From Bacteroidota bacterium (lineage in GTDB: Bacteria; Bacteroidota; Ignavibacteria; Palsa-1295): 64,000 bases of DNA. Shown here one piece after another: positions 1 to 64,000 of this stretch; position 1 is the first letter of the stretch; every line of letters begins with the position of its first letter. The notes under the pieces were generated by a model. It did no database searches, was not told where the DNA came from, and worked only from the letters and a program-made list of their open reading frames with translations. Position numbers and translations under genes: made by a program. The stretch lies in NCBI GenBank assembly GCA_021324685.1, contig JAJPIQ010000005.1, forward strand, positions 1-64,000, given 5' to 3'.

Positions 1-917
1 AGCGATTGATGGGAATCATAAAAGAGGGCTCCCAACTGCTCGAAATTTCCGCTCCGAAGTGCATCGGCGGCGGCCAGCGTTCGTGCATTTTCCATGACAA
101 CATGGCGTGCACGTTTACGAAGCGTTTCCGGAAGCTCTTCCTGAACGGAATGGAACATATTCACCGACACATCGCGTAATGCCCGTATCTCCGGAAAAAA
201 CCTGTGGAGGCATTCCACGGCCTCGCTACACTCCCTCCTCCGATCGTTATACGCCGAAGCCGCAAGATCGTGTTTCGTACCCGTGTCGCATACGAGAAGT
301 GCGTGGGAACGAAGATCGACCGGGATCGCGCGTACCTCGAGGGAACGGCAATCGATCAGTAGTGCATTCCGCGGCTCCCCACAGGCGGAAATGAGCTGGT
401 CCATAATGCCGATCATGGCGCCCGTATACTCGTGCTCTCCTTCCTGCGCGGCCAGCGCCATTTTTTTTCTGTCGAGCGGCTGATGGCCTAATGAAATGAG
501 TGCCGTCGCTACCGCAATTTCGAGCGATGCCGACGACGAAAGCCCGGCGCCGACGGGAACGTCCGACTCGAGTAAAACATCGGCTCCCCCAATGCGAAAT
601 CCCGTCCGTCGCAGCACGCGAGCGGTTCCCTCAACATAATTCAACCAATACCCTTTTTGTATTTCCGACGGTTGTCCCAGGTCGAACGAACCCTCGTCCT
701 TTCGATTGATCGAATACACTCGAATAACGGAATCGCTCCTTGGGCGAGCAGCCACAACGGTATCGCGGTCGATTGCGACCGGCAAGACGAAGCCGTCGTT
801 GTAATCCGTATGCTCACCGATCAAGTTTACTCGCCCCGGCGCGCGAAAGGTCCGCACCGATTCCGAGTCCCCAAAACGCCGTTCGAAGGCCTCCCGCACC
901 TGAGACGGATTTACCAT
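1..917 (-). CDS. galK: Galactokinase, N-terminal part (3' end outside window)
   Basis: Phosphorylates galactose to galactose-1-phosphate, the first step of the Leloir pathway; cytoplasmic. Reading the minus strand from an ATG at 917 gives MVNPSQVREAFERRFG, followed by the GHMP galactokinase signature (RAPGRVNLIGEHTDYN) and the GAGLSSSASLE ATP-binding loop. About 305 codons are present, and the remainder lies beyond base 1. The ATG overlaps the galT stop by 7 nt, so the two are translationally coupled and the product of galT's neighbour reaction is the substrate of GalT. Family membership is clear from the motifs; only the C-terminus is missing. Confidence 0.93.
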   Translation of the reverse strand, partial: MVNPSQVREAFERRFGDSESVRTFRAPGRVNLIGEHTDYNDGFVLPVAIDRDTVVAARPRSDSVIRVYSINRKDEGSFDLGQPSEIQKGYWLNYVEGTARVLRRTGFRIGGADVLLESDVPVGAGLSSSASLEIAVATALISLGHQPLDRKKMALAAQEGEHEYTGAMIGIMDQLISACGEPRNALLIDCRSLEVRAIPVDLRSHALLVCDTGTKHDLAASAYNDRRRECSEAVECLHRFFPEIRALRDVSVNMFHSVQEELPETLRKRARHVVMENARTLAAADALRSGNFEQLGALFYDSHQS

Positions 918-1894
918 GCTTCCGGTCGAACGAGGGCGTGCAGTTCCGCCGCTTTTTCTTCTGCAAGCGTATCGTTGATGAACATTCCGGCTCCGGTTTC
1001 GCTGCCCGCCAAATATTTTAATTTATCGGCTTGCCGGAGCGGCGGATAAAACTCGATGTGAAAATGATAGTGATCGTATGGCATCCCATCGGTCGGCGCC
1101 TGATGAATATTCATCATATAGGGCATCGATTTATTAAACACTCGATCATACGCGGCGAGCAGTTGTTTCATCACGATGGCGAGATCGATCTGTTCCGCTT
1201 CATCGAAATCGAGAAACGACAGCACATGGGATTTCGGAACGACATGAACCTCATACGGCCAGCGCGCAAAAAAAGGAATATATGCCACGAACCGCTCGCT
1301 TTCGACGATCACGCGCTTCCGATCGTGAAGTTCACGTTCCACCATGTCGCAGAACAGGCATTCCCGCGTCGCTTCGTAGTGCCGCAGGCATTGGTTTAGC
1401 TCGCGAACAATGACGGGCGGAATAAACGGATACGCGTAGATCTGGCCATGGGGATGTGAAAGCGTGACGCCTATTTCCTTCCCTTTGTTCTCGAACATGA
1501 ATACGTATTTCACAAAATCGAGATCGCCAAGGGCTTTGTATCGGTCTGTCCACGCCAGGATCAACTTCAGATATTGGCGCGCCGGGAGCCCGGCAAGCGT
1601 TGCGTGATGGTCCGGAGAATAGAGCACGACCTCACAGACGCCCTGGGCGGGACGCACCGGATACAAATCGGAATCGGGGACCGCCGGCTCGGGCGGATCC
1701 CGTCGAAAACTTGGGAATTTATTCTCGAAGACGACGACATCGTAGTCCGGCTTCGGAACTTCCGTCTCGAAGGCCCCGGGTTTCGACGGACACAGCGGGC
1801 AATAATCGGGCGGCGGATGAAACGTCCGCTCCTGCCGCTCGGTCGCCGTCGCGAGCCATTCTCCCAGGAGCGGATTCCAGCGAAGTTCTGACAT
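911..1894 (-). CDS. galT: Galactose-1-phosphate uridylyltransferase
   Basis: Exchanges UMP between UDP-glucose and galactose-1-phosphate. The 327-residue product has the zinc-ligand pair C32-x2-C35 near its start and the HPHGQ active-site motif at about residues 147-151, where the second histidine is the nucleotidyl-carrying residue in this HIT-superfamily family. A further CLFC pair follows near residue 184. Length is normal. It lies directly upstream of galK in the same transcript, with a 7 nt overlap. No epimerase (galE) gene is next to them in the visible part. The ATG at 1894 gives a full-length N-terminus. Confidence 0.95.
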   Translation of the reverse strand: MSELRWNPLLGEWLATATERQERTFHPPPDYCPLCPSKPGAFETEVPKPDYDVVVFENKFPSFRRDPPEPAVPDSDLYPVRPAQGVCEVVLYSPDHHATLAGLPARQYLKLILAWTDRYKALGDLDFVKYVFMFENKGKEIGVTLSHPHGQIYAYPFIPPVIVRELNQCLRHYEATRECLFCDMVERELHDRKRVIVESERFVAYIPFFARWPYEVHVVPKSHVLSFLDFDEAEQIDLAIVMKQLLAAYDRVFNKSMPYMMNIHQAPTDGMPYDHYHFHIEFYPPLRQADKLKYLAGSETGAGMFINDTLAEEKAAELHALVRPEAW

Positions 1895-1918
1895 TCTTTA
1901 CAAGTGTATCGAAGAAGC

Positions 1919-2089
1919 CTACGTTCTCGCTCGATCGCGATCGGCATTCTCAGACGCTTCGTGGCTACGCGGTTGTTCGGCTTGAGTGAACGTATAAAAG
2001 ATCATTTGCCGTCGGCCGTCTTTCATCGTGATCTTCCGTTTGTGCATCGCAAGCGGCTGAGGCGAGCGGTCTGTCGAAGCGTCCTTCAT
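1919..2089 (-). CDS. Small basic hypothetical protein (56 aa)
   Basis: An open frame of 56 codons, shorter than usual gene-finding cut-offs, sits 24 nt upstream of galT on the same strand. The product starts MKDASTDRSPQPLAMHKRK and has a compact middle section, KRKITMKDGRRQMIFYTFTQ, that looks like a two-strand folded element with alternating charged and hydrophobic residues, then a charged tail. The true start may be the internal ATG at codon 15. I recognise no domain for certain; similar short 'KVTLKDGR-(L/Q)-IFY' proteins seem familiar from this group but I cannot confirm that here. Probably co-transcribed with galTK. Confidence 0.5.
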   Translation of the reverse strand: MKDASTDRSPQPLAMHKRKITMKDGRRQMIFYTFTQAEQPRSHEASENADRDRART

Positions 2090-2173
2090 AGCGCGGCCCG
2101 TTTCAAAGCGAATGCCAGCAGAGGAGTGAAAGAAGGGGCCGAATGATGGAGCAATTGCGAAACCGATTCGCTC

Positions 2174-3913
2174 TTACGTTGATGGTCGCAGGTCCGGCGT
2201 CGATTCGAGAAGTTTCACGACCTCTTCACGGAGCTTATGGAGTTTAACGGGTTTGATCATGTGCTCCTGAAAACCGGCATCGTAACTGCGCTGAATGTCC
2301 TCATCGCTGCCAAAGCCGCTTAACGCGATAGCAGGCGCAGAGGATATCTTCCGCAATTTCGGGAGCATTTCATGGCCGCTCTCGTCGGGCATTCCAATAT
2401 CGCTGATGATGAGGTCGACCGGTCTTGCCGAGATCACACGGAGCGCCTCGGCCGCAGAATACGCCACGACCACTTCATATCCCTGTCGTTCGAGGAGCAT
2501 GCGAATGGCATTGCTCGTATCGACGTGATCATCGACCAGTAATATTTTTTTATTGGCAGCCCCTGCGCGTTCTTTGATGGGCGTTCTGGACTTCGGTTGC
2601 CCGAATGGCTCATCGGTCGTTGCCAGTGCGACGGTAAAGGTCGAGCCTTTCCCTTTGCCTTCGCTTGCGGCCGTGATCGACCCCCCCTGTGCCTCTGCTA
2701 ATCGCTTACTGATCGTCAGCCCGAGGCCCAGGCCACCCATCGTCTTGCCCGGTTCGCCGGCCTGTTCGAATTCTTCGAAGATGCGCTCGAGCATATTCGG
2801 TTCGATGCCGATCCCCGTGTCCCGCACTTCGATCGAAACGCGGCCGGTGGGCACATCCGAGGTTTGAATGGTGATCGACCCGCCTTCCGGTGTGAACTTT
2901 ATCGCATTCTTGATAAGGTTCCAAAAGATCTGCTGCAGTCGCGCCGGGTCCCCTTTGACCAGGGACATTCGCGCTTCGAGATGCGAGACCAGATGGATCT
3001 TCTTATTACGCAGTTCTTCGCGGTAGATCGCCAGGACCTGCGGGATCAGAATATGAAGGTCGACCGTCTCAAAACGGAGTTGAAGCTTACCTTTGGAAAC
3101 ACGCGTGAGATCGAGCAAATCGTCGATCAGCCGTGCCTCGAGTTCCACATTGCGCTGAATGATCTCAAACCACGGACGTAGTTCCGCTGCGATCTGCTCG
3201 GATTGCAGCGCTTCGACCGCCGCGAGGACTGGGGTAAGCGGAGTGCGGAGTTCGTGGCTCAACATCGCAAGGAAACGATCTTTCGCCTGGCTTGCAGCCG
3301 CAAGCTCCTGCTCACTCGCTTCCGCTTTCTCGATGGCTCCCCGTAACTCTCGTTCGATCGCTTTGCGCTCGCCGATCTCTTGCTGCGCCGTTCGGTAAAG
3401 GCCGGCATTATCGATCGCCAATCCCGCCAGGCGCCCTAAGTCTTCTGCGAGCGTGCGGTCGGCCTCGGTATAATATCGTTTCGATTCGGCCGTGACAAAC
3501 GTGATGGCGCCAAAAATTTTTTCTCGGGCAAGAAGCGGGACGACGATCGCCGAAATGAGCCCTAATTCGTTTATCATCCGCAAATGCTCTTCGTTGACTG
3601 CGGCCGCCCTCAGCATTTCCTGGGGGATTTCGGGATAAAACTCCGATTTGCCGGTCCGAAGGACGGCCGGCACCCCCGTTTGGGCATTCGGATCGGAAGG
3701 ATATTTTTTTTCGATCTCGTGGACAAACTGAATCTTTTTGGGGTCGACATGCGCTACGGCCAGCCGTTCGAGCTCCCCCTTTTCGTTTAAGATATCGACT
3801 GCACACCAGTCCGCAATACGCGGCACGGCCAATTCGGTCACGCGCGTAAGGGTCCGTTCGTAATCTAACGAACTCGCCAGCAATACGCTCGCCTCGGTGA
3901 GCAAATGGATCAT
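2174..3913 (-). CDS. Hybrid sensor histidine kinase with GAF and receiver domains
   Basis: A 579-residue soluble two-component protein. Order: GAF sensor (about residues 1-165), short coiled coil (about 175-215), HisKA with the phospho-accepting histidine in FLAMLSHELRTPLTP (about 215-280), HATPase_c with N-box NLIKNAIKFTPEGG, G1 DTGIGI, F-box and G2 GGLGLGL, then a receiver domain (about 455-570) with the acidic pair in LLVDDH, the phospho-acceptor in SDIGMPD and the conserved lysine in IKPVKL. There is no membrane segment, so the signal is cytoplasmic. No output protein or response regulator is adjacent. It sits between the oxidase operon and gal genes on the same strand. Confidence 0.92.
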   Translation of the reverse strand: MIHLLTEASVLLASSLDYERTLTRVTELAVPRIADWCAVDILNEKGELERLAVAHVDPKKIQFVHEIEKKYPSDPNAQTGVPAVLRTGKSEFYPEIPQEMLRAAAVNEEHLRMINELGLISAIVVPLLAREKIFGAITFVTAESKRYYTEADRTLAEDLGRLAGLAIDNAGLYRTAQQEIGERKAIERELRGAIEKAEASEQELAAASQAKDRFLAMLSHELRTPLTPVLAAVEALQSEQIAAELRPWFEIIQRNVELEARLIDDLLDLTRVSKGKLQLRFETVDLHILIPQVLAIYREELRNKKIHLVSHLEARMSLVKGDPARLQQIFWNLIKNAIKFTPEGGSITIQTSDVPTGRVSIEVRDTGIGIEPNMLERIFEEFEQAGEPGKTMGGLGLGLTISKRLAEAQGGSITAASEGKGKGSTFTVALATTDEPFGQPKSRTPIKERAGAANKKILLVDDHVDTSNAIRMLLERQGYEVVVAYSAAEALRVISARPVDLIISDIGMPDESGHEMLPKLRKISSAPAIALSGFGSDEDIQRSYDAGFQEHMIKPVKLHKLREEVVKLLESTPDLRPST

Positions 3914-4029
3914 ACTATCTCTTCTATAAAACGGAATGCCAGTTTTAGAAGGTATGAAAATTTGTTCAGGACATAAAATGACAAGAATCAGTCGCTACCG
4001 TGTAGTCACACCATAGCTCGTATGGACGA

Positions 4030-4059
4030 TCCCTTCGAACGTAAAACATTCGAAAGGGA
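4030..4059 (-). terminator. Hairpin after the oxidase operon
   Basis: The bases 4030-4039 (TCCCTTCGAA) pair with 4049-4059 (TTCGAAAGGGA), leaving a 9 nt loop and one bulged base. It lies 6 nt beyond the stop of subunit IV, the last gene of the respiratory operon. There is no clear run of T after the stem on the minus strand, so it may be a 3'-end stabilising hairpin rather than a classical intrinsic terminator. Confidence 0.5.
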
Positions 4060-4065
4060 AACAAC

Positions 4066-4362
4066 TCACGGGCGGTACACTAACCACGCACGGCTCAGGT
4101 AGTCCGTCATGGTGATCGCCAGCATGATAAAAAGCCAGATAAAACCGACCGCCACCCACAATTTCGTAAGACGCGATGAATATTTTACGTGCATGAAGAA
4201 CGTAATCACGAGCAATGCCTTTGCGATCGCAATGAGCAGCGCGGCAACAATATTAAAATTGCCGAGATTGATAAAGGCGAATATGACCGTGAGCGCCGTT
4301 CCCACGAGCAGCGCTCCAAAGATCCGGTAATAGATTTTTTTCGGTACAATGTGTTCTGACAT
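4066..4362 (-). CDS. Cytochrome c oxidase subunit IV (prokaryotic type)
   Basis: A 98-residue integral membrane protein with three predicted helices: about residues 12-32, 38-58 (ending FFMHVKYSS) and 66-90. Composition, length, the 'ITFFMHV' stretch and position directly after subunit III match the small caa3 oxidase subunit IV family. It has no redox centre and probably stabilises the complex. Its stop is followed by a hairpin, consistent with being the final gene of the operon. The symbol varies between organisms (ctaF/coxD), so none is given. Confidence 0.85.
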   Translation of the reverse strand: MSEHIVPKKIYYRIFGALLVGTALTVIFAFINLGNFNIVAALLIAIAKALLVITFFMHVKYSSRLTKLWVAVGFIWLFIMLAITMTDYLSRAWLVYRP

Positions 4363-4376
4363 ATTCGTCCCTTACA

Positions 4377-5255
4377 TTATAAATGACGGTCGACCAGGTA
4401 GAGCAACGGGAACAGAAAAATCCAGACAATATCGACGAAGTGCCAATAGAGTCCTGTCAGTTCGATGTACGAATGATATTCCCTCGAGAACTTTCCTTTC
4501 CGCGCCTGCCAGGCGAGCATGAGCAACAAGCCGATTCCGATAATCATATGCAGCGCATGGAATCCGGTCATCGCGAAGTAGAGCCAAAAATACATCCGGA
4601 CATGCCCGCCAAAGCCGGGATCCTGTACTTCCTCCGGGACCTGACCGCCGACGCCATAATATGGACCTTTCTCCGCATACTTCGTTGTAACTTTAACAGA
4701 GAACGCATGCTCTGGTCCTTGGGGCGAACTATTCAGCGGTTCGGCGCCAATGAGCATGAGCAGCATATCGCCGACGTTATTCGGCCGGTTGGCCTCATGT
4801 TCAATGGGCCAGCGAAAATCGCCCGCCGGAAAGACATGCTCCTCGAATTTGTCGCTATACTCGATATACTTTACCCGTAAAAAGATCGTCCCCAGGATGA
4901 TCGTAAAGAGAAGGAAGCGCACGACCTTGCGCGAGTTCCCCATTTGCGCATGAAACACCGCAAGGGCCATCGTCAAACTGCTCGCGATGAGCACGGCCGT
5001 ATTGAACGTTCCCCACCAGATGCTGAGCACATTGCTGCCGGCAGCGAACGCATCGAAATAGATATGGCGATAGACCGTGTAGGCGAGGAACATCCCGCCG
5101 AAGAACATGATCTCCGTCAGCAGGAACCACCACATGCCCAACGTTCCCGCCTCGCGCTGCTGCTCCATGCTCTCGAAGTGGTGCGCAAGGTGCGGGTGAT
5201 GCTCCGCATGTAGTTCGATCCGCTCGGGCGCGGTTTCCGTTTCAATAAGTGCCAC
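4377..5255 (-). CDS. ctaE: Cytochrome c oxidase subunit III
   Basis: A 292-residue membrane protein of the heme-copper oxidase subunit III family. It has helices around [19 protein letters not shown], two further mid-protein helices, and the C-terminal [15 protein letters not shown] and [18 protein letters not shown] segments, the last being the family signature. A hydrophilic insertion of about 80 residues (roughly 125-205) separates the helix pairs, longer than in compact subunit III proteins. The reading frame starts at GTG (5255) and lacks an obvious ribosome binding site; the 99 nt between it and subunit I are filled partly with octamer-spaced repeats. Supports proton-pump stability; carries no cofactor. 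Confidence 0.92.
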
Positions 5256-5262
5256 AATAAAA

Positions 5263-5307
5263 GTGCTTAAGTGCTACAGTGCTAATTCCGAGTGCTATCG
5301 TGCTTGT
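5263..5307. repeat. Short tandem repeat, GTGCT units every 8 nt
   Basis: Five GTGCT cores begin at 5263, 5271, 5279, 5292 and 5300, so the period is 8, 8, 13, 8 nt. The repeat occupies the spacer between subunit I and subunit III genes, immediately in front of the GTG start of subunit III. Its role is unknown; it could be a polymorphic simple repeat that alters spacer length or mRNA structure. Confidence 0.7.
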
Positions 5308-5354
5308 TCGTTCGTATGAATCTCAAAATTTGGACTTAAAAAATCGTTACCGGA

Positions 5355-7064
5355 TCAATCCTCCGTTCCATGCTCGGCCGGAACGGGTTGCGACGGTTTT
5401 CCAGGATCGCCTGGATATCCGAGTACGTCCATCGTTTCGATCGGGGCGAACTCGTATGCTTCCCACGTCACGACCGGCGTCTCGAGAAAGTTTTCGGTCG
5501 GCGGCGGCGAAGAGGTCCGCCATTCGAGCCCTGACGCTCCCCACGGATTCGCCGGAGCGCGCTCACCATTCTTGAGCGACCAGATAAAATAAATGATCGT
5601 GATCAACATGCCGAGCCCCAGGATCGTCGCGCCCGCCGTCGAGAGCACATGCAGGACCTGGAACTCGGGAGGATACGCCGCATACCGTCGAGGCATTCCG
5701 AGATAACCCAAAATAAATTGGGGGAAAAACGTCAGGTTGAATCCAACGAACTGAATGACCATCGCCGCGCGCGCCCAATATTCCGGATACATTCGTCCGG
5801 TGATTTTTCCCCACCAGAGGTGCATTCCACCTAAAAATCCCATCAGCGAACCGCCGACCATAACGTAATGGAAGTGCGCGATCACGAAATACGTATCGGT
5901 GACGTGCACGTCGATGCCAAGCGCAGCAACGAAGAGCCCCGTCATACCGCCGATCAGGAACAATCCAATAAAGCCGAGCCCGTAGATCATCGGCGTATCG
6001 TAGGAAATGGAACCTTTAAAAAGCGTGGCCGTCCAGTTGAATACCTTGATGGCCGAAGGGATCGCGACCGCATAGCTCAGGAAGGAGAATATAATTCCGA
6101 GATAGATGGACTGGGTCGATACGAAGAGATGGTGTCCCCACACCAAAAACCCGAACACGGCAATAGCAAGGCTCGACATCGCGACGAATTTATATCCGAA
6201 GATATTTTTTCGTGCCAGGTTCGCAATGAGCTCCGAGACCACACCCATGGCTGGTAACACCATGATATAAACCGCGGGGTGCGAATAGAACCAGAACATA
6301 TGTTGGAAGAGGACCGGGTCCCCGCCCATCGCGGGATCGAAAATGCCGACGTGGGCCACCCGTTCGAGCGCCATGAGCGAAAGCGTAATGGCGAGCACCG
6401 GTGTGCCGAGCATGATCACGAGCGCCGTCGCATAGTGCGCCCAGATAAAGAGCGGAAGCCGGAACCACGTCATCCCCGGCGCCCGCATGGTGTGAACGGT
6501 GACGATAAAATTAATGCCCGTCAGGATGGAGGAAAATCCCGCGATAAAGATTCCGACCCCGGCCAGCAGCACATTCGAATTCGAATAGCTCGTACTGTAG
6601 GGAGTATAAAAGGTCCATCCCGTATCGATCCCTCCCGCTATCAACGCGACCGTAAGAAAAATACCCGCGACCACATAGCAATACCAACTGAGCAGATTGA
6701 TCTTAGGGAACGCGAGATCCTTCGCGCCGATCATGATCGGCAGTAAAAAGTTACCGAGCACGGCAGGGACCGCCGGCACCAGGAACAGGAAGACCATGAT
6801 GATCCCATGCGCCGTAAAGATCCGGTTATACGTGTCGGGATTGAACAGGCCCTCCGGAGAAAGCAGGTTGATACGAATGAGCAGCGCGAAGATTCCGCCG
6901 ATGATAAAAAAGAACGAGACGGAAAAGAGATACAGCAGGGCGATCCGCTTGTGGTCCTTCGTCAGCAGCCAGGACTTGAGCCCATGGCCGTTGTTCAAAT
7001 AATTGAGCGGTTCGCCTTCGCTGGTAAGCCTTCCGGCGGTCGCTGTGAGGGGTGTCATGCTCAT
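5355..7064 (-). CDS. ctaD: Cytochrome c oxidase subunit I (heme-copper, A2-like)
   Basis: The 569-residue catalytic subunit of a cytochrome c oxidase: reduces O2 to water and pumps protons. Twelve or so helices are evident. Ligand histidines occur in [10 protein letters not shown], in the CuB region [14 protein letters not shown], in WGHHLFVS and in [12 protein letters not shown]. The usual glutamate of the D-channel (in GHPEVY of A1 enzymes) is replaced: the sequence reads YSHPAVY, the tyrosine-serine arrangement described for A2-type oxidases such as that of Rhodothermus marinus. The ATG at 7064 is followed by a second ATG two codons later. It sits between subunits II and III. Confidence 0.96.
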
Positions 7065-7088
7065 GACGCGTTCTCTTCCTAAAATTCG

Positions 7089-8219
7089 CTATTGATTTTG
7101 TCCCGGCGTTTGCTGCGGCAGTTGGGCCGGTTGTGCTTTCTCCGTCTGCGGGGCGACGATCGTGGCGCCGCCCGTCGTCATAATCGGCGGCTTCGCGGCC
7201 GGGTTCGATCCCGGCGCGCTGATCTTCGTCGAACCCTTCATCGTGCCCGGTGTCGCATTGGTCGTTTCCGGCGGCCCGATCGACTTGATGTACGCAATAA
7301 GTTCTTGAATCTGTTCTTCGCTCACCTGACCCTGGAACGAGGGCATGATCGGCTGGTATCCGGCTACGATCTTCGCGAGCGGACTTAAGACCGACTCACG
7401 AATGTAACTATCGTCAGCCACCACTTTCTGTCCATCGGACATTAGTTGCTCTTTGCCGTAAATTCCTTCGAGCCGGGGGCACTGCCCCTGCGCGTCCGAA
7501 CGATGACAGGTGATGCAGCCTAATTGCTGGAAGAGCGAAGCGCCCCGGTCTGCCATAGAACCTTCCGCCGCCCCGCCCGAAAGCCAGTTCTGGTAGTCGC
7601 GGTCGTTCATCACCGTCACCCATCCGATCATGCCGGAGTGGCTGGTGCCGCAATACTCGGCACAGAAGATATGGAACTGCCCTGTCATCGTTGGCTCGGC
7701 CCAGACCGTCGTATAACGGTTCGGACCCGGAACGATATCCTCCTTCATGCGGAACGCCGGAATGAAAAAACTATGGATGACGTCCTCCGTCGCCATAATA
7801 AACCGAATTTTTCTTCCTACCGGTAAATGCAATTCGTTGATCTCACGCTGTCCTTCCGGGTGCTGAAACTTCCACATCCATTGCTTGCCGACGACGTAAA
7901 TATCGAGTGCGTCGTTCGGGATCGTATATTCCTGGAGATAAATTTTCGCTCCCCATGCGAACATGAAGAGAGAGATAATGAACGGGATGATCGTCCAGGC
8001 ACTTTCAAGCACCATGGAACCGGCAATGGGCCTCGGTATTTCGTCCGAGGAGCGCCGGCGGTACTTTACAAAAAAGAAAAGAATGGCCGCGAAGATCAGG
8101 ACGCAGAAAAAGATCGTGGTCCCGACTAAAAATTCGTAGAGATGATCGACCTCGGGCGCATAGCTCGACGCCTGCTCCGGCAGCATCCAGGACATGGCCA
8201 ATAAGCTGTGATGAATCAT
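7089..8219 (-). CDS. ctaC: Cytochrome c oxidase subunit II with fused cytochrome c domain (caa3 type)
   Basis: Accepts electrons from a cytochrome c donor and passes them to subunit I. From the N-terminus: two membrane helices (about residues 25-45 and 65-85), a cupredoxin domain with the CuA site (histidine in DVIHSFFIP; FCAEYCGTSHSGMIG) and a C-terminal cytochrome c domain with one heme site, GCITCHRSD, and a likely axial methionine in MPSFQG. The tail is Pro/Ala/Thr-rich. I take the ATG at 8219, which overlaps the SCO stop as ATGA and gives 376 residues; the frame stays open further upstream but that part lies within the SCO gene and shows no signal-like sequence. Confidence 0.95.
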   Translation of the reverse strand: MIHHSLLAMSWMLPEQASSYAPEVDHLYEFLVGTTIFFCVLIFAAILFFFVKYRRRSSDEIPRPIAGSMVLESAWTIIPFIISLFMFAWGAKIYLQEYTIPNDALDIYVVGKQWMWKFQHPEGQREINELHLPVGRKIRFIMATEDVIHSFFIPAFRMKEDIVPGPNRYTTVWAEPTMTGQFHIFCAEYCGTSHSGMIGWVTVMNDRDYQNWLSGGAAEGSMADRGASLFQQLGCITCHRSDAQGQCPRLEGIYGKEQLMSDGQKVVADDSYIRESVLSPLAKIVAGYQPIMPSFQGQVSEEQIQELIAYIKSIGPPETTNATPGTMKGSTKISAPGSNPAAKPPIMTTGGATIVAPQTEKAQPAQLPQQTPGQNQ

Positions 8220-9130
8220 ACGTGTGCGACCATCCCCTCGGCGCGTGTGCGTTTTAAGTTGCGGGATCTGCGATAAAACAGGTAATACATGAGTCCGATG
8301 GCTAAAATCATAAGGATGCCGCCGATAAAGAGCATCTTCCCAATGGCGATCCCCCACTTACTCTGTTCGGGTTCCCATCGGCAGCAATAGAGCACCAGCT
8401 TATCGGCAAGCGTACCGATCTTGTTTCCGGATGCGTCCATCAGCGAGAACTTCAAATCGTTCGGAACGAATCGAACGCCCATAAAATATCGAGACAGCCG
8501 GCCTTCCGGCGTCAGCAGCATAATGCCGCTGGCATGAACATATTGATGGCCCTCGGTATCGTACGCATACCGGAACCCCACTTCTTTGGTCAACTGGTCG
8601 ATCGTGCTTTGACCCGCTGTCAGGAAATGGAACCCGTCAGCATATTGCTGTTCGTGATATCCGGCGAGATACGAATCCTTTTTTTTCAGGGCCAGCGCAG
8701 GCGTTTCGCTCGGATTAATACTCACCGTGACAACTTCGTAGTCCTTACCGGGAATGAAATTGAGCGGGCGGAGGCCTCCGAATACACCGTTCATCACAAA
8801 GGTGCAGAGGTTCGGACATTCGTAGTAGGACATCACAAGGATCACGGGACGCTTGCCAAAATACGCGCCGAGCGTCGTTTCATTGCCGTGCTCATCGCGA
8901 ACGGGAAGACTTAACGTGACCTGATGGCCCAAATGTTGATCGATGCCGACATTCTTTTCGATATTCGGCAGCTCCTGTGAAGCCGGCGGTCCCTGAACAT
9001 CTCCCTTAAAGAAGGGTGCATCGCTGGCAAAGACGCGCGGTGAGGCAAAGAGAACGAAAAAGACAATCGCCAGGAGGGACCGTGCCCCTCGCTGCGCCTC
9101 TCTTGTCCATCGAATTCGTTCTACTGCCAT
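8216..9130 (-). CDS. SCO1/SenC-family copper chaperone with C-terminal membrane anchor
   Basis: Delivers copper to, or reduces, the CuA site of subunit II on the outer face of the inner membrane. The 304-residue protein has an N-terminal hydrophobic segment (about residues 18-36, likely a cleaved signal), a thioredoxin-fold SCO domain with copper ligands C105-x3-C109 in ECPNLC and H199 in YVHASG, and a second hydrophobic stretch near residues 262-284 followed by a basic tail. Most SCO proteins are anchored at the N-terminus only, so the C-terminal helix is noteworthy, though it occurs in actinide-type gene clusters of this operon layout in related phyla. Couples by ATGA overlap to the subunit II gene. 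Confidence 0.92.
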   Translation of the reverse strand: MAVERIRWTREAQRGARSLLAIVFFVLFASPRVFASDAPFFKGDVQGPPASQELPNIEKNVGIDQHLGHQVTLSLPVRDEHGNETTLGAYFGKRPVILVMSYYECPNLCTFVMNGVFGGLRPLNFIPGKDYEVVTVSINPSETPALALKKKDSYLAGYHEQQYADGFHFLTAGQSTIDQLTKEVGFRYAYDTEGHQYVHASGIMLLTPEGRLSRYFMGVRFVPNDLKFSLMDASGNKIGTLADKLVLYCCRWEPEQSKWGIAIGKMLFIGGILMILAIGLMYYLFYRRSRNLKRTRAEGMVAHV

Positions 9131-9141
9131 GACGATAAATC

Positions 9142-9747
9142 CTACTCGTTCTCCAGCGTGGTATCGACGTTCAGGTTCCCACCGGTGACCGTAAATGTGC
9201 CCCCGGGAATACGCTGGTCGCGACGTTCGAGCATACGCCCGGAACTTTCGAAGCCGGGTACGTCGATACGCCCTTCGTCCGTCGCGGCTTGTGCTCGCGT
9301 CGGAAAGCCTTTTTTAAGCACTAAGTCTTTTGCGAGGTCGATCGGAATATGGACCGATCCGGTCGCTTTATTAATATAACCGTACGACTCGAGCACGCGA
9401 ATAACCGAATCCCGATAATAAATTCCCTCATCGATCGGGTGCTCGGCATGACCGGGCGCAAGTTGCAAGCGCGGCTCGGGCGGAAGTTCTTCCGATTTCG
9501 TCTTTGCCACGTGCGTCACCACGGCATTCTCGCGTTCGATCCTCGAATCGTTCAACTTCATGATCCCATAGACGATGAGATAACTCACGATCACAAACAG
9601 GCCGAGCCACACCAAAAACGTATAGACCGAGCGGACGTTGATATCGCCCACTTCATGCCGGGTTTCCGGGTTCCGAATGTCGGCAACATCGAGCTCGTGT
9701 TCGCGCTCGTGCTTTGGATCGTTCAAATGACTACGCTGTCCTTTCAT
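9142..9747 (-). CDS. One-helix membrane protein of the ACIII/caa3 operon
   Basis: A 201-residue protein with a charged cytoplasmic N-terminus, one membrane helix (about residues 42-64, FLVWLGLFVIVSYLIVYGI) and an exported domain. The stretch PRLQLAPG ... SYGYINKATGSVHIPIDLA is a pattern I associate with small proteins found in alternative complex III/oxidase clusters, where a 'RIPID-A' segment follows a 'YGWVD' segment. It has no heme, copper or cysteine motif. Its place between actF and SCO suggests a supercomplex or assembly role, but that is inference. Confidence 0.7.
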   Translation of the reverse strand: MKGQRSHLNDPKHEREHELDVADIRNPETRHEVGDINVRSVYTFLVWLGLFVIVSYLIVYGIMKLNDSRIERENAVVTHVAKTKSEELPPEPRLQLAPGHAEHPIDEGIYYRDSVIRVLESYGYINKATGSVHIPIDLAKDLVLKKGFPTRAQAATDEGRIDVPGFESSGRMLERRDQRIPGGTFTVTGGNLNVDTTLENE

Positions 9748-9756
9748 TCATTCCTC

Positions 9757-9777
9757 GGTACTCGTTACTCGGTACTC
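9757..9777. repeat. Heptamer tandem repeat in actF downstream spacer
   Basis: Three direct 7 nt units, GGTACTC, GTTACTC and GGTACTC, run without gaps from 9757 to 9777; a degenerate copy may precede them. Apart from a few bases they make up the whole spacer between actF and the next gene. Heptamer repeats of this kind are reported from some other bacterial groups; function unknown. Confidence 0.75.
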
Positions 9778-9780
9778 GCG

Positions 9781-10974
9781 TTAATGCGCCCCTTTCGGCA
9801 AGAGCGCAAGTTCGAGTTCCGGCTCACCGTCCGGAAGAAGGGAATTCTTGCGATATTGCCATACAAAGAGAACAACAAAGAGTCCGACGAAGCCAATGGG
9901 CGCCGCGATGTCCGCCCAGCTTAAGAAAAATTCTTCACGATGCCATGCGGGGTCGACGAGCCAATAGACGTCGACGATCCGCATGATAAAGAGCCACCCT
10001 GCCATGATAATCAGGCGGCGGCCATTGCGTTTTAAGTCGCGCGAGAGCAGGATTGCGAACGGGATGATAAAATGTGCGAAGATCACGAGATACGCGACGA
10101 TCTCCCATCCGCCACGAATGCGGTGATGATACCAGATGATTTCGTCGGGAAGGTTACCCGAATAGGTAATGATCCACTGAGAGAACGATAAATATCCCCA
10201 AAGGAAATTGAATGCGAAGAGCAGTTTGCCGAGATCGTGCAAATGGATCGGCTTGATGACGTCGGCGAGCGGCATCCCGTCCCGCGACAGGACCACCATC
10301 ACCATGATCGCGAAGGAGAGTGCGAGAATGCCCTGCCCGACGAGCACAATGAAGCAATAGATCGTCGAATACCACTCCGGCGTAAGCGACATTTGCCAGT
10401 CGACGATCGCGAGGGAGCCGAGCAGGAAGTAAAAGAGAAGACCTCCGCCCGAAAAATTCTCGAGCTTACGGTTCCATTTCCAGCCGGGCTGCGCGTCCAT
10501 ATTCCGGCTGTAACGATTCAGTACCAGCGCGATGATGATGAAATAAGCGAAGAAGATCACCGCTCGGACGATCCAGAACGGCAGGTTCAGGTATCCACTC
10601 TTATCCGCGATGATCGCGCTTTCTTTTACGACGGTTGGATCCGTCCAGGAATAAAGAAAATGCGTTCCGAACAGGATCGGAAGAAACAAAATCGCCGCGT
10701 AGGGAATGATTCTGGAGCCGGCCTCAAAAATGCGCCGGGACATGATCCCCCAGGCACCGCCCGAAAGATACTGCAGCATGAGAATGCCGAGCGAGCCGAG
10801 CGCAAGGCCGACGAAGATAAAATAGCCGAGCAGGTACGAATGGAAGAACTGCTCGGGCGAAACAAGAAACGCCGAAAGCACAAGCGCCACGAAGCCGACG
10901 ATGGCTGCGATCAGGCCATTGCGGCGAGGCCGTTCAAGAAGTCCGGCCGGTGCTGGATATCGAGTGGTTGCCAC
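9781..10974 (-). CDS. actF: Alternative complex III subunit ActF
   Basis: A 397-residue integral membrane protein with about ten predicted helices, related to ActC and to NrfD/PsrC, but lacking extra cofactor motifs. In alternative complex III it forms, with ActC, the membrane core involved in quinol oxidation. Marks include the early helix LIAAIVGFVALVLSAFLV, the segment FWIVRAVIFFAYFIIIALVLNRYSR and FNFLWGYLSFSQWIITYSGN. The start is GTG at 10974, two bases after the actE stop. It lies last of the act genes, followed by the one-helix protein and SCO, a normal arrangement for FCB-group clusters. Confidence 0.92.
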   Translation of the reverse strand: MATTRYPAPAGLLERPRRNGLIAAIVGFVALVLSAFLVSPEQFFHSYLLGYFIFVGLALGSLGILMLQYLSGGAWGIMSRRIFEAGSRIIPYAAILFLPILFGTHFLYSWTDPTVVKESAIIADKSGYLNLPFWIVRAVIFFAYFIIIALVLNRYSRNMDAQPGWKWNRKLENFSGGGLLFYFLLGSLAIVDWQMSLTPEWYSTIYCFIVLVGQGILALSFAIMVMVVLSRDGMPLADVIKPIHLHDLGKLLFAFNFLWGYLSFSQWIITYSGNLPDEIIWYHHRIRGGWEIVAYLVIFAHFIIPFAILLSRDLKRNGRRLIIMAGWLFIMRIVDVYWLVDPAWHREEFFLSWADIAAPIGFVGLFVVLFVWQYRKNSLLPDGEPELELALLPKGAH

Positions 10975-10975
10975 G

Positions 10976-11653
10976 TTATTTTAATTTCTGTACTTGGTCC
11001 GGCGGCACATCCGCAATGTTCGCATTCTGGCTATACTGAAGCGCGCGAATGTAGGCAATGATCGCCCAGCGTTCGTGCGGAGGAATCTGCATCGAGTAGT
11101 CCGGCATGGCACCGAAACCGTTCGTGATGACATCGAAGAAATGACCGAGAGGAGCATTCCGCAGGCGGTCCTGATGGTAGGTCGGCGGCGGCCGAAAACC
11201 GCGGTTCACGATCATGCCGCGACCATCGCCTAAGACGCCATGGCACGGAGAACAATAAATATTATAGCGCTCCTGTCCACGGTCCAGAATCTCTCGCGTG
11301 ATCGGAAATGGAAATTCGTTTACATCGTTGCCGGTCGCGGCTGCGGGCTGGGTCGAAACCGCAGAAGTCCCCGATGCGCTTGTGGCAGCGGCGGTCGCCG
11401 TCGGGGCAGTCGGCGCGACATTCGCGCCGGTCTTGCCCGTGTAGAGCTCCTGATCGTCCCGCAAATACCCACGCGGAACGGTTCCCTCTACCAACGAGCG
11501 GGAAGAAAGACTGTCCGGAAAAATTTCGCTCCCCCGGTAGGGGAGGTATTTCGGCTGGTCCTGCATGTCCTGGCGGCAGGAGGCCAGCAGGAGTGCCGAA
11601 GCAAAGGCCAGCCCGGCCGCGATCGCGGCTGGCATAAACCGGCGAAGCCACAT
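10976..11653 (-). CDS. actE: Alternative complex III subunit ActE, monoheme cytochrome c lipoprotein
   Basis: A periplasmic cytochrome c attached by lipid. From the ATG at 11653 (preceded by AGGG at a suitable 8 nt distance) the product has 225 residues with a signal ending LLLASC, a lipobox. The single heme site is in NIYCSPCHGVLGDGRG, and GAMPDYSMQIPPHERW supplies a likely axial methionine, as in cytochrome c domains of this subunit. An Ala/Thr-rich linker lies between the lipid anchor and heme domain. A longer start at 11671 would overlap actD by 14 nt and put charged residues before the signal, so it seems less likely. Confidence 0.92.
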   Translation of the reverse strand: MWLRRFMPAAIAAGLAFASALLLASCRQDMQDQPKYLPYRGSEIFPDSLSSRSLVEGTVPRGYLRDDQELYTGKTGANVAPTAPTATAAATSASGTSAVSTQPAAATGNDVNEFPFPITREILDRGQERYNIYCSPCHGVLGDGRGMIVNRGFRPPPTYHQDRLRNAPLGHFFDVITNGFGAMPDYSMQIPPHERWAIIAYIRALQYSQNANIADVPPDQVQKLK

Positions 11654-11657
11654 TGTC

Positions 11658-12209
11658 TTATCCCTGGACACGCGTCACCTCCATAGCTCCGGAACGATTC
11701 AGCAGTCCGATGACCGCGTCCTCGTCATACCGTGGATCGCGCGCCTCGATACAGAGGAAAAACCGGTCGATCGTCGCGCGGCTGAAATTGGGAACGTTAA
11801 AAACCGGGTGATACGGCTGCGGCAGGCCGTTCATTGCCATCATGCCGATCGCGCAGGAAAGCCCCGCAACGAGGATCGTGCACTCGAACGTGACCGGAAT
11901 GAACATCGGCCAGGGGATGAGCGGGCGGCCCGCAATATTGAGCGGGAACCATACCGCCGAAGCGAGCGAGGCCAGCGAATAGCCCCCGATGCCGCCGCAA
12001 AGTCCGCCGATCAGCGTCACGAGCGGCACTTTGTTGTGGTGCCGGTGAAAGCCGATCGTTTCGGATACTTCTTCGATCGGGAAGGGCGTGTAGGCGTCCA
12101 TCACCCGATAGCCGGCTTCATAGGCCGCATGCGTTGCGGCGACCAGGTCCTGAACGTTATCGAACTCGGCCATGATGCCGTAGATCGGATAGCTCTTTTG
12201 TTGCTTCAC
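11658..12209 (-). CDS. actD: Alternative complex III subunit ActD (DUF3341)
   Basis: A 183-residue protein with an N-terminal soluble ferredoxin-like part starting YPIYGIMAEFDNVQDLVAA, a family hallmark, then two membrane helices (about residues 62-82 and 100-124) and a C-terminal RYDEDAVIGLLNRSGA segment. Binds no known cofactor; structural roles in the complex are known for its homologues. Starts at GTG (12209) in a GTGA overlap with the actC stop, indicating translational coupling. Confidence 0.92.
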   Translation of the reverse strand: MKQQKSYPIYGIMAEFDNVQDLVAATHAAYEAGYRVMDAYTPFPIEEVSETIGFHRHHNKVPLVTLIGGLCGGIGGYSLASLASAVWFPLNIAGRPLIPWPMFIPVTFECTILVAGLSCAIGMMAMNGLPQPYHPVFNVPNFSRATIDRFFLCIEARDPRYDEDAVIGLLNRSGAMEVTRVQG

Positions 12210-13645
12210 GATGCCACCTCCTGTTCAAAGTCCCCTTGCGCCGGATGGCCGGCGAGATGGACTTGTGGCAGCGATGTTTTCAGTTCGAACATCGGGATCG
12301 AAGGCATTCCGCGCAGGAATAGCAGCATGAGCGTCATAAACAATCCAAGGGTGCCGCTGAACGTTAAAATGTCGAAGATCGTCGGCTTGAAATACCCCCA
12401 CGAGCTCGGCAGGAAATCGCGGTGCAGGCTGATCGCGATAATCACGAAGCGTTCGAGCCACATGCCGATGTTGACCACGATCGAAAGCATAAACAGCACG
12501 ACCGTATTATTACGGATCTTTCGCCACCATAGAAATTGCGGCGTGATAACGTTGCACAGAATAAGCGTCCAGTAGAACGGCGCATACGGACCGAAGGCGC
12601 GGTTCAGGATCAGGAATTTTTCGTAGCGGTTGCCGGAATAGACCAGCCCAAAGAACGGCTCGAACGTGTACGCGTACGCTACAATGAGCCCTGTCGTCAG
12701 CATGACCTTGCCCATGCTGTCGATATGCTTCATCGTGATAAAATCCTCGAGATGGAAAAGCTTGCGCGCCGGGATGACGAGCGTGAGCACCATCGCAAAT
12801 CCGGAATAGACGGCTCCGGCCACGAAATACGGCGGAAAGATCGTCGTATGCCAGCCGGGGACAATTCCCACCGCGAAGTCCATGCTGACGACCGAGTGTA
12901 CTGAAACGACGAGCGGCGTGCAGAGTCCGGCGAGCAGCAGACAGGCTGTTTCATAACGGCTCCAGTGCCGAGTCGAACCGCGCCAGCCCATCGCGACCAT
13001 CCCATAGATCTTTTTTACGAACAGGCTCTTTGCCCGGTCGCGCATCGTCGAAAGATCGGGGATCAGCCCGATATACCAGAATACGACCGAAAGCGTGAAG
13101 TAGGTCGAGACCGCGAAAACGTCCCAAACAAGCGGGCTGCGAAATTGCGGCCACACGCCCATGGTATTCGGAAGTGGGAAGAGCCAGTAGGCAACCCATG
13201 GACGGCCGGTGTGAAACAGAGGAAAGAGTCCCGCGCACACGACGGCAAAGATCGTCATCGTCTCTGAGAAACGGCTGATCGACGTGCGCCACTCCTGCTT
13301 AAGCAGTAAAAGGATCGCGGAAATGAGCGTGCCGGCATGTCCGATACCGATCCACCAGACGAAGTTCGTGATGTCCCACGCCCATCCGACCGGCTGATTG
13401 TTACCCCAAATCCCAATACCTTTAAAAACGAGAACGGTAAGTGCAAATAGTAGCCCTACCGCAAAGGCAGAGGAGACGAGCAGCGCGCCGAACCACCAGC
13501 GCGGCGTACCGGCGCGGAGCACCACTTCTGAAATTTTTAGGCTGATCGATTCGAGCGTTTGGCCGGGCGTCATCGTCGGGACCTTTTCAGGTTCCGTGAT
13601 GATCAGCGAAGGCGTCGTATCGATGGTCTGTTCGTAGGCGCTCAT
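12206..13645 (-). CDS. actC: Alternative complex III subunit ActC (NrfD/PsrC family)
   Basis: A 479-residue integral membrane protein with about ten helices. It carries the NrfD family features NFVWWIGIGHAGTLISAILLL and WYIGLIPDLSTMRDRA, and the histidine-aspartate containing membrane region thought to be the quinol site of alternative complex III. Placed between the large iron-sulfur subunit ActB and ActD as usual. Its stop overlaps the next start by 4 nt, and 3 nt separate it from actB. Confidence 0.94.
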   Translation of the reverse strand: MSAYEQTIDTTPSLIITEPEKVPTMTPGQTLESISLKISEVVLRAGTPRWWFGALLVSSAFAVGLLFALTVLVFKGIGIWGNNQPVGWAWDITNFVWWIGIGHAGTLISAILLLLKQEWRTSISRFSETMTIFAVVCAGLFPLFHTGRPWVAYWLFPLPNTMGVWPQFRSPLVWDVFAVSTYFTLSVVFWYIGLIPDLSTMRDRAKSLFVKKIYGMVAMGWRGSTRHWSRYETACLLLAGLCTPLVVSVHSVVSMDFAVGIVPGWHTTIFPPYFVAGAVYSGFAMVLTLVIPARKLFHLEDFITMKHIDSMGKVMLTTGLIVAYAYTFEPFFGLVYSGNRYEKFLILNRAFGPYAPFYWTLILCNVITPQFLWWRKIRNNTVVLFMLSIVVNIGMWLERFVIIAISLHRDFLPSSWGYFKPTIFDILTFSGTLGLFMTLMLLFLRGMPSIPMFELKTSLPQVHLAGHPAQGDFEQEVAS

Positions 13646-13648
13646 AGC

Positions 13649-16600
13649 TTAGGCACTTTCCTCCCAAAAACTTTCTCTCGTGGCCGGCAGGCGCTGGATC
13701 TCCGGATTCGGATTCCGCACCGCACCCAGGTACGTCGTACGCGGATGCGTATTCAGATCGTCGAGCAAGGTATAGTTGCGCGTATCGGACTTCAGCTTTG
13801 CGACTCGGCTCTTCGGATCGTTAATGTTTCCAAAGACGATCGCATCGGTCGGGCACGCCGCTTCGCACGCCGTGATGATCTCACCATCGCGGACGAGGCG
13901 GTTCTCTTTTTCCGCACCGATCTTGGCATTCTGAATGCGCTGCACGCAATAGGTGCATTTTTCCATGACGCCGCGCGAGCGCACCGTCACTTCCGGATTG
14001 CGCATCATCTTGAACTGCGGCGTCGTCCAGTCCTGGAACAGCAGGAAGTTGAACCGGCGTACTTTATACGGACAGTTGTTCGAGCAATATCGAGTTCCCA
14101 CGCAACGGTTGTACGTCATGTCGTTCAAGCCTTCGGCGCTGTGCGTGGTCGCACCGACCGGGCAGACGAGTTCGCACGGAGCTTCTTCGCATTGCTGGCA
14201 GGGAACCGGCTGGAAATACGTATCGGGATCTTCGGCCGCACCGGTATAATATCGGTCGACACGGATCCAGTGCATTTCCCGGCTGCGCATGACCTGCTCC
14301 TTACCGACAACGGGAATGTTATTCTCCGCCACGCAAGCCACCATACAGGCATTGCAGCCAATGCACGAATTGAGGTCGATCGCCATACCCCACGCATAGC
14401 CTTTATACTCATAGCGTGGGAACATGCTCATGTCCTTCGACGGCTCTTTTTCAGTCTCCGTCTCATGGACATAATCGGGATTCTTTTTATACTCTTCGAA
14501 CGAAACCGAACGTACGGCCTCCCGACCTTCCATCGTAAAATGGATCTGGGTGCCGGCCAGCGGATACGTTTGGTCTTTCTTGCGGATCTTCGCTCCGGTT
14601 GCGAACCAGAAATTCTTCGTCGTCCGAATGCGCCCGGCATCGAAGCCGAGTCCGGTCCCTACTTTTCCGGCATGGCGGCGGCCATAGCCTAAGTGCACGG
14701 TGACGGTATCGTCTGGCTGCCCCGGCGCGATCCAGACCGGAGCATTAATGCTCATGCCGTTGACTTCGATGTGAATCACGTCGGCCAGGTAATCTCCGCC
14801 GCGGAATTGCAGCGTCGCATGAAGACCAAGATCTTCAGCGGTGCGCTGGCTGATAAGCGCGGCGTTGTCCCACGTCAGCTTCGAGATCGGTTTCGGCATC
14901 TCCTGCAGCCAGCCATTATTGGCATAGCGGCCGTCGAAAATCGTCGGATCGGGTCGAAATACAATATCGATCCCCTCTGCCGGCTGAATAGAAGGCTGCA
15001 TCACTTCCGGCGCCGTTGCTGCCGCGGGCGTTGCGGCGGCGAGTGCCGCGCTTGCGACGGTCCCATCGTTCAGCGCCTTGCGCCACGTCTTTTCGACGTC
15101 CGGCGCTTTCGAGCCGCCCGTCCAGTAATTCTTTACGATCTCGTACGCCGAAAGCGTCGGGTTCTTCGTGAACGTCGTCAGGACCTCGGCCATGGTCTTG
15201 CTCGAATAGAGCGGCGAAATAAGCGGCTGAATAATGCTCGCCGTTCCATCATGCGCGCGCGTATCGCCCCAGGATTCAAGGAAATGCGATTCCGGAATAT
15301 GCCAGTGTGCGAGCTCTGCGGTTTCATCGCGATAGAGACCGTGGTGCACAACGAACGAAACTTTTTTTATTGCCTCCGAGAACTGGAGATCGGCGGGAGC
15401 GGAATAGGCGGGGTTCACGCTGCCGAGAATGACGAGCGTTTCGACTTCGCCTTTCGCCATATCGAGCGTCAGGTCGGTGATCGAAGCAAGATGATCGGTC
15501 TGGCTCGCTTCCGCCGGCGCAGAATAGAATACGGTTTGCCCGACATTGCCGAGCGCCATATTGATCTGGTGCGCAAGCGAGTGTACGTACGCAGACTGCC
15601 AATCGCCCGCGATCACGATCGAGCGGCCCTTTGCCGCCATTAAATCTTTGGCGACGGCTTCGACAAATTGCTGCTGACGCGGAGAGCTTGTTTTTCCGGA
15701 GGCACCGCTAATGCCCATGGCCTGTGCGAGCGCACTCACGAACCCTTCGTACTCGCTCGGACGAACGCCAATTCGATTATCGGCATTGGCACCGGTCGTA
15801 CTAATGCTCGTTTCGACGACATACATGCGGCTCATGTCGCGGCTACCGGTGCTTACTTTGCGCTTTTCGGCCCAGTCCCGCGCATAGCGGACACCGTTGG
15901 CCAGCTCGCTCATAAAGTCGCTATCGAGCGAGAGCACGCGGTCCGCGAGATCGAAGCGGTATTGCACGCTTGTGCCTGTACCCAGCGCCGTTACATGTCC
16001 GTTGCCGCGCGCGGGTTCCCACTGGTGCCATTTGGCCTGTGGCATATCGGCAAGAATGCCCTGCATCATGGCGGTCAGCGAAGGCGATGTGAACGATTCG
16101 GTCAGGAACCGAAGGCCCTCGCCTTTTTTCGACTGCATCTCGCTGACTTTACCGGCGATCGCACTGACAAAACTTCCCCAGTCCCCGATATCGCCCACAT
16201 GGTTGATCGCCTGCGAGCGATCGGGATCGTACATGGACAGAATTTCGGCCTGCGCATAGACATCGGTCGCACCGAGGCTTGCCGGATGGTCCGGGTTCCC
16301 TTCGATCTTCGTTGGCCGGCCTTCGTTGCTGCGAACGAGGAGCCCAAGGGCACCTCCGGAACGCGGCATTGCCGTCGCAAAAAATAGCGGCGTGCCCGGA
16401 ATGATCTCTTCCGGCTGCTTTACATAAGGAATAACTTCTTCTTTGGGCTGGACCGTACATGCGGCAAGACCCGCCAGGCCGAGCGACGCGCCCATCAACT
16501 TCATAAACGACCGCCGGCTCACCGGATCGATCAGCACTTCCATTTGCGAGGGATACTCGCGGCGCACGAAGGACTCGAACTCGGGGCTGTCGGCCAGTTC

Positions 16601-16765
16601 ATCGAGCGAACGCCAGTACTGGCATTGATTCTCACCCGCCTTTTCAAGGCCGGTGTTAACGGATGGTTGGATCGAGGGACCATCCCCTGCGCCATCCTTG
16701 AAAAGGATGGCGTTCTTATTTTCAAGAACGGGAAGTTGAAAATTACTTTCCATTATCGATGACAT
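13649..16765 (-). CDS. actB: Alternative complex III subunit ActB, fused molybdopterin-oxidoreductase-like and iron-sulfur protein
   Basis: A 1038-residue exported electron-transfer subunit. An N-terminal segment (YWRSLDELADSPEF, about residues 48-61) precedes an internal twin-arginine-type signal (RRSFMKLMGASLGLAGLAA, about 103-121), as in other ActB proteins. The middle is related to molybdopterin oxidoreductases but probably lacks the cofactor. The last third holds iron-sulfur binding sets: CIGCNACMVAC, CQQCEEAPCELVCP, CVGTRYCSNNCP and CTYC with CEAACP, in line with several [4Fe-4S] and one [3Fe-4S] clusters. The ATG at 16765 overlaps actA by 13 nt; an alternative ATG at 16753 forms a TAATG junction. 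Confidence 0.95.
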   Translation of the reverse strand: MSSIMESNFQLPVLENKNAILFKDGAGDGPSIQPSVNTGLEKAGENQCQYWRSLDELADSPEFESFVRREYPSQMEVLIDPVSRRSFMKLMGASLGLAGLAACTVQPKEEVIPYVKQPEEIIPGTPLFFATAMPRSGGALGLLVRSNEGRPTKIEGNPDHPASLGATDVYAQAEILSMYDPDRSQAINHVGDIGDWGSFVSAIAGKVSEMQSKKGEGLRFLTESFTSPSLTAMMQGILADMPQAKWHQWEPARGNGHVTALGTGTSVQYRFDLADRVLSLDSDFMSELANGVRYARDWAEKRKVSTGSRDMSRMYVVETSISTTGANADNRIGVRPSEYEGFVSALAQAMGISGASGKTSSPRQQQFVEAVAKDLMAAKGRSIVIAGDWQSAYVHSLAHQINMALGNVGQTVFYSAPAEASQTDHLASITDLTLDMAKGEVETLVILGSVNPAYSAPADLQFSEAIKKVSFVVHHGLYRDETAELAHWHIPESHFLESWGDTRAHDGTASIIQPLISPLYSSKTMAEVLTTFTKNPTLSAYEIVKNYWTGGSKAPDVEKTWRKALNDGTVASAALAAATPAAATAPEVMQPSIQPAEGIDIVFRPDPTIFDGRYANNGWLQEMPKPISKLTWDNAALISQRTAEDLGLHATLQFRGGDYLADVIHIEVNGMSINAPVWIAPGQPDDTVTVHLGYGRRHAGKVGTGLGFDAGRIRTTKNFWFATGAKIRKKDQTYPLAGTQIHFTMEGREAVRSVSFEEYKKNPDYVHETETEKEPSKDMSMFPRYEYKGYAWGMAIDLNSCIGCNACMVACVAENNIPVVGKEQVMRSREMHWIRVDRYYTGAAEDPDTYFQPVPCQQCEEAPCELVCPVGATTHSAEGLNDMTYNRCVGTRYCSNNCPYKVRRFNFLLFQDWTTPQFKMMRNPEVTVRSRGVMEKCTYCVQRIQNAKIGAEKENRLVRDGEIITACEAACPTDAIVFGNINDPKSRVAKLKSDTRNYTLLDDLNTHPRTTYLGAVRNPNPEIQRLPATRESFWEESA

Positions 16766-17415
16766 GTCGAGCAGCTCGTGAGAACGTCCGAACCGAGCAC
16801 GTGATATTCTTTTTTCAGCTTGCGGCCAAGTTCGAGTTGATTCGCCGGCGGCGTGTAGGCCATATTAAAGACCTGGCTGCGAGGGCGCAGATATTGCTCC
16901 GGCGCGCGATGGCACTGCAGGCACCACTCCATTTGCAGCGAGGCGACCTGGGTCACAAGCGGCATCTGATCGATACGGCCGTGGCATGTGGCACAACCGA
17001 CGCCTTTGTTAATATGGATCGAGTGATTGAAGTAAACGTAATCGGGAAGGTCGTGAATGCGCGTCCATTTGATCGGAATGCCGGTCTTCCAGCTTTCGCG
17101 CACAGGTTCGAGGTACGTCGTCGTCGCCCAGAGCTGCGAATGGCAGTTCATGCAGGTCTTTGTCGGAGGCATACCGGCGCTTGCCGATGTTTCGACCGAT
17201 GTGTGGCAGTATCGGCAGTCAATGCCGTCATCGCCAACGTGGTGCTTGTGACTGAATTGAACGGGCTGCGTTTTTATCAGGTCCGTCTGGTTCCAGTAGG
17301 AGGACCGCGGGATCCCGATGAAGATCATGTAGATCGCAAGCACCGAGATCGCCCCCGAACCGATGATCGAGGCACGCGCAATGGCGTTCGTACTCTTCTT
17401 AAATATTTGCGGCAT
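16753..17415 (-). CDS. actA: Alternative complex III subunit ActA, pentaheme cytochrome c
   Basis: A 220-residue membrane-anchored cytochrome with one N-terminal helix (about residues 18-36) and five CxxCH heme sites: CRYCH, CMNCH, CATCH, CLQCH and CSTCH, the last two residues from the end. Five hemes match ActA of alternative complex III. It is the first gene of the operon; the intergenic region in front of it contains a TAnnTTTG promoter candidate and an inverted repeat. Passes electrons from the iron-sulfur chain in ActB toward cytochrome c ActE. Confidence 0.95.
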   Translation of the reverse strand: MPQIFKKSTNAIARASIIGSGAISVLAIYMIFIGIPRSSYWNQTDLIKTQPVQFSHKHHVGDDGIDCRYCHTSVETSASAGMPPTKTCMNCHSQLWATTTYLEPVRESWKTGIPIKWTRIHDLPDYVYFNHSIHINKGVGCATCHGRIDQMPLVTQVASLQMEWCLQCHRAPEQYLRPRSQVFNMAYTPPANQLELGRKLKKEYHVLGSDVLTSCSTCHR

Positions 17416-17547
17416 TCGGCAGGTCTATCGCCTAAAGCAAAAAAGGCACACGGTGCGACTACAGGTCGAAGAACTTCGATTTCGAATCGTTCGGCGACAG
17501 CTTCCAATGGGAGGCTTTCCGAGCGGTAATTGACCGTGTTTGCGTTA

Positions 17548-17584
17548 CAAAAATAATAAATATTTCGAATGCCCGGGCAAAAAA
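17548..17584 (-). promoter_or_regulatory. Bacteroidetes-type promoter candidate for the act-cox operon
   Basis: On the minus strand, TTTTTTG (17584-17578) stands 22 nt before TATTTTTG (17555-17548), resembling the TTTG / TAnnTTTG pair at -33 and -7 known from Bacteroides and Flavobacterium. Transcription would begin near 17542 and leave about 125 nt of leader before actA. The spacing is at the long end of the accepted range. Confidence 0.45.
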
Positions 17585-17586
17585 CG

Positions 17587-17594
17587 TATTTTTG
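17587..17594 (+). promoter_or_regulatory. TAnnTTTG element facing DUF2007 gene
   Basis: TATTTTTG at 17587-17594 matches the Bacteroidetes -7 box and points toward the small gene at 17706, but no TTG lies at the right distance upstream, so only half of the promoter pattern is visible. Confidence 0.25.
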
Positions 17595-17636
17595 TATCGA
17601 TACGCTGAACGAAGTACGCGTAACGAGTGGCACAGA

Positions 17637-17655
17637 ATGAGTGTTTAACACTCAT
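17637..17655. promoter_or_regulatory. Perfect 9-bp inverted repeat, candidate operator
   Basis: ATGAGTGTT-T-AACACTCAT reads the same on both strands with a single central base. It stands between the divergent actA and DUF2007 genes, about 53 nt upstream of the proposed -33 box of the act operon and 50 nt before the DUF2007 start. Symmetry and location suit a dimeric regulator; it does not match FNR, Crp or other consensus sites that I can name. Confidence 0.5.
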
Positions 17656-17705
17656 CTATACGATAATCACTTTCACTCCGGGCCGACCATACTCATTCGA
17701 CGTAC

Positions 17706-17966
17706 ATGAATAAAGAATCTATGAAAGACTACAGTCTTCTCGCCACCTTTCAAACCGAATTCGAAGCAGAACTTGTCCGCACCAAACTTGAGCGCGAAGG
17801 CATCGAAGCGATGGTCGAAGCACAGGATCGTTCCAACGTGATTCCTTCGCTCGATTATGCCAGCGGGTTCCATGTTTACGTCGAACCCGCCGATTATGAC
17901 CGGGCTCATTCGATCGTCGAATCGCCTGACGACGATCTGCCCGATGACATGGAAGAAGAAGTTTAA
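17706..17966 (+). CDS. DUF2007 family protein
   Basis: A small acidic 86-residue protein starting MNKESMKDYSLLATFQ and matching the DUF2007 ('putative signal transducing protein') pattern: an N-terminal strand, then FEAELVRTKLEREGIEA and a 'HVYVEPADYDRAHSIVE' strand-helix element. A shorter start at the ATG of codon 6 (17721) is possible. Divergent from the respiratory operon. The function of the family is not established. Confidence 0.8.
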   Translation: MNKESMKDYSLLATFQTEFEAELVRTKLEREGIEAMVEAQDRSNVIPSLDYASGFHVYVEPADYDRAHSIVESPDDDLPDDMEEEV

Positions 17967-18178
17967 TTGAAGCAGAATTTTAATTTTAACTGCATCCCGT
18001 TTTTATAATCTTCTGGCGCTGTTGGCGCGCGTACCTGTAGGTGGACCATAGGAACAGGTTCGCTTTCGGGCATGAAAGAATCAAAATACGCAAGCATTGT
18101 GTGTTTCTGAAAGAAATGTGTGAGTTTCGAAGAATCCCAGTGTTCTTGCCTTGACGTTCACTTCTTCTACAAATTATT

Positions 18179-20260
18179 ATGAAATTTGGTAAAATTCTGC
18201 GGCTCCTGGCCGTTCTCGTGTTTAGTCTCGCAGCCCCACGGCTGATATTAGCCGATTCCTTCAGTTATGCGCCCGACACACTAACATTTTCGCCTTCCGG
18301 GCAGGATTCGCTCGTGAGCTACGTCCGGCTATCTTATAACGGCGATTCGACCGGTGCCGGGACGTATATCCACGCCTGGGTCTCATCCGGCTCCTCCTAC
18401 TTCAGCGTCTCTGCCGATACGCTCCATATCACAAAATATAGTTATATCAGGGTCGTGTACCATGTCGCCTCAAATACGGTGACCGGGCAGCTTTCGATCT
18501 CGGACGATACGGTGACGCGGACCGTCGTACTTATCGGACGTCCAAATCCGGCCTCGGCCGATGGCGAATTGAATGCACTGGGACCCTACTTTCCGGAAAA
18601 CACACCGGAAGGGCGCGATACATGTACACCGCTTCGCCTCATCAATTCCGGCAGCGATGCAGACACGATCTGGAGCGCAGGGTTTTCGCACGATCCACAA
18701 GGAATCTTTAGCTGGGACTCGGCGAGCCTTCCTCTGGTCCTCGGTGCGCACGATACGCTCTTCTGGGATTTCTGTTTTCATGCACCGCAGAACACGAACC
18801 AGTACACCGATACCTTCACCGTAAAGTATCGCGATGCGTATAGTTCCACGCGCTCCATCTGGCGGTTCGTAACAGGCAAAGCCGTCGATACTACCCCTCC
18901 GGATAACGCCCTCAAAGCGGTCGGACCGTACTTCCCGGGGAATGTTCCGGAAGGCGGGGACACCTGTTTGAGCAAAGGGGCTATTTGGCCGCTTGTCCTA
19001 ATCAATGGCGGTAGCGATCTCGATACGGTTGAAAGCATCAGCTGGACGCACGATCCGGGTTCCATGTTCTCGCTGGATCTTTCAGGGACCTCCTTCCCCT
19101 TTACGATCGCTTCGGGCGACACCATGTATTGGACGGCCTGCTTCCATGCGCCGAGCGATACGGTCGTGCACTGGGACACGCTCATGATCCGCTACCGCGA
19201 CGCATACAGCAACGACCGCTACGTCACACGGATCGTGTATGCGAGGGCGGTGGACACCACAGTCAAGACCTGCTATAACCTCTACGTAAAAGCCGCACCG
19301 GTAACGAATATCGGTGACACGAGCTTCCTCCACCTCTATATTTCGAACCGGCTCGATTCGTCGGTCACCCTCACGTCGATCCATATTTCCGGTACCGACG
19401 ACGGGGCCTTTCGGGTCGACTCCTCCGGGTTCCCGAACACGATTGCGGGACATGCCTACGATAGCGTGTGGTTAAAATTCATTCCCAACCGCACCAGTGG
19501 CTCGACGTCCTACGCGGCGACGCTCACCGCCTCCTTCACCTCCAACGACACGGCTCATTGCCACGAGGCGACGGTCGCACTTTCGGGTTCCATGCCGCAG
19601 TCCTGCAGCGACACGGAGACGGTCCACTTCGATACGACGGGTGCGAGCGACGTGGCGCTCACCGGCGATTCGGACCGTTACTATGCACACCGGATCGACT
19701 TCGTGAATACCTCGAGCGTGACGCTTGTCGTCACGGCGGTGAACTGGCTCCATTCGAGCACCCATTTCCTCGTGAGCCAGGTAGTTCCCTCGCTGCCGGA
19801 TACCCTTGCACCGAATGACGGCATGGCGATCATCGTCCATTTCTATGGCGATTCGTCCGGCACGATCTATCTCGACACGCTGGCACTGACGGTCACGGCG
19901 GGTATCGCCGATCCGACTGGGAAGATCTCGGTGCTTTCTGCCAACGGCGGAACGTATTATGTAAACATCAAGGGCATCTCGAATACCATTCAGGCCGGCG
20001 TCACATCGCCTGAGGCGAACATCGTTCCGGCCCTTCGCGTCTATCCCAATCCCGCATCCGGGCTGGTGAACATCGAGCTGCCGGGTTCCACGAACGCGAC
20101 CTTCGAAGTGATCGATCTTCTGGGGCACGTGATCGCAACGCATCGCGGTTCGGAATCCTGGCAATGGGATAGTTCCACCCTGTCGCGGAACGGGACCTAT
20201 TTCATACGCGCGTCCGACGGGACCCGTGTTTCGACAGAACGCCTGGTACTGGAGCGATAA
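18179..20260 (+). CDS. Secreted protein with duplicated Ig-like modules and T9SS-type C-terminal domain
   Basis: A 693-residue exported protein. The N-terminal signal peptide (about residues 1-26) ends near RLILADS. Two similar modules follow, each opening with (A/V)GPYFP-N-PEG-DTC and closing with Y-DAYS--R, at about residues 138-240 and 244-360; these resemble Spd-2/choice-of-anchor D Ig-like domains. Two further beta-rich modules follow. The last 80 residues start LRVYPNPASGLVNIELPG and end LSRNGTYFIRASDG, the classical layout of a T9SS sorting domain, so the protein probably travels across the outer membrane by that route. No catalytic motif seen. Confidence 0.85.
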   Translation: MKFGKILRLLAVLVFSLAAPRLILADSFSYAPDTLTFSPSGQDSLVSYVRLSYNGDSTGAGTYIHAWVSSGSSYFSVSADTLHITKYSYIRVVYHVASNTVTGQLSISDDTVTRTVVLIGRPNPASADGELNALGPYFPENTPEGRDTCTPLRLINSGSDADTIWSAGFSHDPQGIFSWDSASLPLVLGAHDTLFWDFCFHAPQNTNQYTDTFTVKYRDAYSSTRSIWRFVTGKAVDTTPPDNALKAVGPYFPGNVPEGGDTCLSKGAIWPLVLINGGSDLDTVESISWTHDPGSMFSLDLSGTSFPFTIASGDTMYWTACFHAPSDTVVHWDTLMIRYRDAYSNDRYVTRIVYARAVDTTVKTCYNLYVKAAPVTNIGDTSFLHLYISNRLDSSVTLTSIHISGTDDGAFRVDSSGFPNTIAGHAYDSVWLKFIPNRTSGSTSYAATLTASFTSNDTAHCHEATVALSGSMPQSCSDTETVHFDTTGASDVALTGDSDRYYAHRIDFVNTSSVTLVVTAVNWLHSSTHFLVSQVVPSLPDTLAPNDGMAIIVHFYGDSSGTIYLDTLALTVTAGIADPTGKISVLSANGGTYYVNIKGISNTIQAGVTSPEANIVPALRVYPNPASGLVNIELPGSTNATFEVIDLLGHVIATHRGSESWQWDSSTLSRNGTYFIRASDGTRVSTERLVLER

Positions 20261-20291
20261 GCTTCGGACCGAAGCGAAACGCTGTAACGCA

Positions 20292-20324
20292 AAACGAGGA
20301 CGCGTGTTTGGCGCGTCCTCGTTT
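20292..20324. terminator. Bidirectional intrinsic terminator
   Basis: A perfect 13 bp stem, AAACGAGGACGCG (20292-20304) with CGCGTCCTCGTTT (20312-20324), closes a 7 nt loop. T-rich and A-rich ends lie on both sides. It separates the convergent T9SS cargo gene (plus) and FKBP gene (minus). Confidence 0.9.
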
Positions 20325-20342
20325 ACGATCGTGAAAGCGGTG

Positions 20343-20960
20343 TTACTGAATTTTCAGGAGTTCCACGTCGAAGATCAACGTCGCGTTCGGTGGAATCGTG
20401 GGCGGCATACCCTGAGGGCCATACCCGAGATTGCCCGGAATAATCATCCGTCGCTTGCCGCCGACTTTCATAGTGAGAAGGCCTTCCTGCCAACCCTGGA
20501 TCAACCGGTTGAGCGGCGCTGTCATCGGTTCTTTACCGACATTGGAGTCGAACGTCGTACCATCGGTAAGTTTTCCGGTGTAAAAAACCGTAATGGTGGA
20601 AGTGGGCTGAGGGCTTGCTCCTTTGCCTTTCTTGATGTCGATATACTTTAATCCCGTGGGTGTAATAACCGTATCGCCATGCTTTCCGGCTTTCGCGGGT
20701 TCGGGAGCAGCCGTCATCGCCGGCGGAGGAACGTTGGGTTCCATCTGAGCTGTCGGCTGGGAACCGGTGGCGGGCATCGTCGCCGTGGGGTTCGGAGCCA
20801 TCGACGCAGTCTCGGGCTGAGCCGGAGTGGAGGGTGGCGGAGCCGTGGCGGACGTCGATTGAGAATAGGACGTCGAATCGGTCGACGAGCTGTTTTCGGA
20901 CTTCGCGCAGCCCCATAAGAAAAGGCTGAGCATGGTGGATGCAAAAAGTAACTGTTTCAT
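20343..20960 (-). CDS. FKBP-type peptidyl-prolyl isomerase lipoprotein
   Basis: A 205-residue lipoprotein that isomerises proline bonds in exported proteins. The signal ends LFLWGC with a lipobox cysteine at about residue 18, followed by a long Ser/Thr/Pro/Ala-rich linker to about residue 100. The C-terminal FKBP domain shows [37 protein letters not shown] and a FDVELLKIQ end. It is coupled to rsgA by ATGA overlap (rsgA stop and this start). A bidirectional terminator follows. Confidence 0.93.
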
Positions 20961-22093
20961 TGGTTCCTGATACGTTTGGTTTCTTCCTGTTTTGCTTCTT
21001 CGAAAAGTTTTTGGTAACTGGTGTAACGGTCGATGGAAATTTTATCCTCTTCGACCGCCTGCCGGACGGCGCAGCCCGGCTCGTGAATGTGCGAACAATT
21101 GGTGACCCGGCAATGCTCCTGGAATTTCAGAAATTCCACGAAGGAAAACTTCAGGTCCGCCGGACGTAACTCGAAGTTCGAAAATTCCCGAACGCCCGGG
21201 GTATCAACAATGAACGAGGGTTCGGCGACGGCGGGAACTTCCATCAGCGAACTGCCCGAGGTCGTATGCGCACCGCGTCGGAACTTCTTCTGCAGCGCGC
21301 CCGTCCGGCCGGCCTCCCGCCCGAGCAGCGTGTTGATAAGAGAACTTTTTCCGACGCCGGAGTGCCCGGCGAAGACACTCGTCCTGCCGGAAAGTTCCTT
21401 CCGGAGATCGTCGAGGCCGCTGGCTTCGACCGCCGAAACGAGGAAGACCGGATATCCGATCTCGCGGTACAGATCGCGAATATAGAGCGCTTCATCGAGT
21501 TCTTCTTCGGTCGCGCGATCGATCTTATTGATCGCGATGGCAATCTCGAGGCCGCCATCCAAACCCGCCACGATATAGCGATCGATAATGCCGGAACGAA
21601 GTTTCGGCTCGCCCACGCTCGCCACGATCATCAGGAGATCGACATTGGCAACGACGACCTGCTCGAACGCACTTTTTCGTCCCGCGGCACGGCGCGAAAG
21701 TTTGGTGCGGCGCTCGAGCACGTCTTCGATCAGGTATCCCTCCGCCTCTTCACGAATAAGCACATGATCCCCCACGGCCACCAGGGTCGCGCGAGGGTTC
21801 GCAGTACGCGTCCCTTTATAGGACTTAGCACGGACCTCCCGGGCATCTTCGAGACGGAGTACAAAGAACATCCCTTCGGCACGCACCACGCGGGCGGGTA
21901 TATACGCTTCTCGCGGCGCCGTTCGAACGTCGCCGGGTTCCCTCAACTCACGCTTTTTTGTGAGCTTGCGGCGCTTGCGGTCCCGATCCTCATGGGCGCT
22001 ACGGATCTGTTCGCGCGAAATTTCATCTTCGAGTTCCGGCACATTACTCCTGAAAAATTCCTGTTTCAGCAACCAAAAGTTGCTCCGCATCAT
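20957..22093 (-). CDS. rsgA: Ribosome small subunit-dependent GTPase A
   Basis: A circularly permuted GTPase that helps mature the 30S subunit. The G motifs appear in the order G4 (AINKID), G1 ([10 protein letters not shown]) and G3 (DTPGV), and the C-terminal zinc site is C-x5-C-x-H-x5-C in [14 protein letters not shown]. The N-terminal OB-fold part spans about residues 60-130. From the ATG at 22093 the product has 378 residues, with a charged extension; a GTG at 22042 preceded by AGGAG would give a shorter protein and leave room for a promoter before the divergent glycosyltransferase gene at 22115. Confidence 0.93.
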
Positions 22094-22114
22094 TCATTAC
22101 GTATCTTTCCCTCC

Positions 22115-23671
22115 ATGGCTCGCCGGTTTTGGATTACGATGTCCGTGTGCGCGGTCTTATACCTGCCCTCGCTCTGGTGGGCGCTGGGGCTGGACCAGAA
22201 TATCTTTGCCGAAATCGGTTCCTTACTGCTGGCCGGCAAAAAACTGTATGTCGATGCATGGGATGTCAAGCCGCCCAACATTTTTTACGTCTATGCGTTC
22301 TTCGAGCGGCTCTTCGGCGAACATGCGTTTGCGGTTCGCGCATCGGATTATGTTGCCAGTCTTCTGGCGTGTGCCGCGGTCTATGCTACGACCGCGCGGC
22401 AGGCGCCACATATTCTTCGCCGTGGCCACGAATGGCTTGCACCGCTCGCGGCGATTCTGCTGATACTTACGCTGCTTTCGCTCGGACTTGCGGATACCGC
22501 ACAAACGGAATCGTACTCGCTCTTTTTCATCATCGGTGCATCGCTGCTCGTTCAATCGCCACGGCTTACCGGACGCAAACGCACGCATTCTTCGCTATTC
22601 TTTGCGGCCGGGGTTTTTCTTGCCATCGTCACTTTTTTTAAGACGTCGAATGCCATATTCCTGTTCGCGGTTGCACTGGAACTTTGGCTGTACAATCGCC
22701 GGGCATGGCCGCGGGCAATGCTCTATCTTGCTCTCGGGTTTATGGCCTGGAGTGGCCTGCAGTTCGGCATGCTCGCCCTGCAGGGAAGCCTTGTCGAATA
22801 TCTTAAAATTGCTTCCGACGTCGTCACCCGGCACCCTCATGAAGTATCACAACTGGAGCTTGCGGATCTTCCGCGCGCACTGTGGACATATCTCGACCTT
22901 TGGAGTGTCCTCTCGTTCGCGGCAATTATCCTCTCGCTCATTCGGCGCGATAAATCGTTCCTACGCGCGGCTCTCTCCCCTCTTATTTTATTTTTGGCGG
23001 GAATGATTGCGGTGCTCATTCAGAGAAAGGGCTGGGGCTATCAATACGTCGTGATCCTTCCCGGTCTCTCGAGGCTATGTGCGATCTCTGCCGGGTATGT
23101 GTTTGCAATCGTCCGAAAGCAATCACAACGGGTAGCGGTTGCTGTTACGGCGTTTCTTGTCTTGCTTACACTCGTTTTCACTCCAAGCGCCCGTCGCAGA
23201 ATTCATTATACCATGGATGCCATGCAATCGGTGGGGGATCATTCGGCGTACCTCGCGCGGCTGGGATCGAAACAAAGCCTCTATTATCCGCTCTGCACCG
23301 ATTCGCTCGCGAATTATGTGGCACTTCACACGGCATCCTCCGATCCCATTTTTATTTTCGGCGACGAACCTGGCGTATACTGGCGCACGCACCGAATGCC
23401 GGCTACACGTTATCTCTATTCTCTGCTTTTTACGAGCGGCGTAATTTCCAATGATGGCCTTCGAACGATGCAGGACACAATTGCTCGAAGGCGGCCGGCG
23501 CTAATCGCGATCGAACGCTACGACACGACCGCCTTTCGCGGCCGACCGGAGACCAGCGAATCGCTTGTCGAGACCGATCCCGTTTTTCGGCCGCTCAAAG
23601 AGTTTATTTCGAATCAATATCTCTTGAGCGATACCGTATGCGATAAATTTTTAATCTTTAAACAAAGATAA
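22115..23671 (+). CDS. Polytopic membrane glycosyltransferase (GT-C / ArnT-like)
   Basis: A 518-residue protein with about ten helices. The first helix (MARRFWITMSVCAVLYLPS) is followed by an external loop ending KPPNIFYVYAFFERLFGEHAFAVR, a pattern common in polyprenyl-linked sugar transferases of the dolichyl-mannosyltransferase/ArnT superfamily. A soluble C-terminal part of about 150 residues follows (IFGDEPGVYW). I take the ATG at 22115; the frame is open much further upstream but that lies in antisense to rsgA. The substrate cannot be named. Transcribed away from rsgA with almost no spacer. Confidence 0.7.
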   Translation: MARRFWITMSVCAVLYLPSLWWALGLDQNIFAEIGSLLLAGKKLYVDAWDVKPPNIFYVYAFFERLFGEHAFAVRASDYVASLLACAAVYATTARQAPHILRRGHEWLAPLAAILLILTLLSLGLADTAQTESYSLFFIIGASLLVQSPRLTGRKRTHSSLFFAAGVFLAIVTFFKTSNAIFLFAVALELWLYNRRAWPRAMLYLALGFMAWSGLQFGMLALQGSLVEYLKIASDVVTRHPHEVSQLELADLPRALWTYLDLWSVLSFAAIILSLIRRDKSFLRAALSPLILFLAGMIAVLIQRKGWGYQYVVILPGLSRLCAISAGYVFAIVRKQSQRVAVAVTAFLVLLTLVFTPSARRRIHYTMDAMQSVGDHSAYLARLGSKQSLYYPLCTDSLANYVALHTASSDPIFIFGDEPGVYWRTHRMPATRYLYSLLFTSGVISNDGLRTMQDTIARRRPALIAIERYDTTAFRGRPETSESLVETDPVFRPLKEFISNQYLLSDTVCDKFLIFKQR

Positions 23672-23766
23672 AAATTTAGTGGACTTTAAACTTTCGCTTG
23701 TCTACTGTTGCAACGAATTTCTCATTCCCGCGTGTTAGCGCGCATAATTTTGAAAGGAATTACGCT

Positions 23767-24195
23767 ATGTACGATGAAAATCAGATCCGGCCCATGCGTG
23801 AAGAAGTGACACGTCTTGGAATTAAAGAAGTAAGGACCGCCGAGGAAGTCGATGCCGCTGTCAAGGCGCCTGGAACGACATTAATTTTTATAAATTCGGT
23901 CTGCGGCTGCGCGGCAGGAAGTGCCCGGCCGGGACTCAGCCTTGCCGTTCAAAATAACGTTCTTCCTGACCGCATGATCAGTGCCTTTGCTGGCAATGAT
24001 ACCGAAGCAGTCGGCCGTGCACGGCAGTATTTCGCAGGGTTTGCGCCAAGTTCTCCGGCGTTCGGTATGCTTCGCGATGGCGAACTCGTCTGGATGCTCG
24101 AACGCTGGCAGATCGAAGGCCGCCCCGCGCCTGTGCTCGCTGAAATTCTCAAATCGGCATTCAATGAGCATTGCGGCGTAAAAGTCGCGGTGTAA
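23767..24195 (+). CDS. Bacilliredoxin-family protein (BrxA/BrxB, DUF1094)
   Basis: A 142-residue thioredoxin-fold protein with the family CGC motif at C46-G-C48 in NSVCGCAAGSARPGL, which removes bacillithiol or similar thiols from protein cysteines. The N-terminal MYDENQIRPMREEVTRLG and C-terminal EIL-AF-EHC segments fit the family. Preceded by an AAAGGA ribosome-binding site 9 nt before the ATG. The frame is open for 69 nt upstream but without a start that fits better. Confidence 0.9.
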   Translation: MYDENQIRPMREEVTRLGIKEVRTAEEVDAAVKAPGTTLIFINSVCGCAAGSARPGLSLAVQNNVLPDRMISAFAGNDTEAVGRARQYFAGFAPSSPAFGMLRDGELVWMLERWQIEGRPAPVLAEILKSAFNEHCGVKVAV

Positions 24196-24247
24196 AGACC
24201 GACCATCGACGGCACTTCTTGCTGCCGCTCGCGCTTTTGAAAGCCGC

Positions 24248-25228
24248 ATGAAAATTTTGGTGACTGGCGCATCGGGTTTTGTCGGCTCTCACGTGGCCGA
24301 CCGTCTGCTTGCAGGTGGCTACCAGGTGCGCGCCCTTTTACGGGAGCATTCGAGTGAAGAATGGCTGAAAGGGAAACCGGTCGAAATCGCCCGTGCAAAC
24401 CTGGCACAAATAGAATCGCTTCGTACACCCGTCGAAGGCATCGATGCCATCATCCATGTTGGCGGCGTTACGGCGGCTAAGAACAAACAGGGTTTTTACG
24501 ACGGGAATCTTGTTCCCACCCGAAACCTGCTCGAAGCCGTACGGCGATTCAATCCAAAGATCGAGCGATTCGTGCTTTGTTCCAGTCAGACGGCTGTGGG
24601 TCCTTCTCTGGATGGCCAGCCGGTAACAGAACGAACCCCTCCTCATCCAATTACAACGTACGGAAAATCGAAACGCGCAGCCGAAGAAGAGTGCGAACGC
24701 GCTCGCGAGGACTTTCCGGTCACGATCCTTCGCCTGTCGGCCATCTACGGCCCTCGCGATACCGCCATTCTTACATTTTTTCAGACGGTCGATAAACGCC
24801 TTAAGCCACTAATCGGAATGCAGGACAAATGGGTGAATCTCGCTCATGTTTCAGACATTGCGGATGCAGTCCTGCTTGCGATTGAAAAAAGCGAGGCAAA
24901 GAACGAGACCTATTTTATCGGCAGTCAGATGCATTACACCTGGCGCGATGTCAGCAATCTCACAGCAGAAATTCTAAAGCGCCGCGGGTTGACCGTGCGG
25001 CTGCCCCACGCGCTCGTCTATTCCGTCGCCGGATTTTCAGAATTTTTTTCAATATTTCGTTCCAAGCCGAGCGTACTCAACTGGGAAAAGGGGCGCGATA
25101 TGGTGCAACCCAACTGGATCTGTAGTGTGGAAAAGGCCGTTCAGGAAATCGGCTACCGCCAGCGCGTTTCCCTTGAAGACGGCATACGAGATACCACCGA
25201 TTGGTACCGCCGCGAAGGCTGGATGTAG
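24248..25228 (+). CDS. NAD(P)-dependent epimerase/3-beta-hydroxysteroid dehydrogenase-like protein
   Basis: A 326-residue extended short-chain dehydrogenase. The Rossmann NAD(P) loop is TGASGFVGSHVADRLL at residues 6-21, and the catalytic Tyr-x3-Lys occurs as YGKSKRAAE after a serine-rich strand. The C-terminal part (FFQTVDKRLKPLIG, WVNLAHVSDIADA) is typical of sugar-nucleotide or steroid-like dehydrogenases of atypical type; the precise substrate is unknown. Followed after 4 nt by a secreted-protein gene, with which it may be co-transcribed. Confidence 0.85.
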   Translation: MKILVTGASGFVGSHVADRLLAGGYQVRALLREHSSEEWLKGKPVEIARANLAQIESLRTPVEGIDAIIHVGGVTAAKNKQGFYDGNLVPTRNLLEAVRRFNPKIERFVLCSSQTAVGPSLDGQPVTERTPPHPITTYGKSKRAAEEECERAREDFPVTILRLSAIYGPRDTAILTFFQTVDKRLKPLIGMQDKWVNLAHVSDIADAVLLAIEKSEAKNETYFIGSQMHYTWRDVSNLTAEILKRRGLTVRLPHALVYSVAGFSEFFSIFRSKPSVLNWEKGRDMVQPNWICSVEKAVQEIGYRQRVSLEDGIRDTTDWYRREGWM

Positions 25229-25232
25229 ATCG

Positions 25233-26657
25233 ATGACGAATGACACCTCTCGGATCGGCCTTCGGCTCTTCGCGCTGATTGTTTCGGTCATGTGTGTGTA
25301 TTCGTTCAATGCGAACGCTCAGGACCTTATCATGCGCCGATCGAACAGCATTGGCAACTGGATCGCGTACCTGAACAATACCGGCGCCCTGTTCAATCAA
25401 AGCGATTCGGCACACCCTTCCGCGCTCGGCATGGGCGCCGGTGGACTCTGGACCAGGCTCGGCAGGAACGATACCGTCGTCTTCGGGGCAGGCCTATGGA
25501 TCGGTGGGCTACGGCGTCGTTCGGGTACCCTGACTCCCCACGTCGAATTTTCCTATAATCCGAATACCGGGCAGTCTCAATTTTCGCCCGGAAGTCTTGT
25601 GTACGATGGTCCGGCCACGGATGCCTCGCAGGCCGCGCGAGATAAATATCGCGTCTACCGTTCTACGGACCTTGCGGGCCCACCATGGCCGGTCCGTAGC
25701 GTGAATGGCCGGGATTCGTATATCGACGACGTCACGCAGCGAGACGCCGCTGGGCCGCAGGCCGTCTTAGGCGATGAAGATATGTTCCTGATCTATAAAG
25801 ATTCCGACCCGGATAGCTCCTCGGATCCCTTCGATCTTGAAATTCGCACGCAAGCAAGCTTTTGGAAGAGCGGATTTCCGGCGAATGTCGTTCTCGTCCG
25901 GAACCAAATGGTCTATTCCGGGAACGATACAATTTTCAATCCCATCCTTGCCCTTGCGGTCGATGGGGACATCAATATTCCGGACGACGACCGCACGAAA
26001 GGCGTTCAGAATGAAGGTACGCAGGCGACCGTGTTCTTTACCGACCAAAGTACGACTGATCCTTTACTCGGAGTCATGGTGCTCGACGGACAAAATGGTT
26101 CTAATCGATTCGATCCGGGCGTAACCTCACTCCGATATTGGGATATCAACGACGATCCGGTCAGCGATTCCGACCGGTATGCGTTCTTGACCGAGATTCA
26201 TCATGATACGGCGCTTAGTGTCGTCGGCGATGCGCGCATCCTGATGACGAGTGCGAGCGAAACTCCCCTAGTCCCGGGCGATACACTTTATTTCACTTAT
26301 GCTCTTTTTGCACAGGCACCGACCGGCCCGGCACTTACAGCGGCCGATTCTGCGGCAATGCTGCGAACAGCACGGACCATTTCGTCCAATTATCGGAGTG
26401 GCACTCTGGGAAGCCTTTCCGGAGTTGAACATAGTGCAAATAAGCAAAATATTGAGATATATCCCAGTCCGGCTTCAACCGAACTAACGATCGATAATGC
26501 TTCCGGGGATGCGGAGTTATTCGATGAGCTAGGAAGGCCCTTGAAAGCAGCTAAAAATATCGGAAATTCGGCTGTTTTCGACGTTCGTGATCTTTCTAAC
26601 GGATTCTATTTCGTTCGAATTGGACAAAATTCCTATTGTGTTGAAATTTATCATTAA
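25233..26657 (+). CDS. Secreted protein with T9SS-type C-terminal domain
   Basis: A 474-residue exported protein whose ATG lies 5 nt after the epimerase stop; signal peptide LRLFALIVSVMCVYSFNANA. The first third contains 'NSIGNWIAYLNNTG' and 'FGAGLWIGGLR', a pattern seen in exported FCB-group proteins of unknown role. The C-terminus opens IEIYPSPASTELTIDN and ends LSNGFYFVRIGQNS, a T9SS-type sorting domain. No enzyme motif visible. The last 100 codons look AT-richer than the rest. Followed by an AT-rich spacer and a strong terminator. Confidence 0.8.
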   Translation: MTNDTSRIGLRLFALIVSVMCVYSFNANAQDLIMRRSNSIGNWIAYLNNTGALFNQSDSAHPSALGMGAGGLWTRLGRNDTVVFGAGLWIGGLRRRSGTLTPHVEFSYNPNTGQSQFSPGSLVYDGPATDASQAARDKYRVYRSTDLAGPPWPVRSVNGRDSYIDDVTQRDAAGPQAVLGDEDMFLIYKDSDPDSSSDPFDLEIRTQASFWKSGFPANVVLVRNQMVYSGNDTIFNPILALAVDGDINIPDDDRTKGVQNEGTQATVFFTDQSTTDPLLGVMVLDGQNGSNRFDPGVTSLRYWDINDDPVSDSDRYAFLTEIHHDTALSVVGDARILMTSASETPLVPGDTLYFTYALFAQAPTGPALTAADSAAMLRTARTISSNYRSGTLGSLSGVEHSANKQNIEIYPSPASTELTIDNASGDAELFDELGRPLKAAKNIGNSAVFDVRDLSNGFYFVRIGQNSYCVEIYH

Positions 26658-26727
26658 AAGTGTTCGATTTTGAGACTTAATTCTTGTCAAATCTCATAAT
26701 CGGACAAAATTGCGTTTTCCACACTCA

Positions 26728-26780
26728 AAAACGAAGTTTTAATGCGATTTTTCGAACTGGCATGCTTTTTACTTCGTTTT
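26728..26780. repeat. 10-bp inverted repeat in AT-rich spacer
   Basis: AAAACGAAGT (26728-26737) and ACTTCGTTTT (26771-26780) are perfect complements separated by 33 nt, within the 286 nt region between the T9SS cargo gene and the M1 peptidase gene. I see no gene in this spacer; it is AT-rich apart from the GC-rich terminator stem further on. Confidence 0.4.
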
Positions 26781-26836
26781 CGATTTGGCAAACTAAACTA
26801 GAGACTCACCTGAAGCTAAAAAAAGCTTCTCACAGC

Positions 26837-26864
26837 AAGCGCCGGGAGGGCAAACCCGGCGCTT
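26837..26864 (+). terminator. Intrinsic terminator after secreted protein gene
   Basis: AAGCGCCGGG (26837-26846) pairs with CCCGGCGCTT (26855-26864), a perfect 10 bp stem with an 8 nt loop, followed by TTCGATTTT. Ends the epimerase and secreted-protein transcript. Confidence 0.88.
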
Positions 26865-26943
26865 TCGATTTTAAAAGATTTAAAACCGCTGAATTCTTTC
26901 AAAAGCTTTGAATTCCTTGTCGGTCGCAGGCTGTTCTGGGGAT

Positions 26944-28950
26944 ATGAAATTTCGGTTTGCACTTTCGTTCGTCTTATTTTCCTTCCTTTTCTGCTACGGC
27001 CACCCAAGTTATGGTCAATCGCGGGTATTACCTCCGTACCGACCGTATAAAGTCGATTCCTATCGCCTGTCGCTCGACTGGCGCCGAATCTTCGAGCAAA
27101 AAACACAGCTCTTCACCGGTGAGAACAAAATCGCCATCACGCTTACGGATACCGCCTCGAGTGTGGCGCTCGACGTCTCGAACGAGCTTTGGATCGATTC
27201 CGTCCAGGTCGGTACGCGGACGATTGTAGCTCCACAAATCGCCGGAGACACGGTCTTCCTCCGGATTGCGAACTTCGCACAGCCGGCAGGCTCACACGAT
27301 ACGCTGGATGTTTTTTATAAACGGTCGGACCCCTCGAACGATGGGATTTATTTTTATCCGAAAGGCCTGTTCGTTGGCTTCGGTCCGGCGAAGGACTCCG
27401 TCTTTGTCGATGAGGACCTTGCCTATACGATGAGCGAGCCGAACGATGCACGAAAATGGATGCCCTGCAACGACAATCCATCGAATAAATCGAGTTCAGC
27501 GATCCGCATCATCGTTCCTTCGGGATATAGTGCCCAGTCGAATGGGACCCTGCAATCCGTCGATTCGAATTCGGATGGTTCCGTCACTTATAACTGGGTA
27601 AGTGACCGACCGATCGCGACCTACCTGATGTGCGCCGACGCGAGCCATTGGATGCAGTGGCAGGACTATTACCATCGGCTTTCGGACCCGGCCGACAGCG
27701 TTCCGGTCGTCTATTTCGCATGGCCTACCGATTATAATGCTACCGACACGACCGGCCTGGCGCACAATGCGCATTATGCGTTTCGCAATACGCCGAAAAT
27801 GATCGAGAACGATTCCCGACTTTTCGGCGAGTATCCGTTCAGGCAGTATGGCCAGGTTCCGCTCCAGCCATTTGGCTTCGGCGGCATGGAACATCAGACG
27901 ATGACCTCGCTCGATCGTTCGATCCTGCATGGGAACCAGGAGGACGTCATCGCCCATGAGCTATTCCATCAATGGTTCGGCGATAAAACCACGTGTGAGA
28001 CCTGGGCGGACATCTGGCTCAATGAAGGTTTCGCAACGCTCGGCGAGGCCCTGTGGGAAGAGTATGCCCATGGCGAAAGCGCCTACGATCACGTCATCCT
28101 CAATTACGCCAACGATTTCCTGAACCCCGGCCCCTATTACGCGAATAACATTCCCACCTACAACCCTCCGGTGGACCAGATGTTCGGCACGTACGTGCCG
28201 GTTGTTTATTGGAAACCCGGATGCATGCTGCACATGCTGCGGCGCGCGCTGGGAAACGACACGGTGTTTTTTAATACCCTACGTGATTATTCCAGTGCAT
28301 TCGCATACACGACCGCCAATACCTTCCAGTTCCGCGATTTCATTGCAGCGCGTGACAGCGCCCGATCGCCGATCGATCTTAAAGAATTCATCAATGAATG
28401 GATCTTCCAGCCCGATTATCCGATCTATAATATTACCTGGAATGTAAATGCGAATAATGTACTCCGCATCGAAGTCGATCAATTGCAGGATTCGACCGAT
28501 CACTATACCATGCCCCTTCAATTTTTTGCGATTCACGGGAGCGATACCACGGTCGTGACCTTCGTGAATAACGCTCGAACGCAATTTTTTACAACGCAGC
28601 TTTCCTCGGCCATCGATAATCTTTCGTTCGATCAGGAAGCGGTTCCGGTCTCGACGTATTCCATGTCTGAAAATTCGAATATGGCCGTACGCACACATGA
28701 GGCGATCCTATCGCCGCTCCGGGCGATCGTAGAAGGCGCCGCGCTGAAACTAACCTACGCACCGGTCGTTAGTGAGGGCGCGAGCGTGCGCATGCAGGAT
28801 GTGCTGGGCCATACGGTCGCTTCCGAAACCATCGCGCTGGGCAGCGCACTCGCCGTACTGCCACTGGGAGGGCTACCATCCGGCAATTATTTTGCTACAC
28901 TGGCAGACGGGGCGAGGAACGAAACGGTCAAATTTCATTGGGAGAAATAA
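26944..28950 (+). CDS. Secreted M1-family metallopeptidase with T9SS-type C-terminal domain
   Basis: An exported zinc aminopeptidase-like protein of 668 residues. Signal peptide MKFRFALSFVLFSFLFCYG from the ATG at 26944, followed by an N-terminal beta domain, the substrate motif GFGGMEHQTM and the zinc site HELFH (residues 338-342) with the third ligand E361 in LNEGFATLGEALW, exactly 18 residues on. The C-terminus carries a Gly-rich sorting domain (LPSGNYFATLADG). The start used places a signal peptide at residue 1; the frame continues 36 nt upstream. Its stop is 2 nt before the thioredoxin-TPR gene. Confidence 0.9.
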   Translation: MKFRFALSFVLFSFLFCYGHPSYGQSRVLPPYRPYKVDSYRLSLDWRRIFEQKTQLFTGENKIAITLTDTASSVALDVSNELWIDSVQVGTRTIVAPQIAGDTVFLRIANFAQPAGSHDTLDVFYKRSDPSNDGIYFYPKGLFVGFGPAKDSVFVDEDLAYTMSEPNDARKWMPCNDNPSNKSSSAIRIIVPSGYSAQSNGTLQSVDSNSDGSVTYNWVSDRPIATYLMCADASHWMQWQDYYHRLSDPADSVPVVYFAWPTDYNATDTTGLAHNAHYAFRNTPKMIENDSRLFGEYPFRQYGQVPLQPFGFGGMEHQTMTSLDRSILHGNQEDVIAHELFHQWFGDKTTCETWADIWLNEGFATLGEALWEEYAHGESAYDHVILNYANDFLNPGPYYANNIPTYNPPVDQMFGTYVPVVYWKPGCMLHMLRRALGNDTVFFNTLRDYSSAFAYTTANTFQFRDFIAARDSARSPIDLKEFINEWIFQPDYPIYNITWNVNANNVLRIEVDQLQDSTDHYTMPLQFFAIHGSDTTVVTFVNNARTQFFTTQLSSAIDNLSFDQEAVPVSTYSMSENSNMAVRTHEAILSPLRAIVEGAALKLTYAPVVSEGASVRMQDVLGHTVASETIALGSALAVLPLGGLPSGNYFATLADGARNETVKFHWEK

Positions 28951-28952
28951 GT

Positions 28953-30059
28953 ATGAGAAGCGTAATCAATAGGAACGTTATTATCGCAGCCCTCCTCATT
29001 GGCACGTTCGGATGGGCAGGCGCCGCGAACGCGGAAGTGCATTTCCGCAGTCTCTCTTTCTCGGAAGCGCGCGCCGCAGCCGCGAAAGAGCACAAGGTCG
29101 TCATGATCGATTTTTACACGACTTGGTGTGGATGGTGCAAAGTGCTCGACCGGAATACCTACACGGACGATAACGTCACCAAAATCACGGACGCCAAATT
29201 CGTCTGTGTGAAGATCGATGCGGAAAAAGGGGAAGGGATCGATCTCGCGAAACAATACAGCATCACCGGATATCCGACCATCCTGTTCTTCGATGAGGGT
29301 GGGAAGGAAATCGACCGCGTCGTGGGATACGAAGATGCGTCCCGCTTCGCACGATCGCTCGAAACGGCAGCGGCCGGCGGTTCGAAAGCCGCCGTCAGCG
29401 AAATTTCGGGACCGCATCCGACCACAGATCCCGCTAAATGGCTGATCGCGGCAAATTATTTCCTCCAAAAGAATGACCGCACGAGTGCGCTCGCCGCATT
29501 CCGGAAAGTGATCGAGCTCGACCCGGAGAATAAACAAGGACAGAAAGAGGAAGCGATCTTTGGCGTGGGTTTCCTTTCTTCGGGCGATGAACAAGTGACG
29601 ACGCTCGAGCACGCCATCGAAGAGTTTCCGACCGAGGTCGATGCCGACCAGGCGAACATGTTACTGATCAAACACGATTTTCAGACGCAGCATCCGGAAG
29701 ATGCCGCCCGCAGAATCGACCGATGGGCGCTGAAGCACCCGAACGATGGGCCCTCATTCAACTTCTTCGCCTGGGCCGCCGCCGAAAATGGCGCCGTACT
29801 CGATAAGGCCGATGAATATGGGCAGCGCGCCATATCGCTCGCGCCAAGCCCCGTCGAAAAAGCAAGCGCCATGGATACCCGAGCAGAAGTGCTTTACAAA
29901 ATGGGGAAGTCCTCGGAAGCGTCTCAACTCGAAGCAAGCGCAATAGCGATGCTCGACCCTGTGAAGGATAAAAAATTATATACGGAGCTTACCGAACAGA
30001 AATCGAAATTCGATAAAGCGCTGGCGGCAGGATCGACCGCTGGCACTACGAATCACTGA
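28953..30059 (+). CDS. Exported thioredoxin-fold protein with TPR region
   Basis: A 368-residue protein with a signal peptide ending GWAGAANA, then a thioredoxin-like domain with the redox motif C59-G-W-C62 and the cis-proline in YSITGYPTILFF, and a TPR-like helical region from about residue 165 to 330 (DRTSALAAFRKVIELDPENK). A ribosome-binding sequence, GGGAGAA, precedes the ATG by 6 nt, and the gene lies 2 nt after the peptidase gene, suggesting joint expression. Probably reduces or protects cysteine-containing exported proteins. Confidence 0.88.
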   Translation: MRSVINRNVIIAALLIGTFGWAGAANAEVHFRSLSFSEARAAAAKEHKVVMIDFYTTWCGWCKVLDRNTYTDDNVTKITDAKFVCVKIDAEKGEGIDLAKQYSITGYPTILFFDEGGKEIDRVVGYEDASRFARSLETAAAGGSKAAVSEISGPHPTTDPAKWLIAANYFLQKNDRTSALAAFRKVIELDPENKQGQKEEAIFGVGFLSSGDEQVTTLEHAIEEFPTEVDADQANMLLIKHDFQTQHPEDAARRIDRWALKHPNDGPSFNFFAWAAAENGAVLDKADEYGQRAISLAPSPVEKASAMDTRAEVLYKMGKSSEASQLEASAIAMLDPVKDKKLYTELTEQKSKFDKALAAGSTAGTTNH

Positions 30060-30087
30060 GTGATTCCTTTCTCGGCGGTGTTATAGG

Positions 30088-30115
30088 GCGGCAGTGGGTA
30101 CTTTCCCGCTGCCGC
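30088..30115 (+). terminator. Intrinsic terminator before rpe
   Basis: GCGGCAG-T-GGG (30088-30098) pairs with CCC-G-CTGCCGC (30105-30115) around a short loop, followed by ATTTCGTTT. It ends the thioredoxin-TPR transcript and comes just before the rpe start region. Confidence 0.8.
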
Positions 30116-30122
30116 ATTTCGT

Positions 30123-30842
30123 TTGAACGCAGAGCTTAACGTTTCCACATCCAATGGCAAGCGGTCGCGCGCTGTCCTTTCCCCTTCCTTGCTATCGGCA
30201 AATTTTGCCGACCTGGCCGGCAGTGTTCGTATGGTCGAAGCCGGCGGTGCGGAATGGGTCCATATCGATGTCATGGACGGACATTTCGTTCCCAATCTCA
30301 CGGTCGGTCCGCTCATCGTCGAAGCGATCCGGCCGATCACGAAGCTCGTGCTCGATGTCCATCTCATGATCGAAGATCCGGACGCCTATATTCCGCAATT
30401 CGTAAACGCCGGCGCCGATCTGATTACCGTTCATTTGGAAGCATGCCGCCATTTGAACCGGACCGTGGGCCATATTAAATCGCTCGGGGTAAAAGCAGGC
30501 GTCGCGGTCAATCCGGCCACACCGATCGGTCTCCTGGAAGAAATTCTTCCCGATCTCGATCTGGTATTGCTGATGAGCGTAAATCCCGGCTTCGGTGGAC
30601 AATCGTTCCTACCCTCGCTTTATCGCCGCGCTCGCACGCTACGAGGATGGATCGAACGCGAAGCACTCGACTGCACCATCGAAGCGGACGGCGGCATAAA
30701 ACTCGATAATATTGCGCAGGTGTATCGTGCGGGCGTGGACGTCATCGTTTCGGGTTCGGGCGTATTCGAGACCAGCGACCCAGGGGAAACCCTTCGGGAG
30801 ATGCAGCGCGCGTGCGATCGCGCGCTCGGCGTAGAAGTGTAA
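30123..30842 (+). CDS. rpe: Ribulose-phosphate 3-epimerase
   Basis: Interconverts ribulose-5-phosphate and xylulose-5-phosphate in the pentose phosphate pathway; TIM barrel. The 239-residue product has LSPSLLSANFADL, HIDVMDGHFVPNLTVGP, DVHLMI, SVNPGFGGQSF and EADGGI with the phosphate-binding VSGSGVF, all family signatures. The predicted start is TTG at 30123, which follows a terminator hairpin and has no clear ribosome-binding sequence; the N-terminus is therefore the weakest part of the call. Confidence 0.94.
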   Translation: MNAELNVSTSNGKRSRAVLSPSLLSANFADLAGSVRMVEAGGAEWVHIDVMDGHFVPNLTVGPLIVEAIRPITKLVLDVHLMIEDPDAYIPQFVNAGADLITVHLEACRHLNRTVGHIKSLGVKAGVAVNPATPIGLLEEILPDLDLVLLMSVNPGFGGQSFLPSLYRRARTLRGWIEREALDCTIEADGGIKLDNIAQVYRAGVDVIVSGSGVFETSDPGETLREMQRACDRALGVEV

Positions 30843-30879
30843 ATTCGAGAACTTAAGAAAAGAGCGCATTCAAAGATTC

Positions 30880-31902
30880 ATGCCAAAATTTCAGATCACG
30901 AAAGGCAAATTCGAAGGCATTCAGGCGTGTGCAAACGCCCATGGCGTTATTGCCGCAGCCGCGATGGACCAGCGAGGCTCACTTCAAAAAAGTATCGGTA
31001 AAGCGATGGGCCGCGACGCGACGAACGACGAACTAACGCAGTTCAAGGTCTCCGTCTCCAAGGTACTTACGCCGCATGCCACGGCCCTTCTCATGGACCC
31101 CGAATACGGCCTGCCCGCCGTGGCAGCGCGGGCCAAAGGAACCGGCGTCCTGCTCTCTTACGAAAAGACCGGTTACGATGCCACGAAAAAAGGGCGCCTT
31201 CCCGACCTACTCGAGGAGTGGAGCGCACTTCGACTGCTCGAAGCCCATGCCGATGCGGTGAAAATTCTGCTGTATTACAATCCCTTCGACGATGATCGGA
31301 CGAACACGATCAAACATGCGTTTGTCGAACGCGTCGGAGCGGAGTGCCGCGCCGTCGATCGGCCATTCTTTCTGGAGGTGCTCGCGTACGACGATCGGTT
31401 CGACGAAAAAGGAATCGAGTTCGCGCGCCTGAAACCGAAGTATGTTGCGGCCTACATGAAGGAATTTTCCAGGGAGCGTTATGGCGTCGATATCCTGAAG
31501 GTAGAAGTTCCTGTGAACATGAAGTTCGTATCGGGAACCGCAGCGGGAAGCTCGAATGAATCGGCCTACACGCGCGAAGAAGCCAAAGTACTGTTCCGCC
31601 AAGCCTCGGAAGCGGCGACCAAACCGTTTATCTATTTGAGCGCCGGGGTAACGGACGAAGTATTCCGGGAAACGCTGGTACTGGCGGGCGAAGCGGGAGC
31701 GCGTTTTTCTGGTGTACTCTGCGGTCGCGCGACCTGGCAGGACGGCGTACCGATCTACGGCAAACAGGGCACGGCCGCACTCGAGACCTGGCTCGAAACG
31801 CGTGGAGTCGAGAACATCGAAAAGCTGAACGATATTGTTCATCGTGTGGCCCGGCCATGGTATGAGATCTATGGCGGACTCGAACAGATCGATGTCATCT
31901 AA
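30880..31902 (+). CDS. Class I aldolase, LacD/tagatose-bisphosphate aldolase family
   Basis: A 340-residue class I aldolase of the DeoC/LacD fold. AAAMDQRGSLQKSIG near residues 26-40 is a family pattern, and the probable Schiff-base lysine lies in ILKVEVPVNMKF. C-terminal VLCGRATWQDGV resembles the phosphate-binding loop. Likely splits tagatose- or fructose-1,6-bisphosphate, or a sulfo-sugar phosphate as in YihT; which one cannot be told. It follows rpe after 37 nt, which fits a sugar-phosphate function. Confidence 0.8.
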   Translation: MPKFQITKGKFEGIQACANAHGVIAAAAMDQRGSLQKSIGKAMGRDATNDELTQFKVSVSKVLTPHATALLMDPEYGLPAVAARAKGTGVLLSYEKTGYDATKKGRLPDLLEEWSALRLLEAHADAVKILLYYNPFDDDRTNTIKHAFVERVGAECRAVDRPFFLEVLAYDDRFDEKGIEFARLKPKYVAAYMKEFSRERYGVDILKVEVPVNMKFVSGTAAGSSNESAYTREEAKVLFRQASEAATKPFIYLSAGVTDEVFRETLVLAGEAGARFSGVLCGRATWQDGVPIYGKQGTAALETWLETRGVENIEKLNDIVHRVARPWYEIYGGLEQIDVI

Positions 31903-31957
31903 TTTTGTATTGCTTTAATTTGTCGTCATTTTCTTTGAACTTCCAGCCACGCCGCAC

Positions 31958-32740
31958 GTGAGTCCCCGCGCTACAAAAAAGAATTCTGCAATGGAGCCGG
32001 ATACGCCAGAGGCGTCTGCGCAGGAACCCGCGGCGGCATCGGCTACGACGCCTGATGTTCCCGCGGCGGTACCTTCTGCCGTTTCGGATCCGACTTCGAC
32101 GGTTTCGCCCGCGGCTCCTGTTGTTACAGATGCGAGGCCGCCGGCTTCGGCCAAACAACTGGAAGATAAACTTCTCGTCCAGCGCGCTCGCGTGGGCGAC
32201 CAATTCGCATACAACGAACTCATCAAGCGGCATAAGCACGGCGTGGAGCGATTGATCCGACCGATGGTGCGAAGTGCCGCCACCGATGAAATTGAAGATT
32301 TGGTGCAGGAAGCATTAACGAAGGCCATGCTGCACCTCAATTCTTATTCTGAAGAATATGCGTTTTCGACCTGGCTGTATCGCATTGCGACGAACCATGC
32401 GATCGACTATCTGCGCCGCCGCAAACTGAATGCGTTCTCGATCAGCGCCCCGCCTGCTTCGGCCACCGGCCGCCACGAGGACGAAGGAAAGGAATACGAG
32501 ATCAGCGATACGTCATGGGTTCCGGACGATGTGCTTCTTTCGGACGAACGAACCGGACTCATCGAACAAGCCATCGAACAGTTACCGGAGAACTATAAGC
32601 GGATCATTCGTCTCCGGCATAACGAAGACATGGAATATGAAGAGATCGCCCGTGTCCTCAATCTTCCCATGGGAACTGTGAAAGTCCACCTGCACCGGGC
32701 ACGGGCGGCACTCGCCCGAATGCTCGAAGGAAAAATCTAA
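31958..32740 (+). CDS. ECF-type RNA polymerase sigma factor with Ala/Pro-rich N-terminal extension
   Basis: A 260-residue sigma factor. Region 2 is DLVQEALTKAMLHLNSYS plus FSTWLYRIATNHAIDYLRRR, and region 4 is IEQLPENYKRIIRLRH with the helix-turn-helix YEEIARVLNLPMGTVKVHLHRARA. Between residues 1 and about 68 is a low-complexity Ala/Pro/Thr/Val segment unusual for ECF factors. The frame opens with GTG at 31958; an ATG at 31991 gives a shorter form. It is followed by a zinc-finger protein gene, the usual partner arrangement. Confidence 0.9.
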   Translation: MSPRATKKNSAMEPDTPEASAQEPAAASATTPDVPAAVPSAVSDPTSTVSPAAPVVTDARPPASAKQLEDKLLVQRARVGDQFAYNELIKRHKHGVERLIRPMVRSAATDEIEDLVQEALTKAMLHLNSYSEEYAFSTWLYRIATNHAIDYLRRRKLNAFSISAPPASATGRHEDEGKEYEISDTSWVPDDVLLSDERTGLIEQAIEQLPENYKRIIRLRHNEDMEYEEIARVLNLPMGTVKVHLHRARAALARMLEGKI

Positions 32741-32805
32741 TTGCGAGCACTTTTTTCGCCCGCATCGCCGTTCCATAAGAGTACGATTGCTAACATCTCT
32801 CTGCT

Positions 32806-33033
32806 ATGAACTGCACGCAAGTCCAGGATTTGGCCGCCGCCCTGATCGATCATGAATCGCTTGGCCCTCGCGAACTCGCCGAGGTGGAGCAACATCTTGC
32901 AACCTGCTCTGCATGCCGGTACGAGTATGAAATGGACCGCTGGATGTCCCGCATTGTCCGCACGCGAGTCCCCATCGTCCAAACACCGCCGGATACGTAT
33001 CTTTCGATCCTTTCGGCGATCGAAGAAGGATAA
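32806..33033 (+). CDS. Zinc-finger anti-sigma factor-like protein (75 aa)
   Basis: A 75-residue cytoplasmic protein with the HCC zinc site H30-x3-C34-x2-C37, preceded by C3, matching the zf-HC2 (ZAS) anti-sigma domain. It has no membrane helix, so it is a soluble ZAS protein. Located 65 nt after the sigma gene and directly in front of the thioredoxin-like gene: its TAA is followed at once by the TTG of the next gene. Expected to bind the sigma factor and release it on redox or zinc stress. Confidence 0.85.
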   Translation: MNCTQVQDLAAALIDHESLGPRELAEVEQHLATCSACRYEYEMDRWMSRIVRTRVPIVQTPPDTYLSILSAIEEG

Positions 33034-33696
33034 TTGCTCGACGTGCGCGTACGCAAATATCGCTGCCGTCCGGCTCTGTTCACCCACGTTTCCATTCCGT
33101 TGGGCCTCGTTTTTATTCTCGCCCTGACCCAGGGCTGCCTGACGAATACGACGAACATAAAATCGATCTTTCTTCCCCCTAACATCGACGCTGATTCCTC
33201 CTCGCGTCCGTATTACGAAGGAAACGTTTCCCAGGTCAAATACTGGGATCGCATTTCGACCCTGAACCATGCGACGAACTTTGCCTGGTGGGATTCCGCT
33301 GGAACGGTGCACCAAATGTACGATTATTACAACAAGGTCGTCGTGCTCACGTTTTTTGGTTCCTGGTCGCCGGTCGCGATCAATCAGCTTACTATCGTCG
33401 ATAGTATTCGCGCGCGCGGCGATACCAACATTCTCTGGCTTGCGATCGCAATGCGCGAAGGCACTCCCGAAGGGAAAGCCGTTCGCAGAATCGATACCTT
33501 TGCGCATGCACGCGGCCTGAATTATCAGGTCCTGATCGGCAGTCGCGATTTCGGGTTCACGTATGGCGGGATCGATGCGGTACCTACGACCTTCGTGATC
33601 GACTTTCAAAGAAAAATCGCTTCGACCTTCGAGGGGTACGTAGGCGAAGCCAAACTGCTGGAGTCGATCCAGAACGTCGAGATGGGCCAGCCGTAG
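33034..33696 (+). CDS. Lipoprotein with thioredoxin fold lacking the redox cysteines
   Basis: A 220-residue protein: basic N-terminus, hydrophobic helix and lipobox LTQGC at about residue 36. The rest resembles TlpA/ResA thioredoxins: VVVLTFFGSWSPVAI, DTNILWLAIAMR, GGIDAVPTTFVIDFQRKI with the cis-proline region preserved. However the active-site pair is replaced: W111 is followed by S112-P-V-A115 where W-C-x-x-C is expected, so it cannot act as an oxidoreductase. The TTG start joins the anti-sigma stop without a gap (GTG at 33043 is another candidate). A sensor or chaperone role linked to the sigma/anti-sigma pair is inference. Confidence 0.8.
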   Translation: MLDVRVRKYRCRPALFTHVSIPLGLVFILALTQGCLTNTTNIKSIFLPPNIDADSSSRPYYEGNVSQVKYWDRISTLNHATNFAWWDSAGTVHQMYDYYNKVVVLTFFGSWSPVAINQLTIVDSIRARGDTNILWLAIAMREGTPEGKAVRRIDTFAHARGLNYQVLIGSRDFGFTYGGIDAVPTTFVIDFQRKIASTFEGYVGEAKLLESIQNVEMGQP

Positions 33697-34110
33697 TCAA
33701 TCCAAAAATAGGCGCTCCCTTTCGTGCGAGGGGAGGGGGCAGGCTTTATCTGGCCATTTCGTACGGTGCTTTGCGACGAAATCATACGCGCGGTCCGCAA
33801 GGGCTTCGGGAATTAACGTAAGCATGGTCCCGATCACCGTTCCTGGCCAGCCTAAATACCGGGCGGTTCGCAGAAGCATTTTCGATTTGGTCGCGATGTG
33901 CTCCTGACCCCATTCATCGCGCTCAAGAATAAAGGCCGAGTCCGTAACTTTAAGGCCAACGTTTTGCATCACCGCCTGTCCGGGCGTACTTTCGATCGGC
34001 GCGAATTGGAGGCGGTGACTTCGGTCCATCCGCTGGATCGCTCGCACGAACCGGTTGCAAAGCAAACACCCTCCATCGAAAAAAAGAATCGGTGCTTGTG
34101 CCGTTGCCAT
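33697..34110 (-). CDS. DCC family thiol-disulfide oxidoreductase-like protein (DUF393)
   Basis: A 137-residue protein starting MATAQAPILFFDGGCLLCN; the DGxCxLC motif, FAPIESTPG and a C-terminal hydrophobic segment are the family signature. Function is not settled; a thiol redox role is assumed from the cysteines. The ATG at 34110 lies only 8 nt after the stem of the tRNA terminator, so transcription may come from terminator read-through or an unseen promoter. The gene ends next to the converging thioredoxin-like gene without spacing. Confidence 0.85.
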   Translation of the reverse strand: MATAQAPILFFDGGCLLCNRFVRAIQRMDRSHRLQFAPIESTPGQAVMQNVGLKVTDSAFILERDEWGQEHIATKSKMLLRTARYLGWPGTVIGTMLTLIPEALADRAYDFVAKHRTKWPDKACPLPSHERERLFLD

Positions 34111-34117
34111 AAACAAA

Positions 34118-34140
34118 AAAGCCTGACATGGTCAGGCTTT
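34118..34140 (-). terminator. Intrinsic terminator of the initiator tRNA
   Basis: On the minus strand, AAAGCCTGAC (34140-34131) pairs with GTCAGGCTTT (34127-34118) around a 3 nt loop and is followed by a TTTTTTGTTT run. Very strong signal just after the tRNA gene. Confidence 0.93.
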
Positions 34141-34142
34141 AG

Positions 34143-34214
<72 letters not shown>

Positions 34215-34268
34215 ATCAAGTGCGCGCTGTAACCTACTGGAAGTACAAGCGGTTCCGTGAAGAGAATT

Positions 34269-35321
34269 TCAGAACGACGTTCGTAGTCCGAAGCGGATAA
34301 ACGAGGAAAAATCGGGACCTTCGTCGTTAATAGCGACGTCAATATCGTATGTCTTGATATGCAGCCCAATCCCTCCCGAAAATCCGGCAAACCCGCTGCC
34401 GGCTGGCACATTTAACTCATGCCGGAGTTCGTTTTGGTAGCCAAACCGCAGTCGGATCACCTTCCCCATTACGAATTCTCCACCTAACGAAAAATCGTCC
34501 AGCGCATAAAAGATATTTTTTCCTTCGCGATCGCGCGTGAGATTATGGAACGCCAACGAAACCGTAAGCGGCAGATGTTGCGGCCGAATCGAAGCCCCAA
34601 ACTGGACGTCCGGACCGACGGATTCGCGGACCCCATCATACGTAGAAAGTTCCGTTCCCAAATTCAGGACAGAAAAGCCGAACGTCATTCGCTCGCGTTC
34701 CCATTCATAGTAAAGTCCAAGGTCGGCCGCCATCCAACTCGCACTGTAATTTTGAATCGAGGACCCACCCACGAGCGTCGAACTTACGACTTTTGCACCG
34801 ACGCCATAATGCAAGCCGTTCGAGGCCGTGCTGGAGTACGCAAGGAGCAACGCAACATCTTCGGTATTGAAGGTTCCCAGTGTTTGTCCGGTCGCATCGG
34901 CTTCGGTCGACGTTCCGCCATCGAAATACTGCACGCCGGCAGCGAAATTACCGGCAAAAAGGAAACTCTCAGGGACCGGATGCTCATAGACGACAACGCC
35001 CTCATTGATATCGAGCACGTAATGCGAATAGCTCACCGAAAGCTCATTCGGGCGGTTCGAATCGGTAACGATGCTCGAAATTGCGGCCGGATTGCTGAAC
35101 AGTGTATTCGGATCGTCCGGCATGGCAACGAACGTATTTCCAAGCGCGGCAGCCCGCGGGCTAAGCGGTTTATTTAGAATATCGGAAAGATGAGCCCGCC
35201 CCGATTCATCGACGTCCTGCCCACGGGCAGAAAGAACGAACGAAAATAATAGAAAGCAAAAAAGGAACGCGGGTACCACATTCGCGCTCGACCAAGAAGT
35301 ATTGCTCCTCTTTTGCTTCAT
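34269..35321 (-). CDS. PorV/PorQ-like outer membrane beta-barrel protein
   Basis: A 350-residue barrel protein. A hydrophobic signal (about residues 14-35) ends in LSARGQ, after which LSDILNKPLSPRAAALGNTFVAM-DDPNTLFSNPAAIS matches the N-terminus of PorV/PorQ-type T9SS proteins, related to the OmpP1/FadL fold. The sequence then alternates amphipathic strands to the end (FIRFGLRTSF). PorV delivers and PorQ helps anchor T9SS cargo at the cell surface; which of the two this is cannot be decided. Five T9SS-type cargo genes in the window support a secretion role. Confidence 0.75.
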   Translation of the reverse strand: MKQKRSNTSWSSANVVPAFLFCFLLFSFVLSARGQDVDESGRAHLSDILNKPLSPRAAALGNTFVAMPDDPNTLFSNPAAISSIVTDSNRPNELSVSYSHYVLDINEGVVVYEHPVPESFLFAGNFAAGVQYFDGGTSTEADATGQTLGTFNTEDVALLLAYSSTASNGLHYGVGAKVVSSTLVGGSSIQNYSASWMAADLGLYYEWERERMTFGFSVLNLGTELSTYDGVRESVGPDVQFGASIRPQHLPLTVSLAFHNLTRDREGKNIFYALDDFSLGGEFVMGKVIRLRFGYQNELRHELNVPAGSGFAGFSGGIGLHIKTYDIDVAINDEGPDFSSFIRFGLRTSF

Positions 35322-35359
35322 TTCAGCCCTGCTATTACAGCCAATTTATGAGTGAAGTT

Positions 35360-36901
35360 TCATTTTGGATTGGGCAATAATGTGTCCCCTGTCGTCCGGC
35401 GTCGAAAAAGGACGAGTGGGTCACGAAGCGAGTCCAGACAAACAATTTGTTCAGCTTTGAAATCGTCCAGCATGTGCTTATCGATCAAATTCTGATAGCC
35501 ACCAAAATCGCCAGCAAAATCGAGAATGTAGGAAACGGAATTCCGATCGAGATAGCCGCGAAGGTCGCCACGTTCGATCTCGTTCACAGCTTCTGCGCTT
35601 ACGACCCCGTCCAAATCGACGATACTTCCCGTCCTCGCTGCAAAATAAGAATAGTACCCGGAATTGAGCGCAGCCACGTTCGCTTTCGGCGTTAACTGTT
35701 GTATCAGTGGAACTCCCTGAAAGACCACGGCCTCCTGAGAGGTCATTTGAGGTTTAGTATAGAACATGACTTGAAAAAGAATAACGAGCGCGCCGAGCGT
35801 CCAGCGGCCACTGGCTCGCGCTTCGGTCTTGCCTGCGTTGGCGCCGACACTCACCCCAAAGCCCATAAGCAAGAGTGGCAACAGCTCTTCGACATACCAA
35901 TCTCGAATGAATCCACGAAACAGACTATGTACGAGCAGCAGAAGTACTCCTCCCCCAATGAAATAATAAACGGTGCGTTCGCCTTCGGAGATGGTCTTAC
36001 GTCCGGTAAGGGAACGATAAACAATGGCGAGCAGTGGAAGTCCGAAGCCGGCATACCAAAATGGTTTCAGTGCGTTTTTTATCGCATCCAGACCCAAATG
36101 CCAGAACTTTAAACTCGGAGTCGAATAGATCACATTGTACTTTCTCATCGCGAGGATCGGTACCGCCTCCGCGCTCGATTGAAGCGGCGTTCCGAAATGA
36201 TAGACATTCCACACGAGCCATGGCAGTACGATGACGAATGCGATCGAAATCGCAGTGACAGTTCCAAGCCACTCCGCACGATGACGTTTCATTGTGTATA
36301 TCGAAATCGGCAGAAGAACAATAAAAAGATCGGTGCGGGCCAGCAGAACAAGGCCTGAAATAATACCGAGGAATACCCACGACGAGATCGTATTTGTAAG
36401 TTTCAAAAATACGCGCAGGCAGACGACGAGCAGAAGCGCCGCAACGCCCGTCTCCAGGCCATTAATCGCACGAATCGTTACGATCGCGCTCGCTGCATAC
36501 AGCGCAGCCGCGACCGCTGCGGCCGTAACTCGGTTCGAAGGTCTCGCTTCTGGAAGAAGATCGTAGACCGTACTTCCAATGAACCAAAGGGTTATGACAT
36601 CGAGCAGACTTTGGAGCAGCAACACAGCATGGATATACCCCCACGACGTGAGATGGAACCAAAAGAATGGCGCAACGACAAAGACCCAGAGTGGGTGCAT
36701 CCCATTGGTTGGATGGACACCGTCGAATGTGATTCCCAGGCCATGGGCAAGATTGCGGGCGATCGTGAAATAATAGAGTGCATCGTCCGGCAGCGCGTAG
36801 GTTACAAGAGCCAGCGTGTGGGAACGGAAATAAAACCATGCTCCGAGACGGACGGCGACGCCGGCGAGGACAATCCAGAAGAGCCAGCGTTTTTTATGCA
36901 T
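35360..36901 (-). CDS. Polytopic membrane protein, GT-C-like glycosyltransferase
   Basis: A 513-residue protein with about ten helices, starting MHKKRWLFWIVLAGVAVRLG at an ATG that forms a TAATG junction with xerC. An external loop contains PDDALYYFTIARNLAHGLG, then PTNGMHPLWVF, a motif I associate with a common group of GT-C type sugar transferases where acidic residues near the first loop bind the sugar donor. The final 100 residues are soluble and outside. The substrate is unknown. Codon use looks slightly AT-richer than neighbours. Confidence 0.65.
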   Translation of the reverse strand: MHKKRWLFWIVLAGVAVRLGAWFYFRSHTLALVTYALPDDALYYFTIARNLAHGLGITFDGVHPTNGMHPLWVFVVAPFFWFHLTSWGYIHAVLLLQSLLDVITLWFIGSTVYDLLPEARPSNRVTAAAVAAALYAASAIVTIRAINGLETGVAALLLVVCLRVFLKLTNTISSWVFLGIISGLVLLARTDLFIVLLPISIYTMKRHRAEWLGTVTAISIAFVIVLPWLVWNVYHFGTPLQSSAEAVPILAMRKYNVIYSTPSLKFWHLGLDAIKNALKPFWYAGFGLPLLAIVYRSLTGRKTISEGERTVYYFIGGGVLLLLVHSLFRGFIRDWYVEELLPLLLMGFGVSVGANAGKTEARASGRWTLGALVILFQVMFYTKPQMTSQEAVVFQGVPLIQQLTPKANVAALNSGYYSYFAARTGSIVDLDGVVSAEAVNEIERGDLRGYLDRNSVSYILDFAGDFGGYQNLIDKHMLDDFKAEQIVCLDSLRDPLVLFRRRTTGDTLLPNPK

Positions 36902-37878
36902 TAGCCACGAGGATGGAACGTGCGGTGGACTTCCTGCAGATACGATCGATCGACATGCGTATAAATCTCTGTTGTCGAAATATCCGCATGGCCTAAGAGT
37001 TCCTGCACAATACGCAGGTCCGCGCCCCCCTCTATCAGGTGGGTCGCGAAGGAGTGACGAAATGTATGTGGCGAAAGCTGTTTTTCGATTTTCGCTGCGC
37101 GCGCATATTCGCGAACGAGGTTCCAAACCGTCATTCGAGAAACCGCTGTCCCGCGCTCCTGATTGAGGAACACCGCGTCCGTCCGCCTTCCGCTTCGAAG
37201 AAAAAGCGGACGAACGCTCGATAAATATTCGTCCATCGCAGTGCACGCCACCCCTCCCATCGGTACGATCCGTTCCTTGCTCCCTTTTCCAAAAAGCTTG
37301 ACAAGCTTTTCTTCCAAAAACAATTGAGGGAGCCGGAGTCCGGTTGCTTCAGAAACGCGGGCGCCCGTCGCATAGAGAAATTCGAGGAGTGCGCGGTCTC
37401 GCACGCCTTTGTTCGTCGATAGATCCGGCTGCTCGAGCAGTGCGGAGACTTCTTCGATCGAAAGAACGTCGGGCAAGGAGCGTCGAACGGACTTCACTTC
37501 AAGATTTTCCGTCGGATCGCGTGCAATAATTTTTTCTGCGAGTAAAAATTTATAAAACCCACGGAGTGCGCTTACAATACGCACAATACTCGTGCGCGCA
37601 AGGCCGGCTTCTCCCAGAGCCCGCAGGAACGCGTGCAAGTCGCGCGCGGCTGCACGGGCGAGCGGCATGTTCTCGCCCGCAAGGAACTGCTCGAGCTTTT
37701 CAATATCGCGGCCATAGGCTTCGAGCGAGTTCGCGGAGAGCCCGCGTTCGATGCGAAGATAGTTCAAATAAAGTTCAGTGGGTCGAAGAATATCGCGTTC
37801 GCGCACGGTGCCCGCACGTGTCGCCTCGAGGCTCTCGACGGTACGGAGGGAACGCTTTTTACGAAGGGATGGAGGCAA
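36901..37878 (-). CDS. Tyrosine recombinase XerC/XerD
   Basis: A 325-residue (TTG start at 37878) or 301-residue (GTG at 37806) recombinase. It has the SAM-like N-terminal domain (YLNYLRIERGLSANSLEAYGRD) and the catalytic set R (LYATGARVSE), K (GKGSKERIVPMG), H-x2-R (HTFRHSFATHL), H (LLGHADI) and Y (IYTHVD). The shorter start gives the length usual for XerC/XerD, which resolves chromosome dimers at dif. It is transcribed with the glycosyltransferase through a 1 nt overlap. I cannot tell XerC from XerD. Confidence 0.93.
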   Translation of the reverse strand: MPPSLRKKRSLRTVESLEATRAGTVRERDILRPTELYLNYLRIERGLSANSLEAYGRDIEKLEQFLAGENMPLARAAARDLHAFLRALGEAGLARTSIVRIVSALRGFYKFLLAEKIIARDPTENLEVKSVRRSLPDVLSIEEVSALLEQPDLSTNKGVRDRALLEFLYATGARVSEATGLRLPQLFLEEKLVKLFGKGSKERIVPMGGVACTAMDEYLSSVRPLFLRSGRRTDAVFLNQERGTAVSRMTVWNLVREYARAAKIEKQLSPHTFRHSFATHLIEGGADLRIVQELLGHADISTTEIYTHVDRSYLQEVHRTFHPRG

Positions 37879-37914
37879 GAAATGCGCTTATGAAACAGTG
37901 GCAAAAAAGTGCGG

Positions 37915-40236
37915 TTACGAAGCAGTAGCAAAAACAGGCTGTGCCGTAAGTGCCGCTGCGGGAGCCACAGGATAGGAAACCCTGGCATGATGCAGACCCG
38001 AAAGCAGCCGCGCAAAAACGACACGGATCACCGAAAAATCTCGAACGGTAATATCACAACGGTCGAACTGTCCCTGGTCGAAGCGCGTGCGAATGAGCTG
38101 TTCGATCGCCGCTTCAATGACATCCGGGCGCATTTCTTCTCCCTGTTGAGCGAGCGTTCGGGCGATGGCTTCGGATGCATCGGCGAGCATGACAATGGCC
38201 GCCTCCTTGGTATTTGGAAGTGGGCCGGGATAGCAAAATTCCATTTCATGGACCTCGCCGGAACCGGCGGCTTCCATCACGGCACGTTGATAAAAAAACG
38301 AAATAGGCAATGTGCCATGATGCATCGGAATAAAGTCGATCACCCGTTCCGGGAGGGCGTGAGCACGGGCCAGCACGATTCCCTGTTCAACATGACCTTT
38401 CACACGTTCTGCACTTTCGTACGCCGTCAGTCCTTCGTGTAGATTCTTTCCTTCCGCCTGATTTTCGACAAAGGTAGCAGGATCGGCGAGTTTCCCAATG
38501 TCGTGAAAATAGGCTCCCACTTTGGCCAGGGAGGCGTTCGCGCCGATTGCGATCGCAGCATTTTCTGCCAACTGCGCCACCATCATCGTATGCTGATATG
38601 TGCCCGGTGCACGGAGCGCGAGTTCGCGCAGGAGCGGATGATGGATATTATCGAGTTCGGCGAGCCGCAAGTCGCTTACGGTGTCGAAAATATTTTCGAT
38701 CGCGAACAGAGCACCGAGCGTAATGACCGGGGAAATAAGGGCATTCGCAAGCGAGGAAATGAGTTCATAGCCGAACTCACGCAACGGCGTTCCCTGCTCG
38801 AGCGAAAGCGCGGCGATCGCAACTAAATATCCGATAAAAATATATCCAATGCTTGCAAAAAGCTGTGCGCGATTGCGAAGATCTCGCACCGTGTACGCAG
38901 CAAAGGCGCCTGCACAGAGGCCGGCGAGCGCAACCGAATAATCGTTTCCGCGAATACCTGCAACAATGAGCGAGGCCACGACCGTCCCGTAAAATCCTGT
39001 GCGGCTGTCGAAAAGCACCGTAAGCAGCATCGAGGCCACGGGGATCAGGATTAGATATTGAAGGGGAAAATCGACCTGTATCCAAACCGAAAGATACGCC
39101 ATCAACGCCGGAAAGAGCAGGACCAGCGCCAGAAGCAAAATCTGCGCGTTATCGTTATAAATTTTGCGGCGAATGAATTTGAGATACAGGACGAGGAGCA
39201 GAACGATAAGCCCCGCATGCCCGACGGTGCCGGCAAAGCGTCCCAGTTCTGCAACCATGCCCCCGCGTGCAAGGCGCGCTTGCGAAAGGCTCTCCAACGA
39301 TGCCTTGATCGCCGGTGTAATAATTTCTCCTTTGGAAATAATTTTTTGTCCCTCGATCACGATTCCATCGGTGCGCGGAACGCGATCGATGATGGCCTCG
39401 CGGCTTTCTTCCGTAAGTCCTGGACTATAGACTACGGTCGGCAGCAGGGCGCCCTGGGCAAGTTTCGAAAGTGGGCGTACGAGGCTGCCCTCATGGTGCA
39501 TCCGCAAATCGAGGCGTGTGTATATGCGGTTCCCGATTTCTTCGATCGTAACGAGCGAATCCTGACTCAAAATGACTTCTTCGTTCGGGTGCATCCGTAA
39601 TGCAAACGATTTCGAGAGGGAAGCAACCCGTTCTTCGAGCAATGCAGAAATAACAAGACCATTTTCAGCGTGCGTGATCTGCTTACTTAAGAAATCCTGG
39701 GTCTCGCTCAACTCTTTTTGCGTGCGTTCGAACTGACGGTCTGATTTTCCTGCTGCCAGCGCAGAGAGGGCGTCCCAATCGTCGCTGGAAAGACCGAGCG
39801 ATTTGAGCGAGTCCGAAAGCGTTATTCCACGCAGGGAATCGTGCCGCGAAAGAGCAATGAGCGCCATTAGGCGATCCCATTGGCTATGAAACTTTCGGTC
39901 GCTTAGCGGGAGAGCTGTCGTATCAGGAAGATAGACGGGATAAAGTTGATCCGCAAGGGCTTTCCGAACATCCTGGCCGTATCGGACAGGATCTTTATAA
40001 ACAGGAAAAGTAAAAGGAGCGTCGACGTCCTGATTGGTCCAGAGCGATCCGGCCGAAAAGCCGGAAAGGGCCGTTGTTCTAATACTTGGAAAAAGGGCGG
40101 CAACAATAAGCGTAAGCGCGATACCCAGCGTCCATCGCAATGCTTTTGAGCGGCGCCATGCCGGACGCGCGACCCGGCGCCGCAGCGAAAGGATAAACTG
40201 CTTTCCCCGCTCCGAAATAGAGCGATCGATCTTCAT
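37915..40236 (-). CDS. 7TM-HD phosphohydrolase (PgpH-like, candidate c-di-AMP phosphodiesterase)
   Basis: A 773-residue membrane protein. Order: N-terminal membrane helix (about residues 30-50), a large exported 7TMR-HDED-type sensor region (about 60-320), seven helices (about 325-530) and a cytoplasmic HD domain with the metal-binding HD in KVGAYFHDIGKLADP and further histidines (YQHTMMVAQ, GHVEQGIVLA, MHHGTLP). PgpH homologues hydrolyse c-di-AMP. Length and order match that family. The gene is followed, on the same strand, by xerC and preceded by a STAS gene. Confidence 0.9.
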   Translation of the reverse strand: MKIDRSISERGKQFILSLRRRVARPAWRRSKALRWTLGIALTLIVAALFPSIRTTALSGFSAGSLWTNQDVDAPFTFPVYKDPVRYGQDVRKALADQLYPVYLPDTTALPLSDRKFHSQWDRLMALIALSRHDSLRGITLSDSLKSLGLSSDDWDALSALAAGKSDRQFERTQKELSETQDFLSKQITHAENGLVISALLEERVASLSKSFALRMHPNEEVILSQDSLVTIEEIGNRIYTRLDLRMHHEGSLVRPLSKLAQGALLPTVVYSPGLTEESREAIIDRVPRTDGIVIEGQKIISKGEIITPAIKASLESLSQARLARGGMVAELGRFAGTVGHAGLIVLLLVLYLKFIRRKIYNDNAQILLLALVLLFPALMAYLSVWIQVDFPLQYLILIPVASMLLTVLFDSRTGFYGTVVASLIVAGIRGNDYSVALAGLCAGAFAAYTVRDLRNRAQLFASIGYIFIGYLVAIAALSLEQGTPLREFGYELISSLANALISPVITLGALFAIENIFDTVSDLRLAELDNIHHPLLRELALRAPGTYQHTMMVAQLAENAAIAIGANASLAKVGAYFHDIGKLADPATFVENQAEGKNLHEGLTAYESAERVKGHVEQGIVLARAHALPERVIDFIPMHHGTLPISFFYQRAVMEAAGSGEVHEMEFCYPGPLPNTKEAAIVMLADASEAIARTLAQQGEEMRPDVIEAAIEQLIRTRFDQGQFDRCDITVRDFSVIRVVFARLLSGLHHARVSYPVAPAAALTAQPVFATAS

Positions 40237-40325
40237 GGACGTTCCAACTACAATCCGAACAAAAAAGGTGTCCCGGCATTTTCGCTCAATGTCGGAGAGG
40301 TACGGACACTCGGAACAGGAAGAGA

Positions 40326-41120
40326 TTAATAATCTTCTTCTTCGTCCTCTTCTAATTCTTCGTCGTCCCAGTCGTCATCTTCGAAATCTTCATCTTCGAT
40401 GACTTCGTCTGCGGGCTCAACCTCTTCGTCGCCGGCTTCCTCGACTTCTTCGACGTCGTCTTCCTCGTCGAGATCGTCATCGTCCGTCTCTTCATCATCG
40501 AAATCGTCGTCGAACTCATCGAGGTCGTCTTCCTCCTCATCATAATCGTCTTCGTCATCTCCGAAGGCTAAGAGTTCGTGCTGTTCTAATTCGTCGTCGA
40601 AAGGAGTCATCATAATATTTGCTAAAGCTGCCGCGCCAAACGAACCTCCGGCCGCAATAGCTCCGGAACGAATGGCTTTCGTCGTCGGAGCTTCGGGCCC
40701 GAGCGGTTCATCCGCAAGGATAACCGCGTCCTCTTCTTCGACGCCCATAACATCGAAATCGGGCGAAGAGAAAAAGAGCGAGGCCGCCGGTTGCCGGCGT
40801 GCATCCTGAACAGAATCGAAAATCGGAAAGATGCGGTCGAGTTGCGTGACCGCGAGCATCGAACGAACATTTTCATTCAGGCCGACCAACCGTAGTTCGC
40901 CGTCATGGATTCGCATCTGTCGCTGCGCAAGCAAGAGCGCCGAAATACCGGCACTATCGATGTACTCGACATCGGTCAGATCGACGATAAGCGTTTTAAT
41001 ATCGGGCTGGGCCAGAATAAGGAATTCTGCCTTCAGCTGACCCGCATTACGCGAATCGAGCCGCTGTTCCTTCAACCGAAAAATGGTCGTTGAATCTTCC
41101 TGATCGGTGATAAAATGCAT
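40326..41120 (-). CDS. STAS-domain protein with a very acidic C-terminal tail
   Basis: A 264-residue protein. The first 110 residues form a STAS (anti-sigma factor antagonist) domain with the phosphorylatable serine in VEYIDSAGISALL (S56). After a linker with Ala-rich stretches, about the last 90 residues are almost entirely Asp and Glu (for example DDEDDYDEEEDDLDEF). No kinase or anti-sigma partner is adjacent. The ATG follows a clear AGGAGAG ribosome-binding site. Nothing in the frame suggests a broken gene: the acidic part is in frame and ends with a normal stop. Confidence 0.85.
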   Translation of the reverse strand: MHFITDQEDSTTIFRLKEQRLDSRNAGQLKAEFLILAQPDIKTLIVDLTDVEYIDSAGISALLLAQRQMRIHDGELRLVGLNENVRSMLAVTQLDRIFPIFDSVQDARRQPAASLFFSSPDFDVMGVEEEDAVILADEPLGPEAPTTKAIRSGAIAAGGSFGAAALANIMMTPFDDELEQHELLAFGDDEDDYDEEEDDLDEFDDDFDDEETDDDDLDEEDDVEEVEEAGDEEVEPADEVIEDEDFEDDDWDDEELEEDEEEDY

Positions 41121-41328
41121 GGTGCTCTCCTGATACTGCCGCTATCTGCGGCCGAAGCTGATTGTGGTCAAAAATCGATGAAAGGTCCTAACAATGTCCG
41201 GGCCGTTAAATAGTCCGCGCCGCGAAACTAATAAAACTTTTGACCGAATGCTTGAAACAATTTTGTGAACCGCTGCTTTTTGACCTCTACAAAAGCAAAT
41301 CGCTTAAAATTTCCGTATATTCACTTAA

Positions 41329-42390
41329 ATGGTCGTACAGGATACCATCCTCAAAGATTGGAAATCTGCCAAGCCCCACCCCGTCTGGGTCCTGCATGGC
41401 GAAGAGGAATTTTTACGAGATGAATTAATCCACCAAGCCGCGCTGATAATCGTTCCGGATGAGGCTACGCGTTCATTCAATGTCGATATTCTCTATGGCC
41501 CCGAGACGACCCTCGATCAGGTGCTTACGATTGCGCGGTCCTATCCCATGATGGCCGAACGTCGGCTTGTCATCGTTCGGGAGGCAGAACGAATTCTGCG
41601 GGCCCGACCTGCGGGAGGTGCCAAAAGCCGTAAAAAAACAACGGACGACCCGTTCCTTCTCTATCTTGAACAGCCGAATCCGGACTGTGTCCTGCTTTTC
41701 GATCTCGAAAAATTCGGCGCTCGGAATCAGTCCCCATTTAAAGAACTTGCGGAACGCGCGAAGGTGATCGAGTTCCCTGTCTTGAAGGAAGCCGAGGTGA
41801 GCGACTGGCTTCGCGCGCGTGCAAAGTCGCTGGGCCGCACCCTCGCAACCGATGCGGCTCGGCTCCTCATTGCCTATCTTGGAACCGGATTACGGAACCA
41901 TGCCAACGAACTCGAAAAGCTTTCCATTTACTGCGATGACCGAAACGAGATCACTGCAAAGGATGTCGAGCGCGTTGTTGGCGCGTCGCGTGAAAATAAT
42001 GTCTTTGACCTTACGAAAGCGATCGGTGCTGGCAATAAGGCACCCGCGGCGGCGATCCTTCTGCGGTTGCTCGACCAGAGCAAAGACCAGCGGCAGTTTT
42101 TGTTCGTCATGCTCTTACGGTTTCTGGAGCAGATCACAATCGCTCGGGAACTTGCCGCAAAAGGCGAAAATGAACGTGCCATCGCCGAAGCGCTCGAACT
42201 TCGAGGGGGAGCTGCATACTTTGCGAAGGAAATCGTTCAGCAGGCGCGGCGCTATACCAGGGACCGGCTCGACAGTGCACTCGCGGCGCTCATCCAGGCC
42301 GAAGCCCAAACACGGGGCCGCCATACCAACGACGAGCTGCTTATGGAAATGCTGCTACTCAACATCATGCCTGCGGCCGCGGCCGTATAA
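41329..42390 (+). CDS. holA: DNA polymerase III subunit delta
   Basis: The clamp-loader delta subunit, 353 residues. The N-terminal part begins VWVLHGEEEFLRDELI, then VDILYGPETTLDQVLTIARSYPMMAERRLVIV, and FAR-like FPVLKEAEVSDWLRARAKSLG, followed by the helical lid and C-terminal domain ELEKLSIYC, NVFDLTKAIGAG and the collar. The order and length match HolA. Runs convergent with the following T9SS cargo gene and ends exactly where that gene begins to end, with no gap. Confidence 0.92.
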   Translation: MVVQDTILKDWKSAKPHPVWVLHGEEEFLRDELIHQAALIIVPDEATRSFNVDILYGPETTLDQVLTIARSYPMMAERRLVIVREAERILRARPAGGAKSRKKTTDDPFLLYLEQPNPDCVLLFDLEKFGARNQSPFKELAERAKVIEFPVLKEAEVSDWLRARAKSLGRTLATDAARLLIAYLGTGLRNHANELEKLSIYCDDRNEITAKDVERVVGASRENNVFDLTKAIGAGNKAPAAAILLRLLDQSKDQRQFLFVMLLRFLEQITIARELAAKGENERAIAEALELRGGAAYFAKEIVQQARRYTRDRLDSALAALIQAEAQTRGRHTNDELLMEMLLLNIMPAAAAV

Positions 42391-45300
42391 TTACCGCAAG
42401 ACCGAGACGCGCCGGGCCGTACGTTCCCGCCCGTTTTCGAGCACCAGAATATAATTCCCAGGCCCCAAGGGGGTTGTCATCGTGACATCATGCTCGCCGG
42501 GTGCGGCCGGTAAGGACTTCATACTTCTCACCAGCGCTCCCGTTTCATCGTACAACTCGAGCGAAAGATCGCTCGGAGCATCATGGACAACATATTGTAC
42601 GCTCCACACCGTTGAATGAGCAGGATTCGGTGCAACCGAAATCACATCGAAGCTCAGGGTGCGAGTATTCAAGAGGTCGAGTAGCGTCGGGTCCCCACAA
42701 GCCAGTGCAATTTGAAACGGCTGTTCCGGAATATTACAAAGTTCCAATCCCGGCTCCCGGTCGGTCACGAAAGTATCCAGGAGAACGTCGGTTACGCTAT
42801 CGCGGGTAAGCGAAACGAGCGTACGTACATAGATAAGCGGGAGGTCAAGCCGAGAGCTATCCGAAATCGTGTCCCGAAGCCAAACACGTCCGGAACATCC
42901 ACTGCCAGGCTCCGCCACAAATCGAAAAGAATCGACCACGCTGCTGCACGTATTCGAAAATTCGAGCCGTTCCGGCGTCAAAAGATCGGTGTTAAAAGAT
43001 AAGTGGAACGCATAACTTCGGATCGAGAACGTGTCCGTCGTTGGCTCCAGCAGGATAGGAATAAGAAGTTCCTTGCCCGCGAGGAGACTGGTGAGCGCTG
43101 GAATCATAGGAACGGGTGCGGTCAGATTTTTTCCAGTGATGGAGAGCACCGTGTCAAACCGCCGGATACCGGCATGCAAATACAGTCTTGCCCGGACCGC
43201 TCGCTGCCCCGCAAACGCTGGCGTGAACGCGATCGACATCGAATCCGATTGCTCCGACAAGAGCGAATCTCCAACACGATACGAAAACTCCTGCAAAGTA
43301 TCTCCCGCGATCGAAACAGAATCGACAGCCATCGCCTTGCATCCGGAATTAGAAATCACGATCGGAAGTGCGACGGGCTGGCAATATTTCGTAAATAGAA
43401 AGATCGAATCGGCGGATAACGCAAGGGGCTGGGAAGGTATATTGTTCGACAGCGCAAGCGAAACCGTAGTATCGAACGATTTTGATGCCGTGTGCGCAAA
43501 AAGCCTGACCGATCCGCTTTTTGAAATGCTGTCCGAGGGATCGAATTGAATGCGAACAACCAAAGAATCGCCTCCGGCAATCGTATTCTTCAGGGAGTCG
43601 AACGAAATGGATATGGTACTGTCCTTGTCGATCGCCGAATCCAGGGTAAGCGTTTCACAGCCCTGGTCGGAAATCGTAAACGTGTCCTGAATCGGTGCGC
43701 ATCCGGCCGTCGCCAGACTCATGATCGTTCGCGAAAGAACAAGCGTTTGCGGATTAGTTATGTTCGTTCCCATAACTGTGATGGCCGTATCGAACGCATG
43801 GTTTCGATGCCGAGCATAAAGATGGAGCTGGCCGGAATCGGCTGACGCACCGGGATTGTACACAACAGAAATCGTATCCAGCGCCGAAGGAGCAAGAACG
43901 CGAGAAACACCGGAAACCGTAAATGCCGAACTCGAAGAAACAATGGAATCGAGCGTGACACTATCGCAACTCGTAGTAAGGAATGAAAAACTTCCGACGA
44001 CCGGATGACAGTATCTGGTCTCGAGTGCAACGAGCGTATCCGATAGTACAAAAATGGGCGGCTGCTGGATCGACTGCGCTGCAATGGCAAGCGTAGTTTC
44101 ATATGAACGTCTTCCGACATGCGCAAAGACCTGTGCCGCGATGGAACGGTGTTCGGCGCTATCCGGCGCATAGGAAATGGCAACCGGGAGGGATGCGCCA
44201 TTCGCAATAAATTGCGGGAAGGTGTCGAGGAGGACAATTTCTCCATCCGAAAGTACGATCGAATCGAGCATCATTCCGGAACATCCCGGTCCCGAAAGGA
44301 GAACGGTATCGATCCCAACGCTGCACGCTCCGACTTTGAAGCTGCAGGTATCGGAAGAAAGTTCGAGGCCGCCGGGAAGAGCGCTGTTTGTTTCAATGAT
44401 CATATCGCGAATGACCGTATCCTGGCCGGAATGACCATAGATGCGAACCACCGCCGTATCCTGGCCGTCGGAAGTGGGAGAAAACAGGGCGCGAATCGAG
44501 ACGCTATCCTGCTCGCTTAATATTTTCGGAAAATTTGTGCTGTCCGCAATCGATAAAAGTTCCGTCCCCGAAACAATGGCCGCGGAATCGATCGTCACTG
44601 GAATACAATTGTCCCCAAAAGCTGGGAACTGAATCGTGTCCCCGCACGGATTTGGAAGCAGCGAAAGTGTATCGATTGAAAGCGCAACCGAACCTTTGAG
44701 CGTGCCATCTCCCCCATCCGTCGTTTTCCACACCCCGCCCTGACCGTCGAAAGCATACACGACCTGCCCGTTACATCCGGTCACGACAAAACGTGAATCG
44801 CGACTGTGCGCGGGGCCATGTACGAAATGCCAGGTTGCGCCGAGATCATCCGAGCGGTACATCCCATATAGAAAATTCGGGTTGCCGTTATAGGTCGAAT
44901 CGGTCTGGAAATAAAGCGTATTGCCCGCACCTGCGATGCCGCCGGTGAAGTGCATATCTGCAAAGCTCGCCCGCTGCTGCCAGGTAAAGCCGCCATCGGA
45001 CGACCAGTTGATCGAGGCATGAGGAAGTCCGGGCTGTGATTCGTTCGCGCAAAAATAGATGTGCCTGCCTGGGACTGCATACGTTGACCACGCTTCATAT
45101 TGCTTGCTTAGGGATTGCTGCCAGGTTCGGCCGGCATCGGTCGTCATCCAGAAGTTCCCACCGCCGATGTTGTCGTTCATTTGCGTCAGTACGCCATTCA
45201 AACTGTCCGAAAACGCGACATCATTGCCGCCATTGCCCGTTCCAGCGGGAAAACCTTCCGTCCATGTCACACCGGCATCGTACGAATAGCCTCCGCCCAT

Positions 45301-45891
45301 CTGATCGATAGGGGGGATGTTCAATGATTGATAGGCATAGTCCCATTTCGTGAGCACGAGAAGCCCGTTTTGTGCATACACCGAAGTTGCAATGTGGTCC
45401 AGGTGCAGATCGTCGAACCAGGTATTACCACCATCCGTCGTTTTCCAAAGGCAGGAACGGCCGAACGATCGGTTATAATCGAAAGGAATATCGCTGAAGA
45501 TGGAGGCATATCCCGTAAGGGAATCGATCATCGAAATTTTGGTAACCGCACCCTGAAAGTTTACTGGAATAACGCTTGGGGTCCATGTTACGCCTCCATC
45601 CGTCGTCTTATAAATCGCGACGGGCGCGATCCATGTCTCGTCCACAAGGGTTGTAACGGGATCGATTTGATCTCTATAAATGGCCGGCCGAACGCCAGAA
45701 CCGACAAGGCCATGGTCGGGATCGAAAAAAAATCCGCAGCCGATCGTGCGGTCGAACTGGCAAACGAGTTTCCATGTATTCCTCTGTGCGCGGGCCGCCG
45801 TAACGTACGCCAAAAACACAATCGCGACGAAAAGCGCCCGGATGGGAACGCGGAAAGCGACAAAACGACCGATGGGAACGTTAGAAGTCAC
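42391..45891 (-). CDS. Giant secreted protein with BNR-like repeats, cysteine-paired Ig-like modules and T9SS-type C-terminus
   Basis: A secreted protein of about 1166 residues. I take the GTG at 45891 as start because it places a signal peptide (IRALFVAIVFLAYVTAARA) near the N-terminus, but the frame stays open 261 nt further upstream and has no good start. The first half contains BNR/Ycf48-like repeats (TDGGVTWTP, TDGGNTWFDD, DDLGATWHF). Then come five modules of about 105 residues with a conserved Cys pair spaced 12-13 residues (for example CAPIQDTFTISDQGC). The last 80 residues open VISVAPNPAHSTVWS, a T9SS-type domain. Convergent with holA without a gap. Confidence 0.75.
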   Translation of the reverse strand: MTSNVPIGRFVAFRVPIRALFVAIVFLAYVTAARAQRNTWKLVCQFDRTIGCGFFFDPDHGLVGSGVRPAIYRDQIDPVTTLVDETWIAPVAIYKTTDGGVTWTPSVIPVNFQGAVTKISMIDSLTGYASIFSDIPFDYNRSFGRSCLWKTTDGGNTWFDDLHLDHIATSVYAQNGLLVLTKWDYAYQSLNIPPIDQMGGGYSYDAGVTWTEGFPAGTGNGGNDVAFSDSLNGVLTQMNDNIGGGNFWMTTDAGRTWQQSLSKQYEAWSTYAVPGRHIYFCANESQPGLPHASINWSSDGGFTWQQRASFADMHFTGGIAGAGNTLYFQTDSTYNGNPNFLYGMYRSDDLGATWHFVHGPAHSRDSRFVVTGCNGQVVYAFDGQGGVWKTTDGGDGTLKGSVALSIDTLSLLPNPCGDTIQFPAFGDNCIPVTIDSAAIVSGTELLSIADSTNFPKILSEQDSVSIRALFSPTSDGQDTAVVRIYGHSGQDTVIRDMIIETNSALPGGLELSSDTCSFKVGACSVGIDTVLLSGPGCSGMMLDSIVLSDGEIVLLDTFPQFIANGASLPVAISYAPDSAEHRSIAAQVFAHVGRRSYETTLAIAAQSIQQPPIFVLSDTLVALETRYCHPVVGSFSFLTTSCDSVTLDSIVSSSSAFTVSGVSRVLAPSALDTISVVYNPGASADSGQLHLYARHRNHAFDTAITVMGTNITNPQTLVLSRTIMSLATAGCAPIQDTFTISDQGCETLTLDSAIDKDSTISISFDSLKNTIAGGDSLVVRIQFDPSDSISKSGSVRLFAHTASKSFDTTVSLALSNNIPSQPLALSADSIFLFTKYCQPVALPIVISNSGCKAMAVDSVSIAGDTLQEFSYRVGDSLLSEQSDSMSIAFTPAFAGQRAVRARLYLHAGIRRFDTVLSITGKNLTAPVPMIPALTSLLAGKELLIPILLEPTTDTFSIRSYAFHLSFNTDLLTPERLEFSNTCSSVVDSFRFVAEPGSGCSGRVWLRDTISDSSRLDLPLIYVRTLVSLTRDSVTDVLLDTFVTDREPGLELCNIPEQPFQIALACGDPTLLDLLNTRTLSFDVISVAPNPAHSTVWSVQYVVHDAPSDLSLELYDETGALVRSMKSLPAAPGEHDVTMTTPLGPGNYILVLENGRERTARRVSVLR

Positions 45892-45900
45892 CGGAACATC

Positions 45901-47196
45901 GTGGATCTCGTGAATCGACCTCGAAACTTTGCCATTGCCCTCTTTGCGGTACTCGTGCTGCTCACAACGCTGCCGGGTGGCGCACTGCGTGGTTCCAACA
46001 AACACCATACGCGCAAACGGGCGCGGCATGCGCCGGCTTCGCATTCGCCCCGCCGAGGACGCTCGGCCGCTCGGGAACGCGCTTCGAAAGAAGAGACGCT
46101 TCGAAAAATTCAACAGGAGATCGCGAAATATGAGTCCGAACTTCGGGAGCACGAACGGCGCGAAAAACGCTCAAAAGCGAACATTTCGACCTATAATAAG
46201 CAAACGGCTGCCCTAAAAGCCAAAATCCACAAATTGCAGGATGAACTTCGCGAGTTTCAAACCGAAAAGTCGGACGTTGATCGTTCCCTGACCGAAACAA
46301 GCAGTACGCTCGAAAGCCTGAAGGCGGCGTATGCCAAAAGCAGCCGCGCGTTGTATATATCCGGGAGTATGGAGAGTAGCGATACCGGCTCACTTTTTTT
46401 TGACGGTGAGTCTTCGGATCCCGTCCGAATGCGCTACTACGCCGGCGCGATCGCGCGCGCCCACGCGATGAATCGCGCCAAGCTCGATTCGATGAAATTG
46501 GCGCTTGGCGAGTCCAGCAACGAACTCGCACAAACGATCGAATCGGAGCATGAAGAGATCGGCACACACCAGGAGGAAGCTTCCACGCTCGAATCGAAAA
46601 AAGCCGCCGAAGCGAAACAGCTGGCGCAGATTCAGGCGAGAAAAGAGCAATTAAGAGCGCTTCTCGCGGAACGAAAAGCCAGTGCAAAACGGCTGGAGTC
46701 CATTATTGCGGGACTCGTGCGACGCGAAGCCAACGCACGCACGACAAAAAAGGGACATCGAAAAACGACCGAATACGAAACCGAGCGATCGCTCGGACCG
46801 GTGCGTGGACCGCATTCGCTCGAGTGGCCCAGCGCGTCACACCGTATCGTGCAGGGATTTGGCGAGCATCGGAATGCCGAATTGGGAACGGTTACCATGA
46901 ATTTGGGTGTCGATATTGCGGCACCTGCCGGTTCCGTCGTGCGCGCGGCGGCCGAAGGTGAAGTCGCGCTCGTTTCGACGCTGCCGAGCTATGGGACCAT
47001 CGTCGTTATTCGTCATGCCGGCAGCCTGCATACGGTCTATGCCGACCTCACCAGTGCGAGCGTCCGTGAAGGCGCACATGTGCGTGCCGGTGAAGCGATC
47101 GGCAGGAGCGGGACGAATCCAGAATTAGGCGCTGCCATGCACTTCGAAGTCTGGAAAGGAAAATCGAAGCAAAATCCTTCCGCGTGGTTGAAATAA
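45901..47196 (+). CDS. EnvC-like LytM (M23) domain protein with degenerate zinc site
   Basis: An exported 431-residue protein. GTG starts at 45901 or 45910 give a basic N-terminus and hydrophobic signal FAIALFAVLVLLTTLPGGAL. Residues about 70-260 form a long coiled coil, followed by a linker and a C-terminal LytM domain. Zinc ligands expected in HxGxD and HxH are altered: the first appears as NLGVD, the second as AMHFEVW. The fold is therefore probably inactive, as in EnvC, which activates cell-division amidases. Its stop overlaps the next start by 1 nt (TAATG). The divergent gene begins about 9 nt upstream. Confidence 0.85.
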   Translation: MDLVNRPRNFAIALFAVLVLLTTLPGGALRGSNKHHTRKRARHAPASHSPRRGRSAARERASKEETLRKIQQEIAKYESELREHERREKRSKANISTYNKQTAALKAKIHKLQDELREFQTEKSDVDRSLTETSSTLESLKAAYAKSSRALYISGSMESSDTGSLFFDGESSDPVRMRYYAGAIARAHAMNRAKLDSMKLALGESSNELAQTIESEHEEIGTHQEEASTLESKKAAEAKQLAQIQARKEQLRALLAERKASAKRLESIIAGLVRREANARTTKKGHRKTTEYETERSLGPVRGPHSLEWPSASHRIVQGFGEHRNAELGTVTMNLGVDIAAPAGSVVRAAAEGEVALVSTLPSYGTIVVIRHAGSLHTVYADLTSASVREGAHVRAGEAIGRSGTNPELGAAMHFEVWKGKSKQNPSAWLK

Positions 47197-48101
47197 TGCG
47201 AAAGGACAAGACGTTGGCGGTTTTCTTTTTCATCGCGTGCTGCCTGCTATTCGGCACTCGATCCTTCGCACAGTCCATTGCGATTAAACTCCGAGATAGC
47301 ACGACCGCGCTGCTTCACATCGATAGCGCAAACTGGAACGAAGCATGGATCGAAGTGGACGGCGCTTCGCCCGGCACAAGGACGTTAACTCCAAAAGATA
47401 TTGAGGTCCGCACCAGGGACCGGAGCGCTCGTGTGCTCTCGGTCGATTCCATCGGCGCGAAATACAAAAGTGTTTTGGCTCTGAGTTTCGTGCTCGATAA
47501 TTCCGGCTCGATGTTCCACGCCTACGATTCGCTTGTGGGATACTGCGACAGCATCGCAGAAAAAGTTGCCAGGGGTGCAACGTTTCAAGCCGTAACGTTC
47601 GATACGCGCTATCGCGGCGGGTATCATCTCTATACAAATCGGAGTTCTGTTTTTCTCGCTCAACATCCGTTTACAGATTCTGTTTTTGCACTGGAGCGCT
47701 TCTGGCATTTTTTCGACACCGTCCGAACGGAATTTACGCCGCTCTACGATGCCCTCGCGGCGGCATTGGCGAACATTGAAGAACGCCGGCTCCACGGTGA
47801 TACTGCGCGTAATGACGTGCTCCTCGTCGTCACTGACGGTGCGGACAATGCAAGCCGGGCCTCCATCGAGCTCCTGGCCCAGCTCTTTCAGAATTCGAAT
47901 GTACGACTCTTCGCGATCAATTTCCGCACCGAGGAAGACAATCGTTTGGAATGGCTGACGCGAGAGGTCGGAGGGGATTTTCTTGTTGCGGACGATCTAA
48001 AAGCACTCCGGGAAATACTTTCTAACCTTGGGCGCGGTATCAGCCGTTCGTATCGTGTTCGGTATTTATTTCCTTCCACAGGTCCCGCCACGGGAAGATA
48101 A
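47196..48101 (+). CDS. Secreted von Willebrand factor A domain protein
   Basis: A 301-residue protein with an N-terminal signal peptide (FFFIACCLLFGTRSFAQ) and a VWA domain. The metal-ion site is complete: DNSGSM (D-x-S-x-S), a threonine in FTPLYDALA and the aspartate in LVVTDGADNA. It is read directly after the LytM-like gene through a TAATG junction, so the two proteins probably work together at the envelope. The C-terminus extends beyond the domain and ends near a converging small gene with which it overlaps by about 36 nt. Confidence 0.88.
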   Translation: MRKDKTLAVFFFIACCLLFGTRSFAQSIAIKLRDSTTALLHIDSANWNEAWIEVDGASPGTRTLTPKDIEVRTRDRSARVLSVDSIGAKYKSVLALSFVLDNSGSMFHAYDSLVGYCDSIAEKVARGATFQAVTFDTRYRGGYHLYTNRSSVFLAQHPFTDSVFALERFWHFFDTVRTEFTPLYDALAAALANIEERRLHGDTARNDVLLVVTDGADNASRASIELLAQLFQNSNVRLFAINFRTEEDNRLEWLTREVGGDFLVADDLKALREILSNLGRGISRSYRVRYLFPSTGPATGR

Positions 48102-48306
48102 CTTTATTTTCTTCGCGGCCGAGATACATACGGCATTCCGGCCATCGACGGCGGTGACGGTAAATTCTACGGAACCCGATTCTGCCGAAAGTGTGTCCTG
48201 GTCGAAAGTAATAAGCTGAAGTTTCTGACCCTGGACCGAATCCGTCGAGGACTTGCAGCCGTATAGGAGCCCGACAGCAAAAAGCACACACAACCATTGT
48301 TTTCAT
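48066..48306 (-). CDS. Putative small lipoprotein, start interrupted by one-base shift
   Basis: On the minus strand, the 75-codon frame ending at 48066 begins with a TTG (48293), giving CVLFAVGLLYGC (lipobox) and a short exported part ending KIKLSSRGGTCGRK. An ATG at 48306 begins ATGAAAACAATGG; with one A fewer in the AAAA run (48300-48303) the reading becomes MKQWLCVLFAVGLLYGC, a textbook lipoprotein signal. So either translation starts at the TTG, or the gene has a real or sequencing frameshift. A TATATTTG promoter-like box lies about 30 nt upstream. It overlaps the 3' end of the VWA gene by 36 nt. Confidence 0.45.
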
Positions 48307-48335
48307 AACGAGACGTAAAGGACAAATGACCGGCG

Positions 48336-48370
48336 CAAATATAAGTACAATTTCGCTCGTATTTTTGCAA
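48336..48370 (-). promoter_or_regulatory. TAnnTTTG promoter candidate for small lipoprotein
   Basis: On the minus strand TTG (48370-48368) is followed after 24 nt by TATATTTG (48343-48336), the Bacteroidetes -33/-7 pattern with slightly long spacing. It ends about 30 nt before the ATG at 48306. Confidence 0.35.
48360..48367 (+). promoter_or_regulatory. TAnnTTTG element in front of lysS
   Basis: TATTTTTG at 48360-48367 matches the Bacteroidetes -7 box but is only 8 nt before the lysS ATG, so any transcript starting here would be almost leaderless. No TTG occurs at the usual distance. Confidence 0.25.
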
Positions 48371-48375
48371 TCCGA

Positions 48376-49953
48376 ATGACGACCCACACACCACCGACAG
48401 AACACGCCGAGGAGATAAAAGACGCTCTGCGCCATATCGAAGAAGCGGAGCGGCCCGACGCCCTTACAGACCAGGAACGCGAGCGCCGCGCTTCGCTCGA
48501 GGAGCTACGCGCAAAAGGAGTCGAGCCCTACGCCTATGGATTCGAACGCACTCGCTTTTCGAACGAAGCGATTGCAATGTTCGACGAATCGAATCCCGAT
48601 CTCCATCCCTCCGCCAGCGTGGCTGGCCGAATTATGGGCGTTCGACGTATGGGAAAAGCGACGTTTGCCCATGTGCAGGACGAAGCCGGAAAGATCCAGA
48701 TCTATTTCAAATCCAACGATTTAGGCGAAAGATACGACCTGCTCCGCCTGCTCGATATTGGGGACATTATCGGCGCGAACGGCTTCGTGTTCCGCACACG
48801 TACGGGGGAGATCACCCTGCACGTCGAACGTTTCGAAATTTTGGCAAAAGCAATTCGTCCGCTGCCGGTCGTAAAGGAAGAGACCGATCCGGTGACCGGT
48901 GAAAAAATAGTTCACGATGCATTTTCCGATAAGGAACTTCGCTACCGCCAGCGATATGTCGATCTTGTTGTCAATCCGGAAATTCGCGAGACGTTTCGCA
49001 CTCGCGCAAAAATTATTTCGTCCATCCGAAGATTTTTCGACGACCGCGGTTATCTCGAGGTCGAGACACCGGTACTCCAGCCGATCTATGGCGGCGCGTA
49101 TGCACGTCCGTTCGTGACGCACCACAATGCCCTCGATTTCGATCTTTTTCTTCGGATTGCCGATGAACTTTACTTGAAGCGACTTGTCGCTGGAGGGCTG
49201 GCCACGGGAGTCTATGAGATCGCGAAAGATTTCCGTAACGAGGGCATGGACAAAAACCATAGTCCCGAATTCACCATGGCCGAGATCTACATCGCATACA
49301 AAGATTACGAATGGATGATGGCCTTCACGGAAGAACTATTCGTGGAAGTCGCACGCGTGGTCGGAATCCACCGCGGGAGCGCTCCAATCCAATTTACCCC
49401 TCCGTTCCGCCGCCTTTCCATGTACGACTCGATCAAGGAATACACCGGCACGGACGTCAGTAAAATGAATGAGGACGAACTTCGCATCACGGCGAAGCAC
49501 ATGGGCGTGCCGCTCGAAGCCGGTTCCGGAGTGGGAAAGATCATCGATGAAATTTTTTCCGCGAAGGTCGAGCACCATCTTATCGAACCGACCTTCATCA
49601 CGGACTATCCACTTTCGATGTCCCCGCTCGCGAAATCGCATCGCTCGCAGCCGGGACTCGTCGAGCGATTCGAGCTCTACGTCAATGGACAGGAACTCGC
49701 AAATGCCTTCAGTGAACTGAACGATCCACTCGACCAGCGCGCACGGTTTGAAGAGCAGGCGCGACTGCGGAGTAAAGGCGATGAGGAAGCGATGGTCCTG
49801 GACGAGGATTTCCTTCGCGCAATGGAATACGGAATGCCGCCCATGGCCGGGCTCGGTTTCGGGGTCGATCGCCTTACAATGATCATGACCGGCGAAGAAT
49901 CGATCCGTGACGTTGTTCTTTTCCCTGCCATGCGGCCGGAGAAAATCCGGTGA
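48376..49953 (+). CDS. lysS: Lysyl-tRNA synthetase (class II)
   Basis: Charges tRNA-Lys with lysine. The 525-residue product has an N-terminal OB-fold anticodon domain ([24 protein letters not shown], about residues 70-160) and class II catalytic motifs: motif 1 region [23 protein letters not shown]-like, motif 2 [20 protein letters not shown] and motif 3 [15 protein letters not shown]. Length is normal for the class II enzyme. Followed by a secreted-protein gene through a GTGA overlap of stop and start. Confidence 0.97.
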
Positions 49954-50456
49954 GAGAAAAAGCAGTGAACCGTTCTCTGCTTTTTCTGCTCGCCTTCGGA
50001 ATTATTTTTGGCGCCTTACCGGGCCTGGCGCAGAGACACTACATTCCCCCTCGCCCCGCATTTGCCGGGCTTCATGTCGGAATGACCGAGGACTCCGCGT
50101 ACCTCATCATGAAGCGCATTGCACTTCGGCGCGATACGCTCCATGCCGATTCGATGGTTATTCTCGAGTCGGATTCGGTTGTCGTATTCGGACAGCCGGC
50201 GTATATTCAGATCCAGCTTGCAAAGAAACACGTACGAACCATCGTCATCAACTGGCATCCGCTGGGCGGCGATGGATACGTCGGCCTTCGCGACGTCCTG
50301 CTGTCGTACATGGAACGATATTTTGGCAAGGGCGTCGTTTTCACCGACGAGACGCTCACGTACCACCGATGGGAAACGGAAGACGGACGTAGTGAACTTT
50401 CCCACTCCGATAAATACTTCCGCGTCTTTGTCAGGTTAGGAAAACAAAAGTATTAG
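49950..50456 (+). CDS. Exported protein with BamE/SmpA-like segment
   Basis: A 168-residue exported protein with a signal peptide ending GALPGLAQ, whose GTG start overlaps the lysS stop. [17 protein letters not shown] recalls the 'GMT-x-x-x-v' element of small outer membrane proteins such as BamE/SmpA, but the likeness is weak. The remaining part is beta-rich with [16 protein letters not shown] and FVRLGKQKY. No function is assigned; coupled expression with lysS is a positional fact only. Confidence 0.6.
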
Positions 50457-50510
50457 CATTCTTTGTAGTTTTTTTTGGAGCCATCGCGAAATTTGATTGT
50501 TTTACGCAGG

Positions 50511-51509
50511 ATGTTGAAAACTTTCGTTCTTGCTGCCGTTCTTATTGTTGGCATGGGCCGCTCTGCTCTCGGCTTTGGCGGAGGAGATTCGACAAAAGTC
50601 GATTCGGCAGCTCAGGTCGCGAAAATCGTCGATTCGGCGGGAGTGCATTCCGTGCATGACATGGCCTTAGGACTCGATCGGCGGCCTGAGCCGGGAATCT
50701 TCGATATGATCACCAATCTTCCCCGCGATTGGCGGGACTGGGCGGTCGATAATGTCCAACTCCGGTACTGGCCACAGATTTCGCTCATTGCTGCTTCGAC
50801 CGCCGTGATGATCGTCTATGACAATCAACTCTGGCAGCCGTTTCTGAAGGAGTACAACCGAAATAATACGTTCCATAACGCTTCCGACCTCTTCGTCGAT
50901 ATGGGTGATGGTAGGTTCCAGTTCGGCCTCGCCGGTGTGGCGGCTGGATATGGACTCCTTACCGGCGATAAGCGAGCACTTCGCACGGCCTCGCAAATCT
51001 GCGAAGTGATACTGGCGGCTGGCGGCGTCGTCCAGCTCTTAAAGCATGTGACCGGCCGGGAAAGCCCGGTCGACATCACGACGAACCCGACCGGGCGCTG
51101 GGATTGGTTTCCTAACCAGATCGATTATCTCTACCATACTTCTCACTACGACGCCTTCCCATCGGGGCATCTGACGACGGCGCTTGCGACCCTGACGGTC
51201 ATAGCGAATAATTATCCGGAGCAGGCCTGGATCCGCCCGGTGGGATATGCGGCCTGTGCAGGGCTGGCGATAGGGCTCGTTGCGCAGAGCATTCACTGGT
51301 GGAGCGATTATCCGCTTGCCATCGCGCTCGGAATCGGATTTGGAGACCTTGTATCGCCCAATCCTCAAGGCGACGTGAGCGTTACCGAGTCCCCCAGGAA
51401 AGAGATGGGTGCGATACAGACCGAATGGGACCGACTCCTGGCGAACACTACGATCGTTCCCAGCTATACGATGGGCGGCGCGGGCCTTGCAATGAATGTC
51501 CGTTTTTAG
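50511..51509 (+). CDS. Membrane-associated PAP2 superfamily phosphatase
   Basis: A 332-residue protein with an N-terminal signal-like helix (MLKTFVLAAVLIVGMG) and the three-part acid phosphatase motif of the PAP2 family: KHVTGRESP, FPSGHLTTA and a HWWSDYP segment that carries the last histidine and aspartate. Works on lipid or isoprenoid phosphates. I take the ATG at 50511; a TTG 36 nt earlier gives an N-terminal extension without a clear purpose. It ends 12 nt from a converging gene. Confidence 0.88.
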   Translation: MLKTFVLAAVLIVGMGRSALGFGGGDSTKVDSAAQVAKIVDSAGVHSVHDMALGLDRRPEPGIFDMITNLPRDWRDWAVDNVQLRYWPQISLIAASTAVMIVYDNQLWQPFLKEYNRNNTFHNASDLFVDMGDGRFQFGLAGVAAGYGLLTGDKRALRTASQICEVILAAGGVVQLLKHVTGRESPVDITTNPTGRWDWFPNQIDYLYHTSHYDAFPSGHLTTALATLTVIANNYPEQAWIRPVGYAACAGLAIGLVAQSIHWWSDYPLAIALGIGFGDLVSPNPQGDVSVTESPRKEMGAIQTEWDRLLANTTIVPSYTMGGAGLAMNVRF

Positions 51510-51521
51510 CGAGTACCCCGC

Positions 51522-52205
51522 TTAACGGGTGTAGATCCGATAGATCGTTCCATGGCCGCGGCGGACGGCCTTCATGTGGGCATGCGAGTTCCCGTTGGCA
51601 CGGAGTTCTGCGAGCCGCTCTTCGGCTTCAAAATTGCTCGGCGTTTCAAGGGTCGGAAGATGATCGGCTTTCAATGCTTCCGATTCGCTCGTGATCCCGC
51701 GGGACGACGCCGGACCGGAAGTTCCCGGAGGTTCTTCTCTCGGAACAACGAGGGCCTCGGGAGGGACCTCTCCGGGTGCGACATTCGTCGGCGGCCGCGG
51801 AGTCGAAGCCTGGGTCGTTGCTCTGTTTAAAAGGGATTGGATCGTATCGACCGGCTTTTGGGCTTCGCGCGCATGCCGTTGACGAAAGCATCCTTCGCGG
51901 AACGAAAGCGCAATGCCGAGGGCAATGAGTAGTACGGTAAAGAGTCCGGCGATAAAACCGCCGCTTAACGGACGAGCTCCCGTCGTGGCCGGCGGAACGG
52001 ATTCATTCTCCGCCGAGGGAAGCTTCGCGGCCGCTTCCTCGACCGGTGAGGTGCCTATCGACGAAACCGGCGGCAGAACTTCGCCCGCATATTCACGGTG
52101 CGTTTCTTCGAGCAGGCGTTCGACGTCCTCCGGAGCCATACCGAATCGCTCCGCGAGCGCTTGCGACCGGGAACGGGGCGTCCAGATAGGGGCAGGTTCA
52201 GACAT
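51522..52205 (-). CDS. One-helix protein of unknown function
   Basis: A 227-residue protein with an N-terminal soluble part (MSEPAPIWTPRSRSQALAERFGMAPEDVERLLEE, helical), a single membrane helix (about residues 83-103, GFIAGLFTVLLIALGIALSF), and an exported Pro/Thr/Ala-rich section ending with a basic Arg/His-rich tail. I recognise no domain. It lies between the PAP2 phosphatase and the outer membrane barrel gene, 41 nt from the latter. Confidence 0.6.
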   Translation of the reverse strand: MSEPAPIWTPRSRSQALAERFGMAPEDVERLLEETHREYAGEVLPPVSSIGTSPVEEAAAKLPSAENESVPPATTGARPLSGGFIAGLFTVLLIALGIALSFREGCFRQRHAREAQKPVDTIQSLLNRATTQASTPRPPTNVAPGEVPPEALVVPREEPPGTSGPASSRGITSESEALKADHLPTLETPSNFEAEERLAELRANGNSHAHMKAVRRGHGTIYRIYTR

Positions 52206-52246
52206 GACCGTTCAGAACGGCTGCGCTTTGAATTATAGTTCGTGGC

Positions 52247-54115
52247 TCAGAATAGGTAACGAACGGAAGCCCAGAAGGACTGCGGATATTCCGGGTAGCC
52301 AGACCAGAAATCGCTCGGACCGGCGAGAATATTTTCGAGCGTAACGGTCAGTGCAAAGTGACGGTCGATCCGCGTTTCGACGTTCGCATTTAAGAACGTA
52401 AGCGATCGGGAGGGGCGAGAAATAGAACGAAAAGCGAGCGTGGGGTGAATATCGTCCCAGATAGAATTGAAATGATACTCCGCCAAAAATTTGAAGTCAG
52501 GTTCGAAGGGCATCGCATGGTCTTCTCCAGCGACGGTGGCAGAAGTAAATTCAGCCGATCCGGTAATAACATCACGAGCAAACAAAAGAAAATTGCCGGC
52601 GGCGGTGAGCGAAAACCGACGTGTCTCGTGCGGCACAACGATAAACGTGTTCGCCGAGTCGAGCGTGAGAACATCGAAAACAGGATCGCGATCGCGATCG
52701 ATATAACGAGCTTCAAACCGAAATTCATCGTCCGGCGAAAGCATATAATTCATATACGCGGCAAGATTGATTTTATCCATCGAAACCGAACGTCCATCGA
52801 CGGGCCCCGGAAAGGAACCTGTCTGTTTGAGCCCCACAGCAAGTTCCGGTGAGTAGAACGGGTCGATCTCCGTTAAACGGGCAAGCGATGCAAGCTGAAC
52901 CTGCGGCTCGAACGAACCGCCAATCTCCCACCGCGCATTCAGCGGAACGCGTATCCGAATGACCGGAAGCAAGGAGGAATAGGATGTTCCATCCATCGCC
53001 GAGCCGCCAAGGTATTCTGCACCGGCATACCATTCGAGCGCTCCGCGATGTCCGAAAAGAGCTTGGAACGATTGATCGCTAATGGAAGCGTTTTGTACAC
53101 CGAAGAACGCTCCCGTACCGCCGGTATCGGCGTTCATTGAGGCGTTCGCATACGTCCCATTCAGCAAAACGCGAAATGAGCCAAGGTCGAAACGCGTTCC
53201 AACGCCTACGCTTGGCATCGATTCCGTCGCACCCGAAGCGTCATTATTGTTGGTCACGCGCTCGCCGAGAGCGAAGTCGTAATGAAAGGCTTCCGAAAGG
53301 TCGCCGGTGAATGCCGCCGATGCAATAAAATTCGAGAGGCTATGATCGGCGGTCGAACGGTTCGTATTTGCAATCGAACGATCGTGAAAGCTGGCCCGTA
53401 CGGAAAGGTCCTGGGCGTAATTAGGAACTTCGGAAGGGTCCGCCCCGAGTTCGGCATCGAGCGTCGCATCGATGGCTGCAAAGGAATGGATCGCGGATGG
53501 AGAGGCGGCGATGGAACGATAGTCTCCCAGAAGCGAAAGGCCCGAACGTTCTGAAAGAGATTGCGAAAGCCATGCTGATACACGAGGTACTTCCACGTTT
53601 CCGGCGCCCCCTTCGACAAACGATTCGGAGGGACGCATAGGACGCAAAGGCATGGGGATCGGCGATTGGTCGAAGAACGGCAGGTTTTCGCGGGTGACGG
53701 GATTCATGCGTTCGACCAGCGTCGAGTCGAAGAGCACCGGATGAAGGTCCGTTTCGGACATGATCGCCGGCGGATAATTAAAGTGAACTCGGTTCCCAAA
53801 CCGGACCAGCTCCGGAATTTCGACCAGTTCGGAATCGAGCCATTCCTTATGCGGTAAGGAAACCGCGGTATCGATCATCGAAAATCCGGAATCGGCATAG
53901 TTCTGCTGGAGCGAATCGTTGAAGTGGAGTTTTTCAAGATCGGAAGCCCGGATCGTATCGGTATACACGAGCGTCCGTGCTTTCTGAGAACGGTGCAGTT
54001 CGGAAAGAATCGATGGTGGCAAAGGCCTCCGGACCGAATCGCGATACGACCCACCCTCTTGGGCGAATACACGAGCAGTCGATAGGAGTAGCAGCAACGC
54101 AAACGCGTATCTCAT
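52247..54115 (-). CDS. Outer membrane beta-barrel protein paired with TPR protein
   Basis: A 622-residue exported protein with signal peptide MRYAFALLLLLSTARVFAQ, a first third of soluble sequence and then a run of alternating amphipathic strands (about residues 190-622) that ends in ILAGPSDFWSGYPEYPQSFWASVRYLF, an aromatic end typical of outer membrane barrels. It resembles a TonB-dependent receptor barrel, but no plug domain or TonB box is evident. The ATG overlaps the stop of the TPR gene by ATGA, implying coupled synthesis. Confidence 0.7.
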   Translation of the reverse strand: MRYAFALLLLLSTARVFAQEGGSYRDSVRRPLPPSILSELHRSQKARTLVYTDTIRASDLEKLHFNDSLQQNYADSGFSMIDTAVSLPHKEWLDSELVEIPELVRFGNRVHFNYPPAIMSETDLHPVLFDSTLVERMNPVTRENLPFFDQSPIPMPLRPMRPSESFVEGGAGNVEVPRVSAWLSQSLSERSGLSLLGDYRSIAASPSAIHSFAAIDATLDAELGADPSEVPNYAQDLSVRASFHDRSIANTNRSTADHSLSNFIASAAFTGDLSEAFHYDFALGERVTNNNDASGATESMPSVGVGTRFDLGSFRVLLNGTYANASMNADTGGTGAFFGVQNASISDQSFQALFGHRGALEWYAGAEYLGGSAMDGTSYSSLLPVIRIRVPLNARWEIGGSFEPQVQLASLARLTEIDPFYSPELAVGLKQTGSFPGPVDGRSVSMDKINLAAYMNYMLSPDDEFRFEARYIDRDRDPVFDVLTLDSANTFIVVPHETRRFSLTAAGNFLLFARDVITGSAEFTSATVAGEDHAMPFEPDFKFLAEYHFNSIWDDIHPTLAFRSISRPSRSLTFLNANVETRIDRHFALTVTLENILAGPSDFWSGYPEYPQSFWASVRYLF

Positions 54116-57100
54116 CGGCGCACTCCTTTCTTCGCTTTCTTTTTGAGCACGGGCTGGAGCGTGTGGAGCAGCGCATCGGCCTCCGAGTGTTCGGATTCCG
54201 GAACTCCACGCATCGCAAGGAGCGCCTGCAAGGTTCGGATCGCTTCGGCTTTTTTTCCAAGGTGAACATCCGCCCTGGCAAGTCCGAACAGGCGTTGCAT
54301 GTCGGACTCGGGGGCAAGCGCAAAATCACGTTTCGCTGAAGTAAAGGAGGCCGCGGCCTGCGCCCAGTTCGATTCCAAAAGATACGTTTCGCCGATCCGA
54401 ACTTCGGCGGCACCACCCAGGGCATCTCGGGGATGCGCAGATATGACGTTTCCGTAAATCGCTCGCGCGCTATCGTTTTTTCCCTGCTGTGATAATAGTT
54501 CTCCGGCGTGAATGGCTGCCCGGGCCGCTATGCTGGCCGCGATCGGATAGCGTGCTGTGAGCATCGAAAAAATCTGCACGGCCGAATCCACGTTCTTCTC
54601 TTCGGTGAGCATTTCGCCATATTCGAGCATGGCCTGCGGTGCTGCATCGAACGAATAATAACGGTCCTGAAACGCGCGCAGAAAGTCAAGCGAAGCCGAA
54701 TCGAATGCTTTTCGCACACGTTCGATACGGGCGCGGTCGAGATACGCGGCCGCGGCTACATCGAGCGAATCGTATTTCGAAACGATCGTGTCCAGGGCCT
54801 GCATGGCCGTTCCGGTATCGCCGGTTGCGAGTTCTGCTTCTGCGGACAACAATTCCGCTTGCGGCCGCGCGGAATTCGATGGATACTGAGCGACGAAGGA
54901 GCGAAAACTGGCCAGTGCGCTTGCCGGCTCATGAAGTTTCATCTTGAATTCTCCGGCGCGAATCAGGACCATCGGACTGATCGGATTAGCAGGGTTCCGA
55001 GCAACAAATGTGTCCGCGATGGCAAGTGCTTCGGGTATTCGTTTAAGATCGGCAAGGGCGTCCTGCAGCGCAAAGAGTGCGGGTCCGGCTTCGCGTGAGC
55101 GAGGATAGGAATTCAACACGGCTTGATAGTAATGCAGGGAACCACGAATGTCACCATGCCGTACGCGTTCTTCTCCGGCGACGAACAATGCTCGAGGCGC
55201 GACAGCGGACTGACGGAACTGGCTTACGATCTTTTCGACGGTCGCTTCGGCCGAAGCCGTTTGGTTGATCGAATACGCTGCGATCGCATCGTCGAAATAG
55301 GCGAGGTCGACAATATCGCTCTGCGGATATTTATGGGTAAAGTATTCGAACTCATTCATCGCGCTCCGGGTAGAATCGATCTTGAGCCGCGCGACGCCAA
55401 GCATCAGGACGGCGCGCGTGGTCCGAAGTTCGTTGAAAGCGGGACGATCGGTTCCCAGGTTATAGAGGGTATTCGCCCGCCGGTATTCCCCCATGGCGTA
55501 ATACGAATCGCCGGCCCGCACCAGGACGTCATACGCATATCGGCTGATCGAGTCCATTGCAATGACGCGCTCGAATTCTGGCTCTGCGCGCGCGAAATCG
55601 TTTGCTTCGAAAAGGCTCCAGGCATACGTGTATTGTGCGTCCTCGAGGCGTGAACTGGTCGGGTATTCCGTAAGGAGACGAGAAAGGGAGGAAGCGGCAG
55701 AGTCGTAATCCCCGGCGCGGAAGTAAGCTTTGCCCATCCAGAATAACGCTTCGTCCGTACGCCCCGGAATGTGCTCGTGCGATTGCGTGAGATACGTATT
55801 GAGTTCGTCGGCCGCATCGTGCCAGTTCCCAAGTGGGATGAGCGAAAGCCCTCGTTCGAGATGCGCGGTCGCTCGGATCGCGGTATCTTCGGTGGGAAGG
55901 TTCGCGAAGGCATTCAAAAAATACCCTTCGGCACGCTCATAATCGTTCTTTCGATACGCGAGTTCGCCGAGGAGGAACGAGGCGTAGCCACCCCGAATGC
56001 TTTTTTCATAGCTCACCGGCAGCAGTAACTTCTGGGCTTCGTAACTATTTTGCGCAAAGCGGATCAGGCCGAGTTGGTACGTAGCCTGATCGCTATAGAG
56101 CATGGCCGGATCGAGCGTTAATTTTTGAAGTGTTTGCGCAGCTTCCCCCAGCATTCCGGCACGCGCAAGCGCGACGCCAGCATAATATCTCGCACGCTCC
56201 GGAAAATCGTTGTAGATAAAGAACGTCGTATCGATCCGGGCCTTGGAAAGGATCGAACGATCGATCGTCGGTACCGTACTCGCGATCGCAAGGGAATCGT
56301 TCAGGAAGGGATCGAAAAAACGGCCCTGCTCCCGAAGCGGCACGCTGGATTCGCGCAAAACGCGATAATTCCTGCGGCCGGTATCCGCTACAGCAAGTTC
56401 CAGAAACGCGGCGGCGGCATCCTTATAGAGTCCGCGCTGAAACAGCGACCATCCTTTTTCAAAGCGCAAGGCATCGGAAACGAACCGTGCCTGCTCCGTG
56501 AGCGAATACGAAGCAGAACTATCGCGAGCGCCGTCGATCAGTTCGTCGCCTGTCGTCAGGATAACCGTCGCTTGTTCATACTGTCCCAGTTCACTTAAGG
56601 CACTGCCCCGTAAAAGATCGACTTCGCTGGTATAAAACGGCGATACGAGTTGCGAAGGACGCGGATAGGAATAGACTGCTTCGGAAACCCGGCCGAGAAT
56701 ACGATCTTCTTCCGTGGAGCGGATCATTAGTTCCTCGATCAGCGGCGAAGCATATTCGAGATCGCGTGCCGAAGTTCGGATCGTATGATCTGTCAGGCGA
56801 TATAAAGAGTCCGCCCGATTCATCGTGACCAGGACCGCTCGATAATTTTTTTCGGACCGTTGGACCGCCCCCAGACGTAAAAGGGAAAGGAGCAGGAGCG
56901 GAGATTCCTGGATTCGTGAGACCGCCGTAAAATTCGAATCGGCTTCCGGAAAGCGGCCCTCGCGCTCGAAAAGCTCCGCCAGCCTGAAATGGGTAAGTGC
57001 CGTAAGGCGTGGATCGCTCGATTTTTCGATCGCTTCGCGATAATTACTTTCGGCGCGCGACCGTTCGCCGAGCGCACGGAAGCCTTCCGCTTTCCAGAAC

Positions 57101-57606
57101 AATATTTCGGGCTGCACGGCCGCGGCCGCGGCCGTGAACGTAGCAATGTGCTCCAATCGTGAAAGCCCGGCCTCGACATCGGTCCGGCGGAGCGGCGTGT
57201 GACCGTAAAATTCAAGTGCGCCTAAGAGCGCCGCATCCGTTGCCGTCCGGTCCGCATGGGAAGTATTCGTTACGATCGAATCGATCGTCCGCTGCGAAGA
57301 ATATGGACGCCCGCGATAGTAATCGGATAGGGAACGAAAAAGATCGAGCGAAAGGAAGGCATCGTTCAGCGAAAAACGGTCGTCTGCCTGGCTTGCCTCG
57401 GCCCGGGCAATGACATCGGCGGCGTAACTTTCAAGGCCAAAAAATCGGAACGCGCCCAACGCGCGCTCGGTCTCATCTTCGAACGGCGCTGCAAAGGCTG
57501 CGGAACGCCCGTCCTCACGAGAAACGGATTGCGCAAAAGCGCGCGGCAAGAAAAGAAGGAAAAGCAAACTCGCATACAGAATGCGAGCGGCGACCCGACG
57601 GTCCAT
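54112..57606 (-). CDS. Large periplasmic TPR-repeat protein
   Basis: A 1164-residue exported protein from the ATG at 57606 (signal peptide ILYASLLFLLFLPRAFA). Nearly the whole length consists of helix-turn-helix repeats of about 34 residues, for instance SALASFRSFVAQYPSNSARP and SLHYYQAVLNSYPRSREAG, the pattern of TPR/YbgF-type or BamD-like repeats. The C-terminus is basic (KKKAKKGVRR). A TPR scaffold coupled by an ATGA overlap to a barrel protein suggests an envelope assembly pair; no partner or substrate can be named. Confidence 0.8.
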   Translation of the reverse strand: MDRRVAARILYASLLFLLFLPRAFAQSVSREDGRSAAFAAPFEDETERALGAFRFFGLESYAADVIARAEASQADDRFSLNDAFLSLDLFRSLSDYYRGRPYSSQRTIDSIVTNTSHADRTATDAALLGALEFYGHTPLRRTDVEAGLSRLEHIATFTAAAAAVQPEILFWKAEGFRALGERSRAESNYREAIEKSSDPRLTALTHFRLAELFEREGRFPEADSNFTAVSRIQESPLLLLSLLRLGAVQRSEKNYRAVLVTMNRADSLYRLTDHTIRTSARDLEYASPLIEELMIRSTEEDRILGRVSEAVYSYPRPSQLVSPFYTSEVDLLRGSALSELGQYEQATVILTTGDELIDGARDSSASYSLTEQARFVSDALRFEKGWSLFQRGLYKDAAAAFLELAVADTGRRNYRVLRESSVPLREQGRFFDPFLNDSLAIASTVPTIDRSILSKARIDTTFFIYNDFPERARYYAGVALARAGMLGEAAQTLQKLTLDPAMLYSDQATYQLGLIRFAQNSYEAQKLLLPVSYEKSIRGGYASFLLGELAYRKNDYERAEGYFLNAFANLPTEDTAIRATAHLERGLSLIPLGNWHDAADELNTYLTQSHEHIPGRTDEALFWMGKAYFRAGDYDSAASSLSRLLTEYPTSSRLEDAQYTYAWSLFEANDFARAEPEFERVIAMDSISRYAYDVLVRAGDSYYAMGEYRRANTLYNLGTDRPAFNELRTTRAVLMLGVARLKIDSTRSAMNEFEYFTHKYPQSDIVDLAYFDDAIAAYSINQTASAEATVEKIVSQFRQSAVAPRALFVAGEERVRHGDIRGSLHYYQAVLNSYPRSREAGPALFALQDALADLKRIPEALAIADTFVARNPANPISPMVLIRAGEFKMKLHEPASALASFRSFVAQYPSNSARPQAELLSAEAELATGDTGTAMQALDTIVSKYDSLDVAAAAYLDRARIERVRKAFDSASLDFLRAFQDRYYSFDAAPQAMLEYGEMLTEEKNVDSAVQIFSMLTARYPIAASIAARAAIHAGELLSQQGKNDSARAIYGNVISAHPRDALGGAAEVRIGETYLLESNWAQAAASFTSAKRDFALAPESDMQRLFGLARADVHLGKKAEAIRTLQALLAMRGVPESEHSEADALLHTLQPVLKKKAKKGVRR

Positions 57607-57679
57607 TAATACTCGAATGTGGATCGTGATAGTATTTGCAAAATAACGGCAGAGAGGCAAAAATCAGTCCGAGAGAAAA

Positions 57680-58234
57680 TTAAATAAATTGGAGAATCTC
57701 CTCTAACCGATGGACAATTTTTGTCGCGTTTGGAATTTCGCCGAGTTCTGTCGCCGAATGCGGAGTAACGAGATAGGCCGTCAAAGTTCCTGCACGGCGG
57801 CCGGCTTCCATATCCGTCATCGCGTCTCCGATCATCCAGCTATGCTCGAGATCGATATTCCATTTCTGAGCGGCTTCCAGGATCATCGCCGGCGATGGCT
57901 TCCGGCGTGCCGAAGAATCGTCCGCATCGGTACAAACAATAATATCGTCGAAGCGCACGCCTGCCTTGGCTTCAATTGCACCCTGCATTTCATCGTGGAC
58001 CTGATCCAATGCCGCTTCGGACATCAGCCCCAGCCCAACCCCACGCTGGTTCGTAATAATAATGGCAAGATAGCCGCGCTGTTTTATGTCCTTCAGCGTT
58101 TCGATCACGCCGGGCAACAACTCGAACTCATTCCAGTGCCGAACATAGCCACCCAGGATACGGGCGTTGATCACGCCATCACGGTCGAAAAAGATCGCAC
58201 GGGGGCGAGGATCAGGTGAAGGTAGGTTCGGCAT
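57680..58234 (-). CDS. HAD-superfamily phosphatase (HisB-N/GmhB-like)
   Basis: A 184-residue HAD phosphatase starting MPNLPSPDPRPRAIFFDRDGV. Motifs: FDRDGVIN with the nucleophile, TNQRGVGLG, RRKPSPAMI with the conserved lysine, and GDAMTDMEAG. These are the class III HAD features of histidinol-phosphate or D-glycero-D-manno-heptose-bisphosphate phosphatases. The four-cysteine zinc loop of GmhB is absent; only one cysteine is found there. Starts at ATG 58234. Followed by the TPR gene on the same strand. Confidence 0.85.
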   Translation of the reverse strand: MPNLPSPDPRPRAIFFDRDGVINARILGGYVRHWNEFELLPGVIETLKDIKQRGYLAIIITNQRGVGLGLMSEAALDQVHDEMQGAIEAKAGVRFDDIIVCTDADDSSARRKPSPAMILEAAQKWNIDLEHSWMIGDAMTDMEAGRRAGTLTAYLVTPHSATELGEIPNATKIVHRLEEILQFI

Positions 58235-58495
58235 CACATACCAAACAGTCGGCGGTATCTTTATGTGTCATTCTAAAAGCATTGACGTCCGATACCTCGA
58301 AGGTGTATTACTCCTGAAAAAATGTATTTGGCAGAAGACTAATATTCGTACATACTTCCTTGGCGGTCCCGGCCCTGGTGCATTTTTATCGGGCAAGGCG
58401 TATCGGAATCTCTAGTCCGGAAAAACGTGTCGCCTTGGAAGTGATACGACTTTTGCACTATTATCGCCGGAATTCTCTTCCCAATTCACATAGGG

Positions 58496-61400
58496 TCACT
58501 GTTTTTCTAACTCTTCGAAGTATTTACGAATCAGCGCATTGTAATCGGCGGTGTAACCGGTCTCGCGGGCATTGGTTACTTCTTGCTGTAACTCTTTCTG
58601 TGCTTCGGGCGACGATATATCGAGCGCGCGGGGAGATTCGCGCACCACATCGACACCTGGTTTCGATTCGCGGTCCTGGTCCTGATCGCGCTCGTGCACC
58701 GAACGCTCGGCCTGCAAGAGCCGGGAAAGAATCCGTTCCTGACGCTGGATCGTCTCAGGCGTGACTCCGGAAGAACGCATATCTCCGATCGACTGCTGCA
58801 TTTCGTCGGCAATCTTTTTTAGTTCGTCGGCCGACTGATGAATTCCCGTCTGCGCCTGACGTTGCTCGTCGGCCATTTGATCGAGCGATTTTTTGACGGC
58901 TTGCTGTTGCGCGGCGAGGCGGTTCATCATTGCCTGTTCGCGCATCATTTCTTTTTCCGCCGCCTGGCCGCCGCCCGACTTACCGGCCATCATGCCTTGC
59001 ATTTGATCGTTCAGTTGCTGCTGCTGCTGTGCAAGCTGATTGATCTGATTGATAAATTGCTGGAGCGCACCACCACCACCCGGCTGACCGCTGGAACCGG
59101 GCATATCGCCATTTTCGCCGGTGGAACCCGAGCCATCGTTGCCATCTTCGCCCTGGCCGCCCGAGCCATTGGAACCTTGCTGGCCGTTCTGCGCAAGCTT
59201 CTGGAGGGCCTGCTGAAATGCGCTCGAGGCTTTGTTGAGCGATGTCATCGCCGATTGCGCGTTCTGTTGAGAACCCTGCTGATTGCGGTCCGTCATCGCA
59301 TCTTCCGCCTGCTGCATTTCTGCAAAGGCTTTACCCATTTCGCGGCCCATTTCCGGAGTAATTTCCGTCGATTTCTGCGCAAGTTCCATCGCCTTGGAGG
59401 CGGTCTGGCCTAACTCATCCTTCTTTTCGGACTGTTGATCGGCCATTTGTCGAAACACGCTCGAGTTCGGGGGCGCATTTTTCGCCTGGTTTTTCAACTG
59501 CTCTTCCGCTTTCGACAGGCGGTTCAGTTCGTCCTGAATCTGACGCATTTCACGCATCGTTTCCTGCCGCTGCGATTCGGACATGCGCCGTTTGAGCTCG
59601 GCCAGTTTTCGCTCGGCGTCCTTCATATTTTTGGCGGCGGCTTCCGACTGCTGCGCACCCTGCTGCATATTCCCCTGCTGGGCCGCCTGCGCGGACTGTT
59701 CCATCTCCTGATCGAGCGAAGGATCGGCCAGCGCCTCGGCGGCCTGCTTCGTCTCTTCCGGCGCCTGCATATTCTGCGGGAGCTTTTCCATGTCCTGGGC
59801 GACCGCTTTCATTTCTTCGCGCATGCGGTCGAGTTCTTTCTGCGCGTCCTCCTGCTTTCGCGCCTCCGCGGCTTTTTCATCCGGCGTCATCGATTGGCCT
59901 TTGTCCATCTTTTCATGCGCGGCATCGGACGATTTTTGCTCCTCCTTGGCCAGCTCATCGGCTGACTTCATGAGCTCATCGACTTTCTGTTCGGCCTGGA
60001 TCTTTTTCAGAATATTTTCGGTCCGTTCGATCGACTTTCGAAACTGCTCTTCGTTCAGTTTCATATTCTGCATGGCCTCTTCAAGCTTTTTTGGATCGAC
60101 GTTCTTCTGCATAGCCTGCTGGAGCGCTTCCATTGCTTTTTTCAGCTCCGGAGAATCGATCTGTTTAAAGAGTTCCTGAAGCTCCTGATAGGCTTTCACG
60201 GTTTCGGGTGAGAGCGCCTGCTGCTGGTCGAGGGACTGCGTCATTTGTTGCAAGTCCTTGGCGACCTGATCGAGACGGTCGTTCAGCTGGTTTTGCCGAT
60301 CGAGCATCTGCTGGACGTCCTTTTGTTTCGAGAAGTCCTGCGATTGTTTTGCGAGATCGCTCGATTTCATTTGCTGCATTTCGGCCGCGGCCTCGGTCAC
60401 TTTTTTCTCCAGAGCTTCGGCATCCTGCTTGATCTCGTTCATGTCCTGCTCGGCCTTACTTGCCTGCTCGTCGGCTTTCTTGAAAATTTCTTCGACCGAA
60501 GGCACGCGCACCGTGTATTCCGGCGTTCGCGCGGATTTCGGGCCTGTGACGGCATCGTTATCGGTCACTTCCATCACGTAAGAGACTTCGTCCTCCGGAC
60601 CGATCGAAAGCGGCGTAAGGTTCCAAATGTACGGAACGTCCTCTTCCTGTGCGTTGGGGTTAGGGATGGGAACGGTTGCCCACGTGTAGTTCGAATCGAC
60701 CTTAAGATATTTCGATTTGGAAATGCGGTATCCGAGCCGCACCCCACGGAAGCCGTAATCGTCCCGAATATGCGCCAGCATATCGAGCCGAAGATTGTTA
60801 GGAAGGTCTGCGCGGTCGGTAGGCTCCAAAAGCACGATCTCGGGCGGCATGTCTTTCGTAATCGAAACGCTGTATTCGATCGGGTGCTCGCTCTTGACCG
60901 AATCGCGATCCGTGAGGGCAATATGGTAAGTACCGGACTGAAGAAACATTACCGTTCCCGTCGCGATCGAATCGTTCACCAGGAGCGAATACGACGTCCG
61001 GGCCGTATCGGGCCGATGACCCGTCGTATCGGTAGAAGTAAAAATAATGTTCGCTTTCGCGAGCGGCTTTGAGGCGATGACACGAAAAACTCCGCGCGTG
61101 CCGGCAACGCCCGAAAGATCGCCGATATTTTCCGGCAGTGCAATATGCTTCGCGCGGGTATAGGCCGGCGGATCGACTTCGACAAGGAGCGAACGCACGA
61201 TCGGATGATCGAGCACTGTCACCTTATACCGGTCGGACTCGATGTCCCCGGCCTGAACATAATACTCGGCCGGCTGCTCGGCATGAAGCGAGTAGATAAA
61301 GCCCGACTTCACATGGTTTCGAGAAGCTGTCGCAGAATCGAGTGCAACCGAATTCAGCGTAACCGCATCGAACTCCTTCTGGCCTTCATCACGCGTCCGG

Positions 61401-62146
61401 AGCGTGATCTCCGGTAGCTGTTCGCCCCGCGTGAACACGATCACACGAACGGAATCCCCGCGCATTACGCGAATATTTCCTGGCTCGACGACGAACGTAA
61501 AGGGCGCCGGCTTCTGGTAAAACGTTCGAAAATGGACCAGTCGGCTGGTAGCGGCAAGCATCTCATCTTTCGACCCCAAAAACGCTGCAACTCCGAGCGC
61601 GAGCGTTAAGAAAAAAAGGAGGGCCGAGCGTTTCGCTGGGCGGTCGTCTACGATCTTCAAAAAATCGATCTCGCGGACGCTATGGTAGGTGTTCGAAAAT
61701 GCCGCAAGAGCAAAACCCGGAGAACCCAAAAATTCGGCGGATTTCGAAAAAAGCGGCCGAGCCAATTGCAGGGAGTTCACAAGGCGGTCGTTGACGTCCG
61801 GATAATGCCGGCCTATTCTACGAGCAAGATCATCGTCGGAAGCCCTGCCCCGTATTCCAATGCGTACGAGCGCCGGTGGAATAATGAACCCCAAAAACGC
61901 CACAATGGAAAGAACGAGCGCTGACCAAAAGAGCCAGGTGCGGCCTTCGATTGAAAAATGGCCCAGCGCCTCGGCTGCAATCGCACCCAGAGCCAGGACA
62001 AGGACCGACGTGAACCCATTGGCAAAACCGGAAGCAAGCGCAGCATGCTCCTGGCGCCGCCTAAGCTGCGCAAGACGAGATACGAGTTCGGAGTAAAATT
62101 CCTGAGGCAAGTTCGGAGTCCCCGGCCGTGACCAATGGCCGCTCAA
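58496..62146 (-). CDS. DUF4175-family membrane protein with long coiled coil
   Basis: A 1216-residue protein. After a short head, two membrane helices (about residues 42-65 and 70-95) and a third near 170-190 are followed by an exported beta part (residues about 200-560) and then a very long Gln/Met/Lys-rich coiled coil (about residues 560-1130), with a Gly/Ser-rich loop within it (GSNGSGGQGEDG). Such DUF4175 proteins occur in FCB genomes; function unknown. The start used is TTG (62146); TTG at 62110 would also work. The following spacer of 261 nt holds no gene. Confidence 0.85.
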   Translation of the reverse strand: MSGHWSRPGTPNLPQEFYSELVSRLAQLRRRQEHAALASGFANGFTSVLVLALGAIAAEALGHFSIEGRTWLFWSALVLSIVAFLGFIIPPALVRIGIRGRASDDDLARRIGRHYPDVNDRLVNSLQLARPLFSKSAEFLGSPGFALAAFSNTYHSVREIDFLKIVDDRPAKRSALLFFLTLALGVAAFLGSKDEMLAATSRLVHFRTFYQKPAPFTFVVEPGNIRVMRGDSVRVIVFTRGEQLPEITLRTRDEGQKEFDAVTLNSVALDSATASRNHVKSGFIYSLHAEQPAEYYVQAGDIESDRYKVTVLDHPIVRSLLVEVDPPAYTRAKHIALPENIGDLSGVAGTRGVFRVIASKPLAKANIIFTSTDTTGHRPDTARTSYSLLVNDSIATGTVMFLQSGTYHIALTDRDSVKSEHPIEYSVSITKDMPPEIVLLEPTDRADLPNNLRLDMLAHIRDDYGFRGVRLGYRISKSKYLKVDSNYTWATVPIPNPNAQEEDVPYIWNLTPLSIGPEDEVSYVMEVTDNDAVTGPKSARTPEYTVRVPSVEEIFKKADEQASKAEQDMNEIKQDAEALEKKVTEAAAEMQQMKSSDLAKQSQDFSKQKDVQQMLDRQNQLNDRLDQVAKDLQQMTQSLDQQQALSPETVKAYQELQELFKQIDSPELKKAMEALQQAMQKNVDPKKLEEAMQNMKLNEEQFRKSIERTENILKKIQAEQKVDELMKSADELAKEEQKSSDAAHEKMDKGQSMTPDEKAAEARKQEDAQKELDRMREEMKAVAQDMEKLPQNMQAPEETKQAAEALADPSLDQEMEQSAQAAQQGNMQQGAQQSEAAAKNMKDAERKLAELKRRMSESQRQETMREMRQIQDELNRLSKAEEQLKNQAKNAPPNSSVFRQMADQQSEKKDELGQTASKAMELAQKSTEITPEMGREMGKAFAEMQQAEDAMTDRNQQGSQQNAQSAMTSLNKASSAFQQALQKLAQNGQQGSNGSGGQGEDGNDGSGSTGENGDMPGSSGQPGGGGALQQFINQINQLAQQQQQLNDQMQGMMAGKSGGGQAAEKEMMREQAMMNRLAAQQQAVKKSLDQMADEQRQAQTGIHQSADELKKIADEMQQSIGDMRSSGVTPETIQRQERILSRLLQAERSVHERDQDQDRESKPGVDVVRESPRALDISSPEAQKELQQEVTNARETGYTADYNALIRKYFEELEKQ

Positions 62147-62262
62147 AAACTAACTCTGGCCTTGTTCAGGCCGTTCCTAAAAGGGAGCCGCACGCGTTTT
62201 CGGTTAAGGGAGCTTCATTGGAAATCCCTATATTGCTGCTTTTTTATACTTTTGCGCTCTTT

Positions 62263-63678
62263 TCATTCTTTGACGATCTTTTTTACTAGCATCCCTTCTG
62301 CGGTCGCTATTTGTGCATAATAAACGCCCGGCGGCAGATCGGTGAGATCGATCTGAATGGATGGGGAGACGATGCCTGGCTTATTTTGCTCGAGTACCCG
62401 TTTGCCCACCACATTCAATATCTCGATGAACGACCGACTGCCGTCCCCATTCGGCTGCATGCCGGATATGGTTATCGTGCCGGCCGTTGGGTTGGGAAAA
62501 AGGGAAACATTCCCGGTCGATAATTCTGGCTGCTGGACTGACGATTGTGGCCAGATTTCTTCGTAAAGGCCTAAGCCCTCGTAGCCATATCCCGTATCGC
62601 CGGTCATCGCGGCGTAAGTTACGCCTTTACCTGCATAAAAGATGTGGCTTTCCCCATCGTTTAAATCATACCCAGGGCCACCGTCGTCAAACCAGGTTGC
62701 CCCCGAGTCGGTCGAGACAAACATATTGCCACCAGGGATTCCTTCCGGAACGTATGAATTTTGAAGATACAATCGTGAAAAATTCCCCGCCATATAACCC
62801 GTGCTGTGTGCGTTTCCGGGCAACGTGCCTACCTGACGCCAGTTCCTGCCAAAATCGTCACTGCGAAAAATAGAATTGCCGATCGTACCCAAACATGTCA
62901 AGCTACCCTGCCTCGTGACCGGGGCCAATCCTTCGTCCGTCGGTAGACCCTGGGGAGCAACTGTATCCCAAGAGACCCCACCATTACTTGTCACAAGAAA
63001 TAGAAACCCTGTAGATGTATCATGTTCAATATCATAAGCTCGATTAGCAGGAATGATCCAATGCAGCGAATCGGAGTAGGAATATCCGTATGCCCGAAAA
63101 GGTAATGAGTCTGTCCAGGAATTTCCGAGGTCCGTAGAAATTCTTATCTTCGTAACACAACTGAGAAACAACCGGCCTGAAGTAGCATTGTAAGAAATGC
63201 CGAAGGCACCCCATGTACTCCATGGAAGAGAGTCACGAGGAACCATTAGTTGACGCCAGTTCAACCCTCCGTCTGTTGTTTCATAGCATTTGCCATCCGG
63301 ATAATTACCGTTAAAAACTGACATCCACCCTGTGAGGCTATCTTTGAAGCAAATTCCAGAAATATAAAAAAAATCCCCAGTGACACCAGTATCCCATACG
63401 CCTGCCCAGGTTTTCCCACCGTCCGAAGTTCGAAATAATGAGCATTCGGTACCGACAAAACCAATGCGTGGAGGCCCCGGCAAATCCAGGAAATAGATAT
63501 ACGTAACCGGTTCGCCAAGCGTCATGACGCCATTTGACCCACTAAAATCCGTTATGTGCCGCCATTGTGCCCGTAAGGGGGAATGGCAGCACAAAGTGAA
63601 GCAAATCGTCACAAGCCCCGCAAGCGCAAGAAATACTCGCGGACATTCATGGCGATCAATCCAATTAATAGACTGCAT
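62263..63678 (-). CDS. Secreted BNR-repeat protein with T9SS-type C-terminal domain
   Basis: A 471-residue exported protein with a signal peptide (VFLALAGLVTICFTLCCHSPLRAQ). Repeats of the form RTSDGGKTWAGVW, TTDGGLNWRQL, DLGNSWTDS and SDDFGRNWRQV identify BNR/Ycf48-like beta-propeller blades. The C-terminus starts VSLFPNPTAGTITISG and ends LPPGVYYAQIATAEG, the canonical T9SS sorting domain. The upstream half looks AT-richer than surrounding genes, a possible sign of recent transfer. It resembles the blades in the protein at 42.4-45.9 kb. Confidence 0.88.
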   Translation of the reverse strand: MQSINWIDRHECPRVFLALAGLVTICFTLCCHSPLRAQWRHITDFSGSNGVMTLGEPVTYIYFLDLPGPPRIGFVGTECSLFRTSDGGKTWAGVWDTGVTGDFFYISGICFKDSLTGWMSVFNGNYPDGKCYETTDGGLNWRQLMVPRDSLPWSTWGAFGISYNATSGRLFLSCVTKIRISTDLGNSWTDSLPFRAYGYSYSDSLHWIIPANRAYDIEHDTSTGFLFLVTSNGGVSWDTVAPQGLPTDEGLAPVTRQGSLTCLGTIGNSIFRSDDFGRNWRQVGTLPGNAHSTGYMAGNFSRLYLQNSYVPEGIPGGNMFVSTDSGATWFDDGGPGYDLNDGESHIFYAGKGVTYAAMTGDTGYGYEGLGLYEEIWPQSSVQQPELSTGNVSLFPNPTAGTITISGMQPNGDGSRSFIEILNVVGKRVLEQNKPGIVSPSIQIDLTDLPPGVYYAQIATAEGMLVKKIVKE

Positions 63679-63901
63679 ATCCTAATGTTGGTGCTATAGC
63701 TCCCCATCGTTACCACAATGTGATAGGTTCCGGATGTTGAGGCGCGGTAATTGGAAGTAGGTCCCAAACATGCCTAAATGAGAGCTAACCCACAAATCTT
63801 GGCGGCCTAATGCGCAACTTCCGCGCTGATGCTGTACCTCCGATAGCCGGTCCAAGATCGTCTAAAAGAAAGAACCCTGCACCTTGAACATCCTTCAAGC
63901 G

Positions 63902-63909
63902 TATTTTTG
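63902..63909 (+). promoter_or_regulatory. TAnnTTTG element in front of glycosyltransferase gene
   Basis: TATTTTTG (63902-63909) lies 5 nt before the ATG at 63915, with TTG at 63884-63886 only 15 nt further upstream. Resembles the lysS start region, where the same octamer stands 8 nt before the ATG. Confidence 0.25.
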
Positions 63910-63914
63910 CATCG

Positions 63915-64000
63915 ATGAATATCGATCTTCTCGAACCGGGAGCGCCACCGGGTCTCAATGTGCTCGTTATTGCCTATTATTTCCCTCCGATGGGTCTTTC
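63915..64000 (+). CDS. Glycosyltransferase, N-terminal part (3' end outside window)
   Basis: The frame opens with ATG at 63915 and is cut after 28 codons. The segment NVLVIAYYFPPMGLS resembles the first strand and donor-binding start of GT-B (family 4) glycosyltransferases, where 'YYFPP-GG' follows strand one. Family is likely, the substrate unknown. Confidence 0.65.
   Translation, partial: MNIDLLEPGAPPGLNVLVIAYYFPPMGL

Follow-up and report, generated by a model that had tools for sequence, protein, structure and literature searches.

A STAS protein from a Bacteroidota bacterium (Ignavibacteria; Palsa-1295) carries, behind an anti-sigma-factor-antagonist domain of a known type, a long polyanionic C-terminal tail that, by sequence comparison, is a lineage-specific addition in a single family of uncultured Kapabacteria relatives. 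What is new here is the presence of this conserved and unusual tail on a familiar switch protein; the function of the tail is what we infer. The best explanation, to which we give a probability of about 0.38, is a partner-switching antagonist whose tail would mimic nucleic acid in the manner of the acidic region of RNA polymerase delta, aided by docking elements within the C-terminus.

An anti-sigma-factor antagonist with an acidic tail

The window comprises 64,000 nucleotides (GCA_021324685.1, contig JAJPIQ010000005.1, positions 1–64,000). The preliminary description had proposed an intact gene with a good ribosome-binding site, and this holds: an unbroken frame of 264 residues is preceded by AGGAGAG, four bases before its ATG (Table 1). 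The N-terminal part was described there as an ordinary STAS domain with a phosphorylatable serine, which the domain searches bear out (Pfam PF01740, residues 5–107, E 4.1e-20, 72 bits, cut-off 22.6; NCBIfam anti-sigma factor antagonist model TIGR00377, ant_ant_sig, 66.6 bits, cut-off 53.45). In the AlphaFold model, residues 1–110 form a confident STAS fold with pLDDT mostly 80–91, whose top Foldseek matches in the PDB were 1vc1 (TM1442), 4hyl (a Haliangium protein), 6m36 (B. subtilis RsbV bound to RsbW) and 1tid (SpoIIAA). Ser56 lies in a DSAG loop that aligns with the DSAG loop of TM1442. On sequence and model, the STAS part is assigned to the RsbV/SpoIIAA-type anti-sigma-factor antagonists, and it is most likely a phosphorylation-controlled antagonist of a kinase.

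Table 1. Features of the acidic-tailed STAS gene (positions in the window; residue numbers refer to the encoded protein).
Feature	Positions	Strand	Basis
Whole gene, STAS protein with acidic C-terminal tail	40326..41120	-	ORF; same architecture in 12 orthologues
Ribosome-binding site AGGAGAG, 4 bases before ATG	41125..41131	-	Direct reading of the sequence
STAS domain, residues 5–107	40800..41108	-	PF01740 E 4.1e-20; TIGR00377 above cut-off; AlphaFold pLDDT mostly 80–91; Foldseek matches to anti-sigma-factor antagonists
Ser56, predicted phosphorylation site in DSAG loop	40953..40955	-	Invariant in the genus and in 12/12 orthologues; aligns with DSAG loop of TM1442
Variable linker, residues 108–139	40704..40799	-	Pairwise identity within the genus averages 27%; low pLDDT
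Conserved Ala/Gly-rich hydrophobic segment, residues 140–176, contains APTTKAIRSGAIAAGGSFGAAALANIMMTP	40593..40703	-	71% identity in the genus
Acidic tail, residues 187–264, 58/78 Asp/Glu, net charge −58	40329..40562	-	Composition; no second run of ten Asp/Glu codons (one mismatch allowed) in the genome
Conserved C-terminal tip, residues 244–264 (EDFEDDDWDDEELEEDEEEDY), ending in Tyr/Phe in the genus	40329..40391	-	76% identity in the genus

The protein shares its STAS fold, domain length and DSxG-loop serine with RsbV, SpoIIAA and TM1442 (TIGR00377, PF01740), and the kinase and phosphatase families of those systems are also present in the genome. However, the solved structures of these proteins end near residue 110–120, whereas here a further 157 residues follow the domain, the −58 tail among them. 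The C-terminus gained in this family has three parts: a linker of variable sequence, then a short hydrophobic stretch rich in Ala and Gly, and finally the polyanionic tail, which is disordered. For the Ala/Gly segment, AlphaFold predicts two short helices at low confidence (residues 147–156 and 160–171), and the hydropathy of 1.0–1.8 is borderline for a transmembrane reading. The other genera have an Ala/Gly/Met-rich hydrophobic segment at the equivalent place before the tail.

The tail (residues 187–264) is 74% Asp/Glu, contains no Lys or Arg, and accounts for −58 of the net charge of −74 of the whole protein, the STAS domain contributing −6. It has a pLDDT of about 43–56 and no predicted secondary structure in the AlphaFold model. 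An uninterrupted stretch of about 90 nearly pure Asp/Glu residues had been described; the tail itself is real, but it is shorter and less pure than that, with 78 residues, aromatic and aliphatic residues interspersed among the acidic ones, and a longest unbroken Asp/Glu run of seven. Codon-pattern searches for acidic runs found no other run of ten Asp/Glu codons (at most one mismatch) in the 3.47-Mb genome.

The tail is kept throughout one family

The GTDB order to which the organism belongs consists of one family, with 13 genomes in the collection used. An orthologue was found in 12 of these, the thirteenth genome being 67% complete. Whether homologues keep the tail was the check put forward in the preliminary description, and within the family all 12 do: across four genera the tails are 67–90 residues long and 67–78% Asp/Glu, and the net protein charge ranges from −57 to −77. 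We therefore rejected the idea that the tail is a low-complexity assembly error or a product of chance, for which the probability is now negligible. Retention in all family homologues excludes an assembly error, the tails being open and in frame in 12 genomes of four genera, and the binomial probability of such a composition by chance, at 12% Asp/Glu, is about 6e-37.

Outside the family, the picture is different. Close STAS relatives occur in 210 of the 294 class genomes sampled, the family itself accounting for 12 of the 210, and the C-terminus was inspected at 50 loci outside the family, representing about 47 distinct places; one misparsed locus (L138) was set aside. No such acidic tail was present in these roughly 47 STAS relatives from other families, the longest C-terminal extension being 17 residues, and the tail is as unusual for an anti-sigma antagonist as had been supposed. 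A search of the open-access literature likewise returned nothing relevant on an anti-sigma antagonist, or any STAS protein, with an acidic tail. Convergent tails in relatives outside the family were considered and rejected, since the long frames found there (up to 476 residues) have their extra length upstream of the STAS domain.

In a tree of 58 STAS domains, the family forms one supported clade (97/88), which is consistent with a single gain of the tail at its base; the tree rests on 107 columns, which do not settle the deeper branching order. In a related family (f7), the C-terminal extensions are 10–17 residues long and 4–8 of these residues are acidic. Such extensions are a possible seed of the tail, f7 not being established as the sister clade. 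The same family also contains a non-STAS frame of 131 residues whose end is likewise a long acidic stretch, with ten Asp in a row (L184; G018:C29:11500-15500).

The tip is constrained in sequence, the middle mainly in charge

Constraint was analyzed in the seven genomes of the genus, where synonymous codons have diverged heavily (41–59% of identical residues use different codons). Amino-acid identity nevertheless reached 76% over the final 21 residues, close to the 74% of the STAS domain and the 71% of the Ala/Gly segment; for the linker it was 27%. Where both sequences of a pair are acidic, they agreed on Asp or Glu in 81% of cases in the tip and in 69% elsewhere in the tail, with a shuffle mean of 51%. 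Because alignment of low-complexity sequence inflates identity, the comparison was repeated without gaps and with realigned shuffles. Gapless identity counted from the C-terminus was 0.64–0.68, against shuffled maxima of 0.40–0.46; in the middle of the tail, identity was 0.54, against a mean of 0.42 and a maximum of 0.47 for tails that had been shuffled and realigned. The tip stands above its shuffled controls and is therefore judged to be under sequence constraint, and the middle of the tail to be constrained mainly, though not solely, in charge.

These values bear on whether the tail is simply a brush for solubility or spacing, selected for charge and length only. Such a brush would fit the middle of the tail, which varies in length and tolerates Asp/Glu exchanges (69% kept), and it would fit the difficulty of aligning tail sequences across genera. 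It would not account for the tip, where the genus preserves both the choice of Asp or Glu and the placing of aromatic residues despite the heavily diverged synonymous sites; moreover, the relatives outside the family manage without a tail. We consider the brush quite improbable. We take the acidic tip and the Ala/Gly segment to be probable elements of specific docking; a mere charge brush would have no need to conserve either.

Another idea makes the tail an arm that would bind basic proteins (ribosomal or histone-like) or act on them like a chaperone, or else a binder of divalent cations. A net charge of −58 with interspersed aromatic and aliphatic residues would suit such an arm, but the Pfam search revealed no known calcium-binding motif, and conservation of the exact tip sequence points to a specific partner rather than to generic charge. 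This possibility, too, seems to us unlikely, if slightly less so than the brush.

Candidate partners are unlinked to the gene

If the STAS part works as its fold, its serine and the gene content suggest, a HATPase_c_2 kinase would phosphorylate Ser56, a SpoIIE-type PP2C phosphatase would reverse the modification, and the antagonist would bind or release the kinase according to a signal. The search of eight family genomes yielded, in every one, two SpoIIE phosphatases and either one or two HATPase_c_2 proteins that stand alone. Most genomes of the family encode, besides the tailed protein, a second STAS protein, which adjoins one of the SpoIIE phosphatases and, in genera g2 and g3, also a HATPase. 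The genome under study has just one stand-alone HATPase_c_2 gene above the cut-off. Members of the kinase and phosphatase families are thus at hand, though none is adjacent to the acidic-tailed STAS gene. Pairing by elimination leaves the tailed STAS protein, the second phosphatase and the HATPase beside an HRDC protein as unlinked candidates for one pathway. In the genome studied, the candidate kinase is encoded at C17:14749-15147 and the candidate phosphatase on C84, with its domain at 6283-6849. Phylogenetic profiling of the kinase and the STAS gene was uninformative, matches outside the family being probably paralogues. At L094:4764-6151 (G000:C17), the stand-alone HATPase_c_2 gene follows genes for an HRDC-domain protein and for a 104-residue protein without a Pfam match; G005 retains all three genes, and G007 the HRDC neighbor.

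We also weighed the possibility that the tail acts within the switch itself, by binding the kinase or phosphatase or by folding back onto the STAS domain, and so tunes Ser56 phosphorylation or insulates the protein from the second STAS protein. Insulation could be needed where two STAS proteins occur, as in most family genomes, with one stand-alone HATPase_c_2 in the genome studied; in addition, Asp/Glu repeats act by autoinhibition in some eukaryotic DNA-binding proteins (PMC10250230). On the other hand, no charge complement to the tail was seen on the candidate kinase (net −1), and with the STAS domain at −6 there is no obvious basic docking site. We regard a role of this kind as possible but rather unlikely.

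What sets this case apart from the RsbV, SpoIIAA and TM1442 systems is that the genes are scattered and that no SigB/SigF-type sigma factor was found in the six genomes searched. A SigB/SigF-type target is a Firmicutes feature that is absent from the chlamydial and non-canonical systems, and its absence therefore bears on the target and not on the family placement. A single region-3 sigma70 factor was found in five of the six genomes searched and none in the sixth (G012); the one in the genome under study, of about 287 residues, is a primary sigma of the Bacteroidota type whose N-terminus lacks an acidic region 1.1. ECF-type domain matches numbered 23–31 per genome in three genomes, and ECF-type sigma factors are possible targets. 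The chlamydial RsbV1/RsbV2-RsbW-RsbU system has been reported to regulate the availability of the housekeeping sigma factor (PMC11619594). It resembles the present case in having two antagonists and may serve as a precedent for bacteria without a SigB-like sigma, but its antagonists are 110–116 residues long and have no tail. Non-canonical STAS proteins, for their part, act on unknown targets (PMC8256260).

The gene neighborhood varies within the genus

The gene had been described as preceding a c-di-AMP phosphodiesterase on the same strand. The position is correct, as a PgpH-like gene (7TMR-HDED and HD domains) lies 89 nt downstream on the same strand in the window, but a steady linkage is not: the gene is kept in two of six genus-mates (L031 and L035), absent from this place in the other four (L032, L033, L034 and L046), and missing in other genera. 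We found no conserved operon around the acidic-tailed STAS gene in the window, in the genus-mates or in the other genera read. Since the neighbor varies within the genus and is absent in other genera, the link to the phosphodiesterase is weak, and coupling to c-di-AMP through PgpH was rejected as a general connection. Upstream, holA (DNA polymerase III delta) is divergent in the window, as it is in each of the six genus-mates read (L031–L035 and L046). The other genera have citrate synthase or unrelated genes nearby; the citrate-synthase-like gene, judged by eye from its sequence, is the divergent neighbor in g2 and g3.

Adjoining holA in the window, on the minus strand at 42391-46152, is a gene for a 1253-residue protein with repeated sections and weak sortilin/VPS10-like and Ig-like matches, parts of which recur beside holA in several genus-mates.

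A possible delta-like role for the tail of the STAS protein

The best analogue that we found for the tail is the acidic region of RNA polymerase delta. In B. subtilis delta, this region is disordered, 83 residues long and of net charge −47, and delta, or its acidic region in excess, dislodges DNA or RNA from RNA polymerase (PMC7749165). In both proteins a folded domain at the N-terminus leads into an acidic C-terminal region that is disordered (83 residues and −47 in delta (RpoE) of Bacillus; 78 residues and −58 here), but the N-terminal domain of delta resembles sigma region 1.1, whereas here it is a STAS domain. The likeness is one of composition, length and position, and we claim no homology. 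Asp/Glu-repeat proteins such as HMGB1 (PMC10250230) likewise have a C-terminal disordered Asp/Glu run that acts electrostatically; these, however, are eukaryotic and bind DNA, and the STAS domain is not a known DNA-binding domain.

Nucleic-acid mimicry or the binding of basic partners is the most plausible proposal for the tail. In the nucleic-acid mimic that we favor, the STAS domain would be docked on a partner while the tail fills a basic, nucleic-acid-binding surface, be it on RNA polymerase, on a released sigma factor or on another partner that binds nucleic acid; the acidic tip, with its terminal Tyr/Phe, and the Ala/Gly segment would then serve as the specific docking elements. A bolder version, which we think improbable, gives the antagonist a delta-like effector of its own: dephosphorylation would both remove the anti-sigma kinase and deliver the polyanionic tail to RNA polymerase or sigma. 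Sigma release would thereby be coupled to the clearing or remodeling of polymerase, and this in bacteria whose primary sigma has no acidic region 1.1.

Single-domain STAS switches have been described as compact proteins that act on a kinase or on an unknown target. If the tail is a nucleic-acid mimic, a polyanionic arm would let such a switch act directly on a nucleic-acid-binding machine, and a delta-like acidic tail would have originated independently in bacteria. The conserved C-terminal peptide could serve as bait for partners in this group of uncultured bacteria.

Acidic stretches in other proteins

Shorter acidic runs occur elsewhere. The genome studied has one run of eight Asp/Glu codons outside the STAS gene, inside an RNase E/G homologue. 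In the RNase E/G homologue at L180 (G000:C48:74000-78500), the N-terminal part contains a conserved insert of acidic sequence, RDDDEEEEDY, which G001, G003 and G005 have as well. A bifunctional-nuclease-like protein (L185; G037:C1:1394500-1398500) has the stretch DEEDDDDDDD before its C-terminal part.
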